This document shows positions 1-64,000 of a stretch of DNA of 64,000 bases, piece by piece. The stretch is taken from assembly GCF_040253635.1 (NCBI RefSeq), contig NZ_JBEJGX010000003.1:3286001-3350000 (forward strand), read 5' to 3'. The notes beneath the pieces are model-generated. The model saw nothing but the letters and a program-made list of their open reading frames with translations, was not told where the DNA came from and searched no databases. Position 1 is the stretch's first letter. Each line of letters opens with the position of its first letter. Position numbers and translations under genes: made by a program. This DNA is from Streptomyces sp. Edi2 (GTDB lineage Bacteria; Actinomycetota; Actinomycetes; Streptomycetales; Streptomycetaceae).

Positions 1-39
1 GACTCCGGAACCGCGGTTCTGAACCGCACTCCACAACGC

Positions 40-74
40 GGAAGGGCCCCCGGGAACGCCCCCGGGGGCCTTCC
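40..74. terminator. Strong intrinsic hairpin at window edge
   Basis: A GC-rich stem of about 14 bp (arms start GGAAGG and end CCTTCC, with one bulged G) is followed by GTCTTTCC. It probably ends a gene lying before the window. Bases 1-199 hold no other feature I can support. Confidence 0.7.
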
Positions 75-199
75 GTCTTTCCTGCCCCGCCTTTTCCGTC
101 CCCGCTTTCCCGCCCCTGCCGTAACCGGCTCCGCGTTCGATCGTTGTTCTGTTCGAGAGGATGCGCGGGGAGGGGCCTGCGCGCAGGACGGGGGAAAGC

Positions 200-823
200 A
201 TGCCGGTCAAGTACACGCCCGAACGGCTCGCGGAGGCCGCGCGTGCGTCGTCCTCGTTCGACGGCGCCGTGCGATGGTTCGGCGGGACACCGACGCCGGG
301 CAGCAGACGCTACCTGCGCGCAAGGATGCGGGAAGCAGGCGTCGACACCGCACACTTCGCCGTCCCCGGCGTACGGCACACCGAGGCCAGACTCCGCCAC
401 CTCGCGGCCTGCTCGCACAGCATTGCCGAGGTCGTACGCCGCCTCGGCATCAGCCCGGTCGGCGGAAATCACGCACACATCGGCCGACGCCTCGCCGAAC
501 TGGGCATCGACACCTCGCATTTCACCCCTCTGCCCCGGGAGCGCCCCGAGGTCACCAAGCGCGATCGTCTGGTACTGGGCTCGCCGGCGGGCGGCCGCAC
601 CGCGGGTGAACGTCTCCGCAAGGAATTACTGTGCAAGGGCGTTCCGGAGCGGTGTGTCATGTGCGGCACGGAGGCGCAGTGGAACGGCAAGCCGTTGCGC
701 CTCGAAGTCGATCACCTCAACGGTGACTGGTGGGACAACCGCCCAGCCAACTTGCGCTTGCTGTGCCCCAATTGCCATGCGGTGACCGACACCTATCGCG
801 GCCGCAAGCCGCGGCGGAAGTGA
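200..823 (+). CDS. Modular HNH endonuclease-like protein, 207 aa
   Basis: The C-terminus has a complete zinc-ribbon HNH core: C152xxC155, D171-H172 in the motif EVDHLNGD, then C189xxC192-H. This predicts a metal-dependent nicking or cleaving DNase. The N-terminal 110 residues are two imperfect repeats of about 50 residues. Each has a Ser-rich helix start, an LRR-like helix and an ending G[VI]DT[AS]HF, and they look like small helix-turn-helix DNA-binding modules. ATG 200 is chosen because GGGGGAAAGC precedes it; an ATG at 161 lacks this. Residue 143 is a TTA codon (626-628), so translation may depend on the bldA tRNA. It is followed 9 bp later by a paralogue. Substrate and role are unknown: a mobile-element or phage-derived nuclease or a defence nuclease are both possible. 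Confidence 0.8.
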   Translation: MPVKYTPERLAEAARASSSFDGAVRWFGGTPTPGSRRYLRARMREAGVDTAHFAVPGVRHTEARLRHLAACSHSIAEVVRRLGISPVGGNHAHIGRRLAELGIDTSHFTPLPRERPEVTKRDRLVLGSPAGGRTAGERLRKELLCKGVPERCVMCGTEAQWNGKPLRLEVDHLNGDWWDNRPANLRLLCPNCHAVTDTYRGRKPRRK

Positions 824-832
824 GCCCTGCCC

Positions 833-1699
833 ATGGCCCGGCGCCTCATCTACACCCGCGACGTGCTGACCCGTACGGCCGCTGCCTCCACCAGCCTGGT
901 CGACATGCTGCGCCGGCTCGGGGCGCCCCTGGGCAGCGGTCCGCGCAGATACCTACGCGACCGGCTGCAGCACCACGGCATCGACACCACGCATTTCGTC
1001 GATGAACCGCTCCCCCGCCGCCGACACCGTTCGTACACCGAGGCACTGCTCAAAGAAGCCGCCGCGCAGTCCCACAGCATCCGGGAAATGATGGCGTACA
1101 TGGAGGTACCGCCGTACGACAGCGCGTACACCCACCTCCGCAGGAAGCTGGATCAATTCGGCATCGACACCTCCCACTTCACCCCTCGCGGGCTTGGCTC
1201 CTCACTGCTTCCACGCGACGATCTGGAAAAGGCCGTGGCGTCCTCACAGAGTCTCGCCGGAGTCCTCGCCCGCCTCGCCCTGACCGACAACGGCACATCG
1301 CGAAGAGCACTGAAACGCAGCATCGAGGCATACGGCCTGCCGACCGGGCACTTCACCGGTCAGGGCCACAGGCGTGGGCTCCCTTCCCCGGCACGCAAGT
1401 CCGCCGACGCCATCCTGCGGCGAAGCGAGCCTGGTTCCCGACGCGAGAAGACAACGTTCTTACGCCGCGCCCTCGATGAGAAGAACGTCTCCCGGCAGTG
1501 CGCGGAGTGCGGTCTCGGGGACACCTGGCAGGGCAAGCGGCTCGTCCTGGAGATCGACCACATCAACGGTGACCGGCTGGACAGTCGTCTGGAGAACCTT
1601 CGCTATCTGTGTCCCTCGTGCCACAGCCAGACGAGGACTTTTTCCTCCCGGTCGGCGCACTCGGCCATCCCCGCACAGCCGCGCGCCCGGGCACAGTAA
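833..1699 (+). CDS. Modular HNH endonuclease-like protein, 288 aa (paralogue)
   Basis: A paralogue of the preceding gene, probably co-transcribed with it (9 bp gap). It has three, rather than two, ~50-residue repeats, ending in GIDTTHF, GIDTSHF and the diverged GLPTGHF. The HNH core follows: C223xxC226, D242-H243 in EIDHINGD, and C260xxC263-H. A short basic, Ala/Pro-rich tail follows. The changing repeat number suggests a modular DNA-reading head joined to one nuclease domain; that is inference from the repeats. Residue 210 is a TTA codon (1460-1462), again marking possible bldA control. A tRNA starts 11 bp after the stop codon, a common integration site, so the pair may be left over from an element. 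Confidence 0.8.
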   Translation: MARRLIYTRDVLTRTAAASTSLVDMLRRLGAPLGSGPRRYLRDRLQHHGIDTTHFVDEPLPRRRHRSYTEALLKEAAAQSHSIREMMAYMEVPPYDSAYTHLRRKLDQFGIDTSHFTPRGLGSSLLPRDDLEKAVASSQSLAGVLARLALTDNGTSRRALKRSIEAYGLPTGHFTGQGHRRGLPSPARKSADAILRRSEPGSRREKTTFLRRALDEKNVSRQCAECGLGDTWQGKRLVLEIDHINGDRLDSRLENLRYLCPSCHSQTRTFSSRSAHSAIPAQPRARAQ

Positions 1700-1710
1700 A
1701 GTAGGCGCGC

Positions 1711-1785
1711 GGGCCCGTACCCCAGTTGGCCAGAGGGCGCCGGTTTAGGTCCGGTGTGTCGTGGGTTCGAGTCCCACCGGGCCCA
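1711..1785 (+). tRNA. tRNA with UAG anticodon (Leu by codon), short variable loop
   Basis: All arms can be folded by eye. The acceptor GGGCCCG pairs with CGGGCCC (7 bp); the D stem is CCC/GGG with a C10-C25 mismatch. The anticodon stem GCCGG/CCGGT surrounds the loop TTTAGGT, giving anticodon UAG (reads CUA, Leu). The variable loop is only GTGTC, the T arm is GTGGG-TTCGAGT-CCCAC, and the discriminator is A; CCA is not encoded. Bacterial tRNA-Leu normally has a long variable arm (class II), so a class I body is unusual. The amino acid it carries is therefore less certain than the anticodon implies. Confidence 0.85.
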
Positions 1786-1797
1786 CCTGCGCATACG

Positions 1798-1824
1798 GCC
1801 TCCCCGCCATCGGACGGGGAGGCC
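1798..1824. terminator. Hairpin terminator after the tRNA
   Basis: GGCCTCCCCG pairs perfectly with CGGGGAGGCC around an 8-nt loop (10 bp) and is followed by GTTTTC. It can serve the tRNA on the plus strand and the convergent rdgB on the minus strand. Confidence 0.75.
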
Positions 1825-1853
1825 GTTTTCGTGCCTTCGGGCCGGCTATCGCC

Positions 1854-2489
1854 TCAGCCCAGCAACTCCCGCACCACCGGTGCCAGCGCCCGGAACGCCT
1901 GGCCGCGGTGGCTGATGGCGTTCTTCTCGGCGGGGGGCAGTTCGGCGCAGGTACGAGTGTGGCCGAGGGGCTGGAGGATGGGGTCGTAGCCGAAGCCGCC
2001 GGTGCCGGAAGGGGTGTGGCGGAGGGTGCCTTCGAGCTTGCCCTCGACGACGCGCTCGGTGCCGTCGGGGAGGGCGAGGGCCGCGGCGCAGTAGAAGTGG
2101 GCGGCGCGGTGTTCCTCGGCGATGTCGGCCAGCTGGGCGAGGAGCAGGGCGAGGTTGGCCTGATCGTCGCCGTGGGTGCCCGACCAGCGCGCGGAGAAGA
2201 TGCCGGGGGCGCCGCCGAGGACGTCCACGCAGAGGCCCGAGTCGTCGGCGACGGCGGGGTGGCCGGTGGCCTGGGCAAGGGCGTGGGCCTTGAGGAGGGC
2301 GTTCTCGGCGAAGGTGACGCCGGTTTCCTTGACGTCGGGGATCTCGGGATAGGCGTCGGCGCCGACAAGGTCCACATCGAGGTCGGCGGTCTCCAGGATG
2401 GCCCGGAGTTCGGTGACCTTGCCGGCGTTGCGGGTGGCGAGGATGAGGCGACGGGGGGCTGCGGAGTGTCCACCGGTGTGAGGCTGCAT
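1854..2489 (-). CDS. rdgB: Non-canonical purine NTP pyrophosphatase (RdgB/HAM1)
   Basis: Hydrolyses dITP, XTP and related deaminated purine nucleotides to monophosphates, cleaning the nucleotide pool in the cytoplasm. The 211-residue protein has the family landmarks in order: N-terminal LATRNAGK (substrate/phosphate loop), FAENALLKA, the metal-binding DDSGL, SARWSG, GTGGFGYDP and a C-terminal SHRGQA. The length is normal for the family. The start ATG is 9 bp after the stop of the upstream lipoprotein gene, so the two are probably one transcript. rdgB beside rph is a conserved actinobacterial arrangement. Confidence 0.95.
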   Translation of the reverse strand: MQPHTGGHSAAPRRLILATRNAGKVTELRAILETADLDVDLVGADAYPEIPDVKETGVTFAENALLKAHALAQATGHPAVADDSGLCVDVLGGAPGIFSARWSGTHGDDQANLALLLAQLADIAEEHRAAHFYCAAALALPDGTERVVEGKLEGTLRHTPSGTGGFGYDPILQPLGHTRTCAELPPAEKNAISHRGQAFRALAPVVRELLG

Positions 2490-2498
2490 GGGCAGTGA

Positions 2499-2906
2499 TT
2501 ATCCCGGTGTGCAGATCCTCGTCATGTCCTGGGCCCCGTCGACGATCGGCTGTATGTCGGGGGCCTTGTTGCGGTCGAGGTCCTTGCGGGCGGCCTTGAT
2601 GCCGTTGTTCGTCTTGTCGACGGCCTTGGACAGCTCGGGATCGTTCGCTTCCTTGCTCAGCTTCTGCAGGTTGGTGTCGATGTTGTCGAGGGCCTGCTCG
2701 GCCTTCTGCGGGTCGGTGAGGGAGTTGTCCGCGGCCTGCTGGAGCTTGTCGACGGCATTGACGACGGAGGTGGCGGTCTTGGCGCAGTCCATGGCCTTCT
2801 GGACCGCCCCGCAGCCGGAGAGCAGCGGTATCGCAAGGGTCGCGACGGCTAACGCGGCGCATGCGGTGGTGGCGGGGCGACGGTGCCGGCGGGTGCGCGG
2901 GGCCAT
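2499..2906 (-). CDS. Small secreted lipoprotein, unknown function
   Basis: A 135-residue protein with a basic N-terminus, a hydrophobic stretch and a lipobox LLSGC (Cys at about residue 32), so it should be exported and lipid-anchored. The mature part is mostly charged alpha-helix with spaced hydrophobics (DKLQQAA, NIDTNLQKL) and only two further Cys, one near each end. No catalytic motif is visible. ATG 2906 is preceded by GGAAGGAA. The gene lies directly upstream of rdgB (9 bp gap), probably in the same operon; no function follows from that. Confidence 0.75.
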   Translation of the reverse strand: MAPRTRRHRRPATTACAALAVATLAIPLLSGCGAVQKAMDCAKTATSVVNAVDKLQQAADNSLTDPQKAEQALDNIDTNLQKLSKEANDPELSKAVDKTNNGIKAARKDLDRNKAPDIQPIVDGAQDMTRICTPG

Positions 2907-3038
2907 GGTGCGGTTCCTTCCCTCGGGTCATGCTCGGGCAAAGGAAGAAACGCGGGACGGGGCCGTTTGGTTGCCCGTCCACCGGCGCCGGGGGCCGGGA
3001 TCGGACACCGGGGTGTGGAGCGGGACGGGAGGCAGGTG

Positions 3039-3090
3039 CTGGGCGCGGTAGCCGGATGCGGGGGCTGGGCGCGGTAGCCGGATGCGGGGC
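3039..3090. repeat. Two 26-bp tandem repeats
   Basis: Two identical 26-bp units (3039-3064 and 3065-3090) containing GGGCGCGGTAGCCGGATGCG lie in the 318-bp gap between the lipoprotein start and the small membrane gene. Beyond these and the next repeat, nothing else is visible in that gap. Confidence 0.8.
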
Positions 3091-3165
3091 CGGCGGCGAG
3101 GACCGGGCCGGGCGCGGGGACCGGACTCGACGGGAGCTGGACGCGGGGCCGGACGCGGGGGTCCT

Positions 3166-3232
3166 CCCGGCGGTCAGGCGCGGGAGCCGTCCCGGCGGTC
3201 AGGCGCGGGAGCCGTCCCGGCGGTCAGACGAG
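3166..3232. repeat. 25-bp tandem repeat overlapping a gene 3' end
   Basis: Two exact 25-bp units (3166-3190, 3191-3215) and a partial third run into the stop codon of the minus-strand membrane protein gene at 3224. The repeated unit is a copy of that gene's last bases plus the stop region. Confidence 0.8.
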
Positions 3233-3367
3233 GCCGGTCTGGGTGAGCAGCATGGCGAGGACGACGACGAGGGTCCAGCCGAGGATGTGCTCCAGGAGCC
3301 GGGAGTCGTCCTGGGGCCCGCCGGTGCGGGCGCGGATGCGGGGCGCGGTCGCGGCAGTTGTGGGCAT
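3224..3367 (-). CDS. Small single-pass membrane protein, 47 aa
   Basis: The chosen start, ATG 3367, has GGTGGAG just upstream and gives 47 residues: a short polar N-terminus (MPTTAATAPRIRARTGG), then one hydrophobic span (ILGWTLVVVLAMLLTQ) near the C-terminus. An ATG at 3433 would add 22 residues without an obvious ribosome site. No known family is recognised. It lies between the lipoprotein and rph genes on the same strand. Its stop codon sits inside a tandem repeat that extends beyond the gene. Confidence 0.55.
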   Translation of the reverse strand: MPTTAATAPRIRARTGGPQDDSRLLEHILGWTLVVVLAMLLTQTGLV

Positions 3368-3433
3368 GGCTCCACCATGCGATGGCCACGGGGGCCTTTT
3401 CCAGAGAGGGACGTCCCATGAGAAAAGCCTCAC

Positions 3434-3677
3434 AGGGGGAGGGTGCGGGGCCTCCCCCTGTGGCGCGGGGTTTCCGCGTGGTGGTTCGCGCAGTGGGCCG
3501 CCTCAGGCTGGCGAACCGCCTCAGACCGCGGGTCACCTCGGGCCCCGGGACACCTCAGGCGCCCCAGGCCGCCTCAGACCGGCGGGCCACCTCAGACCCC
3601 GAGCCACCTCAGGCCCCGGCCCGCCCGCGGACAGCCGGCCCGCCGCCCCGCCCCGCCCGCTCCGGCCATCGCTCCCC
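3434..3677. repeat. Degenerate CACCTCAG-type intergenic repeats
   Basis: Between 3500 and 3620 the motif ACCTCAG/GCCTCAG followed by a C-rich run recurs about seven times at irregular spacing. It leads into CCCTCAGAGCG, where TCA is the stop codon of the minus-strand rph. No gene is visible in this gap. Confidence 0.5.
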
Positions 3678-4409
3678 TCAGAGCGTGCGGGCCAGTGCCG
3701 CCCGCTGGGCCTCGTCGAGCTCGGCGCAGCCGGCGACGGCGAGGTCGAGGAGGGAGTTGAGTTCGTCGCGGGCGAAGGGCTCGGCCTCGGCGGTGCCCTG
3801 GACCTCGACGAAGCGGCCGTCGCCGGTGCAGACGACGTTCATGTCGGTGTCGGCGCGGACGTCTTCCTCGTAGCAGAGGTCGAGGAGGGGGGTGCCGCCG
3901 ACGATGCCGACGCTGACGGCGGAGACGGTGCCGGTCAGCGGCTTGCGGCCGTGCTTGATGAGCTTCTTGCCCTGGGCCCAGGTGACCGCGTCGGCGAGGG
4001 CGACATAGGCGCCGGTGATGGCGGCGGTACGGGTGCCGCCGTCGGCCTGGAGGACGTCGCAGTCCAGGACGATGGTGTTCTCGCCGAGGGCCTTGTAGTC
4101 GATGACGGCGCGCAGCGAGCGGCCGATCAGGCGGCTGATTTCGTGGGTGCGGCCGCCGATCTTGCCACGGACGGATTCGCGGTCGCCGCGGGTGTTCGTG
4201 GAGCGAGGCAGCATCGAGTACTCGGCGGTGACCCAGCCTTCGCCGGTGCCCTTGCGCCAGCGCGGTACGCCCTCGGTGACGGATGCGGTGCAGAAGACTT
4301 TGGTGTCGCCGAAGGAGATGAGGACGGATCCTTCGGCGTGCTTGCTCCAGCCGCGTTCGATGGTGACCGGGCGGAGCTGTTCGGGGGTGCGGCCGTCGAT
4401 GCGAGACAT
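3678..4409 (-). CDS. rph: Ribonuclease PH
   Basis: A phosphate-dependent 3'-5' exoribonuclease that trims tRNA 3' ends. The 243-residue protein spans the whole RNase PH fold: N-terminal [25 protein letters not shown], the substrate-binding region [37 protein letters not shown], and the active-site [17 protein letters not shown] containing the conserved acidic residues. The length is normal. ATG 4409 is followed at once by the conserved N-terminus. It is followed on the same strand by small-membrane-protein, lipoprotein and rdgB genes, matching the usual actinobacterial rph-rdgB neighbourhood. Confidence 0.97.
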
Positions 4410-4507
4410 GGCGTAGACCCTATCGGGAATGACGAGGGCCCCACTCCGGGGCGGTGGACCGTCCGGGGCGGGGCCGTCTCGAGCGGCCTGGCGGCCGGCT
4501 CGTCAGC

Positions 4508-4741
4508 TCACATCATGTCTTCGATCTCGGCGGCGATGGGGTCGGCGTCGGTGCCGATGACGACCTGGATCGCGGTGCCCATCTTGACGACGCCGTGGGC
4601 GCCGGCGGCCTTGAGGGCGGCCTCGTCGACGAGGGAGGAGTCGACGACCTCGGTGCGGAGGCGGGTGATGCAGCCCTCGACCTCTTCGATGTTGTCGAGT
4701 CCGCCGAGCCCGGCGACGATCTTCTCAGCCTTGCTGGCCAT
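4508..4741 (-). CDS. nagF: PTS GlcNAc-specific EIIB component
   Basis: A stand-alone EIIB domain of 77 residues. The phospho-accepting Cys24 is in the conserved context VEGCITRLRTEV, and the rest matches the GlcNAc/glucose EIIB fold (AAGAHGVVKMG, QVVIGTDAD). It passes phosphate from EIIA to the sugar during import by the NagE permeases, which here lack a fused B domain. ATG 4741 is preceded by AGGAG; an upstream ATG at 4804 would add 21 non-homologous residues. It is divergent from nagE1 with a DasR-like operator between them, so co-regulation by DasR is likely. EIIA is not in the window. Confidence 0.95.
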   Translation of the reverse strand: MASKAEKIVAGLGGLDNIEEVEGCITRLRTEVVDSSLVDEAALKAAGAHGVVKMGTAIQVVIGTDADPIAAEIEDMM

Positions 4742-4893
4742 GTCCACTCCTGCTTGTCTCGGCCGCCGGCGGTTCAGCCGTGCGGTTTTCACACCGTAAC
4801 GCACGTTCAGCCCAACAATATGGGCGTTTGTCCGCGCTCTCGCGAAGGATGGCGATCACCGGAGTGCGCACCGGAACGTCCGGCCGCACCACG

Positions 4894-4909
4894 AGTGGTC
4901 TACACCACC
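4894..4909. promoter_or_regulatory. DasR-type operator (dre) between nagF and nagE1
   Basis: AGTGGTCTACACCACC is a near-perfect match to the DasR-responsive element palindrome (A-TGGTCTA-ACCA core). It lies 57-72 bp before nagE1 and about 150 bp before the divergent nagF, so it could control both. Confidence 0.85.
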
Positions 4910-4965
4910 AGTATGCGCCAAGCACGAGGCCGGTTGCCGACGGGCCGACTGCCGGGAGGACACGG

Positions 4966-6276
4966 ATGAGTTCGGACGCAGCGGCGGCGCCGGGCAGGAA
5001 CTGGACGTCGAATCTCTTCCAGGGTCTGCAGAAGATGGGGCGCAGTCTGCAGTTGCCGATTGCCGTCCTGCCCGCTGCGGGAATTCTCAACCGTCTCGGC
5101 CAGCCGGATGTGTTCGGCGCGGACGGGCTGGGCTGGGACGCCGTCGGCAAGGTGTTCGCGGCCGCGGGCGGCGCGCTGCTGGATTCGGGGCTCGGGCTGC
5201 CGCTGCTGTTCTGTATCGGTGTGGCGATCGGTATGGCCAAGAAGGCGGACGGCTCGACGGCGCTGGCCGCGGTGGTCGGGTTCCTCGTCTACTTCTCGGT
5301 CATGCATGCGTTTCCGGCGGGCTGCGCCGCGGGCCAGACGTACACCCAGGCGGGCCTGTGGAGCGGGGTGTGCGTGGACCGGAAGCTGACGGTGACGCAG
5401 GCCTCGTTCCAGAACCCTGGAGTGTTCGGCGGCATCGTCATGGGGTTTCTGTCCGCCTGGCTCTGGCAGCGCTTTCACCGGGTGAAGCTGGTGGACTGGC
5501 TGGGGTTCTTCAACGGCCGCCGGCTGGTCCCGATCATCATGGCCTTCGTCGGCCTGGTGTTCGCGGTGCTGTGCCTGTTCGTCTGGCAGCCGATCGGCGA
5601 TGCGCTGACGAGCTTCAGTGAATGGCTGTCGGGGCTGGGGGCGTGGGGTGCGGGGATCTTCGGTGTCGCCAACCGTGCCCTGCTGGTGATCGGCCTGCAT
5701 CAGTTCCTGAACACCTTTGTCTGGTTCCAGTTCGGCAGTTTCACCAAGCCGGACGGCACGGTCGTCCACGGTGACATCAACCGGTTCCTGGCGGGCGATC
5801 CGGACGCGGGGCAGTTCACCACCGGGTTCTTCCCGATCATGATGTTTGCGCTGCCGGCCGCGGCGCTGGCGATCGCGCACTGCGCCAAGCCGCACCGCCG
5901 CAAGGAGATCACCGGCATGATGCTGTCGGTCGGCCTGACCTCGTTCGTGACGGGCGTGACCGAGCCGATCGAGTATTCGTTCCTCTTCATCGCGCCGGTG
6001 CTGTACGCGATCCATGCCGTGCTGACCGGGGTGTCGATGGGGGTGTGCTGGGCGCTGGGGGTGCACGACAGCTTCAGCTTCTCGGCGGGCCTGATCGACT
6101 ACGTCATCAACTGGGGTCTGGCGACCAAACCCTGGCTGATCATCCCCATCGGCCTGTGCTTCGCGGTGGTGTACTACGCCCTCTTCCGTTTCGTCATCAC
6201 GAAATTCCATCTGCCGACGCCCGGCCGGGAGCCGGACGAGGTGGGGGACGCGATGGAACGGGAGAACGTGAAGTAG
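4966..6276 (+). CDS. nagE1: PTS GlcNAc EIIC permease (first copy)
   Basis: A 436-residue integral membrane transporter for N-acetylglucosamine coupled to phosphorylation. Family landmarks are visible: LFQGLQKMGRSLQLPIAVLP at the first membrane segment, VDWLGFFNGRRLVPI, FNxF-like FFPIMMF, and the sugar-binding loop GVTEPIEYSFLFIAP, followed by GVHDSFSFSAGLIDY. It has about ten hydrophobic spans and no EIIB domain. ATG 4966 has GGGAGGACAC upstream. Relative to the second copy it has an insert near residue 115 (GCAAGQTYTQAG...). A terminator separates it from the second permease, so the two are probably separate transcripts. Confidence 0.93.
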   Translation: MSSDAAAAPGRNWTSNLFQGLQKMGRSLQLPIAVLPAAGILNRLGQPDVFGADGLGWDAVGKVFAAAGGALLDSGLGLPLLFCIGVAIGMAKKADGSTALAAVVGFLVYFSVMHAFPAGCAAGQTYTQAGLWSGVCVDRKLTVTQASFQNPGVFGGIVMGFLSAWLWQRFHRVKLVDWLGFFNGRRLVPIIMAFVGLVFAVLCLFVWQPIGDALTSFSEWLSGLGAWGAGIFGVANRALLVIGLHQFLNTFVWFQFGSFTKPDGTVVHGDINRFLAGDPDAGQFTTGFFPIMMFALPAAALAIAHCAKPHRRKEITGMMLSVGLTSFVTGVTEPIEYSFLFIAPVLYAIHAVLTGVSMGVCWALGVHDSFSFSAGLIDYVINWGLATKPWLIIPIGLCFAVVYYALFRFVITKFHLPTPGREPDEVGDAMERENVK

Positions 6277-6293
6277 GAGGACGCGCCGCGCCG

Positions 6294-6325
6294 CCGGCCC
6301 CCGGGTTCCACTGCCCGGGGGCCGG
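6294..6325 (+). terminator. Terminator between nagE1 and nagE2
   Basis: CCGGCCCCCGGG pairs exactly with CCCGGGGGCCGG (12 bp, 8-nt loop), followed by TTGTCG. It lies 17 bp after the nagE1 stop. Confidence 0.75.
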
Positions 6326-6331
6326 TTGTCG

Positions 6332-6347
6332 TGTGGTCCACACCACT
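6332..6347. promoter_or_regulatory. DasR-type operator upstream of nagE2 (distal)
   Basis: TGTGGTCCACACCACT is a palindromic dre-like site with the TGGTC-x-A-ACCA layout (centre CC rather than CT/AG). It lies about 135-150 bp before the nagE2 start. Confidence 0.75.
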
Positions 6348-6388
6348 TGGAAGAATGGATTCCTTTATGTCAGGTCTACGTGCTAAGA

Positions 6389-6430
6389 ATGGTCTAAACC
6401 ACTAGTGGTGTAGACCAAGGTGTAGACCAA
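6389..6430. promoter_or_regulatory. Cluster of overlapping DasR-type operators
   Basis: Two 16-bp dre-like palindromes abut: AATGGTCTAAACCACT (6389-6404) and AGTGGTGTAGACCAAG (6404-6419). A further half-site, GGTGTAGACCAA, overlaps the end (6419-6430). All lie 50-91 bp before nagE2 and fit dense DasR binding over its promoter. Confidence 0.85.
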
Positions 6431-6479
6431 ACGCGGGCCGTCCCCCCTTTTGAGTGCCCGCCTCACCAGGAGGAATCCG

Positions 6480-7733
6480 ATGAGTTCGGCCACCGCCACC
6501 AAGGCGGCCCCCGCGAAGAAGCGGGGATCCGGCCTGTTCCAGGGCCTGCAGAAGATCGGCCGCAGCCTCCAGCTCCCGATCGCCGTCCTTCCCGCCGCGG
6601 GCATCCTCAACCGCCTCGGCCAGCCGGACGTCTTCGGCGAGAAGGGCCTCGGCTGGGTCGACGTCAGCAAGGTCTTCGCCGCCGCCGGCGGGGCGGTCTT
6701 CGACAACCTGCCCATGCTGTTCTGCATAGGCGTCGCCATCGGCTTCGCGAAGAAGTCCGATGGCTCCACGGCGCTCGCCGCTCTGGTCGGCTTCCTGGTC
6801 TACAGCAATGTCCTCAAGGCGTTCCCGGTCACGGAAGGCCATATCGAGAAGGGCAAGTGGGTCGAGCCGGTCCTCAACAACCCCGGCGTCCTCGGCGGCA
6901 TCATCATGGGCCTGCTCGCCGCGACCCTGTGGCAGCGCTACCACCGCAAGAAGCTGGTGGACTGGCTGGGCTTCTTCAACGGCCGCCGGCTCGTCCCGAT
7001 CATCATGGCCTTCGTGGGCACCGCCGTCGGCGTGCTCTTCCTGCTGATCTGGGAGCCCATCGGCAGCGCCATCTCCGGCTTCGGCGAGTGGATGACCGGC
7101 CTGGGTGCGGCAGGGTCCGGGCTGTTCGGCCTGATCAACCGCGCGCTGCTGCCGATCGGCATGCACCAGTTCGTCAACACCGTCTCCTGGTTCCAGCTCG
7201 GCGACTTCACCGACGCCGCGGGCAAGGTCGCGCACGGCGACATCGGCCGCTTCTTCGCCGGTGACCCGTCCGCCGGGCAGTTCATGTCCGGCTTCTTCCC
7301 GATCATGATGTTCGGTCTGCCGGCCGCTGCCCTCGCCATCGCGCACTGTGCCCGCCCCGAGCGCCGCAAGGCCGTCCTGGGCATGATGATCTCGCTCGCG
7401 CTGACCTCCTTCGTCTGCGGTATCACCGAGCCGATCGAGTTCTCGTTCCTGTTCATCGCCCCGGTGCTGTACGCGATCCACGCCGTGCTGACCGCCATCT
7501 CCATGGCTCTGACCTGGGCGCTCGGTGTGCACGACGGCTTCACCTTCTCCGCCGGCTTCATCGACTACGCGCTGAACTGGAACCTGGCCACCGAGCCCTG
7601 GATGATCATCCCGATCGGCCTGGTCTTCGCCGCCGTCTACTACCTGCTGTTCCGCTTCGCGATCACCAAGTTCAACCTCACCACCCCGGGCCGGGAGCCC
7701 GAGGAGGAGATCGAGGATCTGACGAAGGCGTAA
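6480..7733 (+). CDS. nagE2: PTS GlcNAc EIIC permease (second copy)
   Basis: A 417-residue EIIC permease closely similar to the preceding gene. It starts MSSATATKAAPAKKRGSG, then LFQGLQKIGRSLQLP, VDWLGFFNGRRLVPI, GFFPIMMFGLPAAAL, and the conserved GITEPIEFSFLFIAP and GVHDGFTFSAGFIDY. There is no EIIB domain, so it must use the separate NagF. ATG 6480 follows CAGGAGGAAT; an ATG at 6450 is less likely. The promoter region carries several DasR-like operators. In S. coelicolor the corresponding permease is known as the key GlcNAc importer and sensor entry point; which copy dominates here is inferred from position. Confidence 0.93.
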   Translation: MSSATATKAAPAKKRGSGLFQGLQKIGRSLQLPIAVLPAAGILNRLGQPDVFGEKGLGWVDVSKVFAAAGGAVFDNLPMLFCIGVAIGFAKKSDGSTALAALVGFLVYSNVLKAFPVTEGHIEKGKWVEPVLNNPGVLGGIIMGLLAATLWQRYHRKKLVDWLGFFNGRRLVPIIMAFVGTAVGVLFLLIWEPIGSAISGFGEWMTGLGAAGSGLFGLINRALLPIGMHQFVNTVSWFQLGDFTDAAGKVAHGDIGRFFAGDPSAGQFMSGFFPIMMFGLPAAALAIAHCARPERRKAVLGMMISLALTSFVCGITEPIEFSFLFIAPVLYAIHAVLTAISMALTWALGVHDGFTFSAGFIDYALNWNLATEPWMIIPIGLVFAAVYYLLFRFAITKFNLTTPGREPEEEIEDLTKA

Positions 7734-7750
7734 GCCGCGCAGCCCACACC

Positions 7751-7799
7751 ATGACGAAGGGCCCCGGAACCGTCGGACGGTTCCGGGGCCCTTCGTCAT
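7751..7799. terminator. Very long perfect hairpin, bidirectional terminator
   Basis: Both arms are 24 nt and fully complementary (left arm starts ATGACGAAGGGCCCC; right arm ends CTTCGTCAT) around a single base. It lies 17 bp after nagE2 and before the convergent MBL hydrolase gene. Confidence 0.85.
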
Positions 7800-7850
7800 G
7801 GCGCGCGGCGACCCGCCCGGACCTGGCCCCCGCTCGGACCTGGCAGGTGC

Positions 7851-8603
7851 TCAGATCTCGTAGACCGCACCCGCCTTGGCGACCTCGACCGGCCCGTCAT
7901 AGGCCTTCTGGGCGTCACGGATGCCGATGGCCGGGTCGGTCCACGGCGGGATGTGGGTCAGCACCAGCCGGCCCGCGCCGGCCCGCTGGGCGATCTCGCC
8001 GGCCTCCCGGCCGTTGAGGTGCAGATCCGGGATGTCTTCCTTGCCGTAGGTGAAGGATGCCTCGCACAGGAAGAAGTCGGCGCCCGCGGCAAGGCGCTCC
8101 AGCGCCTCGCAGGGGCCGGTGTCCCCGGAGTACGTCAGGGACCGGCCGCCGTGCTCGATCCGGAAGGCGAAGGACTCCACCGGGTGGCTGACCCGCTCCG
8201 TGCGGATCGTGAACGGCCCGAGGGTGAAGGTGCCCGGCGTCAGGTTGCGGAACCCGAAGACCTCGCTCATGGCGCCGTCGTACGGCAGATCGGCGTGCGC
8301 GACGGTCAGCCGGCGCTCGGTGCCGGCCGGGCCGTAGACCGGCATCGGCGCGCAACGTCCGCCGTCCGGGCGGTAGTAGCGCACCACGAAGTAGCCGCAC
8401 AGGTCGATGCAGTGATCGGCATGCAGATGCGACAGGAGTACGGCATCCAGGTCGTAGAGGCCGATGTGGCGCTGCAGTTCGCCCAGGGCGCCGTTGCCCA
8501 TGTCGAGGAGCAACCTGAAGCCGTCGGCCTCGAGGAGGTAGCTCGAACAGGCCGATTCCACGGAAGGGAACGACCCCGAGCATCCGACGACGGTGAGCTT
8601 CAT
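7851..8603 (-). CDS. MBL-fold metal-dependent hydrolase
   Basis: A 250-residue beta-lactamase-fold protein of the RNase Z / phosphodiesterase-like class. Zinc ligands are visible: the first His cluster LLSHLHADHCID (HxHxDH), a His in RVSHPVESFAF, SYSGDTGPCEAL-type Asp in TYSGDTG, and a final His in LVLTHIPPW. It is probably a cytoplasmic hydrolase or nuclease; the substrate is unknown. ATG 8603 starts the conserved MKLTVVGCSGS. Longer minus-strand readings to 8930 add only Arg/Pro-rich sequence without family resemblance. It is downstream of cysM, with 639 bp between them containing a terminator-like hairpin and repeats. Confidence 0.9.
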   Translation of the reverse strand: MKLTVVGCSGSFPSVESACSSYLLEADGFRLLLDMGNGALGELQRHIGLYDLDAVLLSHLHADHCIDLCGYFVVRYYRPDGGRCAPMPVYGPAGTERRLTVAHADLPYDGAMSEVFGFRNLTPGTFTLGPFTIRTERVSHPVESFAFRIEHGGRSLTYSGDTGPCEALERLAAGADFFLCEASFTYGKEDIPDLHLNGREAGEIAQRAGAGRLVLTHIPPWTDPAIGIRDAQKAYDGPVEVAKAGAVYEI

Positions 8604-9109
8604 AGCGGGCGTGAACCTCCGTGGGCGGGGGCGGCGGTATAGCGGTCTTCCCTGCTCGCACACCGGAGCGCTCGGGGAAGGGTCCATGCCGGGATTCCCG
8701 GCGGGTCCTTGCCGGGTGGTGCCGGGTCCTCGGCGGTCGGTGCGGTGCCCCCGAGCGTAAGGCGCAAAGGGGCCGGTAGCTCCTCCGGCGGGGCGAGCTG
8801 TGGGCGGAATCACCAGTCTGGGCTGTCGCCCCGTACGTCCGTACGCCCGTGCGCCCCGGCCGGTACGGCCTGGTGTGCCGCCGGGCCCCCGGTCGCGGGG
8901 GCCGCTCACCGAAACGAGGTGAATGTGCACCGAGGGGCGCCCGGCATCCGCCTACGCGCCCCCGGACGGCCATGCGACGCGCCCCCGAAAGGTCATACCG
9001 GCGCGCCCCGGAGAGTCCTGCCCCGCGCCCCCGGGAGAAAGCCCCGCCGCCGCGGCAGGGCACCACGACGGCGGCTGCGTACCGGACACGGGCCGCACGG
9101 CCGCTCTTC

Positions 9110-9190
9110 CGACCCTTCCGGCTCCTCCGTCCGACCCTTCCGGCTCGTCCGTCCGGCCCTTCCGGCTCCTCCGTCCGACCCTTCCGGATC
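9110..9190. repeat. 22-bp tandem repeat, about 3.7 copies
   Basis: Units start at 9110, 9132, 9154 and 9176 (partial) with core GACCCTTCCGGCTCCTCC. They differ by single bases and lie just beyond the 3' end of cysM. Confidence 0.85.
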
Positions 9191-9218
9191 TGCCCGCTCC
9201 GCCGGCTCTCCCCGCTCC

Positions 9219-9240
9219 GCCGGCCGGACCGCCGGCCGGC
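9219..9240 (-). terminator. Putative cysM terminator
   Basis: A self-complementary CCGGCCGG / CCGGCCGG pair separated by ACCG lies just 3' of the cysM stop codon on the minus strand. No T-run follows. Confidence 0.5.
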
Positions 9241-9242
9241 AG

Positions 9243-10580
<1,338 letters not shown>

Positions 10581-10633
10581 TTACGGCGTGCCGGGAGGGC
10601 GTCGGGTGACGCCGGAGGTGCGGGGCTGTGGGC

Positions 10634-10650
10634 GGCGCGCGCCGCGCGCC
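10634..10650 (-). terminator. Possible attenuator hairpin between leader and cysO
   Basis: GGCGCGC and GCGCGCC flank a 3-nt loop, 14 nt beyond the leader ORF stop codon on the minus strand and about 110 nt before cysO. The position suits transcription attenuation; no U-run is seen. Confidence 0.4.
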
Positions 10651-10663
10651 CTGACGGGCCGGC

Positions 10664-10801
10664 TCAGGCGGCGGCGCAGCGCGGACAGATGGCGCTGGAA
10701 AGGCGGCACAGATCCACGTGCAGCCGTGCGGCTCCGCAGCCGAATGCGCCCAGCAGTGCGGATGCGGAGCGACGTATGGCGAGCGGAGCGAGCAGCAGCA
10801 T
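10664..10801 (-). CDS. Cys-containing leader peptide upstream of cysO
   Basis: The frame ends RLHVDLCRLSSAICPRCAAA. This matches the actinobacterial leader-peptide signature (HVDL-CR--SAIC) that commonly precedes sulfur assimilation genes. With ATG 10801 (AGAAGAGG upstream) it is 45 residues; an ATG at 10837 gives 57. Four Cys, three of them in the last 15 residues, suit a cysteine-sensing upstream ORF whose ribosome stalls when Cys-tRNA is short. Its stop is 138 bp before cysO, with a hairpin between. Regulation by cysteine is inferred from the family and position. Confidence 0.65.
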   Translation of the reverse strand: MLLLAPLAIRRSASALLGAFGCGAARLHVDLCRLSSAICPRCAAA

Positions 10802-10921
10802 GCCCGGCCTCTTCTCGCTCACGTCGTGGTCAACCATGCGGTCATCGTATCGATTCCCGGTCCGGGCATTGGAACCTCGTCCCACCATGCGGACGATTGG
10901 CGTACACCAGGTGGGACGGCC

Positions 10922-11347
10922 TCAGGAGTAGGCCGCCACGACCTCGACTTCTTCCTCGGTGACCTCGCCGTCCACGATCCGGTACGAGCGGAACTGGAAG
11001 GGTCCGGCGTCATCGGTGTCGGCGGTGGAGACCAGGACATAGTGGGCGCCGGGCTCGTTCGCGTAGGAGATGTCGGTGCGCGAGGGGTAGGCCTCGGTGG
11101 CGGTGTGCGAGTGGTAGACGATCACCGGCTCCTCATCCCGGTCGTCCATCTCGCGGTAGAGCTTGAGCAGGTCGGCGGAGTCGAATTCGTAGAACGTGGG
11201 CGACCGCGCGGCGTTCAGCATCGGGATGAACCGCTCGGGGCGGCCGCTGCCCGCCGGGCCGGCGACCACGCCGCAGGCCTCGTCGGGGTGGTCCTGGCGG
11301 GAGTGCTCGACGATCTGGTCGAAGAGCGCCTTGGTAAGGGTCAGCAT
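10922..11347 (-). CDS. mec: JAMM/MPN+ metalloprotease, Mec-type
   Basis: A 141-residue zinc protease. The JAMM signature is complete: Glu23 in HPDEACGVV, then HSH-x7-S-x2-D (YHSHTATEAYPSRTD). In mycobacteria the homologue cleaves cysteine from the CysO-Cys adduct and completes this cysteine pathway. Here it could also trim the C-terminal extension of CysO. ATG 11347 begins MLTLTKALFDQIVEH, the family N-terminus. It is on the same strand upstream of the leader-cysO-cysM set; 121 bp separate it from the leader frame, so separate control by the leader is possible. Confidence 0.93.
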   Translation of the reverse strand: MLTLTKALFDQIVEHSRQDHPDEACGVVAGPAGSGRPERFIPMLNAARSPTFYEFDSADLLKLYREMDDRDEEPVIVYHSHTATEAYPSRTDISYANEPGAHYVLVSTADTDDAGPFQFRSYRIVDGEVTEEEVEVVAAYS

Positions 11348-11450
11348 GGCGCCAAGAATAAACAGCGGGCCCGCGCGTACCGAAGAGTGGTACGAGCGGG
11401 CCCGCATGCTGGACGCCGAGGGGAGGCGCCCGGTTCGTCCGGGTGGTGCC

Positions 11451-12911
11451 TCAGCCCTTGGGGCCCTTGGTGCCCTGCGGCGCCGCGCCGGCCGTCAGGC
11501 CGTTCGCCGCGTCCCGCCGCTTGATGCAGAGGTAGCCCACGCCCAGGATGAGCGCCCACACGGGAGCCGCGTAGAGCGAGATCCTGGCGTCCGGGTCGAC
11601 ACCCATCATCACGATCACCATGGCGATGAAGGCCAGCGCGAAGACCGAGGTGTAGGGGCTGCCGGGAGCCTTGAACTCGGACTGCGGCAGCTCGCCGCGG
11701 TTCGCCTTGGCGCGGTAGCGCAGCTGCGAGGCCAGGATGACGATCCACGCCCACATACCGGAGATGGTGGCGAAGGAGACGACGTAGTTGAACGCCTCGC
11801 CGGGCCACTGGTAGTTGATGTAGACGCCGAACAGCATCATCGCGACCGAGACGCCGGTGCCCCAGGTGGGCAGGCCGTTCTTGCTGAGCTTGGTGAAGAA
11901 CTTCGGGCCCTGGCCGTTGAGCGCGAGGTCGCGCAGCATCCGGCCGGTGGAGTACATGCCGGAGTTGGCCGAGGAGAGCGCGGCGGTCAGCACGACGAAG
12001 TTGACGATGCCGGCACCGGCCGGCAGACCGATCTGCTGGAAGGCGGCGACGAAGGGGCTCACGCCCGGCTTGAAGACCGTCCAGCTGACGACGGACAGGA
12101 TGATGATCAGCGCGCCGATGTAGAAGAGGCCGATCCGCCACGGCACGGTGTTGATCGCCTTGGGCAGGACCTTCTTCGGGTTGGTCGCCTCGCCCGCGGT
12201 CACGCCGACGAGCTCGACGGCGAGGAAGGCGAACATCACGATCTGCAGCGTCATCAGCGTGCCGCCGATGCCCTTGGGGAAGAAGCCGCCGTGGGACCAC
12301 AGGTTGGTGAAGGAGGCGGTGTCACCGGCGTCGGAGAAGCCGAGGGTGATCACGCCGAGGCCGATCAGGATCATGCCGATGATCGCGGTGACCTTGACCA
12401 TCGAGAACCAGAATTCCAGCTCACCGAAGATCTTCACGGAGATCAGGTTGATGCCGAAGAGCGCACAGGTGAAGACCAGGGCCGCAGCCCATTGCGGTAT
12501 GCCCTTGTTCCAGTACTGCACATACGTGGCCGCGGCGGTCACTTCCGTGATGCCGGTGACGACCCAGAACAGCCAGTACGTCCAGCCGGTCACAAAGCCG
12601 ATGAACGGGCCGAGGAATTCGCGGCCGTACTCCGAGAAGGATCCGGAGACGGGCCGGTACATCAGCAGCTCGCCCAGGGCCCGCATGATGAAGAAGATGA
12701 CCAGACCGACGATGGCGTAGGCGAGGATGATGCTCGGCCCCGCCATCGAGATCGCCTTGCCGGCTCCGAGGAAAAGTCCGGTACCGATGGCGCCGCCAAT
12801 GGCGATCATCTGGATCTGACGGTTTCCCAGACCTCGCTGGTAGCCCTCTTCGGGGGCCGTCCCAGCTGCGTCGCTGCCGTCGTGCTGCTTGTCGACCTGC
12901 GCAGAGGTCAT
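11451..12911 (-). CDS. APC-family amino acid permease
   Basis: A 486-residue proton-coupled amino acid importer with about 12 membrane spans. The N-terminal landmark QMIAIGGAIGTGLFLGAGKA and the downstream SGSFSEYGREFLGP and VEFWFS-like ELEFWFSMVKV are typical of the AroP/CycA/GabP branch; it has AGEATNPKKVLPKAIN and SSANSGMYSTGRML as well. The substrate cannot be fixed from sequence. The C-terminus is a short Gly/Lys tail (GTKGPKG). ATG 12911 is chosen over 12932 because the conserved region follows a normal polar lead. It is probably transcribed alone. Confidence 0.9.
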   Translation of the reverse strand: MTSAQVDKQHDGSDAAGTAPEEGYQRGLGNRQIQMIAIGGAIGTGLFLGAGKAISMAGPSIILAYAIVGLVIFFIMRALGELLMYRPVSGSFSEYGREFLGPFIGFVTGWTYWLFWVVTGITEVTAAATYVQYWNKGIPQWAAALVFTCALFGINLISVKIFGELEFWFSMVKVTAIIGMILIGLGVITLGFSDAGDTASFTNLWSHGGFFPKGIGGTLMTLQIVMFAFLAVELVGVTAGEATNPKKVLPKAINTVPWRIGLFYIGALIIILSVVSWTVFKPGVSPFVAAFQQIGLPAGAGIVNFVVLTAALSSANSGMYSTGRMLRDLALNGQGPKFFTKLSKNGLPTWGTGVSVAMMLFGVYINYQWPGEAFNYVVSFATISGMWAWIVILASQLRYRAKANRGELPQSEFKAPGSPYTSVFALAFIAMVIVMMGVDPDARISLYAAPVWALILGVGYLCIKRRDAANGLTAGAAPQGTKGPKG

Positions 12912-13210
12912 GTGTGGTGCGCCTTTCTCCATTCCGACCCGGTCTGTCCGGATCGGGTCCCGATCCCCCCGGATGGAGTTCCTGCACGCCGACGGTCGGC
13001 CGGCACAGCGCTCCCGCGGCGACAGGGGTGGCGTCGCTCACGGCAGGTCGTGAACATGTATCACGGCGTCTCTCGGACCGCCTAGGGATGGCGTGAATCA
13101 AACCACGAGAGAAAGCGGACAAGGACCCTGAAGTGCCGCAATTCACATGGCCGAGGTGATGCGATCGTTATCCGGATTTGAGCATCCGCTGAGCGAACAC
13201 AGCGGTAATA
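12912..13210. promoter_or_regulatory. Permease upstream region
   Basis: About 300 bp without a gene. It must hold the promoter of the minus-strand permease. It is noticeably less GC-rich around 13130-13215 (GATCGTTATCCGG, GGTAATAACAGG). I see no confident operator. Confidence 0.4.
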
Positions 13211-13230
13211 ACAGGGGTGGAACGCCCTGT
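13211..13230 (-). terminator. Terminator downstream of DUF2017 gene
   Basis: ACAGGG and CCCTGT enclose an 8-nt loop immediately after the DUF2017 stop (13233) on the minus strand and are followed there by TATTACC. On the plus strand a TTTT run follows. Confidence 0.55.
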
Positions 13231-13232
13231 TT

Positions 13233-13826
13233 TCAGCCCATCAGGGATTCGACAAGGGTCTCCTGGAGCCCGCCGAGCCAGAGATAAGCCATCACCATCG
13301 GCTTGCGCGGATCGCTGTCCGGGAGCCGCAGCAGTTCTCCGCCATCTTCTTCATCGGTCACTTCAAGCCGGGTTCCGATGGCCAGCCTGAGGTCGTTGAG
13401 GGCTCCCAGCCACTGCCGGCACTCGCCGGGGTCGAGGCGGAGCAGCGCGCTGTCACCGGCGGGCGCCAGGCCGTCCAGCGCCCGGATCAGCGCCAGGGTG
13501 TCCTCACGCTTGCGCGCACGCAGATCGTTCTCGGTGTAGCGGCGGAATTCGGCGGAGGCGGCGCGCACATCGTCGTCGGGGACGAGATCGGGTCCGCCGT
13601 AGGCATCGGGGAAGAAGCGGGCCAGCACCGGGTCGGCGGGCGGCTCGCTGGGGCCGTCGTTGAAGATCGACGCCAGCAGGTCGTCGCTCTCGCTCTCCCC
13701 GGCCTCCTCGCCCGGGCCGATCAGCTCCATCAGCTGGACGGCGAGGCTGCGCAGGATGGAGATCTCGACCTCGTCGAGGGGGACGGCGGCGCCGCCCCCG
13801 GGCAGCGGCTCGAAGTGCCCGGTCAT
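13233..13826 (-). CDS. DUF2017 family protein
   Basis: A 197-residue cytoplasmic protein matching DUF2017, an actinobacterial family found next to clpS. It contains [17 protein letters not shown] at the N-terminus, an acidic middle ([14 protein letters not shown]), the conserved FFPDAY and [13 protein letters not shown], and the C-terminal [17 protein letters not shown]. Its function is not established. The start ATG overlaps the clpS stop codon (ATGA), so it is translationally coupled to the adaptor. A link to ClpS-dependent proteolysis is inference from this coupling. Confidence 0.9.
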
Positions 13827-14185
13827 CGGCGGTCCTGCTGGAGGGTCGCCCACAGGCCGTAGCCGTGCATGGCCTGCACGTCGCGCTCCATTTCCTCGCG
13901 GCTGCCGCTGGAGACCACCGCGCGGCCCTTGTGATGGACGTCGAGCATCAACTGATGGGCCTTGTCCTTGGAGTAGCCGAAGTACGACTGGAAGACGTAC
14001 GAGACGTAGCTCATGAGGTTCACCGGATCGTTGTGGACGATCGTGACCCACGGGACGTCGGGTTCGGGGACCTCGAAGGGTGCCTCGCTCGACTGGGGGC
14101 GCTCGGTCTCGACCGGGACACTGAGGGTGCAGCGATGCGGCCGGAGCATGATCGTGGGTGACGGGTGGGCGCTCACAGGCCCCAT
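13823..14185 (-). CDS. clpS: ATP-dependent Clp protease adaptor ClpS
   Basis: Delivers N-degron substrates to ClpAP/ClpCP. The core is intact: [39 protein letters not shown], and the end [20 protein letters not shown]. With ATG 14185 it has 120 residues, including a long N-terminal lead ([18 protein letters not shown]...). This exceeds the usual ~100 residues, so the true start may be internal (ATG 14149 or a GTG/GTC nearby); no strong ribosome site decides it. It is coupled to DUF2017 by ATGA and divergent from pncB. Confidence 0.9.
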
Positions 14186-14290
14186 GCTGCCACCCGGGGG
14201 CGGGCGACGCACAAATGCCCCTCGCGCGGGCCGCGTCGGCGGGCCGGACCCGGCGCCCGCGGGCGGTCTTTTGTCGCTCCCGGAGCACTA

Positions 14291-14305
14291 TCGTCAAAGT
14301 GACGA
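14291..14305. promoter_or_regulatory. Inverted repeat before pncB
   Basis: TCGTCA-AAG-TGACGA is a perfect 6-bp inverted repeat, 24-38 bp upstream of the pncB start and between divergent clpS and pncB. It could be an operator or overlap the promoter; the cognate regulator is unknown. Confidence 0.45.
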
Positions 14306-14328
14306 GTATTGGGGGTAGCATCTTCCCC

Positions 14329-15657
14329 ATGAACACAGCAGACCTGGGGCTGCCGGTGGCCGTGCCGTCGACTGCGCTCTTCACCGACCAGTACGAACTC
14401 ACCATGCTGCAGGCCGCGTTGCGGTCCGGCACCGCGGACCGGCACTCGGTCTTCGAGGTCTTCACCCGCCGGCTTCCCGAGGGCCGCCGCTACGGCGTGG
14501 TGGGCGGCACCGGCCGGGTGCTGGACGCGGTGGAGAACTTCCGCTTCGACGAGACGATCCTCGGCTTCCTGCGCGAGCGCGCCATCCTCGACGAGCCGAC
14601 GCTGGCGTGGCTGGCGGACTTCCGCTTCCGCGGCGACATCTGGGGCTACCCGGAGGGGGAGGTCTACTTCCCGGGCTCCCCGATCATGCGGGTCGAGGGC
14701 ACCTTCGCCGAGGCGGTCCTCCTGGAGACGGTGATCCTCTCGATCCTCAACCACGACTCCGCGGTGGCCGCGGCCGCCTCCCGGATGTCAGTGGCGGCGG
14801 GCGCGCGCCCGCTGATGGAGATGGGCGCCCGGCGCACCCATGAGCTCGGCGCGGTGGCCGCGTCCCGTGCCGCCTACGTCGGCGGCTTCCACACCACCTC
14901 CGACCTGGCGGCCGGCTTCCGCTACGGCATCCCCACCGTCGGCACCAGCGCGCATGCCTTCACCCTGCTCCACGACACCGAGCGGGACGCCTTCACCGCG
15001 CAGGTCGACAGCCTGGGCGGCGGGACGACCCTGCTGGTGGACACCTTCGATGTCGAGGAGGCGGTACGCACCGCGGTGGAGGTGGCAGGACCCGGTCTCG
15101 GCGCCGTCCGGATCGACTCCGGCGATCTGCTGCTGATCGCCCACCGGGTGCGCCAGCAGCTCGACGAGCTGGGCGCCACCAAGACCAAGATCGTGGTCAC
15201 CAGCGACCTGGACGAGTACGCCATCGCCTCGCTGGCCGCCGCGCCGGTGGACGCGTACGGCGTCGGCACCCAATTGGTGACCGGCAGCGGGCACCCGACC
15301 TGCTCGATGGTCTACAAGCTGGTCGCCCGCGCCGACAGCGAGGCGCCCGGCGCCCCGCTGCGGCCGGTCGCGAAGAAGTCGATGGGCGCCAAGAGCTCGC
15401 TCGGCGGCCGCAAATGGGCCGCGCGCCGGCTCGACGAGGACGGTGTGGCCACCGCCGAGGTCATCGGCACCGGGCCGGTCCCGGCGGAGCTGGCCGACCG
15501 GCAGCTGCTGGTGCCGCTGGTGAGCGGCGGCACGGTGGTGGCCCGCGAGCCGCTGGACGCCGCCCGCGCCCGGCATATCGCCGCCCGCGACCGGCTGCCG
15601 CTGTCGGCTACCCAGCTCTCCCGCGGCGAGCCCGTGCTGGCGACCGAGTACGTCTGA
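14329..15657 (+). CDS. pncB: Nicotinate phosphoribosyltransferase
   Basis: Converts nicotinate and PRPP to nicotinate mononucleotide in the NAD salvage (Preiss-Handler) pathway. The 442-residue protein has FTDQYELTMLQAAL near residue 15, HSVFEVFTRRLPEGR, RRTHELGAVAASRAAYVGGF, GTSAHAF, and the phosphoribosyl-binding GAVRIDSGDL with TSDLDEYAI and GVGTQLVTG. ATG 14329 follows GGGGGTAGC and precedes the conserved part by a normal distance; a frame open to 14158 lacks similarity. It is followed by the nicotinamidase gene, which supplies its substrate. Confidence 0.95.
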   Translation: MNTADLGLPVAVPSTALFTDQYELTMLQAALRSGTADRHSVFEVFTRRLPEGRRYGVVGGTGRVLDAVENFRFDETILGFLRERAILDEPTLAWLADFRFRGDIWGYPEGEVYFPGSPIMRVEGTFAEAVLLETVILSILNHDSAVAAAASRMSVAAGARPLMEMGARRTHELGAVAASRAAYVGGFHTTSDLAAGFRYGIPTVGTSAHAFTLLHDTERDAFTAQVDSLGGGTTLLVDTFDVEEAVRTAVEVAGPGLGAVRIDSGDLLLIAHRVRQQLDELGATKTKIVVTSDLDEYAIASLAAAPVDAYGVGTQLVTGSGHPTCSMVYKLVARADSEAPGAPLRPVAKKSMGAKSSLGGRKWAARRLDEDGVATAEVIGTGPVPAELADRQLLVPLVSGGTVVAREPLDAARARHIAARDRLPLSATQLSRGEPVLATEYV

Positions 15658-15837
15658 CGGCTACGGGTGCCGGGCGGCGGGCTCCGGGCTCCGGACGCCG
15701 GGCGCCCCCCGGCCACCGACCGGCATCCGCCGCACCGCCCGGCTCCGCACCACTCCCGCAATCCCCCTCCAGTGGCTACCCTCGGTCACACCACCGCTCC
15801 GCGCCCCTCCCCCGATTCCAGCCGGAAGGCACGCACC

Positions 15838-16434
15838 ATGCACCGGGCATTGATCGTCGTTGATGTGCAGAACGACTTCTGCGAGGGCGGCAGCCTCGCG
15901 GTGGCGGGAGGTGCGGATGTGGCGGCGGCGATCACCGATCTGATCGGCCAGACGGCCGGCGGCTGCTACCGCCATGTCGTGGCCACCCGGGACCACCACA
16001 TCGATCCCGGCGGCCACTTCTCCGCCACCCCCGACTACGAGACCACCTGGCCGGTGCACTGCGTGGCCGGCACGGAAGGCAGCGGCTTCCACCCCAATTT
16101 CGCCCCGGCGCTCGCCTCCGGCGCCATCGACGCGGTCTTCGACAAGGGGGCCCACGCCGGCGCCTACAGCGGTTTCGAGGGCGCGGACGAGAACGGCACC
16201 CCGCTCGCGGACTGGCTGCACGCGCACCGCGTCAGCGAGGTCGATGTGGTCGGCATCGCCACCGATCACTGTGTCCGGGCCACCGCGCTGGACGCGATCC
16301 GCGCCGGGCTGCGCACCCATGTCCTGCTGGACCTGACCGCCGGGGTGGCCGCGCACACCACCGAGCGGGCGCTGGAGGAGCTGCGGGCGGCCGGCGCCGA
16401 GCTGACCGGCAAGCCGGTGGTCCTCGGCGGCTAG
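15838..16434 (+). CDS. pncA: Nicotinamidase (isochorismatase fold)
   Basis: Deamidates nicotinamide to nicotinate, feeding the preceding phosphoribosyltransferase. The 198 residues contain the catalytic triad: Asp9 (LIVVDVQNDF), Lys in VFDKGAHAGAYSGF, and Cys in GIATDHCVRATALDA. The metal site is in TRDHHIDPGGHF (Asp-His-His). This is also the enzyme that activates pyrazinamide in mycobacteria. ATG 15838 begins the conserved MHRALIVVDVQ. The 180-bp gap after pncB suggests its own promoter or loose co-transcription. Confidence 0.95.
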   Translation: MHRALIVVDVQNDFCEGGSLAVAGGADVAAAITDLIGQTAGGCYRHVVATRDHHIDPGGHFSATPDYETTWPVHCVAGTEGSGFHPNFAPALASGAIDAVFDKGAHAGAYSGFEGADENGTPLADWLHAHRVSEVDVVGIATDHCVRATALDAIRAGLRTHVLLDLTAGVAAHTTERALEELRAAGAELTGKPVVLGG

Positions 16435-16498
16435 GGGGTCGTGGGGAGCCACCCGGGCTGATCCGCACGACGCGCCCTTCAGCCGCCCGCGGGGCCCG

Positions 16499-16888
16499 TC
16501 AGGCGGCCGAGGCCGGGCGGTCGTCATCCGGTCCCTCCTCCCGCAGCGCGCGGGCCGGGTTCCGCAGCAGCGCCCGTATCGGGTGCCACGACTCGGTGTC
16601 GTCCTCCGGGGCCTCGCGCCAGACCAGGCCGTCCGGATGGTGCAGGACAGCCGTGATCTCGTCGGGTGTGGGCGGCTCGGTGTTGCCGCGCAGGTAGACG
16701 GCCCGCAGCCCGAGGTTGCGCAGCCTGGTCAGGGCGCGCTGGCGGTTCACGGCATGGACCAGGACCCGCACCCGGCAATCGCAGTCGTACAGACCGCCCC
16801 GGGCCCCGTGGGGCGGCCTGGGCAGCGACAGGGCGACCACCACGCTTCCGCCGGGAAGCCTGGTGAAACCGCCACCGGACATCGTCAT
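16499..16888 (-). CDS. Hypothetical protein, 129 aa
   Basis: No family is recognised. Start ATG 16888 has GGGGGAG 2-8 nt upstream. The sequence opens MTMSGGGFTRLPGGSVVVALSL, has GLYDCDCRVRVLVHAVNRQRAL (two Cys close together) and then RLRNLGLRAVYLRGNTEPPTPDEITAVLHH, suggesting a small alpha/beta domain. An acidic tail follows (EDDTESW, EEGPDDD). There is no signal peptide or membrane span. It lies after the terminator of the M6 protease gene on the same strand, so it is probably a separate transcript. Confidence 0.7.
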   Translation of the reverse strand: MTMSGGGFTRLPGGSVVVALSLPRPPHGARGGLYDCDCRVRVLVHAVNRQRALTRLRNLGLRAVYLRGNTEPPTPDEITAVLHHPDGLVWREAPEDDTESWHPIRALLRNPARALREEGPDDDRPASAA

Positions 16889-16948
16889 ATCTCCCCCCGT
16901 GAGACTTCGCGTCAACAAGGAACTGTAGAACGCATCTAAACGCGAATC

Positions 16949-16976
16949 GGCCGCCGCCCGCTAGGGGGCGGCGGCC
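16949..16976 (-). terminator. Terminator of the M6 protease gene
   Basis: GGCCGCCGCCC pairs with GGGCGGCGGCC around a short loop (11 bp), 30 bp 3' of the protease stop on the minus strand. Confidence 0.7.
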
Positions 16977-17005
16977 GCACAGCTCTTGACCTGCGGTTTT
17001 ACCTT

Positions 17006-19396
17006 TTACTTACCGGCAGGGCCGACCTGAAGCGTCACCGAGGAGCCGTCCCGGGCCTCCTTGGCGATCTTGATCCGGGTGTTGGTGTCAGGGACGATCA
17101 CACCACCGGTCGGGTTCGCCTTGTCGTAGTAGACGCCGTGCCGGTCGTCGAAGAGCGTCACGCCCGGCTTCGAGGTGACCTTGACCTGCTTGCCGTCCTT
17201 GTGGAGGGTCAGGGCGTCGGTCCGGTAACGCGTGAAGGTCGAGTCGTAGGACTGGAAGCGGTTGCGCATCAGCTTGCCGTCGGCCCAGCGCTCGGCCTTG
17301 GGGTGCGCGTCGACCGGCAGGATCTGGCCGTAGCCGGGGTGCTGGCCGACGTTGTTGTCCGGCTGCGAGGTGTCCCACAGCCAGATCAGCACGCCGTTCT
17401 GGTACGGGAAGTGCTCCACCCAGCCCGGCTTGGCGGTGGTCCAGCCGAAGTTGTACGGGCCGACCTTGAGGGTCTTGTCGTACGACACGTACTGGCGGTT
17501 CTCGGCGAGGTAGTACTGCGCGTAGTCCTTGGTGAAGGACGCGCCGATGCGCGAGAAGCCCTTGCTGGTCCAGCCGTTGTCGCCGCTCTCGGCGTTGTCG
17601 CTGAAGAGCGCCTTGCCGTCGGCGGTGACGCCGATGCTGTCGGCCGCGAAGCCCTTCTGCGCCGTGCCGCCGTCGGTCTGGTAGCGGAAGCGCAGGTCGA
17701 TCTTCTTGCCCGCGTAGGCGTCCAGCGGGTAGGCGAGGTCCTGGTAGGCGGCGACGGTGCCGGTCAGGGCGGGCTTGTCGCTGCCGTCGCGCGGGATGGC
17801 CTTGCCGTTCGCGGTGCCGTCCAGCGCCGTCCAGTTGCTGCCGCCGTCGGTGGAGACCTCGGCGTAGAGGTAGTCGTAGTCCTTCTCGATGTCCCACCAG
17901 CCCTTGAGCGTCAGCGCCGCCTTGGACTTGCCGGTGAGGTCCACCGGCCGGGTCATGGTGTTCTTGAGGTCGTTGCCCATGTCGCTCCACCACTGGTGGG
18001 AGCCCTCGGCGGGCGCGACGATGTCGGTCTTGACCTTCTTGGCGGGCAGTTCGACGACCACCGCCTGCTTGTTCTTGGTGTTGTACTCGGCGACGCCCAG
18101 CTTGTGGGTGGACTTCTTGGCGGCCTTCGCCTTGCCGTAGTTGAGCCAGCCCAGCTGCAGCTTGTCCCAGGCGCTCATGTCGCCGGGCAGGTTGCCGATG
18201 TTGTCCTTGCCGGTGCCGAGCCAGGAGCCGCCCGACATCAGCGACCAGAAGTCCACCGAGGACTCGCCGGTGCCCGTGGTGTCGTACTCGTCCGGCAGGC
18301 CCAGGTCATGGCCGTACTCATGGGCGAAGACGCCGAGTCCGCCGTTCTCCGGCTGCATGGTGTAGTCGCCGACCCAGATCCCGGTGTCGCCGATCTGGGT
18401 GCCGCCCGCCTTGTTGGCGCCCGGACCGGTCTTGCCGGCGTCGGTGCCGTAGGCGTACCAGCGGTGCGCCCAGATCGCGTTGGTCTTCTGGACGCCGCCG
18501 CCCGCGGACTCGTCCTCGCCGGCGTGCACGATCTGGAAGTGGTCGATGTACCCGTCGGGCTCGTTGAAGTTGCCGTCGCCGTCGTGGTCGTAGCGGTCCC
18601 ACTGGTCGTACTTGGACAGGTCGGCCTTGATCTGGGCGTCGGTGCGGCCCTTGGCCTTCTGGTCCTTGGCCCACTGGTTGACGCCGTCGCGGATCAGGTC
18701 CCAGGCGCTGGCGCAGTTGGTCTGGCCGCAGTAGTTGGAGCCGTAGCGGGCCTCGTTCGCGTCGACCTTGACCCAGTCGGAGACCTCGCCGTTGACCGAG
18801 TAGCGGCCCGAGGACTGCTTCTCGTAGTACTTGGCCAGCGACTCCTTCTTCTTGTCGTGCGAGAAGTAGAGGTCCTGGAAGTGCTTCTGGTTGAAGTCCT
18901 TCTGCCAGGCCGTGCTGTTGTCCGTGGCACGGTCCGGCTTGGCTATCTTGTTGTGCGCCGGGCCGGGGTCGCCGCCGTACTTCTTCACCGGCGGCTTGGG
19001 GCCGTCGCCGTCCGGGTCGTACATCGTGGTGTCGTCGACCTTGTCACCGAAGTCCACGAGGATGGTGAAGATCTTGTCGGTCTTCTGCCGGGCGAGCTCG
19101 ACGTACTTGCTCTTGCCGAGCTTGACGACCTTGGAACCGCCCCGCACGGTCGCCTTGGCGTCACCGGAGATGACCTGCTGGAGCGCTTCCTTGCGCTCGG
19201 CCGCCTGCCGGTCGCTGAAGGGCCCCTTGAGATCGTGGTCCACGGTCCGCTCGGGGGCCGGGTCATGGCGCCTGGCCACGGGCGACGGTCCCTGCGCGTC
19301 GGCCGCGGCCACCCCCGAAGACAAAGCGGCCGCCCCGATCGCGGCGATTGCCGTGGCCAGGGCGGCCGATCTGAACACCGTTCTGTTGTCTCTCAC
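17006..19396 (-). CDS. Secreted M6 (immune inhibitor A-like) metalloprotease
   Basis: A 796-residue exported protease. A Sec signal peptide is visible (basic MRDNR, hydrophobic AALATAIAAIGAAAL, small-residue AAADA near 34), then a pro-region. The M6 catalytic site HEYGHDLGLPDEY (HExxHxxGxxxxD) is at about residue 357, with the downstream SLMSGGSW. The C-terminal half resembles the immune-inhibitor-A beta-rich domain (GWTSKGFSRIG, TKDYAQYYLAENRQY). A DHDGDGNFNEPDG loop looks like a calcium site. It probably digests extracellular protein during development. Transcribed alone, divergent from the next gene, with a 400-bp intergenic region. Confidence 0.93.
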   Translation of the reverse strand: MRDNRTVFRSAALATAIAAIGAAALSSGVAAADAQGPSPVARRHDPAPERTVDHDLKGPFSDRQAAERKEALQQVISGDAKATVRGGSKVVKLGKSKYVELARQKTDKIFTILVDFGDKVDDTTMYDPDGDGPKPPVKKYGGDPGPAHNKIAKPDRATDNSTAWQKDFNQKHFQDLYFSHDKKKESLAKYYEKQSSGRYSVNGEVSDWVKVDANEARYGSNYCGQTNCASAWDLIRDGVNQWAKDQKAKGRTDAQIKADLSKYDQWDRYDHDGDGNFNEPDGYIDHFQIVHAGEDESAGGGVQKTNAIWAHRWYAYGTDAGKTGPGANKAGGTQIGDTGIWVGDYTMQPENGGLGVFAHEYGHDLGLPDEYDTTGTGESSVDFWSLMSGGSWLGTGKDNIGNLPGDMSAWDKLQLGWLNYGKAKAAKKSTHKLGVAEYNTKNKQAVVVELPAKKVKTDIVAPAEGSHQWWSDMGNDLKNTMTRPVDLTGKSKAALTLKGWWDIEKDYDYLYAEVSTDGGSNWTALDGTANGKAIPRDGSDKPALTGTVAAYQDLAYPLDAYAGKKIDLRFRYQTDGGTAQKGFAADSIGVTADGKALFSDNAESGDNGWTSKGFSRIGASFTKDYAQYYLAENRQYVSYDKTLKVGPYNFGWTTAKPGWVEHFPYQNGVLIWLWDTSQPDNNVGQHPGYGQILPVDAHPKAERWADGKLMRNRFQSYDSTFTRYRTDALTLHKDGKQVKVTSKPGVTLFDDRHGVYYDKANPTGGVIVPDTNTRIKIAKEARDGSSVTLQVGPAGK

Positions 19397-19796
19397 TTGG
19401 CGCTGTCCTCCCCTTCGAACCGGTCACTGTTCGACGGCATTCGACCGGAAGTACGGGGAAAAAGACAGATCTTGACTTGGGCACGTCAGCGAAGTACGTT
19501 ACTCGGCTCGCCAGTTACGGCTATCGGACACCGCGCGGCAGCATCGCCGCGGGTGCCCACTCGCCCGGCAGAGACCCGGTGTATATGCCCGCCGGACATG
19601 CGCCCCCGCCCCCAACAGCCATGACGGCAGCGGACATTGGCCCGGGCGCCGGCGTTGTGCGCCCCCTGTGCACCGGGACCGTGGGTTAGGTCACGCTTAC
19701 TTGGCGTTCCGCTCGGGAAGTAAGGACCGTAGGCTCGTTTGATGGCGCGCCCCTGACCCACACCCCCCTGCCGACCCTCCGAGGACGGATCCCGCC
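19397..19796. promoter_or_regulatory. 400-bp divergent intergenic region
   Basis: It lies between the M6 protease and a small membrane protein, so it should hold both promoters. It has locally lower GC (GGGAAAAAGACAGATCTTGACTT, split around 19456-19478). I see no confident operator and no gene. Confidence 0.4.
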
Positions 19797-20159
19797 ATGC
19801 CTCGTCCGACCCCCGCACAGCTCGCCTACGGTTCGGCCACCGTCTTTCTCTCCACCCTCGCGATGCTGCTGCTCTCGCAGACGCAGACCGGGATCGGGGT
19901 CGCGGTCATCGCCATCGCCGGGCTCGGGCTCGGACTGCTGGTCGCCATGACGGTCCCGATGCCCGGGGTGCCGCGGGTGGTCCGCCGGCGTCTCGTACGG
20001 GACGAGGCGCCCGCCGCGCCCGCCCCGTTGAAGGCCGTACCGACGCCGCCCGAGCACCACAGGCCCATGGCGGCATCGTCCTCCCCCGCCCCCTGGGGCC
20101 CCTTCGCCGAACCGGCCACCGCCGCCACGGACACCCGGATCGGCGAGCATTCACGCTGA
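19797..20159 (+). CDS. Small two-span membrane protein, 120 aa
   Basis: ATG 19797 gives a protein with two hydrophobic spans (LAYGSATVFLSTLAMLLL and IGVAVIAIAGLGLGLLVAMTV) and a C-terminal 65-residue Pro/Ala-rich cytoplasmic or exposed tail that includes RRRLVRDEAP. No family is recognised. The plus-strand gene stands alone between the protease and the RDD genes. Its stop codon lies in CACGCTGAGGCGGG, a sequence echoed several times immediately downstream. Confidence 0.65.
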   Translation: MPRPTPAQLAYGSATVFLSTLAMLLLSQTQTGIGVAVIAIAGLGLGLLVAMTVPMPGVPRVVRRRLVRDEAPAAPAPLKAVPTPPEHHRPMAASSSPAPWGPFAEPATAATDTRIGEHSR

Positions 20160-20290
20160 GGCGGGCCGTCACGCTGAGGCGTTGAGGCGGCCGGTTACGC
20201 CGGGGCGGGCACTCACGCCGAGGCGGGTGGTCACGCCAGGACGAGCACGCACACCGCAGCGGGCGCTCACGCCGAGCGGGCTTCAGCCGT
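20144..20290. repeat. Degenerate TCACGC(T/C)GAGGCGGG repeats
   Basis: About seven diverged copies of a 15-20 bp unit run from the stop codon of the preceding gene to that of the convergent RDD gene. Clear copies are at 20151, 20168, 20212 and 20229; later copies are weaker. Confidence 0.7.
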
Positions 20291-21175
20291 CTATGCCTGT
20301 GTCTGGGCCTGTGTCTGGGCCTGGGCCTGGGCCTGGGTGGACACCACCACGGTCTTCGCCGCCTTGTCGTGCAGACACTGGTGATACGGCTGGTCCCAGG
20401 TACACCACAGGACGTTGACCAGCCAGAAGATAAAGCCGCAGCACGGCACGATCTCCGGCAGCGTATAGACCGCGGCCCGGGTCCAGCCCGCCTGCGCGGT
20501 GGGGATCGAGCCGTTCGAGAGCATCGCCACCCGGATCTTCATCGCCATCTTGCCGAGGGTCTGGCCGCGGCTGGAGAGCATCAGCCCTTCGTAGATGAGA
20601 TACGCCAGCATGGTGACGCCCGATACCGTCGACTGCCTGCCCGCCTCCACGCTGTCGGTACTGAAGTAGTCCACCCCGCCGACGATCAGCGTCATGATCA
20701 CGGATACCGGTACCCCGATGATGATCGCGTCGATGATGCGCGCCACGAGCCGGCGCCCGCGGTTCGCCAACGGCGGCATACCGGCCAGCGGGTCGGCCGG
20801 GCCGGGCTGCCCGCCGTAGGGGTCACCGGCATACGGGCCGCTGCCGTACGGGGCGCCCGCGTAGGGCGGCGGGGTGCCACCCGGAGGCGGGGTGCCACCC
20901 GGAGGCGGGGTGCCACCGGGGGGCGGGGTACCTCCCGGCGGCGGAGTCCCGCCCGGAGGCGGCTGGCCTCCCGGAGGCGGCGTGCCGCCTGCACCGGCGC
21001 CCGTGCCGTTGCCGCCCGTACCGTTGCCGCGCGGCGCGTGGTTGCGAGGGGTGCCGTTCTCACGGGGCGCGCTGTTACGGGGAGCGCCGCCCGCCGGGGG
21101 CTCCTGCGGCTTCTTCAGGAACGGGTCGTCCTCCGGCGGCTCACCGGAACCGGGCCGGGGCTGGTCGGTACTCAT
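20291..21175 (-). CDS. RDD-family membrane protein with proline-rich N-terminus
   Basis: A 294-residue protein. Residues 1-130 are low-complexity, with about six copies of GGTPPP or GGQPPP and Tyr/Gly-rich PYGSGPYAGDPYGG. The C-terminal half is the RDD domain: RRLVARIIDAIIIGVPVSV (Arg and Asp-Asp-like positions), a second span, the GQTLGKMAMKIRV loop, then a last span and HQCLHDKAAKTVVV. The C-terminus is a Gln-Ala/Thr run (QAQAQAQTQAQTQA) encoded by CTGGGC/CTGTGT repeats. RDD proteins have been linked to ion or solute transport; the function here is unknown. It sits next to a second RDD gene on the same strand. Confidence 0.88.
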   Translation of the reverse strand: MSTDQPRPGSGEPPEDDPFLKKPQEPPAGGAPRNSAPRENGTPRNHAPRGNGTGGNGTGAGAGGTPPPGGQPPPGGTPPPGGTPPPGGTPPPGGTPPPGGTPPPYAGAPYGSGPYAGDPYGGQPGPADPLAGMPPLANRGRRLVARIIDAIIIGVPVSVIMTLIVGGVDYFSTDSVEAGRQSTVSGVTMLAYLIYEGLMLSSRGQTLGKMAMKIRVAMLSNGSIPTAQAGWTRAAVYTLPEIVPCCGFIFWLVNVLWCTWDQPYHQCLHDKAAKTVVVSTQAQAQAQTQAQTQA

Positions 21176-21293
21176 GGCCCGAGTCGACCCCTTGTCGCGG
21201 CCCGCCGCATCCGGCGAAGTCCGTTCGGGGGACGGCCACCGGCCGGGCGGCCGGCCCGGCAAACCGGCCAGGCGGGCGGCCCGGTCAGGAGCC

Positions 21294-22871
21294 TCAGCCG
21301 GCGGCGACGAACGTCCGCGCGACCTTGTCGTGCCAGCACTGGCGCCACGGCCGGTCGAACAGGCACCAGAGCACGTTCAGCACGCCGACGACGAGCACGC
21401 CGAGCACGCTGTAGACGAACCAGCGCCGCAGCGCCGCGCCGAGGGCCGGGGTGTCATGGCTCTCGATGTCGAGGACCCGTACGCCGCACAGCTTCTTGCC
21501 CAGGGTGCGGCCCCACTTGAGGGTCGGCAGCGCCTCGTAGAGCGCACCGCCGAGCAGCAGGACGGCCAGGATCGTGGCGAAGACCGGGAGGGTGGTGCCG
21601 TCGACCAGATAGACCGTCATCTGGCGGCCGGACTGCTTGGCCGCCTCGACCTTGGCGTCGATGTGGTCCGTGACGGTGCCCCACAGGGGAACGGCCACCG
21701 CGGCGGTGAGCGCCCCCAGCACCAGCGTGTCGATCAGCCGGGCCGCCAGCCTGCGGCCGAGGCCGGCCGGGTGGCCCTGCGCGGCCTGGGCCAGAGCCGA
21801 GAAGGGATCGGCGGCGGCCGGCGGCTTCCAGGGGATGACGCCGTCGGCGTCGGCGCCCTGTGCGCCGGATCCGGCCGGTGCGGCACCGCCCTGCGCCGGG
21901 AAGCCGGCCGAGGGGGCGGAAGCCTGCGCGCCGGGGGTCTGCTGCGCCGGGCTCTGCGGGGCGGGACGCGGCGCGGGGCTCGGCGCAGGGGTCGGGGAAG
22001 CCTGGTGCTGCGGGGTCTGTGAAGCCTGCGGGGCGGCCTGGTTCCGCGGGGCAGGACTCGGGGTCTGCTGCGGCGCCGGGCTGCCCTGCTGCCGGTCGCC
22101 GACGGACGGCAGCGACTGCGGGGAAGCGTCACCGGGCGCGGCGGACGGGGTGCGGCCGCCGTCCGCGACCCGGATCGCCATGGTCTCGCCGCCCTTGGGG
22201 GGCTGCGCGGCGCCGGGCCGTACCGCACGGATCGCGGTGGTGCCCTGGTCCGCGGAGTTGCTGCCGCGGCGCGCGGCCGGGTTCACGGCCCGGATGGCGA
22301 CCGTCCCGTCGGACGGGCCCTCGGAGCGCGCGGGCGCGGTCGCACCGGGCGCCTCGCCGGCCGGGGCCTCGGCGCCGCCCTTTTCGCGCTGCGGCGGCAC
22401 CCCGCCCCAGGGAGCGGCGCCCGACGGAGTGCCGGCGGGCGCCTGGTCCGGTGAGCCCCAGGAGATCCGGCGGTCGGTCTCGGCGCCGTAGCCGGCCTGC
22501 CGGGAGGCGTCGGCCTGCCAGGAGGCGGCCGGTTCGGGGCCGGTGCCGTGCAGCCGGGCCGGGTCGTCCCAGCCGGTGGCGGGACGGGTCTCGACCTCGC
22601 CGCTCTGGCGTACGGCCGGCACCGCGGAGCCGCCGGCCGCCCCCTCCTCGTCGAAGAAGACCGGTCCGGTCTCCTCGATGGCAGGGGAAGAGGGCGGGGC
22701 CACGCCGGGCGGCGGTGCGGGCATCGCCTCGCCCTCGGCGGGGGCGGGCCGGCTGGTGCCCGGCACCCATGCGGCACCGTTCCAGTACCGGATGTAGCCG
22801 GGGATGGACGGGTCCGGGTAGAAGCCTGGCGTAGGGCTACCGCCGGCGGATCCTGAGGTAGGGGCGCTCAT
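21294..22871 (-). CDS. RDD-family membrane protein with DUF2510 and long disordered linker
   Basis: A 525-residue protein. ATG 22871 begins MSAPTSGSAGG, and a DUF2510 motif (PGFYPDPSIPGYIRYWNGAAW) follows at about residues 14-40. Residues 45-340 are Pro/Ala/Gln-rich and disordered, with three spaced repeats: GTVAIRAV, GTTAIRAV and ETMAIRV. The C-terminal RDD domain has GRRLAARLIDTLVLGALTA, two further spans, and WGRTLGKKLCGVRVLDIES, ending QCWHDKVARTFV. It is probably in a transcription unit with the other RDD gene (118 bp apart). The repeated T-x-A-I-R motifs look like sites for a binding partner or kinase. Confidence 0.9.
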   Translation of the reverse strand: MSAPTSGSAGGSPTPGFYPDPSIPGYIRYWNGAAWVPGTSRPAPAEGEAMPAPPPGVAPPSSPAIEETGPVFFDEEGAAGGSAVPAVRQSGEVETRPATGWDDPARLHGTGPEPAASWQADASRQAGYGAETDRRISWGSPDQAPAGTPSGAAPWGGVPPQREKGGAEAPAGEAPGATAPARSEGPSDGTVAIRAVNPAARRGSNSADQGTTAIRAVRPGAAQPPKGGETMAIRVADGGRTPSAAPGDASPQSLPSVGDRQQGSPAPQQTPSPAPRNQAAPQASQTPQHQASPTPAPSPAPRPAPQSPAQQTPGAQASAPSAGFPAQGGAAPAGSGAQGADADGVIPWKPPAAADPFSALAQAAQGHPAGLGRRLAARLIDTLVLGALTAAVAVPLWGTVTDHIDAKVEAAKQSGRQMTVYLVDGTTLPVFATILAVLLLGGALYEALPTLKWGRTLGKKLCGVRVLDIESHDTPALGAALRRWFVYSVLGVLVVGVLNVLWCLFDRPWRQCWHDKVARTFVAAG

Positions 22872-23105
22872 GTCCGAAGTCCCGTATCTGTACTCGGCCT
22901 GGTGGGTGTGGGGTGCAGTCTGCCGCAACGCGGCGTCCACATCTATCAGACCCCGGTTGTCCTCGTACCCATGCCCGCCCACGACCACCTGGAAGAGGCG
23001 AGGGAAAAAAGTTGTACGAAGTCGCGTAATGGTCCGGCGCCTTGCGCCTCTCCCCCTACGCGGGCCCGGTACGGGTGCCCGCGGGCGCGAAGAGAGGCGG
23101 ACGTC
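22872..23105. promoter_or_regulatory. Divergent region before ssgG
   Basis: 234 bp between the second RDD gene and ssgG. It has a comparatively AT-rich patch, GAAAAAAGTTGTACGAAG (about 23003-23020). A promoter for ssgG is likely here; I cannot assign its sigma factor. Confidence 0.4.
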
Positions 23106-23591
23106 ATGCACACCGTGGTGGAGCGAGAGCTGGAGCTGGGCCTGGTTGTGTCACCGGAGCGGAGTGTTCCGGTCCCGGCCCGGCTGACGTACCGGACGGA
23201 CGACCCGTACGCCGTCCATGTCACGTTTCATATCGGTTCCCACTCCCCGGTCCGGTGGACCTTCGCCCGCGAACTGCTCGTCGAGGGCGTGTTCCGGCCG
23301 TGCGGCGACGGCGATGTACGGGTGTGGCCGACCAAGCTCGACGGGCGCAGCCTGGTCTGCATCGAGCTGGACTCGCCCGACGGCCGGGCCCTGCTGGAGA
23401 CGCCGGCCCCCGCGGTCTCCGCATGGCTGGAGCGCACGTTGCGGGTGGTGCCGCCGGGATCCGAGCAGGGGCATCTGAACCTCGACAAAGGACTGAGCGA
23501 TCTCCTCGCCATGGCGCCGACGGAGGCGACGGAGGATCCGCGGCTGGGCGGCTCGCTGCCCTCGGACGAGGCGCCCGAGCCCGGGGCGTGA
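23106..23591 (+). CDS. ssgG: SsgA-like sporulation protein (SsgG type)
   Basis: SsgA-like proteins occur in sporulating actinomycetes and guide septum placement and spore wall steps. The 161-residue protein has the family core: DPYAVHVTFHI, VRWTFARELLVEGVFRPCGDGDVRVWP and VCIELDSPDGRALLETPA, then AWLERTLRVVPPG. The assignment as SsgG rests on recalled genome position (between RDD/TPR genes) and general similarity. In S. coelicolor ssgG affects septum-site selection. ATG 23106 gives the conserved N-terminus. The C-terminal 35 residues are an acidic, Pro-rich tail. Confidence 0.9.
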   Translation: MHTVVERELELGLVVSPERSVPVPARLTYRTDDPYAVHVTFHIGSHSPVRWTFARELLVEGVFRPCGDGDVRVWPTKLDGRSLVCIELDSPDGRALLETPAPAVSAWLERTLRVVPPGSEQGHLNLDKGLSDLLAMAPTEATEDPRLGGSLPSDEAPEPGA

Positions 23592-23700
23592 GGGCGGCGG
23601 GCCTGGTCTTCGGGGGACGGTCGGGGGTGAGGGGGCCGGCGCCGCACCGCGCCGCCCTGAGAGGCGGAATGTTCCCGCGGGCCGCGCTGTTGGGCGCGGT

Positions 23701-24159
23701 ATGAGCGAGAACCACCGCGCACGGACGGGTCAGGGCACCGGCTCCACGGCGTACGGCAGCGGTGTCGCGGCGTACGGCAGCGGTCCGGCGGCGTACGACG
23801 CGTCCCGGGACGCGGCCCGGGACGCGGCCTATTACGAGCACGGGACCGCCGCCGACCGCTGGGCGCGGGCCCAGTTGTTCTTCGAGGCGAAGGACTTCAC
23901 GGCCGCGGCCCGGATCCTGCGCGGCCTGGTGGACGAGGACCCGCAGCCGGTCGCCCCGCGGCTGCTGCTCGCCCGTGCCTACTACCACTCCGCCCGACTG
24001 GGGCGCGCCGAGGCCGAGTTGCGGGCCGTCCTGGACCGCGATCCGGTCGAGTCGTACGCCCGGCTGATGCTCGGCCGCACCCTGGAGCGCCAGGGGCGCG
24101 CCGACGAGGGCGCCGGGCAGCTGCGGATCGCGGCGGCGCTGGGCGCGGACGGCGCCTGA
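23701..24159 (+). CDS. TPR-repeat protein, 152 aa
   Basis: The N-terminal 45 residues are Gly/Ser/Tyr/Ala-rich with YGSGVAAYGSGPAAY repeats. The rest contains about three tetratricopeptide-type helical pairs: WARAQLFFEAKDFTAAARIL, LLLARAYYHSARLGRAEAEL and ARLMLGRTLERQGRADEGAG, with the usual DPQPVAPR-type turns. It is probably a cytoplasmic protein-interaction scaffold. It lies 109 bp after ssgG on the same strand, so co-expression is possible. The sequence GCGGCCCGGCG after its stop is repeated. Confidence 0.85.
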   Translation: MSENHRARTGQGTGSTAYGSGVAAYGSGPAAYDASRDAARDAAYYEHGTAADRWARAQLFFEAKDFTAAARILRGLVDEDPQPVAPRLLLARAYYHSARLGRAEAELRAVLDRDPVESYARLMLGRTLERQGRADEGAGQLRIAAALGADGA

Positions 24160-24219
24160 GCGGCCCGGCGTCCGAGCGGCCCGGCGCCGACAGCGCTTGA
24201 CCGGCCGGCGCGGACAGCC

Positions 24220-25665
24220 TCAGCCGCGGTACGCCTCCAGCAGCCGCAGCCACACCTCACTGATCGTCGGGTAGGAGGGCACCGCGTGCCACAGCCGCTC
24301 CAGGGGGACCTCGCCGGCCACCGCGACCGTCGCGGAGTGCAGCAGCTCCGCGATCCCGGCGCCGACGAAGGTGGCGCCGAGCAGCACCTCGCGGTCCAGG
24401 TCGACGACCATCCGGGCCCGGCCGCGGTAGCCGTCCGCGTACAGGTAGGCCCCGGCGACGGCGGCGACGTCCTGGTCGATCACCCGGGTGCGGTACCCGG
24501 CCTGCTCCGCCGCGGCGGCGGTCAGGCCCACGGAGGCGGCTTCGGGGTCGGTGAAGACGACCTGCGGGACGGCGAGGCGGTCCGCGGTGGCGGCATGCGC
24601 GCCCCAGCGGTCGGACTCCAGGATCGGGACGCCCCGGGCGCGCGCGGAGATGGCGGCGCCGGCGATTCTGGCCTGGTATTTGCCCTGGTGGGTCAGGAGG
24701 GCTCGGTGGTTGACGTCGCCGACGCCGTAGAGCCAGCCGCCGGTCACGCCCGTCACCCGGAGACTGTCGTCGACGTCCAGCCAGGAGCCGGGGGTCAGGC
24801 CGACCGAGTCCAGGCCGATGTCCTCGGTGCGCGGCGTCCGGCCCGTGGCGATCAGCAGCTCGTCGGCGACGATCTCGTCGCCGCAATCCAGCAGGACGGT
24901 GACCGGGCCGCCCGGGGCTTCCCGGCGTACCTCGCGGACCTCGACGCCGGTCCGCAGGAAGACCCCGGCCTCGGCGAGCGATTCGGCGACCAGGTGGCCG
25001 GCGAACGGCTCCATACGGGGCAGCAGCCCGTCGCCGCGTACCAGCAGCGTCACGGAGGAGCCCAGTGCCCGCCAGGCGGTGGCCATCTCGACGCCGACCA
25101 CGCCGCCGCCGACCACCACGAGGCGGCCCGGCACGGCCTTGGCGCTGGTGGCCTCGCGGCTGGTCCAGGGCCTGGCCTCGGCGAGCCCGGGGACGGGGGG
25201 CAGCACCGCGCGGCTTCCGGTGCACACCGCGACCGCGTGCCGGGCGGTGAGCACCCGTCCGCCGTCGACGACCACCCGCCGGGGCCCGGCCAGCCGGCCG
25301 TGGCCGCGCACCAGGTCGATGCCGACAGAGTCCAGCCAGCGGAGCTGTCCGTCGTCCTTCCAGTAGGAGGCGACCTCGTCACGGTGGGCGAGCACCGCCG
25401 GCGCGTCCAGGGGCACGTCCGCGGCGTCCATGAGGCCGGGGACCCGGCGCGCGTCGGCACGGGCGGTGACCGGGCGCAGCAGGCCCTTGCTGGGCATGCA
25501 CGCCCAGTAGGAGCATTCGCCGCCGACCAGTTCGCTCTCCACGACCACCGCGCTCAGCCCGGCGGCATGCGCCCGGTCGGCGACGTTCTCGCCGGTCGGC
25601 CCCGCCCCCAGCACGATGACGTCATACGCCTCATCAGCGGCTTGGGTCGCTTCCGTCGCTGCCAT
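24220..25665 (-). CDS. FAD-dependent pyridine nucleotide-disulfide oxidoreductase
   Basis: A 481-residue flavoprotein of the lipoamide dehydrogenase / mercuric reductase superfamily. The FAD-binding loop is VIVLGAGPTGENVADRA; the redox disulfide is GECSYWACMPSK (CxxxxC); the NAD(P) Rossmann motif is VVVGGGVVGVEMA; and the second FAD motif is WLYGVGDVN. The C-terminal interface has HAVPSYPTISEVW, where the usual catalytic His-x4-Glu becomes H-x7-E in sequence. It is not in an operon with 2-oxoacid dehydrogenase genes, so a dihydrolipoamide role is unlikely; the substrate is unknown. ATG 25665 precedes the conserved part; 25755 is an Arg/Pro-rich extension. Confidence 0.9.
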   Translation of the reverse strand: MAATEATQAADEAYDVIVLGAGPTGENVADRAHAAGLSAVVVESELVGGECSYWACMPSKGLLRPVTARADARRVPGLMDAADVPLDAPAVLAHRDEVASYWKDDGQLRWLDSVGIDLVRGHGRLAGPRRVVVDGGRVLTARHAVAVCTGSRAVLPPVPGLAEARPWTSREATSAKAVPGRLVVVGGGVVGVEMATAWRALGSSVTLLVRGDGLLPRMEPFAGHLVAESLAEAGVFLRTGVEVREVRREAPGGPVTVLLDCGDEIVADELLIATGRTPRTEDIGLDSVGLTPGSWLDVDDSLRVTGVTGGWLYGVGDVNHRALLTHQGKYQARIAGAAISARARGVPILESDRWGAHAATADRLAVPQVVFTDPEAASVGLTAAAAEQAGYRTRVIDQDVAAVAGAYLYADGYRGRARMVVDLDREVLLGATFVGAGIAELLHSATVAVAGEVPLERLWHAVPSYPTISEVWLRLLEAYRG

Positions 25666-25762
25666 CGGCTCTCGCTTCCTGCGTGGGCGTGAGGGGGCCC
25701 GTGGACGTGAGAGCCCGGTGGGCCCGGCGGGTCCTTCCGGCCATCCTCTGCCCAACGGGCCG

Positions 25763-26056
25763 TCAGCGCATCCGGCGTTCGACCGCTTCCTTGGCCTCGA
25801 CGAGTCCTGAACCGGTCACCTCGCGGTGCACCTTGATCGCCTGGATCTTCTTGCCCTGGGCCAGCAGGGCGTCCAGCTCGGCCATCCTGGGGTCCTCCGG
25901 CTCGGAGATACCGGCGTGCGCGAGCAGCAGGTCCACCTTGCGCTCCAGCCGCCGGAGCCTCAGGTCCTGCCGCTTGGCCCGGAGGTCACTCGCCCTGGCG
26001 AAGCCGGAGCCACCGATGAGGAGGAACACTGCTGCTATGAGGGGTGCGTAATCCAT
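25763..26056 (-). CDS. Membrane-anchored L7/L12 C-terminal-domain-like protein
   Basis: A 97-residue protein: one N-terminal hydrophobic span (APLIAAVFLLIGGSGFA), a charged coiled-coil-like helix (DLRAKRQDLRLRRLERKVDLLLAHAG), then GKKIQAIKVHREVTGSGLVEAK, which resembles the ribosomal L7/L12 C-terminal domain. Such fusions occur widely in Streptomyces without a known function. ATG 26056 is the natural start of the hydrophobic segment. The next upstream gene on the same strand ends 10 bp away, so these two are probably co-transcribed. Confidence 0.85.
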   Translation of the reverse strand: MDYAPLIAAVFLLIGGSGFARASDLRAKRQDLRLRRLERKVDLLLAHAGISEPEDPRMAELDALLAQGKKIQAIKVHREVTGSGLVEAKEAVERRMR

Positions 26057-26065
26057 GCCGGAACT

Positions 26066-26389
26066 TTACGAGGCGGCGGCACGTGCCATGAACACGGCAG
26101 TCGCCGCGGGGCCGTGCACACTGCCCCGGACGGCCGGTGCGCCGTCCGTCAGGATCTCGCATTCGGCGTAGGCGTCCGGCCCCTCGAGGGTGAGGGTGAG
26201 CATCGGCATCGCGCCCACGCCCCGGGCGTCGGTCACCACGAACCACGGCAACTCGGGCCGGGCCACCTGCTGTTCGCCCCCGGAGTCGCCCGGCGCCTGG
26301 ACGGCGTAGGTGAGGTCGTCGACGCCCTTCCCGGTTACCCGGAAGGTGACCATGCCCTCACCCGACCTGTGCGGATCGTTGATCGTCAT
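26066..26389 (-). CDS. Hypothetical protein, 107 aa
   Basis: No family is recognised. ATG 26389 begins MTINDPHRSGEGMVTFRVTG; a TTG at 26401 could add four residues. The composition and alternating pattern (VTFRVTGKG, DLTYAVQAPG, PWFVVTDARG, LTLTLEGPDAYAECEILTDG) suggest an all-beta sandwich. It has no signal peptide and one Cys. It ends 10 bp before the L7/L12-like membrane protein gene on the same strand, suggesting a two-gene unit. The downstream C-terminal part is Ala-rich. Confidence 0.7.
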   Translation of the reverse strand: MTINDPHRSGEGMVTFRVTGKGVDDLTYAVQAPGDSGGEQQVARPELPWFVVTDARGVGAMPMLTLTLEGPDAYAECEILTDGAPAVRGSVHGPAATAVFMARAAAS

Positions 26390-26461
26390 GGGTGAAGTCA
26401 ACCGCCCTTCCCCCTGCCCCGCACATCCGGGTCCCGGCCGGGCCGGCGGGACGCGGGTGCT

Positions 26462-27826
26462 TCAGAAGAGCTTTCCGGGGTTGAGAATGCCCAGCGGGTC
26501 GAAGACGCCCTTGATGCCGCGCTGCAACTCCAGCCCCACCGGCCCCAGTTCGCGCGCCAGCCACTCCTTCTTCAGGACCCCGACGCCGTGCTCACCGGTG
26601 ATGGTGCCGCCCAGTTGCAGGCCGAGCGCCATGATGGCGTCGAAGGACTCCCTGGCCCGCCGGGACTCATCGGGGTCCGCGGCGTCGAAGCAGACCGTGG
26701 GGTGGGTGTTGCCGTCCCCCGCGTGCGCGCAGACACCGATGGTCAGGTCGTACTTCTCGGCGATGGCGGCGGTGCCGTCGAGCAGTTCGGCGAGCCGGGA
26801 GCGCGGTACGCACACATCGTCGATCATCGTGGCGGATTTGACCCGCTCCAGCGCGGTCAGGGTCAGCCGGCGGGCCTGCAGCAGCAGGTCGGACTCGGCG
26901 GCGGTCTCGGCCGGAACCACCTCGGTGGCGCCCGCGGCGGTGCACAGCGCACCGACGGCGGCGAGGTCGGCGGCCGGATCGGGGGTGTCGAAGGCGGCCA
27001 GCAGCAGCGCCTCGGTGCTGGCCGGGAGACCCATCTGCGCCATGGCGTTGACCGCGCGGATGCTCGTACGGTCCATCAGCTCCAGCAGCGACGGGGCGTG
27101 TCCGCGGGCCATGATCTCGCAGACCGCCTCGCAGGCAGCCGCGGTGGAGGGGAACTCGGCGGCCAGCGCCAGTTGCGCGGGCGGCTCCGGCTTGAGCGCG
27201 AGAACGGCGCGTACGACGATGCCCAGGCTGCCCTCGGAGCCGACGAACAGCCGGGTGAGGTCATAGCCGGCGACGCCCTTGGCGGTGCGCCGGCCGGTCG
27301 TCAGCAGCCGCCCGTCGGCAAGGACGACGTCCAGGCCGAGGACGTACTCGGCGGTGACCCCGTATTTGACGCAGCACAGGCCGCCGGAGGCGGTGCCGAT
27401 GTTCCCGCCGATCGAGCACTGCTCCCAACTGGAGGGGTCGGGCGGGTAGTAGAGGCCGTGCTCGTTCACCGCCCGGGACAGCACGGCGTTGATGACACCG
27501 GGCTCGACCACCGCGATCCGGTCGACGGGATTGATCTCGATGATCCGGTCCATCTTGACCAGCGAGAGCACGAGGCAGCCGTCGGAGGCGTTGGCGGCTC
27601 CCGACAGCCCTGTACGCGCCCCCTGCGGGACGACCGGCACCCGGAGCTCGGTGGCCGTCCGCATGACGTGCTGGACCTGCTCGACGGTGCGCGGCAGCAC
27701 GACCACGGCGGGCGTCCCGGCCTCGCAGAAGCTCGCCATGTCGTTGGCGTAGGAGCCGGTCACATCGGGGTCGGTGAGGATCGCTTCCCCCGGGAGCCCG
27801 GCGCGCAGTCGTGCGATGAGGTCCAT
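26462..27826 (-). CDS. FAD-binding oxidase, GlcD / D-lactate dehydrogenase type
   Basis: A 454-residue flavoenzyme of the VAO/GlcD family, oxidising an alpha-hydroxy acid such as glycolate or D-lactate. The FAD-binding PCMH region shows VPVVPQGARTGLSGAA, VEPGVINAVLSRAV and GGNIGTASGGLCCVKYGVT. The C-terminal substrate domain has the metal-binding GVCAHAGDGNTHP and TGEHGVGVLKKEWL, ending DPLGILNPGKLF. The length is normal. ATG 27826 starts MDLIARLRAGLPG. There are no adjacent GlcE/GlcF partners, so it probably works as a single subunit. A large hairpin lies between it and the HPPD gene. Confidence 0.92.
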   Translation of the reverse strand: MDLIARLRAGLPGEAILTDPDVTGSYANDMASFCEAGTPAVVVLPRTVEQVQHVMRTATELRVPVVPQGARTGLSGAANASDGCLVLSLVKMDRIIEINPVDRIAVVEPGVINAVLSRAVNEHGLYYPPDPSSWEQCSIGGNIGTASGGLCCVKYGVTAEYVLGLDVVLADGRLLTTGRRTAKGVAGYDLTRLFVGSEGSLGIVVRAVLALKPEPPAQLALAAEFPSTAAACEAVCEIMARGHAPSLLELMDRTSIRAVNAMAQMGLPASTEALLLAAFDTPDPAADLAAVGALCTAAGATEVVPAETAAESDLLLQARRLTLTALERVKSATMIDDVCVPRSRLAELLDGTAAIAEKYDLTIGVCAHAGDGNTHPTVCFDAADPDESRRARESFDAIMALGLQLGGTITGEHGVGVLKKEWLARELGPVGLELQRGIKGVFDPLGILNPGKLF

Positions 27827-27947
27827 ACCCTCAGCCTCGCATCCATGGGCCGTACACGGAAGATCACCACCCACCCGGAACGGCACCCACCGGCCGGCAG
27901 CACCGAGGGGACACCCGGACGAGACGGACAGCCGCCGGCCGACGGAA

Positions 27948-28024
27948 GGGTGCGGGCCGAAGGGCCCGGGTGCGGGGACGTCAAGCGAAGCAGTCCCCGC
28001 ACCCGGGCCCGGAGGCCCGCACCC
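27948..28024. terminator. Large imperfect inverted repeat (32-nt arms)
   Basis: Arms 27948-27979 and 27993-28024 match at 29 of 32 positions around a 13-nt loop. It lies 80 bp 3' of the HPPD stop on the minus strand and upstream of the GlcD-type oxidase. A terminator for hppD is the simplest reading. Confidence 0.7.
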
Positions 28025-28049
28025 GTCACCCACCACCCGCCGTGGGCGC

Positions 28050-29387
<1,338 letters not shown>

Positions 29388-29855
29388 ATGGCGATCGATC
29401 ATTTGGACGGGGCGCTGCTGGAACTGCTCGCCGAGGAGCCGCGGATCGGGGTGCTGGAGGCGTCCCGGCGGCTGGGGGTGGCCCGCGGGACGGTCCAGGC
29501 CAGGCTCGACCGGCTTCAGTCGAATGGAGTGATCCGGGGCTTCGGACCGGATGTGGACCCGGCGGCCCTCGGATATCCGGTGACCGCATTTGCGACGCTG
29601 GAGATCAAACAAGGGCAAGGAAACGACGTACGTGCCCACTTGACGACCGTTCCCGAGGTGCTGGAGCTGCATACAACGACCGGACATGGGGACATGCTCT
29701 GCAGGCTTGTCGCCCGGTCCAACGCCGATCTGCAGCGGGTGATCGACCGGGTTGTGGGCTTTGATGGCATCGTGCGGGCATCGACGGCAATCGTGATGGA
29801 AAATCCGGTTCCGTTGCGAATCGTCCCGCTGGTGAAACAGGCATCGGCAGACTGA
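29388..29855 (+). CDS. Lrp/AsnC family transcriptional regulator
   Basis: A 155-residue protein with an N-terminal helix-turn-helix (DGALLELLAEEPRIGVLEASRRL, split by GVARGTVQARLDRLQSNGVI) and a C-terminal RAM/ACT-like effector domain (AFATLEIKQGQ, LELHTTTGHGDMLCRLVA). The family senses amino acids and binds as multimers. It is divergent from hppD, so control of tyrosine breakdown is plausible. It is also 13 bp upstream of the osmoprotectant transporter operon, so it may be co-transcribed with it. ATG 29388 is 12 nt after AAGGGCGG. Confidence 0.92.
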   Translation: MAIDHLDGALLELLAEEPRIGVLEASRRLGVARGTVQARLDRLQSNGVIRGFGPDVDPAALGYPVTAFATLEIKQGQGNDVRAHLTTVPEVLELHTTTGHGDMLCRLVARSNADLQRVIDRVVGFDGIVRASTAIVMENPVPLRIVPLVKQASAD

Positions 29856-29868
29856 CCGAGGAGACCGA

Positions 29869-30516
29869 GTGAGCTTCTGGGAGTACGTCGGCACCCGGCA
29901 CGCCCAGCTGCTGACGGACACATATCAGCACGCCAGTGCCGTCTTCCAGTGCATGGTGCTCGCCACCCTGCTGGGCGTCTTCATCGCGGTGGTGACCTAC
30001 CGCAGCGAATGGGCGGGCAACCTCGCCACCACCTCGACCGCCACCATCCTGACCATCCCGTCCCTGGCCCTGATCGGTCTGCTGATCCCGATCGTCGGCC
30101 TGGGCGTCCCCCCGACGGTGATCGCGCTGACCCTGTACGGACTGCTGCCGGTGGTCCGCAACGCCATCGTCGGGCTGCGCGGGGTGGACCCGGACCTGAT
30201 CGACGCGGCCAACGGCATCGGGATGTCCCGCGCCGCCCGGCTCTTCCGCGTCGAACTGCCGCTGGCCTGGCCGCCCATCCTCACCGGCATCCGGGTCGCC
30301 ACCCAGATGCTGATGGGCATCGCGGCGATCGCCGCGTTCGCCTCCGGCCCCGGCCTGGGCAACGAGATCTTCCGCGGGATCGCCTCGCTGGGTAGTGCCA
30401 ACTCCCTCAACCAGGTGCTCTCCGGCACCCTCGGGATCGCCATCCTCGCTCTTCTCTTCGACGCCGCCTACGTCCTGATCGGACGCCTGACCATCTCCAG
30501 GGGGATCCGTGCCTGA
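29869..30516 (+). CDS. Osmoprotectant ABC transporter permease (OpuCB-like)
   Basis: A 215-residue inner-membrane permease with about five spans. The EAA loop is GLRGVDPDLIDAANGIGMSRAARLFRVELP (read as GLRGVDPDLIDAANG then IGMSRAARLF), and LIPIVGLGVPPTVIALTLYG and MLMGIAAIAAFASGPGLG match the glycine betaine/choline OpuB/OpuC group. The start is GTG 29869, with CGAGGAGACC upstream. Its 3' end overlaps the ATPase gene by 8 bp. The operon order is permease-ATPase-permease-binding protein. Confidence 0.92.
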   Translation: MSFWEYVGTRHAQLLTDTYQHASAVFQCMVLATLLGVFIAVVTYRSEWAGNLATTSTATILTIPSLALIGLLIPIVGLGVPPTVIALTLYGLLPVVRNAIVGLRGVDPDLIDAANGIGMSRAARLFRVELPLAWPPILTGIRVATQMLMGIAAIAAFASGPGLGNEIFRGIASLGSANSLNQVLSGTLGIAILALLFDAAYVLIGRLTISRGIRA

Positions 30517-31747
30517 GACGCCCGAGACCGCTGCCGCCTCCGGCGCGAGCATCCAGCTGGAGAACCTGACGAAGATCTATCCGGGGAACCCCGTCCCCGC
30601 GGTGGACAACGTCAACATGGAGATCAAGGCCGGCGAGATCGTGATCCTGGTGGGGCCCTCGGGCTGCGGCAAGTCCACCACCCTGAAGATGATCAACCGG
30701 CTGATCGAGCCGAGCTCGGGGCGGATCCGGATCGGCGACGAGGACGTCACCGACATGGACCCGGTCAAGCTGCGCCGCAAGATCGGCTACGCCATCCAGG
30801 CGTCCGGCCTCTTCCCGCACATGACCGTCGCCCAGAACATCGCCCTGGTCCCGAAGATGATCGGCTGGTCCCAGTCGAAGACCAGGAACCGGGTCGAGGA
30901 GATGCTCGACCTGGTCGGCCTGGACCCGCGCGAGTTCCACGGCCGCTATCCGCGCCAGCTCTCCGGCGGCCAGCAGCAGCGCGTCGGGGTGGCCCGCGCC
31001 CTCGCCGCCGACCCGCCCGTCCTGCTGATGGACGAGCCGTTCGGCGCCGTCGACCCGATCACCCGCGACCACCTCCAGGACGAGCTGATCCGGCTCCAGC
31101 ACGAGCTGCACAAGACCATCTGCTTCGTCACCCACGACTTCGACGAGGCCATCAAGATCGGCGACCGGATCGCGGTGCTCCGCGAGCGCTCGCACATCGC
31201 CCAGTTCGACACCCCCGAAGCCATCCTCACCAACCCGTCCGACGACTTCGTCTCCGGCTTCGTGGGCGCCGGGGCGGCGCTCAAGCGGCTGAACCTGACC
31301 CGGGTACGGGACGTGGGCGTGGTCGACTTCCCCACCGCCAGGACCGATGACCCGCTGGAGTCCATCTTCGACCGGGTCCGCGCCGGCTCCCACAACGAAC
31401 TGCTGCTGCTGGACCCCAACCACCGCCCGTACAAATGGCTGCGCCGCGGCGATCTGGCCCTGGCCAAGGAGTCGCTGGCCCGGGCCGGGACGCCGGTACA
31501 GCACACCGTGACCCGGGATGCGACGCTGCGCGACGCGCTGGAGGCGGTGCTCACCGACAGCGCGGGCCGGGTCGCGGTCACCGGGCGGCGCGGCGAGTAC
31601 ATCGGCGTGGTCGACATGGAGACGCTGATGAACAACGTCCAGGAACTGCTGGAGGCGGACCGGATGGAGGCCCTGGAGCACCAGCACCAGCTCCAGGAGC
31701 TGCGCGCCCGCCAGACGCAGCTGGAACAGGAAGGCATGGAGGCATGA
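30509..31747 (+). CDS. Osmoprotectant ABC transporter ATPase with CBS domain (OpuCA-like)
   Basis: A 412-residue ATPase. Walker A is GPSGCGKSTTLKMINRL, the signature is LSGGQQQRVGVARAL, Walker B is VLLMDEPFGAVD, and the switch His is in FVTHDFDEA. After residue 260 come CBS-type segments (AGTPVQHTVTRDATLRD, GRVAVTGRRGEYIGVVDM), which in OpuA-like systems sense ionic strength. A Gln-rich coiled-coil tail follows (EHQHQLQELRARQTQLEQEG). GTG 30509 starts inside the preceding gene. Its stop overlaps the next start (ATGA). Confidence 0.95.
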   Translation: MPETPETAAASGASIQLENLTKIYPGNPVPAVDNVNMEIKAGEIVILVGPSGCGKSTTLKMINRLIEPSSGRIRIGDEDVTDMDPVKLRRKIGYAIQASGLFPHMTVAQNIALVPKMIGWSQSKTRNRVEEMLDLVGLDPREFHGRYPRQLSGGQQQRVGVARALAADPPVLLMDEPFGAVDPITRDHLQDELIRLQHELHKTICFVTHDFDEAIKIGDRIAVLRERSHIAQFDTPEAILTNPSDDFVSGFVGAGAALKRLNLTRVRDVGVVDFPTARTDDPLESIFDRVRAGSHNELLLLDPNHRPYKWLRRGDLALAKESLARAGTPVQHTVTRDATLRDALEAVLTDSAGRVAVTGRRGEYIGVVDMETLMNNVQELLEADRMEALEHQHQLQELRARQTQLEQEGMEA

Positions 31748-32628
31748 GCCCCCACGACGGGAGCAGCCCGCACCACGGCGAGCGCCCGACGGGCGACCAC
31801 GAGGCCTTCGCCCTGCGCGACGACGCCGAGATGCAGGAGCGGGAGGGGGCGGCCGGTGAGGCGCCGGTCCCGTCCGCCGCCAAGGGCCGGCGCCGGATCA
31901 GCTGGCAGAAGTGGACCTTCATGCCGGTCTTCCTGGTCCTCGCACTGCTCGCCACCTGGCTGTGGTTCCGCGGCGCCCGCCTGGACTCCATCGCCCACCA
32001 GGCGGTCGACAACGGGAAGGTATGGCTGGCGCTGCAGCAGCACATCGAGCTCACCGCGATCTCCACCTTCTTCGTGCTGATCATCGCGATCCCGCTGGGG
32101 ATCGCGCTGACCCGGTCCAAACTGCGCCGGGCCACCCCGGTCGCCATGGCCTTCGCCAACCTCGGGCAGGCCGTCCCGGCGCTGGGTCTGCTGATCCTGC
32201 TGGTGATCTGGCTGGGCATCGGGGCCCGCTCGGCGATCGTCGGCATGGTCATCTACGCCGTGCTGCCGGTCCTCGCCAACACCATCGCCGGGCTGCGCGG
32301 CATCGATCCGACGCTGACCGAGGCCGCCCGCGGCATCGGGATGTCCCCCACGGGTGTGCTGACCAAGGTCGAACTCCCCCTGGCCGTACCGCTGATCCTG
32401 GCCGGTGTCCGCACCGCGCTGGTGCTGAACGTCGGCACCGCGACGCTGGCCACCTTCGGCGGGGGCGGCGGCCTCGGTGACCTGATCTCGGCAGGCATCG
32501 TCACCCAGCGCATGCCCGTACTGATCCTCGGTTCGGTGCTCACCGTGGCGCTGGCCCTGCTGGTCGAATGGCTGGCGTCGCTGGCCGAACTGCTGCTGCG
32601 GCCACGCGGACTGGAGGCGACGGTATGA
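31744..32628 (+). CDS. Osmoprotectant ABC transporter permease (OpuCD-like)
   Basis: A 294-residue second permease. The first 55 residues are a hydrophilic His/Glu-rich lead (SPHHGERPTGDHEAF, EMQEREGAAGEAP), longer than in the first permease. After that come a span, the EAA loop (GLRGIDPTLTEAARGIGMSP), and TATLATFGGGGGLGDLISAG, matching the family. ATG 31744 overlaps the ATPase stop as ATGA, supporting coupling and this start. Its stop overlaps the binding-protein start (ATGA again). Confidence 0.93.
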   Translation: MSPHDGSSPHHGERPTGDHEAFALRDDAEMQEREGAAGEAPVPSAAKGRRRISWQKWTFMPVFLVLALLATWLWFRGARLDSIAHQAVDNGKVWLALQQHIELTAISTFFVLIIAIPLGIALTRSKLRRATPVAMAFANLGQAVPALGLLILLVIWLGIGARSAIVGMVIYAVLPVLANTIAGLRGIDPTLTEAARGIGMSPTGVLTKVELPLAVPLILAGVRTALVLNVGTATLATFGGGGGLGDLISAGIVTQRMPVLILGSVLTVALALLVEWLASLAELLLRPRGLEATV

Positions 32629-33638
32629 GGATCCACCCGCGTCCGGCCGCGCACGGCCGCCCCGGAAGGCGCCGGGGCGCCCGCTTCCTCGTCGTCCTGC
32701 TCGCCACCGTGCTCAGCGCATGCGGCCTGGTCAGCGGCAGTGCGATGAGCGACACCGTGCTGCCGGGGGCGAAGGCCGGCTACCCGGGCCGCCCGCTCAC
32801 CGGAGCGCAGCTGACCGTGACCTCGAAGGAGTTCACCGAGCAGATCATCCTCGGCCAGATGATGGGCATCGTCTTCGAGGCGGCCGGGGCCAAGGTCATC
32901 GACAAGACCAGCATCCAGGGCTCGATCGGCGCCCGGGAGGCCGTCAAGTCCGGCACGGCGGACGCCGCGTACGAGTACACCGGCACCGGCTGGATCACCT
33001 ACCTCGGCCACACCAAGCCGATCGTCAACCCGCAGCAGCAGTGGAAGGCGGTCCGCGACGAGGACCGGAAGAACGGCATCGTCTGGCTCCCGGCCTCGAC
33101 GCTGAACAACACCTACGCGCTGGCGCTGAACACCGCCAACCAGAAGAAGCTGGGCGTGCACAACCTCTCGCAGGTCGCGGCGCTGTCGCACAAGAACCCC
33201 GGCGCCGTCACGATGTGCGTGGAGAACGAGTTCGCCACCCGCAACGACGGCCTGCCGGGCATGGCGCGGGCGTACGGCATGAACGTGCCCTCCGGCAACA
33301 TCCGCAAGATGACCGGCGGCGTCGTCTACACCGAGACGCAGAAGGGCACCTGCGCGTTCGGCGAGGTCTTCACCACCGACGGCCGGATCAAGGCGATGCA
33401 TCTGCACGTCCTCGCCGACGACAAGCACTTCTTCCCCAACTACAACGTCGCTCCCGAGATCAACGCCGAGGCCCTGAAGAAGTACCCGGCGATGGCCGAG
33501 GTCCTGGCCCCGGTCACCAAGGCGCTCAACAACACCGTCGCCCAGGAGCTCAACCGCAAGGTCGATGTGAACGGCGAGGACCCGCACGAGGTCGCAAAGG
33601 ACTGGCTGATCCGGGAGGGGTTCATCAAGGAGGGGTGA
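32625..33638 (+). CDS. Osmoprotectant ABC substrate-binding lipoprotein
   Basis: A 337-residue extracellular binding protein. It has a basic N-terminus, a hydrophobic segment and the lipobox VLSAC (about residue 33). The mature part is of the OpuAC/glycine betaine type: LTVTSKEFTEQIILGQMM, AYEYTGTGWITYLG (aromatic ligand-box candidates), and VVYTETQKGTCAFGEVFTTDGRI. It should capture choline, betaine, carnitine or a related compound. ATG 32625 overlaps the permease stop (ATGA). The stop codon region GTGAGACGCGGG is echoed twice downstream. Confidence 0.92.
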   Translation: MRIHPRPAAHGRPGRRRGARFLVVLLATVLSACGLVSGSAMSDTVLPGAKAGYPGRPLTGAQLTVTSKEFTEQIILGQMMGIVFEAAGAKVIDKTSIQGSIGAREAVKSGTADAAYEYTGTGWITYLGHTKPIVNPQQQWKAVRDEDRKNGIVWLPASTLNNTYALALNTANQKKLGVHNLSQVAALSHKNPGAVTMCVENEFATRNDGLPGMARAYGMNVPSGNIRKMTGGVVYTETQKGTCAFGEVFTTDGRIKAMHLHVLADDKHFFPNYNVAPEINAEALKKYPAMAEVLAPVTKALNNTVAQELNRKVDVNGEDPHEVAKDWLIREGFIKEG

Positions 33639-33702
33639 GACGCGGGCGGCGTGACACGGGAGGCGTGACGCGGACGGCCCGGGGCGGGGCGGTGGGGCGG
33701 CT

Positions 33703-33798
33703 CAGCAGGTGGGCAGCTTACCCCCGGTCCGGCGCAGCAGGTCGGCAGCTTGCCCCCGGTCCGGCTCAGCAGGTCGGCAGCTTGCCCCCGGTCCGCAG
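33703..33798. repeat. Three 32-bp tandem repeats over a gene 3' end
   Basis: Units at 33703, 33735 and 33767 are nearly identical (core GCAGCTTGCCCCCGGTCCG). The third contains the last codons and, at its boundary, the stop codon (33766-33768) of the minus-strand S16 peptidase. The other two lie beyond the gene. Confidence 0.9.
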
Positions 33799-34545
33799 GG
33801 CCTTCAGGGCGTCCACCGCGCCGTCGAGCGTCGTGACCGGGATCAGCCGCATCCCCTTCGGCAGCTCCGCCCGCGCATCGGTGCACTCCTTGCGCGGGAC
33901 CAGGAAGACCGAGGCGCCGTCCCGGTGTGCGGCCTGCGTCTTCAGCGGGACCCCGCCCACCGCGCCGACCTTCCCGCCGGCGGTGATGGTCCCCGTACCG
34001 GCGATCTTGCGCCCGCCGGTCAGGTCGTGGCCCGCGCCGTCGCCGTCCAGCTTGTCGACGATGCCGAGGGCGAACATCAGCCCGGCGCTCGGACCGCCGA
34101 CGTCCGCAAGGCTCAGCTTGACCTTGATGTCCTTGGCGGACTTGCCGAGCTGCCCGAGCGCGGCGCTGGTGGCGGTGTCCTGCGACTGTTCCATCTGCTT
34201 CGCGTTGTGCTCGGCGATCTCCTCGGTGTTGTTGCCCACCGGGTAGACCGCCTCCCGCGGCATCACGGCCTCGTCCGTACGGAACCAGCCCTCGATGATG
34301 TCCGGCAGGTGGACGGAGGCGTCCGGTCCGGTGGCCACGATCGAGGTCATCCGCAGCTGTCCGCTCGTCTTACGGGTCCCGGCGCCGGTGATGGTGATCA
34401 CCGGCTTGCCCTTGTCGTCGCCGAGGACGTTCGCCGTCATGCCGGGATAGGCGACAGCGAACGGCAGCGGGGCGAGGACCGCCGTAAGGACGAGGGCCAG
34501 GACAAGGGCGGCGCAGAGCGCCAGGGCACGGGTGCGTGAGGACAC
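33766..34545 (-). CDS. S16 (Lon-type) peptidase domain protein, membrane-anchored
   Basis: A 259-residue protein with one N-terminal membrane or signal segment (ALALCAALVLALVLTAVLAP). The C-terminal half is a Lon proteolytic domain: catalytic Ser in LADVGGPSAGLMFALG, Lys in GKVGAVGGVPLKTQAA, plus FLVPRKEC. The middle segment, where YlbL-type proteins have a PDZ domain, is short (about residues 50-130), so this is a small variant. The start is GTG 34545. It is probably an extracytoplasmic serine-lysine protease; the substrate is unknown. Its C-terminal TGGKLPTC is duplicated at DNA level downstream. Confidence 0.85.
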   Translation of the reverse strand: MSSRTRALALCAALVLALVLTAVLAPLPFAVAYPGMTANVLGDDKGKPVITITGAGTRKTSGQLRMTSIVATGPDASVHLPDIIEGWFRTDEAVMPREAVYPVGNNTEEIAEHNAKQMEQSQDTATSAALGQLGKSAKDIKVKLSLADVGGPSAGLMFALGIVDKLDGDGAGHDLTGGRKIAGTGTITAGGKVGAVGGVPLKTQAAHRDGASVFLVPRKECTDARAELPKGMRLIPVTTLDGAVDALKALRTGGKLPTC

Positions 34546-34697
34546 CCCGCCAGCCTAATTGACCCCCGCACCACCAGGGCCGTAAGGCGCTGCGGCCTCA
34601 CCACACGGCCACCGCCCCTTCACACCCCGTGGCCTCGGCCGCCCCCGCACTCCGAAGACGGGCACCAGGTTGCTGCGAAGACAGGCACCACGCCTCC

Positions 34698-35339
34698 TCA
34701 GCGCAGCGCCTCCGACACCTCCCGGGCCGCGTCGACCACCCGCGGCCCGATCCGCTCGGAGACGGTGTCCGCGAGCATCACCACGCCCACGCTGCCCTCG
34801 ATGCCGCTCACCCCGAGCAGCGGTGCCGCCGCGCCGCTCGCGCCGGCCTCCAACTCCCCGTGGGTCAGGGCGAGTCCGGCGTCCTGGAGGCGTCCCTGCC
34901 GGGCCTTGAGGATGGCCCGGCCGGCGGCCCCCCGGTCCAGCGGATGACGGAACCCCGCCCGGTAGGCCACGTGGTAGTCGGTCCAGGTCGGCTCCACCAC
35001 GGCGACGGCCAGCGCTTCCGTGCCGTCGACGAGGGTGAGATGCGCGGTGGCCCCCACGTCCTCGGCGAGCGACCGCAGCGCGGGCAGCGCCGCCTCCCTG
35101 ACCAGCGGATGCACCTGCCGGCCCAGGCGCAGCACGCCCAGGCCGACCCGGGCGCGGCCGCCCAGGTCGCGGCGGACCAGAGCGTGCTGCTCCAGCGTGG
35201 CCAGCAGACGGTAGACCACCGTGCGGTTGACGCCGAGCTTGTGAGAGAGCTCGGTGACGGTCAGACCGTGGTCGGTGTCGGCAAGCAGTTTGAGGACGCG
35301 CAGCCCTCGGTCGAGGGTCTGGGAGGTCTCTGCGGTCAC
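34698..35339 (-). CDS. IclR-family transcriptional regulator
   Basis: A 213-residue regulator, shorter than the usual ~250. The N-terminal winged helix-turn-helix is clear: QTLDRGLRVLKLLADTDHG, LTVTELSHKLGVNRTVVYRLLATLEQHALV (read in two parts). The C-terminal effector domain shows TAHLTLVDGTEALAVAVV, HPLDRGAAGRAIL and GVSGIEGSVGVVML. The start is GTG 35339. No catabolic gene is divergent; the 412 bp upstream hold repeats that look like an operator. The target pathway is unknown. Confidence 0.9.
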   Translation of the reverse strand: MTAETSQTLDRGLRVLKLLADTDHGLTVTELSHKLGVNRTVVYRLLATLEQHALVRRDLGGRARVGLGVLRLGRQVHPLVREAALPALRSLAEDVGATAHLTLVDGTEALAVAVVEPTWTDYHVAYRAGFRHPLDRGAAGRAILKARQGRLQDAGLALTHGELEAGASGAAAPLLGVSGIEGSVGVVMLADTVSERIGPRVVDAAREVSEALR

Positions 35340-35506
35340 GACGCCTCCTGGGTGAGTGGCGGCTCTCGACGTGACGCGCTGCGAGTCCCGGAGCAGCGCG
35401 CGCTAGAGGCCGCCGGCCGCATGGCACCGGCTGCGCTCCGCGGCGGCGCTGCCACGGGGCGTGTGCGTGACCGGGACAGTAGCGAGCCAGTCCGGTGAGC
35501 GGAAGA

Positions 35507-35561
35507 GTCCGTCCAGAATCCGGGCTTTCCCGCCCGGAATATCCCCATAGGTCCGTCCAGA
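35507..35561. promoter_or_regulatory. Paired direct repeats around an inverted repeat (putative IclR operator)
   Basis: GTCCGTCCAGA occurs at 35507-35517 and again at 35551-35561 (44 bp apart). Between them lies the inverted repeat CCGGGC-TTTCCC-GCCCGG (35520-35537). It is about 170-220 bp upstream of the iclR start, in a 412-bp gap (35340-35751) with no supportable gene. Confidence 0.5.
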
Positions 35562-35751
35562 GCGTCCCGTGGTGTTTCAGGTAGGGCTACAGAGCCGTTC
35601 GGGCGGTATGGGCGGAAGCGACGGCGGGAGGGGTGCGTGTGCCGTGCCGGAATCGACGGCGGGGGCGGCGCGCCGCAACCACCGGCACACCGCCCCCACC
35701 CACAGGCCACGGATCACAGACCCCAGGCGGCCCCTCAGGCCCCGGCCGGAC

Positions 35752-37548
35752 TCACTTCATCCGCGTGGCCCACTCCCGTACCTTCTTGATCCGCTCACCC
35801 AGCTGCCCGGCGGTGGCCTCCGCGCTCGGCGGCCCGCCGCACACCCGCCGCAGCTCGGTGTGGATCACGCCATGCGGCTTTCCGCTCTGGTGGACATAAG
35901 CCCCCACCAGCGTGTTCAGCTGCTTCCTGAGCTCCAGCAGCTCCTTGTGCGTGACCACGGGGCGCCGCTCGGCCGGCAGCTCCAGCAGGTCGGCTTCCTC
36001 GTCCGGCCGCTTCTTGCTGTGCGCGATCTGCCGGGCCTGCCGCTTCTGCAGCAGCATCTGCACCTGGTCGGGCTCCAGCAGTCCGGGGATGCCGAGGTAG
36101 TCCTGCTCCTCCTCGCTGCCCGCGTGGGCCTGCATCCCGAACTCGGCACCGTCGTAGAGCACCCGGTCGAAGACCGCCTCCGACTCCAGCGCCTCGAACG
36201 AGAACTGCTCCTGCTCGCCGGTGTCCTCGTCCTGTTCCTTGTTCGCCTCGTCCATCTCCTTCTCGGACTCGGCGTACGGGTCTTCCTCCCCGTCCTTCTT
36301 CGGCTTGTCCAGGACGTGGTCGCGCTCGACCTCCATCTCGTTGGCGAAGCCGAGCAGCATCGGGACGGTGGGCAGGAAGACCGAGGCGGTCTCGCCGCGC
36401 TTGCGGGACCGTACGAAACGGCCCACGGCCTGCGCGAAGAACAGCGGGGTCGAGATCGTGGTGGCGTACACCCCGACCGCCAGCCGCGGCACGTCGACGC
36501 CCTCGGACACCATCCGGACCGCGACCATCCAGCGGTCCTGGGAGTACGCGAAGTCGTCGATGCGCTGGGAGGCCCCGGTGTCGTCGGACAGCACCAGCGT
36601 GGCACCCTCCCCGGTGATCTCCCGGATCAGCTTGGCGTACGCCCGCGCCTGCTCCTGGTCGGAGGCGATCACCAGCGCCCCGGCGTCCGGGATGGACTTG
36701 CGGACCTCGCTCAGCCGCTGGTCGGCGGCGCGCAGCACGTTCGGCATCCACTCGCCGCGCGGATCCAGCGCGGTACGCCAGGCCTGCGAGACCGCGTCCT
36801 TGGTCATCGGCTCGCCGAGCCGGGCCGCGATCTCGTCACCCGCCTTGGTCCGCCAGCGCATATTGCCGCTGTAGGAGAGGAAGATGACCGGCCGGACGAC
36901 GCCGTCGCCGAGCGCGTTGCCGTAGCCGTAGGTGTAGTCGGCGGAGGAGCGGCGGATGCCGTCGTTGCCCTCCTCGTACGTCACGAACGGGATCGGGTTG
37001 GTGTCGGACCGGAAGGGCGTACCGGTCAGCGCGAGCCGCCGGGTCGCGGGCTCGAACGCCTCCAGGCACGCCTCGCCCCAGGACTTCGAGTCACCGGCGT
37101 GGTGGATCTCGTCGAGGATCACCAGCGTCTTGCGCTGCTCGATCCGGTTGCGGTGCAGCATGGGCCGTACGCCCACACCGGCATAGGTGATCGCGACGCC
37201 GTGGTACTCGCGGCCCAGCGGCCCCGCGCTGTACTCCGGGTCGAGCTTGATCCCTATCCGTGCCGCCGCCTCGGCCCACTGCTTCTTCAGATGCTCGGTC
37301 GGTGCCACGACCGTCACCTGCTGCACGACGTGGTGGTGCAGCATCCACGAGGCGAGCGTGAGCGCGAACGTCGTCTTGCCGGCTCCGGGCGTCGCGACGG
37401 CGAGGAAGTCTCTCGGCTGTGCCTGGATGTAGCGGTCCATGGCCGCCTGCTGCCAGGCACGCAGCTTGTTCGCGGTACCCCAAGGGGCCCGTCCCGGGAA
37501 GGCCGGGGACAGGTGATGGTTATTGGTGGCGCTGGTGGTGGTAGTCAC
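35752..37548 (-). CDS. SF2 DEAD/DEAH-box helicase (UvsW/XPB-like)
   Basis: A 598-residue nucleic-acid-dependent ATPase. Motif I is VATPGAGKTTFAL, motif Ia VVAPTEHLKKQW, motif II LVILDEIHHAGD (DEIH), motif III ALTGTPFRSD, and motif VI AQAVGRFVRSRKRGE with VSEGVDVPRL before it. Residues 400-470 are highly acidic (KKDGEEDPYAESEKEMDEA). The C-terminal domain has LLELPAERRPVVTHKELLEL. The start is GTG 37548; the conserved part begins AWQQAAMDRY near residue 30. The role is probably DNA repair or remodelling, inferred from the family. It is transcribed alone. Confidence 0.92.
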   Translation of the reverse strand: MTTTTSATNNHHLSPAFPGRAPWGTANKLRAWQQAAMDRYIQAQPRDFLAVATPGAGKTTFALTLASWMLHHHVVQQVTVVAPTEHLKKQWAEAAARIGIKLDPEYSAGPLGREYHGVAITYAGVGVRPMLHRNRIEQRKTLVILDEIHHAGDSKSWGEACLEAFEPATRRLALTGTPFRSDTNPIPFVTYEEGNDGIRRSSADYTYGYGNALGDGVVRPVIFLSYSGNMRWRTKAGDEIAARLGEPMTKDAVSQAWRTALDPRGEWMPNVLRAADQRLSEVRKSIPDAGALVIASDQEQARAYAKLIREITGEGATLVLSDDTGASQRIDDFAYSQDRWMVAVRMVSEGVDVPRLAVGVYATTISTPLFFAQAVGRFVRSRKRGETASVFLPTVPMLLGFANEMEVERDHVLDKPKKDGEEDPYAESEKEMDEANKEQDEDTGEQEQFSFEALESEAVFDRVLYDGAEFGMQAHAGSEEEQDYLGIPGLLEPDQVQMLLQKRQARQIAHSKKRPDEEADLLELPAERRPVVTHKELLELRKQLNTLVGAYVHQSGKPHGVIHTELRRVCGGPPSAEATAGQLGERIKKVREWATRMK

Positions 37549-37728
37549 GGTCTCCGTCGGCTGAACTCGGCGATCGGCAACCGCGTCAGCCTACCCGTGC
37601 CCCGGTTCACGCTCCGGGGTTACGGCACCGGCTCACCCCGGGGTGGGACCGAGGTCACATTCGCCGGCCGACCCGGGTGGGGGTGAGCTTGCAGGTCGGG
37701 CCGGTGACAGGGCCTCGGCGCGACGTCC

Positions 37729-39267
37729 TCACGCCCGCTCCGGTCGCAACCGACTCGTGACACCGGCGCCGGCCAGCGCCACCACCGCCATCGCCGCGAA
37801 CACCGCCGCGAAGGCCGCCGGATGGCTCGCCGAGGCGGCGCCGGCCGTGGCCGCGGGCCCGTGCGCAGCGATCGAGCCACCGCCGAAGGCCGCGAACAGC
37901 ACCCCGCTGACCCCGACGAAGGTGACGTTCCCCAGCGCGTCCGACATCTGCAGGGACGCGGAGTTGCTGCCCGCCTCCTCGGGACGGGAGAGCTTCAGCA
38001 GCAGTACGCCGCCGCTGGAGATGTTCAGGCCCATACCGAACCCGCCGACCGTCCAGGCCACCGCGACGATCGCGACGGGCACCGTGTCGAGCAGCGCCAG
38101 CGGCACCGCCACGATGGCCGCCGCCAGCAGGACCATGCCCAGGCCCATCAGCCGCTCCCGGTACGGCTCCAGACGCGGCCGGCTCTGGACGTACGAGCCC
38201 AGCGCCCAGGTCAGTCCGCCGCCGGTGAGGGAGAGACCGGCGAGGGTGGGGGACAGCCCGCGCTGGGTGACCAGCATCAGCGGGATGAAGCTCTCGGCGC
38301 CGACCAGCGCCCCGGCGGCCAGACCGCGCATCAGCACGACGCTCGGCAGGCCGCGCCCCGCACGGAACGTGCCGCGCGGCAGCAGCCGCACGATGCCCGG
38401 GACCAGCAGGGCCAGTCCGGCGGCCGCGGGCAGCAGCGCGAACCAGGCCGGATGCTGGCCCGCGTACTGCAGCAGGCAGGCGCCCACGGCGGCGGCCAGC
38501 GCGAGCAGACAGCGCCGGTTGCCCAGGACCTGGCGGGCGCCGCCGCCCGGCCCTGGACGCGTACGGGGCAGCTTGCGCAGCGCGGGCAGCATCACCGCGA
38601 GCGGCAGCAGTATCAGTGCCGGGATGGCGAGGAAGACCCAGCGCCAGCCGAACTGTTCGGTGAGGGTCCCGGCGACCAGCGGGCCCACGATCACCGGCAC
38701 CACCCAGGCCGCCGAGAACGTCGCCATGATCGACGGGCGCAGCCGGTCGGGGTAGGCGCGGCCCACCACCACATACAGCGCGACCACCACCATCCCGCCG
38801 CCGATGCCCTGCACCCCGCGGCCCGCGACGAACATCCCCATGCTCTGCGCACCGCCCGCGACCAGCAGCCCCGCCCCGAACGCGGCGATCCCGGCGAACA
38901 GCGGCGCGAGCGGTCCGTGCCGGTCGCTCCACTCCCCCGCGAGCGCCATCGCGAACAGGCTCGCCGTGAAGTAGGCGGAGAACGCGAAGGCGTACAGACC
39001 GATCCCGTCCAGCGCGCGGGCGGCGACCGGCATCGCGGTGTTCACGGCAATCGCCTCGAAGGCGACGACCGAGACGACGGAGATGATGCCGAAGGTGAGC
39101 GCACGGTGGGCCCGGCCGAGGATGCCGCCGGTGGCGGCCGGGGTGGCGGCCGCCGCGTCGGCCTGGTCGCGGGCCGGGTCGCCGGCCGGGGTGTCCGACG
39201 GCGGGGCGAGTTCGGTTCCGGTACCCGGGGACGGGTCGGCGCTGCGGCGGGGGCGATCAGCGGTCAT
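37729..39267 (-). CDS. MFS transporter (drug-exporter type)
   Basis: A 512-residue major facilitator protein. After a 45-residue Pro/Ala/Asp-rich cytoplasmic lead, 12-14 spans follow. The MFS loop between spans 2 and 3 is GEWSDRHGPLAPLFAG, and the span-5 region reads VVPVIVGPLVAGTLTEQFGWR-like (WVVPVIVGPLVAGTL, EQFGWRWVFL), typical of antiporter exporters. The substrate is unknown. ATG 39267 is preferred to 39579, which adds Arg/Pro-rich sequence from a repeat region. No regulator is adjacent; it is divergent from the alpha/beta hydrolase. Confidence 0.9.
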   Translation of the reverse strand: MTADRPRRSADPSPGTGTELAPPSDTPAGDPARDQADAAAATPAATGGILGRAHRALTFGIISVVSVVAFEAIAVNTAMPVAARALDGIGLYAFAFSAYFTASLFAMALAGEWSDRHGPLAPLFAGIAAFGAGLLVAGGAQSMGMFVAGRGVQGIGGGMVVVALYVVVGRAYPDRLRPSIMATFSAAWVVPVIVGPLVAGTLTEQFGWRWVFLAIPALILLPLAVMLPALRKLPRTRPGPGGGARQVLGNRRCLLALAAAVGACLLQYAGQHPAWFALLPAAAGLALLVPGIVRLLPRGTFRAGRGLPSVVLMRGLAAGALVGAESFIPLMLVTQRGLSPTLAGLSLTGGGLTWALGSYVQSRPRLEPYRERLMGLGMVLLAAAIVAVPLALLDTVPVAIVAVAWTVGGFGMGLNISSGGVLLLKLSRPEEAGSNSASLQMSDALGNVTFVGVSGVLFAAFGGGSIAAHGPAATAGAASASHPAAFAAVFAAMAVVALAGAGVTSRLRPERA

Positions 39268-39375
39268 CGAGCCAGCGTAAGGGCCGTACGACGGCGGTGC
39301 CCCTGTCCAGGGACGGGAACCGGGTCGTCCATAGGACCTACGCCGGGGGGCCGGGGGCGGTCCGGCACCGCACGG

Positions 39376-39528
39376 CATGACACGGCACGGACCGGTCCGG
39401 GCCCGGACCGGCACAGCAGGGGCCGGACCGGCCCCGGACCGGACACGGCACGGACCGACGCGGCACGGACCGGACCCCGGCCCCCGGACCCCGGACCGGC
39501 ACCACACGACACGGACCGGCCGTACATC
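39376..39528. repeat. Dense GGACCGG/ACGGACC low-complexity repeat
   Basis: About fifteen copies of a CGGACCGG-like 8-10 bp unit fill the region between the divergent MFS gene and the alpha/beta hydrolase, immediately before the hydrolase start. It must overlap at least one promoter or leader. Confidence 0.8.
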
Positions 39529-39553
39529 GCCCGTCGTCGGGCAAGCTGTCCTT

Positions 39554-40417
39554 ATGCCGCACTTCCGCACGTACGACAACGCCGAGCTCCACTACAGCGT
39601 GCTCGGCCTGGCCGACTCGCCCCTGCCGCCCCTGGTGTGTCTGGCCGGCGGCCCCGGACGGGATGCCGCGTATCTGGGCGACCTCGGCGGGATGAGCGCA
39701 CACCGGCAGCTGATCGTTTTGGACAGCCGCGGCACCGGCGCCTCCCCGGCCGCCGCCGACCCCTCCCGTTACGCCTTCCCGCAGCTCGCCGAGGATGTCG
39801 AGGCCCTGCGCGCGCACCTGGGCCTGGAGCGGTTCGCCCTGCTCGCCCACGACGCGGGGGCCGCGGTCGCCCAGGCGTACGCGGCGAGGCACCCGCAGCG
39901 GCTCACCCGGCTGGTCCTGGTCTGCCCCGGCTCCCGGCTGCAGGGCGAACTCCCCGACGACGCACAGGAGATCTTCGCCGCACGCGAGCACGAGCAGTGG
40001 TGGCCGGAGGCCTCGGCGGCGGTGCGGCAACTGGCCGAGACCTCCGACATGGACGAGGTACGGGCCCTGCTGTTCGCCGCGGCGCCGCTCGCCTACGGGC
40101 GGTGGGAGGAGCCGCAGCAGGCCCATGCGGCCACCGAGGGCGAGCAGTTGGGCCCGGTGCCGCGGGCCGGGTTCTGGCAGGGCGTGGACGAGCAGCTGCG
40201 AGAGGCGCTGGTATCGGGGCTGGGCGAGGTGAGCTGCCCGGTGCTGGTGGTGACCGGTGACCACGACGGGGTGACGGGCATGCGCGCGGGCGAGCTGGTG
40301 GCCGAGTCCTTCCCCGACGCACGGGTCCGGCCCCTGCACGAGGTGGGCCACTACCCATGGGTGGACGCCCCGGAGCTGTTCAGGGCGGCAGTGGAGGAGT
40401 TCCTGCACTCGGCCTGA
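39554..40417 (+). CDS. Alpha/beta-fold hydrolase with Asp at the nucleophile position
   Basis: A 287-residue cytoplasmic enzyme. The oxyanion loop LAGGPGRD and DSRGTGAS look like the proline iminopeptidase group. However, the nucleophile elbow reads LLAHDAGAAVAQ: Asp stands where G-x-S-x-G enzymes have Ser, as in epoxide hydrolases and haloalkane dehalogenases (HDWG). The acid is probably Asp in VVTGDHDGV and the base His in EVGHYPWVDAP, so a D-D-H triad is complete. Annotation as a proline iminopeptidase would therefore be doubtful. ATG 39554 follows GCAAGCTGTCCTT, a weak ribosome site. Confidence 0.85.
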   Translation: MPHFRTYDNAELHYSVLGLADSPLPPLVCLAGGPGRDAAYLGDLGGMSAHRQLIVLDSRGTGASPAAADPSRYAFPQLAEDVEALRAHLGLERFALLAHDAGAAVAQAYAARHPQRLTRLVLVCPGSRLQGELPDDAQEIFAAREHEQWWPEASAAVRQLAETSDMDEVRALLFAAAPLAYGRWEEPQQAHAATEGEQLGPVPRAGFWQGVDEQLREALVSGLGEVSCPVLVVTGDHDGVTGMRAGELVAESFPDARVRPLHEVGHYPWVDAPELFRAAVEEFLHSA

Positions 40418-40578
40418 GCGGCCACCCCACCGGAGCCCCGCTTCATGAACGGCATGTTGCCCCGCGTTGCCTCCTGTTGCCTCGGGTTGCCCCGTATTGC
40501 AGCTTCACGCCACTCTGCTCCGCACTCTTGCCGAACACCCCGCCACGCGGCATACAGTCAGGTTCAGCACACCAACCC

Positions 40579-40650
40579 GGCCGTGTGCCCGAGTGGTTCA
40601 GGGGCTCGCCTGCAAAGCGAGTTACGTGGGTTCGAATCCCGCCACGGCCT
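40579..40650 (+). tRNA. tRNA-Cys (GCA)
   Basis: The acceptor GGCCGTG pairs with CACGGCC. Anticodon stem CTCGC/GCGAG encloses loop CTGCAAA (anticodon GCA), the T arm is GTGGG-TTCGAAT-CCCGC, and the discriminator is U, as expected for Cys. CCA follows directly in the DNA (40651-40653). The 160 bp upstream contain GTTGCC-type short repeats (40455-40500). Confidence 0.95.
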
Positions 40651-40758
40651 CCATACGCTCCGACCAGGGGCGACGGATGGGCCGGTCTCTTCCCAAGGAG
40701 CCCGGCCCCTCACCGTTCGTCTCGGTTTCCGCCTCAATGGGCCGGGAGCGGCACGTCG

Positions 40759-41079
40759 TCAGGAACCGCAGTCGCGGCCGGCGTCGCACTGCCAGCCGGA
40801 AAAGCCGCCTTCGCGGGGATGGTCGATGTCGTGGTCGAATTGGAAGAACCCCCAGGCCACCCAGGCAATGAAGGCGACGCAAAGAGCGAGTCCGGCCCAC
40901 AGGGCCAGTTTCTTCAGAAGGGCGCGGGGATCCGCCTCGCCCTCAGGGGCGTCGGGCCCGCACCGGCCGTCTCCGTTCCGCACGCCGGGGACCTCCCGGT
41001 CGTCACGCTTCTTGGCCTCGACGTGGTAAGTGATCTCGCCACCCTCCCTTCCTCGCAAGCGAGTGACGTAAATCCGCAT
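40759..41079 (-). CDS. Small single-span membrane protein, 106 aa
   Basis: No family is recognised. The frame has a polar N-terminal half (EITYHVEAKKRDDREVPGVR), a clear hydrophobic span (LALWAGLALCVAFIAWVAWG) near residues 60-80, and a short C-terminus with two Cys (GWQCDAGRDCGS). The only ATG (41079) lies inside the decayed tRNA-Cys fragment on the opposite strand, so the first ~10 residues may be accidental and the true start may differ. It is located between tRNA-Cys and its partial copy, which marks it as possible cargo of a degenerate integrated element. Confidence 0.5.
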   Translation of the reverse strand: MRIYVTRLRGREGGEITYHVEAKKRDDREVPGVRNGDGRCGPDAPEGEADPRALLKKLALWAGLALCVAFIAWVAWGFFQFDHDIDHPREGGFSGWQCDAGRDCGS

Positions 41080-41092
41080 CCCGCCGCGGCCT
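41052..41092 (+). pseudogene. Decayed copy of the tRNA-Cys 3' half
   Basis: 41057-41092 aligns without gaps to the last 36 nt of tRNA-Cys (40615-40650) with 29 matches, including ATCCCGCC-CGGCCT. A few bases 5' of it also match CTCGC. Orientation is the same as the tRNA, 442 bp away. This is the shape of a tRNA attachment-site duplication that has decayed. Confidence 0.7.
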
Positions 41093-41158
41093 GCGCAGGC
41101 TCCGGCCAGGAGCGGGAGCGGGGCCGCGCGGGCCCCGCCGGGCCACGTACCCGCCCCC

Positions 41159-43498
41159 TCAGGCCCCCTGCTGCTGCACCACCTGCGCCACCGCCGCCTG
41201 GGGGCGGATCGGGAGGCGGCCGATGGGGCGGCCGGTGGCGGCGCGGACGGCGGAGGCGACGGCGGCCGGGGAGGTGACGACCGGGACCGCGCTGGCGGGC
41301 TTGGCGCCGAAGGGGGCGACCACGTCCCGTTCCTCGACGAGCTTGACGATGCGGATGTCCGGGGCGTCCAGGGCGGTCGGCAGCGCGTAGCCGGTGAGGT
41401 CGGGGTGGCGGACCTGGCCGCGGGTGGTGCGCAGGTTCTCCATCAAGGCCGCGCCCAGGCCCTGGGTGACCCCGGCCTCGATACGGGCCCGCAGCTGGCG
41501 GGGGTTGAGCACCCGGCCGACGTCCTGGGCGACGGTCATCTCCACGACGCGGATGGTGCCGAGTTCGATGTCGACATCGGCGACGCAGCGGATCGCGCAG
41601 AAGGCGAGGCCGACGAACGCGTCGCCCTGGCCGGCCTCGTCCAGCGGCTCGGTGGGATGCGGGCGGCACTGGGCGGTGGCCCACAGTTCCTTGCCGTCCA
41701 GCGCCTCGGCGACGGTGGTGCTGAGCACCCCGTCGTACGAGGTGATCTTGCCGTCGTTGATCTGCAGCAGCTCGGTGGACATCCCGAACTTGTGGGCCAG
41801 CGGCTGCAGCAGCTGCCTACGGACCATCTTGGCGGCGCGCTCGACGGCGCCGCCGGAGACCCAGGTGTGCCGCCCGTGGCAGGCCGCGCCGGCCGGCGGC
41901 TGGTCGGTGTCGGCGCCGGCGACATGCACCTCGTCGATGCCGAGGGTTTCCTGCACGATCTGCCGCGCCAGGGTGGAGAACCCCGACCCCGTCTCGACCG
42001 CGGCGCAGATGACGTGTGCCACCGAGCCGCTGACCTTGACGGTGGCGGTGGAGACCTCGTCGGTGCCCTCCGCGCCGAGCATGTGCACCATGCCCAGCGC
42101 ATAGCCGACACCGCGGCGCACCGCGCCCGGTTCGCCCGCCCCCTCGGGACCGCCCGGCAGCAGCCACTCCGCTTCGGGCGCGTCCTTGGGCAGCTCGGGA
42201 AGCGGCGCTTCCTTGACGGCGTGCAGGAGTTCGGCGACCGGGGCCGGGCAGGTCACCGTCTGCCCCGTGGGCAGCAGGTCTCCGGTGGCCATGACGTTGC
42301 GCAGCCGGATCTCGTCGGGCTCCAGGCCCAGCCGGGCGGCCAGCTTGTCCATCTGGCCCTCGTAGGCGGCACAGACCTGCAACGCGCCCTCGCCGCGCAC
42401 ATGGCCGGACGGGGGGTTGTTGGTGCGCACCGCCCAGCCGTCGACCACGGCGTGCGGGACGACGTACGGGCCGCAGGAGAAGGAGACGGCCGCGGCCAGC
42501 GCGTCGGCGGAGGTGTCCGCGTAGGCACCGGCGTCCATCAGGATCTGGGCCTCCACCTTGACCAGCGTGCCGTCGGCGTCCGCATGGTGGCGGTAGCGCA
42601 GCAGCGTGGGGTGGCGGTGGGCGTGCGAGAGGAAGGACTCCTCGCGGGTGGCGGCGAGCTTGACGGGGCAGCCCGTCCGCAGCGCCAGCAGGCCGAGCGG
42701 CAGTTGGATGCCGGGGTCCTCGCGGTCGGCGGTGGCGCCGGGCACACCGGTCACCACGACCTTGACCTGGTCCGGCTCCAGCCCGAAGGAGGCGGCGGCC
42801 AGATCGCGGTCGGTGTGCGGGTCCGTGGAAGCGGTGTAGATCTCCACGCCGCCGTCGGGGCGCGGCACCGCGAGTCCGGCCTCGGCCCCGATGGGCGCCG
42901 GGTCCTGGCGGCCGATCCGGTAAAGCCCCTCGACCATCACCTCGCCCACCACATCGGGGTCGCCGAAGCGGAGCGGGATGTGCCGGATGAGGTTGCCGTC
43001 CGGGTGCAACGGCTCGGCCTCGAAGGCCAGTTGGGGGTCGGTGACCGCGTCCTGGATCTCGTACTCGACGGCGATGGCGGCGGCGGCCAGCCGCGCCGTG
43101 TCGGGGTGCTCGGCGGCCACCGCGGCGATCGGCTCGCCGTGGTGGCGGACCTCGTCCTTGGCGAAGACCGGGCGGTCGGCGGTGCCCCGGCCGTGCCCCG
43201 CGTCGCCGGGGACGTCCTCGTGCGTGACGACGACGCGCACGCCGGGCATCTCCTCGGCGTGCTGGGTGTCGATCGACAGGATGCGCGCCCGCGGGTGCGG
43301 CGAGCGCAGCACCGCGGCCCACAGCAGCCCCTCGGCCCACAGGTCGGCGGCGTACGGGAAGGTGCCCTCGGCCTTGGCCGGTGCGTCGGCGGACGGCAGG
43401 GACACGCCCAGGCCGTGCAGCGGCTCCTCGGGGGGGATCGGGACGCCCGCCGCGGGGGTCGCGGTGACGGCCGCTGCGCCGTCGGACGTGCCACTCAT
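41159..43498 (-). CDS. Xanthine dehydrogenase-family molybdopterin-binding subunit
   Basis: The large catalytic subunit, 779 residues, of a molybdenum hydroxylase (xanthine/hypoxanthine dehydrogenase or a related aldehyde/CO-type enzyme). Motifs include the N-terminal KAEGTFPYAADLWAEGLLWAAVLRS (hammerhead entry, read as two parts), VRHHGEPIAAVAAEH, GEGALQVCAAYEGQMD and the late GTIRVVEMTVAQDVGRVLNP with QGLGAALMENL, matching the Mo-binding domains. ATG 43498 overlaps the stop of a 38-residue micro-ORF (ATGA). It works with the [2Fe-2S] and FAD subunits encoded upstream in the same operon. The true substrate is not determined. Confidence 0.92.
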   Translation of the reverse strand: MSGTSDGAAAVTATPAAGVPIPPEEPLHGLGVSLPSADAPAKAEGTFPYAADLWAEGLLWAAVLRSPHPRARILSIDTQHAEEMPGVRVVVTHEDVPGDAGHGRGTADRPVFAKDEVRHHGEPIAAVAAEHPDTARLAAAAIAVEYEIQDAVTDPQLAFEAEPLHPDGNLIRHIPLRFGDPDVVGEVMVEGLYRIGRQDPAPIGAEAGLAVPRPDGGVEIYTASTDPHTDRDLAAASFGLEPDQVKVVVTGVPGATADREDPGIQLPLGLLALRTGCPVKLAATREESFLSHAHRHPTLLRYRHHADADGTLVKVEAQILMDAGAYADTSADALAAAVSFSCGPYVVPHAVVDGWAVRTNNPPSGHVRGEGALQVCAAYEGQMDKLAARLGLEPDEIRLRNVMATGDLLPTGQTVTCPAPVAELLHAVKEAPLPELPKDAPEAEWLLPGGPEGAGEPGAVRRGVGYALGMVHMLGAEGTDEVSTATVKVSGSVAHVICAAVETGSGFSTLARQIVQETLGIDEVHVAGADTDQPPAGAACHGRHTWVSGGAVERAAKMVRRQLLQPLAHKFGMSTELLQINDGKITSYDGVLSTTVAEALDGKELWATAQCRPHPTEPLDEAGQGDAFVGLAFCAIRCVADVDIELGTIRVVEMTVAQDVGRVLNPRQLRARIEAGVTQGLGAALMENLRTTRGQVRHPDLTGYALPTALDAPDIRIVKLVEERDVVAPFGAKPASAVPVVTSPAAVASAVRAATGRPIGRLPIRPQAAVAQVVQQQGA

Positions 43499-43611
43499 GC
43501 CGCAACCTCGCTTCGCCCGGTCTCGTACCCGCTCGGCGTGCACCTCTCGGTGCTCTCGATGTCTCTCCCCCGGCATCCGGCCCGGGAGGCTCCCCTGCTG
43601 CGCTCGTTCAT
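43495..43611 (-). CDS. 38-aa micro-ORF coupling Fe-S and Mo subunit genes
   Basis: The frame begins at ATG 43611, which overlaps the stop of the Fe-S subunit gene (ATGA), and ends in a TGA that overlaps the start of the molybdopterin subunit (ATGA). The peptide starts MNERSRGASRAG and ends GRSEVAA. It shares M-ERS-G, AG-R, I---ERC-P and RSE with the 35-residue frame at the other subunit junction. Two homologous frames with perfect double coupling suggest they are translated. A role as ribosome relay or small partner is inference; a spread repeat element is the alternative. Confidence 0.55.
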   Translation of the reverse strand: MNERSRGASRAGCRGRDIESTERCTPSGYETGRSEVAA

Positions 43612-45887
43612 GCGGAGCCTCCCGAGTGCGGATCCTGGTCGTGCGGGGCGTGGCCCATGGGGTCTGCGGGGCCTGCCTGATGGGGGATACGGGCGGTGTC
43701 CGCCGGCGCCGACCCGTCCGTGTCGTCCGCCGGTCCGTAGGCGGCCTCCGCCGACTCCGCACGGGCCTTGACGACCTCGTCGACGGCGTCCAGCACCCCC
43801 CGGTAGCCCGAGCAGCGGCAGAGGTTGCCGCACAGCGCCTTACGGGTCTCCAGCTCGCTGGGGGCGTGATTGCCCTCCAGGAGGTCATGGACGGTCATCG
43901 CCATCCCCGGTACGCAGAAGCCGCACTGCACCGCACCGGAGGCGGTCAGCGCGCGCTGCACGTCGGAGGGCTCACCGTTCTCCGCGAGCCCTTCGACCGT
44001 ACGGACCTCGCTGCCCGCCGTGGTGGCCGCGGGCACCAGGCAGGACGCCACCAGCCGCCCGTCCACCTGGACGGAGCAGGCCCCGCACTCGCCCTGCGAG
44101 CAGCCGTCCTTGGCGCCGGCCAGGCCCAGCCGCTCGCGCAGCACGTAGAGCAGCGACTCGCCGATCCAGGCGTCGGTGACCGGCCGGTCGATGCCGTTCA
44201 CCCGCAGGACGTAGGAGGCGGCGGGGTGTTCGTCGAAGTCTTCGGCGTCGCTCTCTCCCGCCGCATCGGCCTCGTCCGCCACCTCGGCCCCGACGGGGCC
44301 CTCGGTGTCACCGGCCGGAATCCCGCTGCCGCCGCCACTGCCACTACCGCTACCGGTGGCGTCGGCGGTGCCGCTGCCGTCCTCGCCGGGGCGCTCGACC
44401 GCCCCAAGGGTCTCGCCCCTCCCGGCGTTCTCGTGTGCCCCGGCGGTGTCGTCCGCCCCGGCACTCCCGTCCGCCCCGGCATTGCCCTCCGCCCCTGAGC
44501 CCTCGCCGGCGTGCCCGGCGGCTCTCGGGTCCGCGAGGCCGTCGAGGTCCGTGAGACCGCCGAGGTCGGTGCGGCCGCCGAGGTCCGTGAGCCCGGTGTG
44601 CTCGCCGTGCTGCGGCACCGCGTCCGCAAGGCCGTCAGCAGCCGGGGTGGCGGGCGTCTTGTGCCCGGCCGCGTCGGTGAGCGCGAACTCGCCGGAGTCC
44701 TCCCGCCGTTCGCCTGCTGCCGCCGGGATCGTCCAGTCGGCCGCTGCGCCGGGCGCGTCCACCATCCCGTCGGGCCGGTCCGCCGGTTCCTGGTGCCGCG
44801 GCCCGTCGTGCGGCGACTGCACCGGGTCCCCGGCGGGCGGCCACTGGGCCAGCGCGTCGGCCGGCAGCGACCAGTGCCCGGTCGCCGCGCCTGCCGCGCC
44901 ACCTGCCGCACCGTGCGGGACACCCGCGCCCGTTCCGTACGGGTCGGCGCCCGACGGGTCCGTGCCGCGGGGCCGTTCGGCCTCCGGCTCGGTGCCGCGG
45001 CCCGGGAGGCCGTGTTCGTGCGCGTACGGGTCGCCCGCGGCGCCGCCGAAGTGTGCGGGCACCGCGCCACCGCGTGAAGCGTCGTGCGGCGCCGCGGGAT
45101 GCGTTTCGGCTCCACCGGTGGCGGCCGGACCGGTGGTGAAGTTCCAGTGCCCGGTACCGGCGGCCTCGGCGGCGTCCGCCGGGTTCCCGGCACCGTCGTA
45201 CGCGCCGGCGCCCGGGTACCCGCCCCCCTGGTAACCGGTGGCGCCACCGGCCCCCACAGGGCCGGGATGTCCGTGATGCCCCCCATGGGCGGGGTGGCCC
45301 GGATGACCGCCGGAAGGGGCCGTATGCCCCGTCAGTCCGTCATCGTCGACCAGGTATTCGCCGGATTCCTCCAGGCCGTCGTCCGCCGCGGCGGGGACCG
45401 ACCAGGCGCCGTGGTTGCCGGCCTCCGGGCTGCCCGCGACGGGCCAGTCCACCGGGTCGCCGTGCCACGACCGGGCCGCCTCGGGGGCGTCGCCGTGGTA
45501 GCCCTCGGCGGCGCCGTGGTGGGCCGCGTACTCCGCCTGGGCCGGGTATCCCGCGGACGAGTCGGCGTATCCGGCCGAGGGGTCCGCGAAGGGCATCGTC
45601 CACTGGCCGGTGGCCGACGGGTCGGTGCCCGCGCCCGCGACCGGCGGCGCGGGCTCGTGCGGGGTGAAGGAGGCGGGCGGGGTGTAGCCGTGACCGGGTG
45701 CGGCGAGCGGTTCGGTGCCCGGGGTGCCGTACCGGGGTGATCCGCCGCCGTAGGCCCCGGTGGTGAAGCCCTCCGGGAGCTGTACGAAGGCCGTCGCCTC
45801 CGACTCGTACTCGCCGCCCTGCGGCAGCGGCTGCCAGCCGTGTTCGGGGTGCGGCTGGTACGGATGGCGGTTGTCGGCGTCGCTCAT
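43608..45887 (-). CDS. Xanthine dehydrogenase-type [2Fe-2S] subunit with ~550-aa N-terminal extension
   Basis: A 759-residue protein. The C-terminal ~165 residues (about 555-720) are a complete small subunit: plant-type ferredoxin Cys in DGCSQGECGACSV and VASCLVP, then the second cluster CGFCVPG and CGNLCRCSG. Normal subunits are about 160-200 residues. Residues 1-554 are disordered, rich in Gly, Ala, Pro, His and Asp, with a spaced motif G-x-W-[ST]-x-P-A: GQWTMPFA, GAWSVPAA, GHWSLPAD, DWTIPAAA and the looser GHWNFTTG. ATG 45887 overlaps the preceding micro-ORF stop (ATGA). The extension's function is unknown. Confidence 0.9.
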   Translation of the reverse strand: MSDADNRHPYQPHPEHGWQPLPQGGEYESEATAFVQLPEGFTTGAYGGGSPRYGTPGTEPLAAPGHGYTPPASFTPHEPAPPVAGAGTDPSATGQWTMPFADPSAGYADSSAGYPAQAEYAAHHGAAEGYHGDAPEAARSWHGDPVDWPVAGSPEAGNHGAWSVPAAADDGLEESGEYLVDDDGLTGHTAPSGGHPGHPAHGGHHGHPGPVGAGGATGYQGGGYPGAGAYDGAGNPADAAEAAGTGHWNFTTGPAATGGAETHPAAPHDASRGGAVPAHFGGAAGDPYAHEHGLPGRGTEPEAERPRGTDPSGADPYGTGAGVPHGAAGGAAGAATGHWSLPADALAQWPPAGDPVQSPHDGPRHQEPADRPDGMVDAPGAAADWTIPAAAGERREDSGEFALTDAAGHKTPATPAADGLADAVPQHGEHTGLTDLGGRTDLGGLTDLDGLADPRAAGHAGEGSGAEGNAGADGSAGADDTAGAHENAGRGETLGAVERPGEDGSGTADATGSGSGSGGGSGIPAGDTEGPVGAEVADEADAAGESDAEDFDEHPAASYVLRVNGIDRPVTDAWIGESLLYVLRERLGLAGAKDGCSQGECGACSVQVDGRLVASCLVPAATTAGSEVRTVEGLAENGEPSDVQRALTASGAVQCGFCVPGMAMTVHDLLEGNHAPSELETRKALCGNLCRCSGYRGVLDAVDEVVKARAESAEAAYGPADDTDGSAPADTARIPHQAGPADPMGHAPHDQDPHSGGSA

Positions 45888-45991
45888 GCCGAGCCCTCAC
45901 TTCGCTCGGCCCCGCCTTCGCGAGGCGCGCACCTTTCGATGATGATCTCCCGGCCTCCGGCCGGGGGGAGCCCCACGCTGCGCTCGCTCAT
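45884..45991 (-). CDS. 35-aa micro-ORF coupling FAD and Fe-S subunit genes
   Basis: ATG 45991 overlaps the FAD-subunit stop (ATGA), and the TGA at 45884-45886 overlaps the Fe-S subunit start (ATGA). The peptide begins MSERSVGLPPAGGREIIIER and ends GGAERSEGSA. It is homologous to the 38-residue frame at the next junction. The DNA contains a CCGGCC-rich hairpin (CTCCCGGCCTCCGGCCGGGGGGAG-like, 45947-45970), so an RNA structure may matter as well as, or instead of, the peptide. Confidence 0.55.
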   Translation of the reverse strand: MSERSVGLPPAGGREIIIERCAPREGGAERSEGSA

Positions 45992-46884
45992 GAGAGCGCC
46001 CTCCCCAGTGCGCGGCGGGCCAGGGCTGCCACCGTACGGCGCAGGTGGAGTGCGGCCGGCGGCAGGGCGGCCGGTTCCGAACCGTCCTCGGGCGGTGCCG
46101 GGTCGGGGATACAGGCGGCGGCGACATAGTCACCGAAGGCCGTCAGCGCCTCGGGCACCAGGCCGCGTTCGCCGTCCCAGTCGATGAGCGAGGCCACCCA
46201 CTGCTCGGCCTCCAGGGGACGCAGCGGCATGGCGGCGACGGCGCCCACCGCGCAGCGCACCCCGCGCCGGGCCGGGTCCAGGACGAGCGAGACGGAGGCG
46301 GTGGCCCGGCCGGGGCCGGTGCGGCCGGTGGCCTTGAGGAAGGTCTGCGGGGCGTGCAGCAGCGGCACCCGCACGAAGCCGACGAGTTCACCGGGGCCCA
46401 GCATCTCCCGGCCCGCCAGGAGGTGGCTGACCGGGATCTCGCGGCGGCTGCCCCCGGGGCCGGCGATGATCACCGTGGCTTCGAGGGCGGCGAGCACCGG
46501 GAGGGTGTCGCCCGTGGGCGCCGAGGTCACGATGTTGCCGCCGAGGGTGCCGGCGTTGCGGACCTGCGGCGGGCCGGCCGCGCGGGCGGCGGCGGCGAGG
46601 CCCGGGATCAGGGCGGCGAAGTCGGGGCGTCCCATACGGGCGAGGGTGAGGCCGGCGCCGAGCAGCGCATGGCCGTCCAGGTACTGCCAGCCGCGCATCT
46701 CGCTGATCCGGCCGAGGCCCACCAGGGCTGCGGGCCTGAGGAGTCCGGCGTTGACCGCCGCCATGAGATCGGTGCCGCCTGCGACGGGCACGGCGGCAGG
46801 CATGGCGGTGAGCGCCGCCACCGCCTCGTCGAGCGAGGCCGGCAACGTCACCGTGTGCGACGCGTGCGGTGCGTGCGTGGTCAA
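45988..46884 (-). CDS. Xanthine dehydrogenase-type FAD-binding subunit
   Basis: A 298-residue medium subunit. The FAD/ADP-binding landmarks are VPVAGGTDLMAAVNAGLL and the second motif AGPPQVRNAGTLGGNIVTSAPTGD (read as QVRNAGTLGGN and APTGDTLP). The CODH_C domain follows (LKATGRTGPGRATASVSLVL). It starts at TTG 46884 (GGAAGGGGC upstream); no ATG or GTG is well placed. It heads the operon FAD subunit, micro-ORF, Fe-S subunit, micro-ORF, Mo subunit. A set of 15-bp tandem repeats lies 230 bp upstream. Confidence 0.9.
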   Translation of the reverse strand: MTTHAPHASHTVTLPASLDEAVAALTAMPAAVPVAGGTDLMAAVNAGLLRPAALVGLGRISEMRGWQYLDGHALLGAGLTLARMGRPDFAALIPGLAAAARAAGPPQVRNAGTLGGNIVTSAPTGDTLPVLAALEATVIIAGPGGSRREIPVSHLLAGREMLGPGELVGFVRVPLLHAPQTFLKATGRTGPGRATASVSLVLDPARRGVRCAVGAVAAMPLRPLEAEQWVASLIDWDGERGLVPEALTAFGDYVAAACIPDPAPPEDGSEPAALPPAALHLRRTVAALARRALGRALS

Positions 46885-47113
46885 GCCAGCTGCCCCTTCC
46901 CCGGTGTCCCGGCAGTTCCGCTCCGCCGTACGGTACGTGCTCACGGCTCGGACGTGGCAACTCTGGCACATCTTCCCGGGCCCCCGGCGCGAGGGTCCGC
47001 GAACCGGCGATCCGTCCCCGAACAGGGTGCTGGTCCGGTTTCGTCCGCCGCCGGCCGTGCGGGAACTGCGGTGCGGCGCATCGGCGGAGGAGTCCGGCCG
47101 GGCGCACACCACC

Positions 47114-47173
47114 GCTACGGCGATGCCCGGTACAGCAGTGCCCGGTACGGCGATACCCGGCCACGGAAGTGCC
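47114..47173. repeat. Four 15-bp tandem repeats upstream of the molybdoenzyme operon
   Basis: Units at 47114, 47129, 47144 and 47159 follow GGTACRGCRRTRCCC with a few substitutions. They lie in the 363-bp gap (46885-47247) between the FAD-subunit start and the GH20 stop, which holds no gene. Confidence 0.8.
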
Positions 47174-47247
47174 GTGGTGCGGGGTGACGCCGTACCGGAC
47201 CACCGTCCCAGGGTCCGGCCCTGCGAGCGCCCTCCTTGCACCGGGGC

Positions 47248-48903
47248 TCACACGTTTGGGGGCGCCCCGTCGATCGGGCGTCCGAGCACGCCGGGCCGTT
47301 TCTGCCAGGGGAGGGGGCCGCCGGGCGGGCGGTAGCCGACACCCAGGGCGTCGAGGCGGGCGTAGTGGACAGCCATCCGCCGGGTGAAGTCCTGGTAGTC
47401 GCGGTCGGCCGGTGCGGGCAGCCGCGACCAGGCGACCTCGGCGAAGGCGGCCAGCCGGGGAAACACCTGGTAGTCGAGGCGCTGCTGACTGTCCATGACC
47501 TCGGTCCAGGCGTTGGCCTGGGTACCCAGGACGTGCGCGGCCTGGTCCGCGGTCAGCTCCGGCGGCACCGGCTCGAAGCGGTAGACGTCCTCCAGGGTCC
47601 GTACGAAGCCGATCGGCACCGGCTCGTCCGGGGAGTGATGCTGACGGTGGTCCAGGTACACGTGCTGCTCGGGGCACATCACGACGTCATGGCCGGATTT
47701 CGCCGCGGCGATGCCTCCCGCGTAGCCGCGCCAGGAGGAGACCGCGGCGCCCTCGGCCAATCCGCCCTCCAGGATCTCGTCCCAGCCGATCAGCCGCCGG
47801 CCGCGGGCGGCGAGCCAGCGGTCGAAGTGCCGGATGAACCAGCTCTGCAGCCCGTCCTCACCGGCCAGTGACAGCTCGCCGATCCGGGCCCGGGCGGTGG
47901 CGGACGCCTTCCACTGGTCCTTGGGGCACTCGTCGCCCCCGAGGTGCACGAACCGCGAGGGGAAGAGCGCCAGGACCTCGTCGAGCACCTGCTCGTAGAA
48001 CCGCAGGGTGTTGTCGGTGGGCGCCAGTACGTTGGGGTTGACGCCCCAGGTGTCCCAGACCTTCAGGGAGGTGGTGTCGATGACGTCGGTGTTGCCGAGT
48101 TCCGGGTACGCGGCGATGGCGGCCTGCGAGTGTCCCGGGATGTCGATCTCGGGGACGACGGTGATATGCCGCTGGGCGGCGTAGGCGACGATCTCGCGGA
48201 TGTCGTCCTGGGTGTAGTAGCCGCCGTGCGGGCGCTCGTCCCAGAGGGGGGAGGCCCGGTGACCGATTTTGGTGCGCTCCCGCCAGCCGCCGGTCGCGGT
48301 CAGTTCCGGATAGCGGGCGATCTCGATCCGCCAGCCCTGGTCATCGGTGAGGTGGAGGTGCAGGACGTTGAGCTTGTGGGCGGCGAGCAGATCGAGGTAG
48401 CGCAGCACCCCCTCCTTGGGCAGGAAGTGCCGGGCGACATCGAGCAGCATGCCGCGCCAGGCGAAGCGGGGAGCGTCCTCGATGGTCTGCTGCGGCAGGA
48501 CGGCCGCGCGCCCGGGTGCGAGCGGGGCCCGGCGGAAGGCGTGCGGGCCGAGGAGCTGACGCAGCGTCTGCGCGCCCCAGAAGACGCCCGCCGGGCCGCC
48601 GCCGGTGATCCGTACGCCCCGGTGCGTGGCGGCCTCCAGGCGGTAGCCCTCTGCGGGCAGGGCCGGGTCGAGGGCGAGCACAAGGGTGCCGGCGGCGTCG
48701 GCGGAACCGGGCGGCAGCGGCAGGCCGAAGGCCGCGCCGAGAGTGGCGCGCAGCCAGCGCGCGGTGTCCTCGGTGCCGGGCCCGGCGGCCAACGCGGTGC
48801 CCTCGCCCAGCCGCACGGCGCAGCGGTAGGGCCCGTCGATGCTCAGCGGCGCCGGGACCAGCCCGCCGCCCGGTGCCGTGGGGGTGATGTCCGTGTCGGG
48901 CAT
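47248..48903 (-). CDS. GH20 beta-N-acetylhexosaminidase
   Basis: A 551-residue glycosidase releasing terminal GlcNAc (or GalNAc), feeding GlcNAc metabolism served by the PTS earlier in the window. The N-terminal GH20b domain precedes the catalytic barrel: FAWRGMLLDVARHFLPKE, LHLHLTDDQGWRIEI, VVPEIDIPGHSQAAIAAYP and the catalytic Asp-Glu pair in FVHLGGDECPK (near residue 323). It then has LIGWDEILEGG and an active-site Trp in GTQANAWTEV. There is no signal peptide from ATG 48903, so it is probably cytoplasmic, acting on imported chitobiose-like sugars. Four iteron-like repeats lie just upstream. Confidence 0.95.
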   Translation of the reverse strand: MPDTDITPTAPGGGLVPAPLSIDGPYRCAVRLGEGTALAAGPGTEDTARWLRATLGAAFGLPLPPGSADAAGTLVLALDPALPAEGYRLEAATHRGVRITGGGPAGVFWGAQTLRQLLGPHAFRRAPLAPGRAAVLPQQTIEDAPRFAWRGMLLDVARHFLPKEGVLRYLDLLAAHKLNVLHLHLTDDQGWRIEIARYPELTATGGWRERTKIGHRASPLWDERPHGGYYTQDDIREIVAYAAQRHITVVPEIDIPGHSQAAIAAYPELGNTDVIDTTSLKVWDTWGVNPNVLAPTDNTLRFYEQVLDEVLALFPSRFVHLGGDECPKDQWKASATARARIGELSLAGEDGLQSWFIRHFDRWLAARGRRLIGWDEILEGGLAEGAAVSSWRGYAGGIAAAKSGHDVVMCPEQHVYLDHRQHHSPDEPVPIGFVRTLEDVYRFEPVPPELTADQAAHVLGTQANAWTEVMDSQQRLDYQVFPRLAAFAEVAWSRLPAPADRDYQDFTRRMAVHYARLDALGVGYRPPGGPLPWQKRPGVLGRPIDGAPPNV

Positions 48904-48949
48904 ACCGTCCGTCCTTCACCGCGCCACCCGGCCCGGGACCGGTCGGCCC

Positions 48950-49017
48950 GTATGAGTCCCCGCCTGTACGAGCTCCCCACCCGTACGAGTGCCCAGAGCC
49001 GGTACGAGTGCCCAGAG
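48950..49017. promoter_or_regulatory. Four iteron-like direct repeats upstream of GH20
   Basis: Two exact GTACGAGTGCCCAGAG copies (48983-48998, 49002-49017) follow two looser ones (GTATGAGTCCCC at 48950, GTACGAGCTCCCC at 48966). Spacing is 16-19 bp, and they lie 47-114 bp before the GH20 start. Confidence 0.6.
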
Positions 49018-49162
49018 GAGAAACAGGCCGGCCCGGGGGCGGCCCGCACGGCCGATGCTGCCATCTTCCCGCCGGGGCCGGGGCGGTTCGGCGTATTCGG
49101 CGTAAACGGGCGCATGCACGTGCCGAAGACCAGCCGCGCCAGGGCGAGATGAGGACGTGGGG

Positions 49163-49252
49163 CGGGTCACCTCACGGGACGGGACGGGGCGCGTCACGGG
49201 ACGGGGCGCCTCACGGGGCGGGACGCGTCACGGGGCGGGACGCGTCACCGAC
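49163..49252. repeat. Tandem GGGCGGGACGCGTCACG-type repeats
   Basis: About five 16-18 bp units (CGGGGCGCGTCACGGGA and CGGGGCGGGACGCGTCA variants) lie in the gap 3' of the DUF3039 gene. The last two copies are near-exact. Confidence 0.75.
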
Positions 49253-49375
49253 GGCTTCGTCACGCCGGACGGGCGGCGGACCGCCTCACGGCGACGGGGC
49301 GCCTCGCAGCGACCGGGCGCCCCTGGTACGGCGGGGCGCGCCACGGACGGTGCGGCGCGCCCCGGCCGGCGGCTG

Positions 49376-49678
49376 CTACTTCTTGCCGCCGCCCTTGCCG
49401 TCCTTGCCGCCCTTGTCCTTGTCGCCGCCGGCGCCCATGGACTCGAAGATCTCCTTGCACATGGGGCAGACCGGGTACTTCTTCGGGTCGCGACCCGGTA
49501 CCCAGACCTTGCCGCACAGCGCCACGACGGGGGTGCCGTCGAGCGCGCTCGCCATGATCTTGTCCTTCTGGACATAGTGGGCGAAGCGCTCGTGGTCACC
49601 GTCGCCGTGCGACACCTGCGGTGTCGGCTCTACGAGGGTCCCCGTACCTGCCCCGCGCTCGGGCTCAAGAGTGCTCAT
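49376..49678 (-). CDS. DUF3039 family protein
   Basis: A 100-residue actinobacterial protein of unknown function. It matches DUF3039: HYVQKDKIMASALDGTPVVALCGKVWVPGRDP (read in parts), followed by the zinc-like CPMCKEIF, with Cys in ALCGK as a likely third ligand. The C-terminus is a Gly/Lys/Asp tail (GGDKDKGGKDGKGGGKK). ATG 49678 gives MSTLEPERGAG; 49687 is possible. Similar proteins sit near yqgE and murA in Streptomyces. Confidence 0.88.
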   Translation of the reverse strand: MSTLEPERGAGTGTLVEPTPQVSHGDGDHERFAHYVQKDKIMASALDGTPVVALCGKVWVPGRDPKKYPVCPMCKEIFESMGAGGDKDKGGKDGKGGGKK

Positions 49679-49768
49679 AACTGCCAAGGGTACTCACGCC
49701 CGGCACGACCCGGGAGCGTCGGCCCGCCGCCGGGGGGAGCGCACGACCCGCCGCCGGGCGTGCACCCG

Positions 49769-50449
49769 CTACGACGCCACCGCCACCCCGCCCCGGGACC
49801 CGGCCGTCAGGCCCAGTTGTGTGGCGAAGGCCAGTGCGGCGTCCGGGCGGACCTCGTACCAGCAGTCCTGGCCGCAGACCGCGTCCAGCAGGGTGGTGAT
49901 GTCCTGGGCGCCGACCCTGCGGGCCTCCGCGGCGGCCAGGAAGGCGCGGACCGCCGCCAGGGCGTCGACCTCCGTCTCCGTGCGGGCCACCAGGACCTCG
50001 GCGATGTCCCCGGCCGCGTCGTCGCCGGGCGCGACCCAGCTCATGGCCATCTCCAGGCCGTCGTCCGGCAGCTTCTCGGGGTACGGGGCGCGCGCCCAGG
50101 CGCCGTCCTGCCACCAGTAGACGAACCCGAAGAGATTGCCCTCGGCGTCCTCGCGCAACTGCTCCCAGGGCAGCCATGAGGGGCCGCCGGCCAGGAAGTC
50201 GATCTGGCGGCCACCGCTGTGCGTGTGGCTGCCGTCGGAGTCCTGGCCGCAGAGCAGGGCCCGGCCGTCCTCGAACAGCTTCAGCCGCCACCAGTAGCTT
50301 CCGCCGTCGTTCCAGCACTGCAATCCCTGGTTGCCCCAGGAGAATTCGTCCCAGTCGTCCACGGCGGCCGCCACTACCGCCAGCGTCGCGGCGCGCGCCC
50401 ACAGGCGCTGTGGATGATCCAGGTCCTCGGGCAGGCTCGGCCTGTGCAT
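49769..50449 (-). CDS. Hypothetical protein, 226 aa
   Basis: No family is recognised. ATG 50449 has GGGGGAG upstream and gives MHRPSLPEDLDHPQRLWARA. The middle is rich in Trp (about eleven overall): GNQGLQCWNDGGSYWWRLKL, GGPSWLPWEQL and FVYWWQDGAWARAPYP, suggesting a beta-rich, SMI1/KNR4- or immunity-like fold; this is a guess from composition. The C-terminal part is helical (EVDALAAVRAFLAAAEARR) and ends with a Cys pair (AVCGQDCWYEV). The gene is alone on the minus strand. Confidence 0.7.
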   Translation of the reverse strand: MHRPSLPEDLDHPQRLWARAATLAVVAAAVDDWDEFSWGNQGLQCWNDGGSYWWRLKLFEDGRALLCGQDSDGSHTHSGGRQIDFLAGGPSWLPWEQLREDAEGNLFGFVYWWQDGAWARAPYPEKLPDDGLEMAMSWVAPGDDAAGDIAEVLVARTETEVDALAAVRAFLAAAEARRVGAQDITTLLDAVCGQDCWYEVRPDAALAFATQLGLTAGSRGGVAVAS

Positions 50450-50734
50450 GGCGCTCTCCCCCGCTTGTCCAGCGCGGCCCCGCCGACGCGGCCACGCACC
50501 GTCCCCTGTCGCCTCGAACCATAGCGACGGGGTCTGACAGTTCCCCATGACGAAGCCGTCACAATAATCAAGTCGTCAACAAAATCTGGCCCGCGACGCG
50601 CCCGCCGGCACCGGCCCGGAACTCCGCCTGCCCGCCCCGGAGCTCCCTCGGCTCCACCGCCCGCGCCCGGCATCCACCCGCAAACCACGAGCCGCCACCC
50701 GCGAACCGCAACCCGGCCAGGGCCGATTCAGGGA

Positions 50735-50778
50735 CGCCGGTTCAGCAACGGCCGGCTCAGCAACGCTCAGTTCAGCGA
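50735..50778. repeat. Short repeats at the yqgE 3' end
   Basis: GGTTCAGCAACG, GGCTCAGCAACG and AGTTCAGCGACG follow one another; the last contains the yqgE stop codon (TCA at 50767). The flanking 50550-50734 gap has no gene and includes the AT-rich CACAATAATCAAGTCG. Confidence 0.6.
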
Positions 50779-51438
50779 CGGATCGTCCGGATACGTGGCC
50801 ACCATCGCCAGCTCGTTGCGCTGCCGGCGCAGCACCGCGCGCCACAGCTGCTCCGGGTCGGGCGAGGAGACGTCGCCGGGCTCGGACTCGACGACGTACC
50901 AGGCGCCCTCGACGAGTTCGTCCTCCAGCTGGCCCGGGCCCCAGCCCGCGTACCCGGCGAAGATCCGCAGGCTGCCGAGGACCGCCGCGAGGAGTTCCGG
51001 AGGGGCCTCCAGATCGACCAGTCCGATCGCGCCGTGCACCCTGCGCCAGCCCAGCGGCTCGTCACCCGACTGCACGCCCGTCCGGTCCGCGGCCGGCACA
51101 CCGGCCGTCTCCGCGCCGTCGCCGCCCGCCCGGGCGCCGCTGTCCACGGACGGGATGCCGCCCTCGCCGGACAGCCCGCCGGGCACCACGGCCACCCCGA
51201 GCGCCGAGTCCAGTGACACCGGACCGCCCTGGAAGACCACCCCCGGCTCACCGGCCAGCGCCGCCCAGGGCGCGAGGATGTCCGCGACACCGACCGGCGT
51301 GGGGCGGTTGAGGACCACGCCGAGGGAGCCCTCCTCGTCGTGGTCGAGGAGGAGCACCACCGCGCGGTCGAAGTTCGGATCGGCGAGCGCGGGCGTCGCG
51401 ACGAGTAGCCGCCCTGTGAGCGAGGACACCTCGGTCAT
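50767..51438 (-). CDS. YqgE/AlgH family protein
   Basis: A 223-residue cytoplasmic protein of the UPF0301 family. Landmarks: SLTGRLLVATPALADPNFDRAVV (read in two parts), LLLDHDEEGSLGVVLNRPTP, VFQGGPVSLDSALG, and FAGYAGWGPGQLEDELVEGAWYVV. Compared with proteobacterial members (~187 residues) it has a ~40-residue Gly/Ala/Asp-rich insert in the middle (DSGARAGGDGAETAG). The biochemical function is unsettled. ATG 51438 is chosen over 51525 because the conserved region starts directly after it. It is divergent from murA. Confidence 0.92.
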   Translation of the reverse strand: MTEVSSLTGRLLVATPALADPNFDRAVVLLLDHDEEGSLGVVLNRPTPVGVADILAPWAALAGEPGVVFQGGPVSLDSALGVAVVPGGLSGEGGIPSVDSGARAGGDGAETAGVPAADRTGVQSGDEPLGWRRVHGAIGLVDLEAPPELLAAVLGSLRIFAGYAGWGPGQLEDELVEGAWYVVESEPGDVSSPDPEQLWRAVLRRQRNELAMVATYPDDPSLN

Positions 51439-51734
51439 GGCCACATGATCCCGCACTTCTGGCCGGAGCGGGGAGTCAACGCCCTGACCCGGGCGAGAGC
51501 AGGGCAGGGCGTACGGCGGCAGCACCGGCGCACGACCCCGGCACCGGACGATCCATTCACGACATACCCGGCAATTTCGGCCAAAGGTCGATTACAGATC
51601 AAAGGCGGACCGTAGCGGAGCGTGTTGTGACAAAGCCATTACATGCTCAAAGGCTGCACGGGCCTACGGACTCACCCCCGCCCGCCCTTACCATTTCAGC
51701 TTGGCCCCTGCCCGTCTCCAGGAACGCGAGATCC
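51439..51734. promoter_or_regulatory. yqgE/murA divergent intergenic region
   Basis: 296 bp. The half nearer murA is relatively AT-rich (GCAATTTCGGCC, GATTACAGATCAAAGG, TTGTGACAAAGCCATTACATG at 51625-51645, split here) and probably contains the murA promoter. No gene. Confidence 0.45.
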
Positions 51735-53084
51735 ATGACCGTCTCTACTGACGACGTACTGCTTGTCCACGGCGGCACCCCGCTCGAGGGCGAGATCCGG
51801 GTTCGCGGCGCGAAGAACCTTGTGCCGAAGGCCATGGTCGCCGCCCTCCTCGGCAGCGGCCCCAGCCGGCTGCGCAACGTGCCCGATATTCGCGACGTAC
51901 GTGTGGTGCGCGGGCTGCTGCAGCTGCACGGCGTCACGGTGCGCCCCGGTGACGAGCCGGGCGAGCTGATCCTCGATCCGTCCCACGTGGAGAGCGCCAA
52001 CGTCGCGGACATCGATGCGCACGCGGGCTCCTCGCGGATCCCGATCCTGTTCTGCGGCCCGCTGCTGCACCGTCTGGGCCACGCCTTCATCCCCGGCCTG
52101 GGCGGCTGCGACATCGGCGGCCGGCCGGTCGACTTCCACTTCGACGTGCTGCGCCAGTTCGGCGCGACGATCGAGAAGCGCGCCGACGGGCAGTACCTGG
52201 AGGCCCCGCAGCGGCTGCGCGGCACGAAGATCCGGCTGCCGTACCCGTCGGTCGGCTCGACCGAGCAGGTGCTGCTGACGGCCGTCCTGGCCGAGGGCGT
52301 CACCGAGCTGTCGAACGCCGCCGTGGAGCCGGAGATCGAAGACCTCATCTGCGTCCTGCAGAAGATGGGCGCGATCATCTCCATGGACACCGACCGGACG
52401 ATCCGGATCACCGGTGTCGACAGCCTCGGCGGTTACACCCACCGCGCCCTCCCGGACCGTCTGGAGGCGGCTTCCTGGGCGTCCGCGGCGCTGGCCACCG
52501 AGGGCAACATCTACGTCCGCGGCGCGCAGCAGCGGTCGATGATGACCTTCCTCAACACCTTCCGCAGGGTCGGCGGCGCCTTCGAGATCGAGGACGAGGG
52601 CATCCGCTTCTGGCACCCGGGCGGCCTGCTCAACGCCATCGCCCTGGAGACCGACGTCCACCCCGGTTTCCAGACCGACTGGCAGCAGCCGCTGGTCGTC
52701 GCGCTGACCCAGGCGTCGGGCCTGTCGATCGTGCACGAGACGGTCTACGAGTCCCGGCTCGGCTTCACCTCCGCGCTCAACCAGATGGGCGCGCACATCC
52801 AGCTCTACCGGGAGTGCCTGGGCGGCAGCGCCTGCCGCTTCGGGCAGCGCAACTTCCTGCACTCCGCGGTCGTTTCGGGACCGACCAAGCTGCAGGGCTC
52901 CGACCTGGTCATCCCCGACCTGCGCGGCGGCTTCTCGTACCTGATCGCGGCGCTGGCGGCGCAGGGCACCTCCCGAGTGCACGGCATCGACCTGATCAAC
53001 CGCGGCTACGAGAACTTCATGGAGAAACTCGTCGAACTGGGCGCCGACGTCGAACTGCCGAACGGCGCCCTGCCCGTCAACTGA
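51735..53084 (+). CDS. murA: UDP-N-acetylglucosamine 1-carboxyvinyltransferase
   Basis: First committed step of peptidoglycan synthesis: transfers enolpyruvate from PEP to UDP-GlcNAc in the cytoplasm. The 449 residues have the EPSP-synthase-like fold: RVRGAKNLVPKAMVAALLGS (the usual Lys-Asn pair is present), GGCDIGGRPVDFHFD with the active-site Cys at residue 125, and LPDRLEAASW, LNQMGAHI and DLRGGFSYLIAAL. Cys rather than Asp at this position predicts fosfomycin sensitivity by family knowledge. ATG 51735 starts MTVSTDDVLLVHGG. A perfect hairpin terminator follows. Confidence 0.96.
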   Translation: MTVSTDDVLLVHGGTPLEGEIRVRGAKNLVPKAMVAALLGSGPSRLRNVPDIRDVRVVRGLLQLHGVTVRPGDEPGELILDPSHVESANVADIDAHAGSSRIPILFCGPLLHRLGHAFIPGLGGCDIGGRPVDFHFDVLRQFGATIEKRADGQYLEAPQRLRGTKIRLPYPSVGSTEQVLLTAVLAEGVTELSNAAVEPEIEDLICVLQKMGAIISMDTDRTIRITGVDSLGGYTHRALPDRLEAASWASAALATEGNIYVRGAQQRSMMTFLNTFRRVGGAFEIEDEGIRFWHPGGLLNAIALETDVHPGFQTDWQQPLVVALTQASGLSIVHETVYESRLGFTSALNQMGAHIQLYRECLGGSACRFGQRNFLHSAVVSGPTKLQGSDLVIPDLRGGFSYLIAALAAQGTSRVHGIDLINRGYENFMEKLVELGADVELPNGALPVN

Positions 53085-53164
53085 GGCCGGAGCACTGCCG
53101 GGCCGGGTGAACGGCGCACAGCCGACCGTGCGCAGGGTGAACGGCGCCCTGCCGGCCGGGCACC

Positions 53165-53191
53165 GGGGGAGCGGCTTTCCGCCGCTCCCCC
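53165..53191 (+). terminator. murA terminator
   Basis: GGGGGAGCGGC and GCCGCTCCCCC pair perfectly (11 bp) around TTTCC, 80 bp after the stop. Between stop and hairpin, copies of the murA 3' string GAACGGCGCCCTGCC recur (53139-53153; partial at 53108). Confidence 0.8.
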
Positions 53192-53204
53192 CGCCCCCGC
53201 AGGA

Positions 53205-53241
53205 GCTGAGCGGGACTCCCCCCGGTGAAGCCCCGCTCAGC
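53205..53241 (-). terminator. Terminator overlapping the end of the ABC operon
   Basis: GCTGAGCGGG and CCCGCTCAGC (10 bp) enclose a 17-nt loop; the right arm contains the stop of the minus-strand ATPase gene. Confidence 0.6.
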
Positions 53242-54292
53242 AGTCCGTCACCAGCACCGGCTTCTCGTGCGGTGTGACCGTGCACCGTGCGCCCGGTGTC
53301 AGCTCGCCGGCCTCCCAGCTGGGCACGTCGGCCTTGAGCTGGACGCCGGTCTCGGTGGTCAGGTGCAGACGGGTGGTGGCGCCGAGGAAGGTCGCCACCC
53401 GTACGGTCGCGGACATCCCCTCCGCGCCCGCGTCCGTACGGATGGCGAGGCCTTCCGGCCGCAGCAGTACCTCGACCGCACGGCCCTCACTGCCGCGCGG
53501 CGCCGCCCCGTGGACCGGCAGGCGGCGGCCGAACAGCTCCACCACCCCGCCGTCCCTGACGGTGCCGGGCAGGCGGTTCATGGTGCCGACGAACTCCGCG
53601 ACGAACGGGGTCGCCGGGCGCTCGTACAACTCGGCGGGCGCGGCGCACTGTTCGAGCCGCCCGCCCTGCATCACGGCGACGCGGTCGGCCATCGACAGCG
53701 CCTCTTCCTGGTCGTGGGTGACGAAGACGGTGGTGATGCCGAGTTCGAGCTGGATGCGGCGGATCTCCTCGCGCAGGCTGAGCCGCACCTTGGCGTCGAG
53801 CGCGGACAGCGGCTCGTCCAGGAGCAGCACGCGCGGGCGGACGGCGAGCGCGCGGGCCAGTGCGACGCGCTGCTGCTGGCCGCCGGAGAGCTGGTGCGGA
53901 TAGTGGTCCTCCCGGCCGGGCAGACCGACCAGCTCCAGCAACTCCGCCGCGCGGGCGGTGCGTTCGGCGGCGGCGGAGCCCCGCACCCGCAGGCCGTAGC
54001 CGATGTTCTGGGCGGCCGTCATGTTGGGGAAGAGGCTGTAGGACTGGAAGACCATGCCGATGCCGCGGCGGTGCGCGGGGACCTGGGTGACGTCCTGGCC
54101 GTCCATGGTGAGCTCGCCGCCGTCGGCGGTCTCGAAGCCGGCGATGATGCGCAGCGCGGTGGTCTTGCCGCAGCCGGACGGACCGAGCAGGGCGACCATC
54201 TCGCCCAGCGCGATCTCCAGGTCGAGGCCGTCCAGCGCGGTGGTCGCGCCGAAGCTCCGGCGCAGCCCCTTGAGGTGTACGGGTACGGTCAT
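53237..54292 (-). CDS. ABC transporter ATPase (2-aminoethylphosphonate/Fe3+/spermidine type)
   Basis: A 351-residue importer ATPase. Walker A is LGPSGCGKTTALRIIAGF, the signature LSGGQQQRVALARAL, Walker B VLLLDEPLSALD, and the switch VFVTHDQEEAL. After residue 240 the TOBE domain is visible (EVLLRPEGLAIR, VATFLGATTRLHL). It couples to two permeases encoded just upstream. ATG 54292 overlaps the stop of the preceding permease frame region (TCAT arrangement), so translation is coupled. The substrate is inferred only from the family: phosphonate, iron or polyamine. Confidence 0.94.
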   Translation of the reverse strand: MTVPVHLKGLRRSFGATTALDGLDLEIALGEMVALLGPSGCGKTTALRIIAGFETADGGELTMDGQDVTQVPAHRRGIGMVFQSYSLFPNMTAAQNIGYGLRVRGSAAAERTARAAELLELVGLPGREDHYPHQLSGGQQQRVALARALAVRPRVLLLDEPLSALDAKVRLSLREEIRRIQLELGITTVFVTHDQEEALSMADRVAVMQGGRLEQCAAPAELYERPATPFVAEFVGTMNRLPGTVRDGGVVELFGRRLPVHGAAPRGSEGRAVEVLLRPEGLAIRTDAGAEGMSATVRVATFLGATTRLHLTTETGVQLKADVPSWEAGELTPGARCTVTPHEKPVLVTDC

Positions 54293-55197
54293 GACGTCGT
54301 CCTTTGCCGGCGGGTACGGCGGGTCCGGCCGCCCGCCAAGAAGGTGAGCAGAAGCAGCAGGCCCCAGGTGAGGAAGAGGCTCAGCATGGCGGCGGCACCG
54401 GCGAGTTCGGCCTCCTCGTTGCCGACCTCCACCATCCACACGGCGAACGGCCGGTAGCCGAGCACGGAGGCGACGGTGTACTCGCCGAGCACCATGGCCA
54501 GGCTGAGCACCGCGCCGCTGACGACGGCGGGCCGCAGGTTGGGCACGACCACCCGGCCCAGCGTGGTCAGCCGTCCGGCGCCCAGGCTGCGGGAGGCCTC
54601 GACCAGCGTCTTGAGGTCGACGGCGCGCAGTCCGGCGTCCAGCGAGCGGTAGAGGAACGGCAGCGACATGACGGTGTAGAGCAGGACGAGGACGAGCGGG
54701 AAGTTCTCGTCCTGGATGACCATCAGGGTCTGGTAGAAGGGCGTCCGCGCCAGGTCCGGTGCCCACGACAGCACCGTGTTGACCCCGGCGACCAGCGCGA
54801 TCGGCGGGACGACCAGCGGCGTCATGCACAGGATCTCGACGAGCGGGCGCAGCCGGGGCAGCCGGAGGTGGACGACGACCATGGCGGGGACGACCAGCAG
54901 CAGGCCCAGCGCGACGGTGGCCAGCCCCAGTTCGACGGAGAGCAGCAGGCTGCCCAGCATGTCGCCGGAGACCAGATGGCCGGTGTAGACGTCGAGGGAG
55001 AAGCCCTTGACGGGGTCGTCGACGGTGAACCAGAGGGAGGCGGCGACCGGGAGGGCGAAGTAGAGGAACGCCAGGAGGAGGACGGCGAGGCGTCCGTAGG
55101 GGCGGCGGCCGCGGGCGGGGGGTGCGGGGCGCGGCTCGGGGGCGCGGTCCGAGGGCGGCGCCACGGGCGGCTGCGCGGCGGTGGTCATCCCAGCCAT
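54289..55197 (-). CDS. ABC transporter permease (second)
   Basis: A 302-residue membrane protein with about six spans. It has the EAA loop EASRSLGAGRLTTLGRVVVP and ends in a long Arg-rich tail (GGRTRRTRRQRTTS). ATG 55197 is preceded by AGGAGCGC; an ATG at 55188 is also possible and would overlap the upstream permease stop (ATGA). Its own stop overlaps the ATPase start by 4 bp. A Pro/Arg-rich N-terminal lead precedes the first span. It works with the other permease as a heterodimeric channel. Confidence 0.92.
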   Translation of the reverse strand: MAGMTTAAQPPVAPPSDRAPEPRPAPPARGRRPYGRLAVLLLAFLYFALPVAASLWFTVDDPVKGFSLDVYTGHLVSGDMLGSLLLSVELGLATVALGLLLVVPAMVVVHLRLPRLRPLVEILCMTPLVVPPIALVAGVNTVLSWAPDLARTPFYQTLMVIQDENFPLVLVLLYTVMSLPFLYRSLDAGLRAVDLKTLVEASRSLGAGRLTTLGRVVVPNLRPAVVSGAVLSLAMVLGEYTVASVLGYRPFAVWMVEVGNEEAELAGAAAMLSLFLTWGLLLLLTFLAGGRTRRTRRQRTTS

Positions 55198-56075
55198 CGG
55201 GCGCTCCTGCGCTGCAGCGGTATCTGCACGGCCATCACCAGCAGCGCGATGACGACCATGTTGAGGCTCATGGCGAGGGCCAGGTTCTCCTGGCCGGCCA
55301 GGACGTTTCCGGCCAGTGCGTTGGAGATCTGCACGGTGATCAGCGGCACCGAGCTGCCGACCATGACGGCGGCGGTGGCGTGCGAGGCGAAGGCGGTGCC
55401 GAAGAGCAGCACCGCGCCGCCGAGCAGCGAGGGCAGCAGGACGGGGAGGCCGATGTGCCGCCAGAACTGGCCGCGGGTGGCGCCGCAGGAGGCGGCGGCC
55501 TCCCGCCACTGGGTGCGCAGCCCGTCGAGCGCGGGCAGCACGGTCACCACCATCAGCGGGATCATGAAGTACAGGTAGGCCAGGACCAGTCCGGCGGTGG
55601 TGTAGAGGCTGAACCCGGTGTCGCCGAGGGAGAGCAGCCGGGTGAGGGTGCCGGTGGTGCCGAGGGTCGCGACGAAGGCGAACGCGAGCGGGGCGCCGGA
55701 GAAGTTGGCGAGCACCCCGCAGGCGGCGACCACGGCGCGGCGCAGGGCGGGGCGCCGGGAGGCCACGACGGCCTGCGCGATGAGGGTGCCGCAGAGCGTC
55801 GCCAGCAGGGCACAGATCAAGGAGAGCTGGACGCTGCCGCCGAGGCCGGTGGCGTAGATGCCCTTGAGCGACTGGCGGACGTTGTCGAGGGTGGCGTGAC
55901 TGTGTCCGGTGGCCGGGTCGGTGGCGGTGAAGGCCCCGTACACCAGGGCGCCGGCCGGCAGGCCGAAGCACAGCGCGAGGAAGACGAAGAAGGGCAGGAC
56001 GGCCGGCCAGTGCAGGCGGCGGGCGGTGCGGCGGCGGCCGGGCGGGCCGGCGTCCGTCGCGGGTCGGTCACTCAT
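55185..56075 (-). CDS. ABC transporter permease (first)
   Basis: A 296-residue membrane protein with about six spans and the EAA motif REAAASCGATRGQFWRHIGLP. The N-terminus is cytoplasmic and basic (GRRRTARRLH), then PAVLPFFVFLALCFGLPAGALV. It matches the 2-aminoethylphosphonate/iron permease class. Its stop lies inside the next permease gene's start region, so the two overlap by 13 bp. It follows the binding-protein gene after a 44-bp gap. Confidence 0.92.
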   Translation of the reverse strand: MSDRPATDAGPPGRRRTARRLHWPAVLPFFVFLALCFGLPAGALVYGAFTATDPATGHSHATLDNVRQSLKGIYATGLGGSVQLSLICALLATLCGTLIAQAVVASRRPALRRAVVAACGVLANFSGAPLAFAFVATLGTTGTLTRLLSLGDTGFSLYTTAGLVLAYLYFMIPLMVVTVLPALDGLRTQWREAAASCGATRGQFWRHIGLPVLLPSLLGGAVLLFGTAFASHATAAVMVGSSVPLITVQISNALAGNVLAGQENLALAMSLNMVVIALLVMAVQIPLQRRSARWLG

Positions 56076-56119
56076 GCGCGGGAGGTCTCCAAGGGGGCGG
56101 GGAGGGGGTGAGTGGGGGG

Positions 56120-57268
56120 TCAGCCGACGGCCTTGCCCCAGCCCTCGTTGATGGCCGCCTTGGCGGCGTCCTCCTGTTCCGGTGTGGGGAACTTCGGGGT
56201 GCCGTGGACCTCGGGGAGGCCTGCTGCGGCCTTCTTGTCGGCGGTGCCGTCCTTCTCCATGCGGTCGAGGAGGGCGGGACGGGAGTAGCCCCGCAGCCAG
56301 ATGTTCTGGCCCTGGGGGCTGTAGAGGAATTCGAGCCACAGCCGGGCGGCGGCGGGGTGCGGGGCGTAGGCGTTGACGCCCTGGTTGTAGTACTGCGAGT
56401 ACGGGCCGTCGGACGGCACGGCGACCTGCCAGTCGACGCCCTTGGCCAGGAGTTCCTTGCGGTAGCCGAGGTTGAGGTAGTCCCAGTCGAGGGAGATCGG
56501 GGTCTCGCCCTTGCGGATGGTGGCCGGTGAGGACTCGACGGGCACGAAGTTGCCGCGCTGCTTGAGCTTCTTGAAGAACGCGAGGCCGGGCCGGACGTCG
56601 CCGAACGAGCCGCCGCTGGCGAGCGCGGCGGCGAAGATCGCGGAGAACGCCGAGGACGACTCCGCCGGGTTGCCGTTGAGCGCGATCTTGTTCCGGTACT
56701 GCGGCTCCAGCAGCTCGGCGAAGGTCTTGGGGCACTTCTTGACGGCCTTGGCGTCGCAGCCGATGGAGATATAGCCGCCGTAGTTGTTGAGGTACGAGCC
56801 GTCGGCCTGTTTCTGCGCGCGGGGGATGTCCCGCCAGCCGGTCACCTTGTAGGGCGCGAGCAGCCGCTTGCCCTGGGCGTTGCGCATGAACGCGGTGCCC
56901 AGGTCGAGGGCGTCGACGGCGCGGTCCTGGCCCCGGCGCTTGTCGGCGGCGCCGAGGGCGAGCTGGCTGGTGCCGCCGGGGTTCTCGTTGTTGACCTCGA
57001 TGCCGTACTTCCGCTCGAAGGTCTTGATCATCTCGCCGTAGTTCGCCCAATCGGGGGCCAGCGCATAGACGTTGAGCCGGCCTTCCTTCCTGGCGGCCTT
57101 GACGAGGGCGTCCATGCCGCCGAGGTCCGCGGCCGAACGGGCGGTGGCCGCCTTGCTGGTGACGGCGGCCGGGGCGTAGCCGCAGCCACCGGTGGCCGTG
57201 GCGGTCACAAGGACCGCGACGCCGCCGGCGAACGCCCGGCGCATACCCGCCGGTCGGGGTGGCTTCAC
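56120..57268 (-). CDS. ABC transporter substrate-binding lipoprotein
   Basis: A 382-residue extracellular binding protein. GTG 57268 (AGGAG 6 nt upstream) gives a lead MKPPRPAGMRRAFAGGVAVL and the lipobox TGGC (about residue 29). The mature part is of the type-2 periplasmic fold used by iron, putrescine and 2-aminoethylphosphonate binders: GMDALVKAARKEGRLNVYAL, ENPGGTSQLALGAAD, ETPISLDWDYLNLG and YNQGVNAYAPHPAAARLWLEF. The PhnSTUV-like order (binding protein, two permeases, ATPase) with a divergent UTRA regulator recalls the phosphonate system; PhnW/PhnX enzymes are not here. Confidence 0.9.
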   Translation of the reverse strand: MKPPRPAGMRRAFAGGVAVLVTATATGGCGYAPAAVTSKAATARSAADLGGMDALVKAARKEGRLNVYALAPDWANYGEMIKTFERKYGIEVNNENPGGTSQLALGAADKRRGQDRAVDALDLGTAFMRNAQGKRLLAPYKVTGWRDIPRAQKQADGSYLNNYGGYISIGCDAKAVKKCPKTFAELLEPQYRNKIALNGNPAESSSAFSAIFAAALASGGSFGDVRPGLAFFKKLKQRGNFVPVESSPATIRKGETPISLDWDYLNLGYRKELLAKGVDWQVAVPSDGPYSQYYNQGVNAYAPHPAAARLWLEFLYSPQGQNIWLRGYSRPALLDRMEKDGTADKKAAAGLPEVHGTPKFPTPEQEDAAKAAINEGWGKAVG

Positions 57269-57560
57269 TGGTTACTCCTGGCTCTTTGGCCCTCCACCTG
57301 TATGGACAAGCCGCCGTCTAGTAAGCCCCGTCAAAATAACCGGAAGATGAACCCCAGACCAACCCCCTGGAGCAGAAAAACCGCAGGTCATAAGCGTTAT
57401 AATGGAAAAGGTTTAGAGCTTGGCGCAGCGGTTAGACGCATACCCCGTGGCTACGTGGACATCTACATCTGTGCACAGCTGACCCGATCGTTCCGGCCCT
57501 GTCCGCAGGGCCAGGAGCCGTCCTGCCAGCCACCTCACCACCAGGCCGCGAGGAGTCCCC
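57269..57560. promoter_or_regulatory. Divergent promoter region of the ABC operon and GntR gene
   Basis: 292 bp with a local AT-rich island (57330-57415). A perfect -10 hexamer TATAAT lies at 57398-57403 on the plus strand, about 160 bp before the GntR start. The GntR regulator probably binds here; no palindrome is clear enough to name. Confidence 0.5.
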
Positions 57561-58301
57561 TTGACCCGACGCCACCAGCAGATCGCCGAGGCGCTGCGCC
57601 GGGAGATCACCGACGGGCGGCTCCCCGTCGGCAGCGCACTGCCCCCGGAGACCGAACTCGCCGCCACCCACGGCGTCTCGCGCGGCACGGTCCGCCAGGC
57701 GCTCGCCGCGCTGCTCTCCGAAGGCATGATCGGCTCCCGCCAGGGCGCCCGGCACCTCGTCCTGAGCACCGCGCCCAGCCAGAGCTTCACCGAGCTGCGC
57801 AGCTTCGCCCAGTGGGCGCACGCGGGCGGCCACACCCCCGGCGGCCGGGTCCGCGAGAGCGTCCGCGGCACGGCCGGCGCCGAGGAGGCCGCGCTGCTGC
57901 AACTGGCCCCCGGCGACGAGGTGCTGCGGGTGCTGCGGCTGCGGACCCTGGACGGCGAGGCGGTGTTGCTGGAGCGAACGGTCTACGCGGGCTGGATCGC
58001 CGGTGCGGTCGAGGAGCTGCCCGACGGCTGCGAGTCGGTCACCCAGGCACTCCTGGACTCCCGCGGGCTGGTGTTCGCCCACGGTGAGCACCACTTGGAC
58101 GCCCTGGCGGCCGGCACCGTGGACGCCCGGGAGTTGCGGGTGCGACGGGGCAGCCCGCTGCTGCGCGTGCGCCGCACCACGACCACCGCGGAGGGCCGCC
58201 CCGTCGAGACCTCCGACGACCGCTACCGCCCCGGCGCGGTGGTCTTCACCGTCCGCAACTCCACCCAGGCCAACCCGCTGGCCCGCACCCCGGCCGACTG
58301 A
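57561..58301 (+). CDS. GntR-family regulator, HutC/UTRA type
   Basis: A 246-residue repressor-type protein. The winged helix-turn-helix is ALRREITDGRLPVGSALPPE, then THGVSRGTVRQALAALLSEG. The C-terminal UTRA ligand domain has VLRVLRLRTLDGEAVLLERT and PLLRVRRTTTTAEGRPVETSDDRY (split at TTTTAEG). It starts at TTG 57561, with GAGGAG upstream. It is divergent from the importer, which it probably represses until the substrate or its phosphorylated form binds. A HAD phosphatase gene follows 108 bp later. Confidence 0.92.
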   Translation: MTRRHQQIAEALRREITDGRLPVGSALPPETELAATHGVSRGTVRQALAALLSEGMIGSRQGARHLVLSTAPSQSFTELRSFAQWAHAGGHTPGGRVRESVRGTAGAEEAALLQLAPGDEVLRVLRLRTLDGEAVLLERTVYAGWIAGAVEELPDGCESVTQALLDSRGLVFAHGEHHLDALAAGTVDARELRVRRGSPLLRVRRTTTTAEGRPVETSDDRYRPGAVVFTVRNSTQANPLARTPAD

Positions 58302-58409
58302 CGCCGGGCGCCGCCGCCTGCCCCGGGCGCCACCGCGCCGCCGCGCCGCCGGCCTCCCGCCCCCACGCCTGACTCCTCACGCCCTCTCCAGCGAACTGCG
58401 AGCCCGCCC

Positions 58410-59087
58410 ATGCCCGTGATCCCCCCGCCCGCCCCCACGCTCCCCGCGGCCCTGCTGTGCGACATGGACGGCACCCTCGTCGACACCGAGCACCAGTGGC
58501 TGGACGCGGTGGCCGGATTCCTGCGGGAGCAGGGCCTCGCGGCCACCGACGAGGTGCTGGCGGACTTCGCCGGGGCCCCGGTGGACGACGCCGCCCGGCG
58601 CCTGGTGCGCGCGTACGGGGTGCGCTGCGACGTCACCCGGACGGCCGCCCGGCTGGACCGGGACTTCACCGCCCGGGTCGCGGCCGGTGTCACCGTCCAG
58701 CCCGGTGCGCTGCGGCTGCTGGACCGGGCGCGGGCCCTGGGCATCCCGGCCGCCCTGGTCACCGCCTCCGAACGACATGTCGCCGATCTGGTGCTGCGCA
58801 CCCTCGGCGCGCACCGCTTCGCCCTGTCGGTCACCTCGGGCGAGGCGCCGCGCGGCAAGCCGCACCCCGACCCCTATCTGGCCGCCGCGGCCGGTCTCGG
58901 CGTCGACCCGGCCGACTGCCTGGCCGTCGAGGACACCCCCACGGGCGCCTCGGCGGCGCTGGCGGCGGGCTGCCGGCTGCTGGCCGTACCGAGCGTGCCG
59001 GGCATCGTCCCTGGCCCCCGCACGGCCGTGGTGGCCTCTCTGGCGGACGTGGACCTGGCGGACTTCCCGTTCGCCCGTCCCGCCTGA
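58410..59087 (+). CDS. HAD-superfamily phosphatase / phosphomutase-like
   Basis: A 225-residue hydrolase of the beta-phosphoglucomutase-like group. Motif I is LLCDMDGTLVDTEHQW (nucleophile Asp), motif II ALVTASERH, motif III the Lys in APRGKPHPDPY, motif IV AVEDTPTGASAAL. The helical cap lies between residues 25 and 90. Phosphonatase would carry a Lys in a distinct cap motif, which I do not see, so a C-P cleaving role is not supported. ATG 58410 gives MPVIPPPAPTLP before motif I. It is probably linked to the preceding regulator and importer. Confidence 0.9.
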   Translation: MPVIPPPAPTLPAALLCDMDGTLVDTEHQWLDAVAGFLREQGLAATDEVLADFAGAPVDDAARRLVRAYGVRCDVTRTAARLDRDFTARVAAGVTVQPGALRLLDRARALGIPAALVTASERHVADLVLRTLGAHRFALSVTSGEAPRGKPHPDPYLAAAAGLGVDPADCLAVEDTPTGASAALAAGCRLLAVPSVPGIVPGPRTAVVASLADVDLADFPFARPA

Positions 59088-59160
59088 TCGCGGCGGACAG
59101 CGGCCGCCCCGGACGGGCGCAGCGCCGCTTTCCGGACCGCAACGCCCCCGGGGCATACGG

Positions 59161-59195
59161 AAAGGCGGTCATCCCTGGGAGGGATGACCGCCTTT
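59161..59195. terminator. Perfect bidirectional terminator between HAD gene and HU
   Basis: AAAGGCGGTCATCCC and GGGATGACCGCCTTT pair perfectly (15 bp) around five bases. The A- and T-runs at the ends suit both convergent genes. Confidence 0.9.
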
Positions 59196-59213
59196 GTGCC
59201 GTGCTAGGGGGTG

Positions 59214-59495
59214 TTACTTACCCTTGGCGGCTTCCTTGAGCTTGGAGCCCGCGGAGACCTTCACGCTGTAGCCGGCCGGGATCTGGATCGGGTCGCCGGT
59301 CTGCGGGTTGCGCGCGGTGCGAGCGGCACGGTGGGTGCGCTCGAAGGTCAGGAAGCCGGGGATGGTGACCTTCTCGTCGCCCTTGGCGACGACCTCGCCG
59401 GTCACCTCGGCGAGGGCGGCCAGAACGGCGTCGGCGTCCTTGCGGGTCACCTCGGCGCGATCGGCCAGAGCGGCCACCAGCTCACTGCGGTTCAT
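59214..59495 (-). CDS. hupA: HU-type nucleoid-associated protein
   Basis: A 93-residue DNA-bending dimer. It shows the HU fold from MNRSELVAALADRAEVTRKD to the DNA-binding arm RTHRAARTARNPQTGDPIQIPA and the C-terminal VSAGSKLKEAAKGK. Unlike the second streptomycete HU (HupS), there is no long Lys/Ala-rich tail, so this is the vegetative HupA type. ATG 59495 is clear. The 307 bp upstream (59496-59802) hold its promoter and a hairpin (59672-59695). Confidence 0.95.
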   Translation of the reverse strand: MNRSELVAALADRAEVTRKDADAVLAALAEVTGEVVAKGDEKVTIPGFLTFERTHRAARTARNPQTGDPIQIPAGYSVKVSAGSKLKEAAKGK

Positions 59496-59802
59496 GTTTG
59501 TACTCCCGTGTTCTTCTTGCCAATGAGGCGTGAGATCGAAGCCGATGCTGCCAGGGTCCTCGGACAGTCCCCGGACCCGGGTCTGGTGCCAGACCCTCGC
59601 GCCCGATTACGCATCCTGCCCCCACCTGCGGCGGTAAAGCCAATCCGGCACCCAGGAGGGTCACACGAAAAGCGCCACTGCCTCGTTAGTGGTGACGCTC
59701 CGTATCATTCCCGCTCCGGGCCGGCCCCACAGGGCGGCGGTCGCTTGCTGCCCGCCACCCTATGGGGGCCCCAACGACGGCGTGTCCAGCGACGCGCCGT
59801 AC
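59496..59802. promoter_or_regulatory. 307-bp region upstream of HU
   Basis: It separates the malic enzyme stop from the HU start, both on the minus strand. It includes an imperfect hairpin CGCCACT / AGTGGTG (59672-59695), which may terminate the malic enzyme transcript. There is no gene here. Confidence 0.45.
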
Positions 59803-61236
59803 TCAGACCGTCGTGGTGGCCGTCACAGACGGGTCGCCGCTCTTGGCCGCTTCCCGGACCGCTCCGGCCACCGCGCCCGCGACCTTCTCGTTGAAGACGC
59901 TGGGGATGATGTAGTTCGGGTTGACCTCGTCCTCCAGGACGACATCCGCGAGGGCACCGGCCGCGGCCAGCATCATCTCGGTGTTCACCGTACGGGAGTG
60001 GGCGTCCAGCAGGCCGCGGAAGACGCCGGGGAACACCAGGACGTTGTTGATCTGGTTCGGGAAGTCCGAGCGGCCGGTGGCCACGACGGCGGCGGTCTGC
60101 CGGGCGACGGCCGGGTCGACCTCCGGGTCCGGGTTGGCGAGTGCGAACACGATCGCGCCGTCGGCCATCTGCGAGACGTCGTCGCCGTCCAGGACGTTGG
60201 GCGCGGAGACGCCGATGAAGACGTCCGCGCCGACCACGGCCTCCTTGAGGGTGCCGGTGACCCGCTCGGGGTTGGTGTTGTCGGCGATCCAGCGCAGCGG
60301 CGAGTCCGGGTCGGCGTCGACCAGGTCCGGGCGGCCCGCGTGCACCACGCCGTGGATGTCGGCGACGACGGCGTGCTGGACGCCGGCCGCGAGCAGCAGT
60401 TTGAGGATGGCGGTGCCGGCCGCGCCCGCGCCGGACATCACGACCCGGACGTTCTCGGTCTTCTTGCCGACGACGCGCAGCGCGTTGGTGAGCGCGGCGA
60501 GCACCACGATGGCGGTGCCGTGCTGGTCGTCGTGGAAGACCGGGATGTCCAGGGCCTCCCGCAGCCGCGCCTCGATCTCGAAGCAGCGGGGCGCGGAGAT
60601 GTCCTCCAGGTTGATGCCCGCGAAGCCGGGGGCGATGGCCTTGACGATCTCCACGATCGCGTCGGTGTCCTGGGTGTCCAGGCACAGCGGCCAGGCGTCG
60701 ATACCGGCGAAGCGCTTGAAGAGGGCCGCCTTGCCCTCCATGACGGGCAGCGCGGCCTTGGGGCCGATGTTGCCCAGGCCCAGCACCGCGGAGCCGTCCG
60801 TGACGACCGCGACGCTGTTGCGCTTGATGGTCAGGCGGCGGGCGTCCTCGGGGTTGTCGGCGATGGCCTGGCAGACGCGGGCGACGCCGGGGGTGTAGAC
60901 CATCGACAGGTCGTCGCGGTTGCGGATGGGGTGCTTCGACGACATCTCGATCTTGCCGCCGAGGTGCATCAGGAACGTACGGTCGGAGACCTTGCCGAGC
61001 GAGACGCCCTCGATGTGGCGCAGCTGCTCGACGATCTCGTCGGCGTGGGCGGTGGAGGTGGCCGCGATGGTGACGTCGATCCGGAGCTTTTCGTGCCCGG
61101 ATGCCGTGACGTCGAGGCCGATCACCGAGCCTCCGTTGGACTCTACGGCCGTGGTGAGCTGGGAGACCGCGGTTCCGCTCGCGGGCACCTCCAGCCGGAC
61201 CGTCATCGAGTAGGAGACGCTGGGCGCCGTTGCCAT
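59803..61236 (-). CDS. Malic enzyme with N-terminal ACT domain
   Basis: Oxidatively decarboxylates malate to pyruvate with NAD(P)+. The 477-residue protein has an N-terminal ACT-like regulatory domain (residues 8-85: SMTVRLEVPASGTAVSQLTT, GLDVTASGHEKLRIDVTI), then the catalytic part: DLSMVYTPGVARVCQAIA, VTDGSAVLGLGNIGPKAALP, NLEDISAPRCFEIE (metal Glu-Asp), FHDDQHGTAIV and the NAD fold VVMSGAGAAGTAILKLLL. NAD preference cannot be settled by eye. ATG 61236 starts MATAPSVSYS. Upstream are an inverted repeat and a hairpin. Confidence 0.94.
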   Translation of the reverse strand: MATAPSVSYSMTVRLEVPASGTAVSQLTTAVESNGGSVIGLDVTASGHEKLRIDVTIAATSTAHADEIVEQLRHIEGVSLGKVSDRTFLMHLGGKIEMSSKHPIRNRDDLSMVYTPGVARVCQAIADNPEDARRLTIKRNSVAVVTDGSAVLGLGNIGPKAALPVMEGKAALFKRFAGIDAWPLCLDTQDTDAIVEIVKAIAPGFAGINLEDISAPRCFEIEARLREALDIPVFHDDQHGTAIVVLAALTNALRVVGKKTENVRVVMSGAGAAGTAILKLLLAAGVQHAVVADIHGVVHAGRPDLVDADPDSPLRWIADNTNPERVTGTLKEAVVGADVFIGVSAPNVLDGDDVSQMADGAIVFALANPDPEVDPAVARQTAAVVATGRSDFPNQINNVLVFPGVFRGLLDAHSRTVNTEMMLAAAGALADVVLEDEVNPNYIIPSVFNEKVAGAVAGAVREAAKSGDPSVTATTTV

Positions 61237-61324
61237 GGCCGACTTCCTCTGCTTTCACCGTGTTGCTGGATTGCCGTCCGATCGTCGCACCTACCGCGGA
61301 GTACGCGGTAGCCGCCTCGCATTG

Positions 61325-61339
61325 CGAACATTGTGTTCG
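61325..61339. promoter_or_regulatory. Inverted repeat CGAACA-TTG-TGTTCG
   Basis: A perfect 6-bp inverted repeat about 90-105 bp before the malic enzyme start. It resembles an actinobacterial LexA box, but the spacing between CGAAC and GTTCG is 5 nt rather than 4, so it is probably another factor's operator. Confidence 0.45.
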
Positions 61340-61395
61340 CGGGCACGGCGACTCCGGAAAACAACTTCCATCATACGAGAATATGCGTCCACGAC

Positions 61396-61432
61396 GAAGA
61401 GGCCCACGTCACCGGGTGACGTGGGCCTCTTC
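61396..61432. terminator. Long hairpin terminator
   Basis: GAAGAGGCCCACGTCACC and GGTGACGTGGGCCTCTTC pair perfectly (18 bp) around a single base. It is bidirectional in form and probably ends the HelD transcript, whose stop codon lies 313 bp before it on the minus strand. Confidence 0.8.
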
Positions 61433-61744
61433 CGCTGGTCTATGACACCGACCCGCCATGCTCGCCTCGCGGCAAGTGGTCGCTCGTAGCGACGATGGTT
61501 GGGCCCGGGGGCTTGGATCGGGCCGGTGCCGTCACCCAGGCTAACAAACCATCCCCGGAAGCGAATCCCGTCCCGCGGGCTGTATTTCAAGACCCCTCGT
61601 ACGGCGGCGCGCAGCACCCGGCCGCGCCCGCCGTACGGGTGCCGGACCGGGGCCCGGCGGGGTGCGGAGGCGGGGGGACGGCGGGGCACAGAGCCGGGGA
61701 CAGCGGGGCGCAGAGCCGGGCCCGGCGGGCCCCGCCCGCCCGGG

Positions 61745-64000
61745 TCAGTCCCGCAGCAGGTCCGGCACCCCGGCCGCGTCCGGTTCGTCCCGTGCGGCCG
61801 ACAGCACGGTCAGCTGCTGGGTGGCCCGGGTCAGCGCCACGTACAGCACCCGCAGCCCGGCCGGGGACTCGTCGGCGATCTCGGCGGGCGAGACCACCAG
61901 GGTGGCGTCGTACTCCAGCCCCTTGGCCTCCAGGGAGCCCAGCGCCACCACCCGGTCGCCGAGCGGGGCGAGCCAACGGCGGGCCTGCGCGCGGCGGTTC
62001 ATGGCCACCACGACGCCGACCGTGCCGTCCACCTCGCCCAGCAGCCGCCCGGCCTCGGCGACCGTGGCCTCGGCCAGCGCCGCGTCGCCGTCGGCGGCGG
62101 CCCGGTCCGCACGGTCCGCCCGGTCCCCGTCCGCGACGCGCGCGAAGCGGGGCTCCAGGCCCGTGGAGCGGACCGCCTTCGGCGACTGCATCCCGGGCAT
62201 CGCCAGCGCCAGCACCCTGGCGGCCAGTTCGGCGATCTCCGCGGGGTTGCGGTAGTTCACGGTGAGCGTGAAACGGCGGCGCGGGCGGGTGCCCAGCGCC
62301 TCGTCGCGGGCGACGGCGGCCTCGTCCGGGTCGGACCACGAGGACTGCGCGGGGTCCCCGACGACCGTCCAGGTCGCGTGCCGGCCGCGGCGGCCGACCA
62401 TCCGCCACTGCATCGGCGTCAGGTCCTGCGCCTCGTCGACGATGACATGGGCGTAGTCGGTGCGCTCCTCCTCCAGCCGTTCGCGCCGGCTGCGGCCGCC
62501 GCCGTTGCGCTCGGTGTAGGTCGTCAGCTCCTCCAGGCCGGTCAGATGGTCCAGCGGGTCGGCCTCGCGCGGCCGGGGCGGGCGCATCGGGGCGCCGAGG
62601 ATCATCTGCAGCTCGTCCAGCAGGGCGACATCGTGCACCGACAGCGGGCCCTTCCCCGCGGCCCGGTCGGGAGTATCCCCGGCGGCGGCCGGGGCGGCAC
62701 CCGTGCCGTCCAACCGCCGCAGGGAGCGGGCCAGTTGGCGGACCTCGCGCTGGTTGAGGACCCGGCGCGCCCAGCGGCCCAGCAGGCGCTCGTCGGCCAT
62801 CGCGGCGAGCACCCCGCGCGGGGTCAGCTCGGGCCACCAGGCGTCCAGGAACTCCTGGAAGCCGGACTCGGTGGTGATGTCCTCGTCGAAGCCCTCACGG
62901 GCCTCGGCGGCCAGTTCGGGGTCGGTGTAGCGGCGGGCGGCGCCGGACTTGGCCCACAGGGCGTCCAGGATCAGCCGCCGGGCGCGCGGGCGCAGCAGAT
63001 TGACCGGGGCGGTGCCGCCGAGCGCGGACTGCCGGATGGAGTGCAGCTCGTCGGCGTCCAGCTCGATCCGGCCGCCGAAGGCGACGACCCGCAGCCGGGC
63101 GGGGGCGGCCGGGGCGGGGCGGGAGGGTCTGGAGCGGGTCCGGCGGCCCGGACGCTCCCCGCCGCCGGAGCCGTTCCCGGCCCCGTCGCCCGCGGGCGTG
63201 GGCGCGGGCGCGGCGAAAAGATCCTCCAGGGAGAGCTGGCCGCCCCCGCCCGGCCCCTCGCCGGCGCCTTCCTTGCCGGTGCCGCCCGGCTCCTCGCCGG
63301 TGTCCTCCGGCGCCGCGGCCACCGGTCCTGCCAGCTCCAGCGCCCCGCGGGCCGCCTTGCGCAGCAGCTTCTGCATCCGCGACGAGCCCTTGATACGGGC
63401 CACCGCCGGCGGGTCGTACGCGGTCGCCTCGGCGCCGTCCACGAGCGAGCCGAGCGACCGGATGGCGACCTGGCCCTCCTCGCCGAGCGACGGCAGGACG
63501 CCTTCGGTGTACGCGACCAGCAGCGGCGTCGGGGAGACGATCAGGATGCCGCCCGCATAGCGGCGCCGGTCCTGGTAGAGGAGGTAGGCGGCGCGGTGCA
63601 GCGCGACCGCGGTCTTGCCCGTGCCGGGGCCGCCCTCGACCTCGGTGACGGAGGCGGCGGGGGCCCGGATCACCATGTCCTGCTCGGCCTGGATGGAGGC
63701 GACGATGTCCCGCATGGTGTGGCTGCGGGCCCGGCCGAGCGCGGCCATCAGCGCACCGTCACCGATCGCGGGCAGCTCCTGGCCGTCCAGCGTCGCGGTG
63801 ACCTCGGGGCGCATCAGGTCGTCCTCGACGCCGAGGACCCGGCGCCCCTTGGAGCGGATCACCCGCCGCCGGACGACCCGGCCCGGGGCGACCGGGGTGG
63901 CCCGGTAGAAGGGCGCGGCGGCCGGCGCCCGCCAGTCGATGACCAGCGGGGAGTAGTCCGCGTCGAGGACGCCGAGGCGGCCGATGTGCAGCGTCTCGGC
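61745..64000 (-). CDS. HelD-type RNA polymerase-associated helicase (5' end beyond window)
   Basis: 751 residues are visible; the frame runs out of the window at 64000. It begins mid-domain with HIGRLGVLDADYSPLVIDWR and APAAAPFYRATPV, typical of HelD. Walker A is EGGPGTGKTAVALHRAAYLL, Walker B-like VIVDEAQDLTPMQWRM, motif III/IV TVVGDPAQSSW, FTLTVNYRNPAEIA and LYVALTRATQQL. HelD proteins pull stalled RNA polymerase off DNA; some Streptomyces members (HelR) give rifampicin resistance. A Gly/Pro/Glu-rich insert of about 75 residues lies between Walker A and the next conserved block (GGRIELDADELHSIR). I cannot tell if it is the HelR subtype without its promoter. Confidence 0.92.
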   Translation of the reverse strand, partial: AETLHIGRLGVLDADYSPLVIDWRAPAAAPFYRATPVAPGRVVRRRVIRSKGRRVLGVEDDLMRPEVTATLDGQELPAIGDGALMAALGRARSHTMRDIVASIQAEQDMVIRAPAASVTEVEGGPGTGKTAVALHRAAYLLYQDRRRYAGGILIVSPTPLLVAYTEGVLPSLGEEGQVAIRSLGSLVDGAEATAYDPPAVARIKGSSRMQKLLRKAARGALELAGPVAAAPEDTGEEPGGTGKEGAGEGPGGGGQLSLEDLFAAPAPTPAGDGAGNGSGGGERPGRRTRSRPSRPAPAAPARLRVVAFGGRIELDADELHSIRQSALGGTAPVNLLRPRARRLILDALWAKSGAARRYTDPELAAEAREGFDEDITTESGFQEFLDAWWPELTPRGVLAAMADERLLGRWARRVLNQREVRQLARSLRRLDGTGAAPAAAGDTPDRAAGKGPLSVHDVALLDELQMILGAPMRPPRPREADPLDHLTGLEELTTYTERNGGGRSRRERLEEERTDYAHVIVDEAQDLTPMQWRMVGRRGRHATWTVVGDPAQSSWSDPDEAAVARDEALGTRPRRRFTLTVNYRNPAEIAELAARVLALAMPGMQSPKAVRSTGLEPRFARVADGDRADRADRAAADGDAALAEATVAEAGRLLGEVDGTVGVVVAMNRRAQARRWLAPLGDRVVALGSLEAKGLEYDATLVVSPAEIADESPAGLRVLYVALTRATQQLTVLSAARDEPDAAGVPDLLRD

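What the first reader, a model, noticed from the sequence alone, without database searches (positions are those of the whole stretch)
43495..45991. Two homologous, doubly ATGA-coupled micro-ORFs between the three molybdoenzyme subunits
Seen: the FAD-subunit stop overlaps the ATG of a 35-codon frame (45884-45991), whose stop overlaps the Fe-S subunit ATG. The Fe-S stop likewise overlaps a 38-codon frame (43495-43611), whose stop overlaps the Mo-subunit ATG. All four junctions are ATGA. The peptides are related (M-ERS-G..., ERC-P..., RSE near the end). Inference: they may be translation relays that set subunit ratios, small assembly partners, or a repeat element that kept the frame by selection. 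I know of no description of such peptides in xdh operons.
Basis: partly seen in the sequence, partly recalled or inferred. Interest (0 to 1): 0.72.

Follow-up and report, generated by a model that had tools for sequence, protein, structure and literature searches.

The report
Start-codon repeats that relay ribosomes
The two tiny genes between the subunits of this bacterial enzyme are copies of a short repeat, found in many actinobacteria, that sits exactly at gene start codons and keeps an open reading frame, apparently so that ribosomes can be handed on to the displaced gene.

Summary
In detail: two related micro-ORFs (35 and 38 codons) sit between the FAD, Fe-S and Mo subunit genes of a xanthine-dehydrogenase-family operon, with four ATGA junctions. 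They are not operon-specific and unlikely to be assembly partners. They are two of about 15 copies in this genome of an interspersed repeat (core 81 nt, 77-bp period). Relatives occur in Streptomyces, Kitasatospora, Micromonospora, Catellatospora, Nocardioides, Nocardia, Actinopolymorpha and a Mycobacterium-like genus; one genome gave 102 hits. Of 288 full-length copies, 277 have DTGA ends, a length divisible by three and no internal stop, and all 277 run into a gene-like ORF or another relay ORF. Of the other 11, 8 keep continuity differently (in-frame fusion, second relay, altered left end). 246 of 268 distinct copies carry a Shine-Dalgarno core just before the last ATG. The peptide is weakly conserved or not. 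Only 4 of 70 related xdh operons carry such a copy; most junctions are direct DTGA overlaps. The architecture matches mycobacterial MIRUs; homology to canonical MIRUs could not be tested. Best reading: a MIRU-like element whose translated micro-ORF makes insertion at start codons harmless through termination-reinitiation. Translation is inferred, not shown.

The parts
45988..47241 (-). FAD subunit gene of a xanthine-dehydrogenase-family molybdoenzyme; its TGA lies inside the ATGA at 45988-45991
   Evidence: ORF; Pfam FAD_binding_5 E 1.6e-39
45884..45991 (-). Repeat copy w1 = 35-codon relay micro-ORF, 108-nt 'long' form
   Evidence: model hit E 5.7e-16; 104 bp more than the direct overlap seen, by eye, in 27 of the 30 nearest loci
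45947..45967 (-). Hairpin inside the long form (9-bp stem, 3-nt loop)
   Evidence: 92.2% of 90 cells paired over 10 long copies; one pair with changes on both sides; modest support
45895..45898 (-). Shine-Dalgarno-like GAGG of w1, 7 nt before the Fe-S subunit ATG
   Evidence: sequence (columns); 246 of 268 distinct copies have an SD core 4-8 nt before the last ATG
43608..45887 (-). Fe-S subunit gene; starts on the last ATG of w1, stops in the first ATGA of w2
   Evidence: Fer2_2 E 2.7e-24
43495..43611 (-). Repeat copy w2 = 38-codon relay micro-ORF, 117 nt
   Evidence: model hit E 3.7e-12
43506..43509 (-). Shine-Dalgarno-like GAGG of w2, 7 nt before the Mo subunit ATG
   Evidence: sequence
41159..43498 (-). 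Mo subunit gene; starts on the last ATG of w2
   Evidence: domains (MoCoBD_1 E 2.6e-51, MoCoBD_2 E 2.4e-46, read from 41159-43498); the mechanical ORF starts further upstream, at 43888

Best explanation
w1 and w2 are copies of a MIRU-like interspersed repeat that occupies the start codon of a gene. Shown in nearly all copies examined: a copy begins with a DTGA (mostly ATGA), ends in ATGA, lies in the sense of transcription, carries one open frame from end to end, has a Shine-Dalgarno core usually 6-7 nt before its last ATG, and that last ATG opens the next gene or the next tandem copy. At the xdh junctions, most relatives without a copy have the two genes overlapping directly at DTGA. Inferred: the copy's first start codon takes over the gene's original start signal (coupling from an upstream stop, an SD, or a leaderless 5' end); the ribosome translates the peptide, typically 22-45 codons, and reinitiates at the overlapping ATG, helped by the built-in SD. 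Insertion is thereby nearly silent for expression, and selection removes copies whose frame no longer delivers ribosomes. The peptide is mostly a by-product. Tandem growth is VNTR-like. How copies disperse is unknown.
For: (1) Dispersed: 14 model hits in the own genome; own genome included, 25 of 296 genomes in 12 of 105 genera of the class and 19 of 295 genomes of the own genus; 5 to 102 hits in 13 genomes reached through named loci. (2) Frame: pattern scan with a free 30-60 nt gap: 79 of 81 distinct elements divisible by three and open, in six lengths. nhmmer over all loci then held: 277 of 288 full-length copies; model-found subset 145 of 151; 140 of 143 distinct model-found elements. Internal stops in those 140: 0 in frame 0, 20 and 67 in the other two frames, 51-62 after shuffling. 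(3) Exceptions: 8 of the 11 keep continuity (L103 and L222, the same copy, L160 and L275 by in-frame fusion; L276 by a new internal GTGA; L062 and L076 with the left TGA lost but the start kept; L212, a shorter form); the own-genome copy L009 reads as two linked ORFs. (4) Next ORF: gene-like in 233 of 277, another DTGA-linked micro-ORF in 44 of 277, none other; in the two shifted frames only 0 and 21 of 284 are gene-like. (5) SD core 4-8 nt before the last ATG in 246 of 268 distinct copies, against 10% of random places at 4-12 nt. (6) Empty sites: FAD/Fe-S junction a direct DTGA overlap in 64 of 67 readable operons, filled in 3; Fe-S/Mo junction direct in 47 of 65, this element in 3 (one with three tandem ORFs, 45+108+81 nt), other DTGA-linked micro-ORFs in 15. 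(7) Literature: gaps of about 20 nt almost abolish reinitiation coupling (PMC10666635, abstract).
Against: No ribosome-profiling, mass-spectrometry or reporter data were available; translation and reinitiation are inferred. Copies within a genome and in arrays are related, so counts are not independent. In GC-rich DNA stops are rare: only 20 of 140 copies have a stop in frame +1, so openness alone is weaker than length and exceptions together. pN/pS is 0.47-0.48 in three of five genomes, so some codon-level constraint exists (conservation of the DNA motif could also give this). Copies that fit badly: L189 (overruns the ATG by 8 nt), L196 (stop 8 nt before it), L080 (no left start); partial hits L069 and L182; L358 in the Mycobacterium-like genus, 68 nt and shifted; the chain that starts at a degenerate unit of L147 breaks, and those of L468 and L469 end unlinked in or near masked stretches. 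57 of 277 copies have no gene-like or relay ORF ending at the left end. No enzyme of dispersal was sought; in the five genomes compared, the closest copies at different loci still differ at 4 or more positions, so recent movement is not shown.
Confidence: 0.8

Rival explanations
1. The micro-ORFs encode functional small proteins, for instance assembly or cofactor-insertion partners of the molybdoenzyme.
For: pN/pS below 1 in Kitasatospora (0.48), Actinopolymorpha (0.47), G386 (0.47) and Catellatospora (0.74) copies; MSER starts and ERSE-like ends recur.
Against: Only 4 of 70 related xdh operons carry such a copy; copies lie before many unrelated genes. w1 against its G364 orthologue: 15 nonsynonymous and 1 synonymous change. 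pN/pS is 1.00 in Micromonospora. The conserved 3' DNA motif is read in another frame in Nocardioides and Actinopolymorpha, and two Micromonospora copies carry compensating shifts that change the peptide but keep 84 nt.
Confidence: 0.05
2. An adaptive regulatory device: the relay (or the hairpin in the long form) tunes the ratio of subunits by lowering reinitiation at each step, with tandem copy number as the dial.
For: 0, 1 or 3 relay ORFs of this family at the same Fe-S/Mo junction in related species; hairpin with 92.2% paired cells in 10 long forms; other micro-ORFs at the same junction in 15 of 65 operons.
Against: Most relatives do without it; no conservation of copy number; the hairpin insert is missing from the common 81-nt form. 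Covariation rests on one pair with two-sided change; 195 of 500 shuffles reach that count and all 500 reach the number of pair types.
Confidence: 0.12
3. An untranslated DNA repeat (REP/MITE-like) whose open frame is an accident of GC-rich sequence.
For: Dispersed, with conserved DNA ends; tandem expansion with exact copies; stops are rare in frame +1 as well (20 of 140).
Against: 278 of 284 copies with both ends have a length divisible by three (misses 73, 80, 82 three times, 83); 0 of 140 copies have frame-0 stops against 20 and 67 in the other frames; 4 of 5 distinct frameshifted copies regain continuity; SD placement.
Confidence: 0.03

Closest known systems
MIRU, mycobacterial interspersed repetitive units (Supply et al. 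1997; that paper is not held; known here through passages of PMC12548453, PMC4213456, PMC2453075 and PMC2734929)
   Same: Short dispersed and tandem units (the 77-bp period is that of the 81-nt form here; the 53-bp form is also congruent to 2 modulo 3); [quoted passage not shown] located at start codons; copy-number arrays
   Different: Found here in many non-mycobacterial genera; other lengths (mostly 69-138 nt); a long form with an in-frame hairpin; sequence homology to canonical M. tuberculosis MIRUs could not be tested
ATGA-overlap translational coupling by termination-reinitiation (Huber et al. 2019, PMC6728339; Huber et al. 2023, PMC10666635; abstracts and section lists seen)
   Same: Same junction geometry and the same presumed ribosome behaviour
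   Different: Those are pairs of ordinary genes; here a dispersed repeat supplies the coupling ORF and the SD
REP/ERIC-type palindromic intergenic repeats (recalled, no call)
   Same: Short dispersed chromosomal repeats without their own enzyme
   Different: Here the ends are direct motifs rather than palindromes, placement is at start codons in the sense orientation, and an ORF is kept

Membership tests
MIRU | 40-100 bp units scattered in the chromosome and in tandem | tested here: met
   Own genome about 15 copies including 3 in tandem at 77 bp; up to 102 hits per genome elsewhere. Some copies are longer (108-138 nt)
MIRU | Unit holds an ORF whose ends overlap the neighbouring ORFs by 4 nt | tested here: met
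   277 of 288 full-length copies have the end-to-end ORF; of these, all 277 meet a gene-like or relay ORF on the right, 220 of 277 on the left
MIRU | Placed at start codons, in the sense of transcription | tested here: met
   277 of 277 open copies followed by a gene-like ORF or another relay ORF
MIRU | Precise insertion at a DTGA site, with empty sites in relatives | tested here: met
   xdh junctions in 70 operons of the own genus; not tested at other loci
MIRU | Copy number varies between strains of one species | not tested
   Only variation between species seen (0, 1 or 3 at one junction)
MIRU | Sequence homology to canonical MIRUs of the M. tuberculosis complex | not testable with these tools
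   A published senX3-side primer was found in 0 of 396 genomes of the Mycobacterium-like genus; that genus does carry 69-nt members of this family
MIRU | Active mobility | not testable with these tools
   Presence/absence suggests gain, but in five genomes the closest copies at different loci differ at 4 or more positions
Xanthine dehydrogenase family operon | FAD, [2Fe-2S] and molybdopterin subunits | tested here: met
   Pfam matches above cut-offs for all three; substrate not tested

The most novel reading that the evidence does not exclude
MIRUs are one branch of a class-wide family of mobile, self-silencing actinobacterial elements that target start codons and carry a portable 'start-signal catcher + relay ORF + SD + ATG' cassette, so that purifying selection acts on translational continuity rather than on peptide or RNA structure.
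Probability: 0.55. Interest if true: 0.75.

Novelty: new member of a known kind. Interest (0 to 1): 0.62.

Why it matters
It turns two odd micro-ORFs into a natural assay of translational coupling. Hundreds of copies at start codons across actinobacteria show which solutions are tolerated: relay, in-frame fusion or split relay. It suggests that MIRU-type elements, described as mycobacterial, are class-wide. It also warns annotators that MSERSER-like small ORFs and N-terminal extensions may be repeat-derived, and it offers ready-made relay modules for testing reinitiation in high-GC bacteria.

Tried and rejected
Peptide function: rejected as the main explanation. RNA structure of the core: RNAalifold on 11 copies gave 12 pairs, 1 with two-sided change, covariation term unfavourable. 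Rfam over 41000-48000: two matches with E 0.53 and 0.82, both on the + strand inside the Fe-S gene region. Pfam on the two peptides: nothing at E 0.001. Plasmids and phages (blastn with one 81-nt copy): no match, so carriage by plasmids or phages is not supported at that sensitivity. Canonical M. tuberculosis MIRU: a primer pattern from PMC2453075 was searched in 296 class genomes with up to 3 mismatches (160 genomes matched, at the level expected of loose matches in my judgement) and exactly in 396 genomes of genus g8 (0 matches); homology left open. Genus g8 is taken as Mycobacterium by inference: many genomes, their sizes, and a PknA scoring 633.8 bits to PDB chain 4x3f (the source organism of that chain is recalled). 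Literature: the listings of searches (titles and starts of abstracts) show no description of this element in Streptomyces; only open-licence papers are held and several listings were capped, so this is not proof of absence. L363 and L364 were dropped by eye as false hits in g8.

Rows dropped before counts: 367 raw nhmmer hits, 303 after merging identical contexts, 288 full length; L103 and L222 are one copy that stayed twice in the 288. Of the 15 partial hits, 13 had an in-frame DTGA-DTGA ORF, L069 and L182 had none. w2 was not found by that nhmmer model but by R1, so it is not among the 288. Of the 70 xdh operons, 3 were unreadable at the first and 5 at the second junction. The script scored G364 'other' at the first junction, probably because its Fe-S domain lies in another frame further down; its 108-nt copy there was read and is counted as filled. 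Of the 34 loci whose relay chains were followed (L368, L380 and L465 are one locus), 19 reached a gene, 9 ran off the fetched stretch, 3 ended unlinked (L147, L468, L469), 3 could not be started (L454, L457, L461).
Full report
OBSERVATION. The window lies in a 9.8-Mb genome.

THE REPEAT. A blastn search with w1 found further copies in the own genome, among them three in tandem with a 77-bp period and two in tandem before another gene. Twelve copies cut out by hand have lengths 81, 108, 117 and 138, except one of 146 nt whose left end was a guess; 11 of 12 were single open frames from the first DTGA to the last ATGA. The 146-nt exception reads as two DTGA-linked ORFs. A sequence model (R1) gave 14 hits in the own genome: three are pieces of one locus, and one, weak, covers a 30-nt remnant that by eye is itself an open ATGA-ATGA ORF. 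With model R2 two further own copies appeared; both are in frame, one of them directly before rsmH. By eye the same junction is filled in G006.

DISTRIBUTION. Own genome included, models matched 3 of 21 relatives, 25 of 296 genomes of the class in 12 of 105 genera and 19 of 295 genomes of the own genus. In a Mycobacterium-like genus 30 of 148 genomes matched at the looser limit E 0.01; ten loci were read, two are false and eight real, seven of these single open frames of 69 nt and one (L358) shifted, with by eye an overlapping ATG frame that runs to the last ATGA. Runs over more than 40 genomes used strict filters, so absences are not firm. Thirteen genomes reached through those loci gave 5 to 102 hits: 102 in Catellatospora paridis, 74 in Actinopolymorpha alba, 70 in Kitasatospora aureofaciens. 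Lineages tend to have their own unit length: 69 nt in the Mycobacterium-like genus, 72-78 in Catellatospora, 81 in Kitasatospora, 84 in Micromonospora and Actinopolymorpha.

FRAME. The pattern fixed both ends but left the gap free. Still, 79 of 81 distinct elements had a length divisible by three and an open frame (lengths 72, 75, 78, 81, 84, 90; misses 82 and 73). Over all loci held, 288 full-length copies gave 284 with both ends, 278 divisible by three and 277 open. The subset found by models rather than by the pattern gave 145 of 151, and 140 of 143 distinct sequences. In those 140 there was no frame-0 stop, against 20 and 67 copies with stops in the other two sense frames and 51-62 after shuffling. 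Of the 11 remaining copies, L103 and L222 (one copy, fused in frame to a 369-codon frame), L160 and L275 (fused to the next copy) and L276 (a shift rescued by a new internal GTGA) lead on; L062 and L076 lost the left TGA but keep the start; L212 is a 12-nt shorter form. L189 overruns the ATG by 8 nt, L196 stops 8 nt short and L080 lacks a left start. Of 15 partial hits 13 are also in frame.

PLACEMENT. For all 277 open copies the last ATG opens a gene-like ORF (233; at least 60 codons and GC3 of 0.75 or more) or another DTGA-linked micro-ORF (44). On the left, the TGA ends a gene-like frame in 145, a micro-ORF in 75, and neither in 57, of which 25 have an SD-like core and 8 a -10-like hexamer just upstream. 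Controls: shifted frames are gene-like in 0 and 21 of 284 downstream and in 37 and 16 of 284 upstream, against 236 and 148 in the true frames. Chains of up to four relay ORFs occur. An SD core lies 4-8 nt before the last ATG in 246 of 268 distinct copies, most often GAGG with a 7-nt spacer; before the first start it lies at 4-12 nt in 170 of 268; random places have one at 4-12 nt in 10%.

PEPTIDE. Within genomes pN/pS was 0.48 (Kitasatospora, 18 copies), 0.74 (Catellatospora, 5), 0.47 (Actinopolymorpha, 21), 1.00 (Micromonospora, 10) and 0.47 (G386, 11); the two shifted frames gave 0.67-1.67. So there is some constraint in three groups, part of which may be the DNA motif. Against peptide conservation: w1 and its G364 orthologue differ by 15 nonsynonymous and 1 synonymous changes without an indel. 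The 3' motif GCGAAGCGAG is read as ..ERSE.. in some genera and ..GAKRV or ..AAKRG in others. Two Micromonospora copies read MSERQRANHQH.. and MSERQRVNHRH.. where others read MSERSERII.. or similar, still at 84 nt.

EMPTY SITES. The FAD subunit was found in 118 of 121 genomes of the genus. In the 30 nearest loci, judged by eye, 27 have the FAD stop in a DTGA without a copy and 3 carry a copy. A script then read 70 operons (these 30 plus 40 more, of the 118): the first junction is a direct overlap in 64, filled in 3 (G000, G364, G384) and unreadable in 3. The second is direct in 47, filled by this element in 3 (117 nt in G000, 108 in G364, 45+108+81 in G386), holds another DTGA-linked micro-ORF in 15, and is unreadable in 5; none of the 65 readable second junctions falls outside these classes. 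Fourteen of the 15 other ORFs end in DKEAA and have lengths from 81 to 111; one is read in DNA with an AAGGAGG before the start. The fifteenth (G400, 180 nt) is different and may be chance. Coupling of the subunits thus seems kept whatever lies between them. Empty sites at other loci were not examined.

MECHANISM. Tight coupling at stop-start overlaps (ATGA or TGATG) was measured in 13 of 14 gene pairs of E. coli and Haloferax (PMC6728339, abstract), and gaps of about 20 nt nearly abolish it in six pairs (PMC10666635, abstract). A 104-113 bp insertion without an ORF would be expected to uncouple the subunits, while a relay ORF with its own SD would not. This part is inference for Streptomyces. 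In the five genomes compared, copies at different loci differ by at least 4 positions while 13 of the 16 listed closest pairs inside arrays differ by 0-2, so arrays are young and dispersal older. The 108-nt form holds an in-frame hairpin (92.2% of 90 cells paired; one pair changed on both sides; only modest against shuffles).

COMPARISON. A review passage describes MIRUs as apparently mobile units that insert at start codons, so that an ORF within them is coupled with -4 nt spacing (PMC12548453). Canonical units are 77 and 53 bp (PMC4213456, PMC2453075), both congruent to 2 modulo 3 as a single-frame ATGA-linked unit must be. One paper's passage says the MIRUs of senX3-regX3 exist only in M. 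leprae and the M. tuberculosis complex (PMC4213456), while the review speaks of many mycobacteria. The elements here work like MIRUs and meet the tested features; membership by sequence is untested. The listings of the searches named under Tried and rejected show no description of them in Streptomyces.

Noticed in passing
43608-45887 (-): The Fe-S subunit has about 550 residues of low-complexity sequence before its [2Fe-2S] domains (Pfam matches only at residues 575-702), with recurring tryptophan-containing motifs by eye; relatives read have diverged extensions.
   Followed up: no
Fe-S/Mo junction of 15 xdh operons of the genus (e.g. L262, L431-L437): Other DTGA-linked micro-ORFs (81-111 nt in 14 of them, ending DKEAA; 180 nt in G400) occupy the junction that carries w2 here.
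   Followed up: partly
L258 (G364 xdh operon): The N-terminal extension and the iron-sulphur domain of the Fe-S gene lie in different frames: a shift in the gene or an assembly error.
   Followed up: no
G000:C3:7202134-7202163 (L034): A 30-nt remnant of the element, by eye still an open ATGA-to-ATGA ORF (MSERSEDSA*).
   Followed up: no
L222, Nocardia colli genome: An element with a shifted frame is fused in frame to a long frame (369 codons together) as an N-terminal extension, which annotation might report as part of the protein.
   Followed up: partly
G000:C2:1287-1311 and 296974-296998: The GGCCGG hairpin stretch of the long form matches 25-bp places near both ends of the 297-kb contig C2.
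   Followed up: no
L365 (Mycobacterium-like genome G271): A 69-nt member lies between a frame that looks like a penicillin-binding protein (by eye) and pknA.
   Followed up: no
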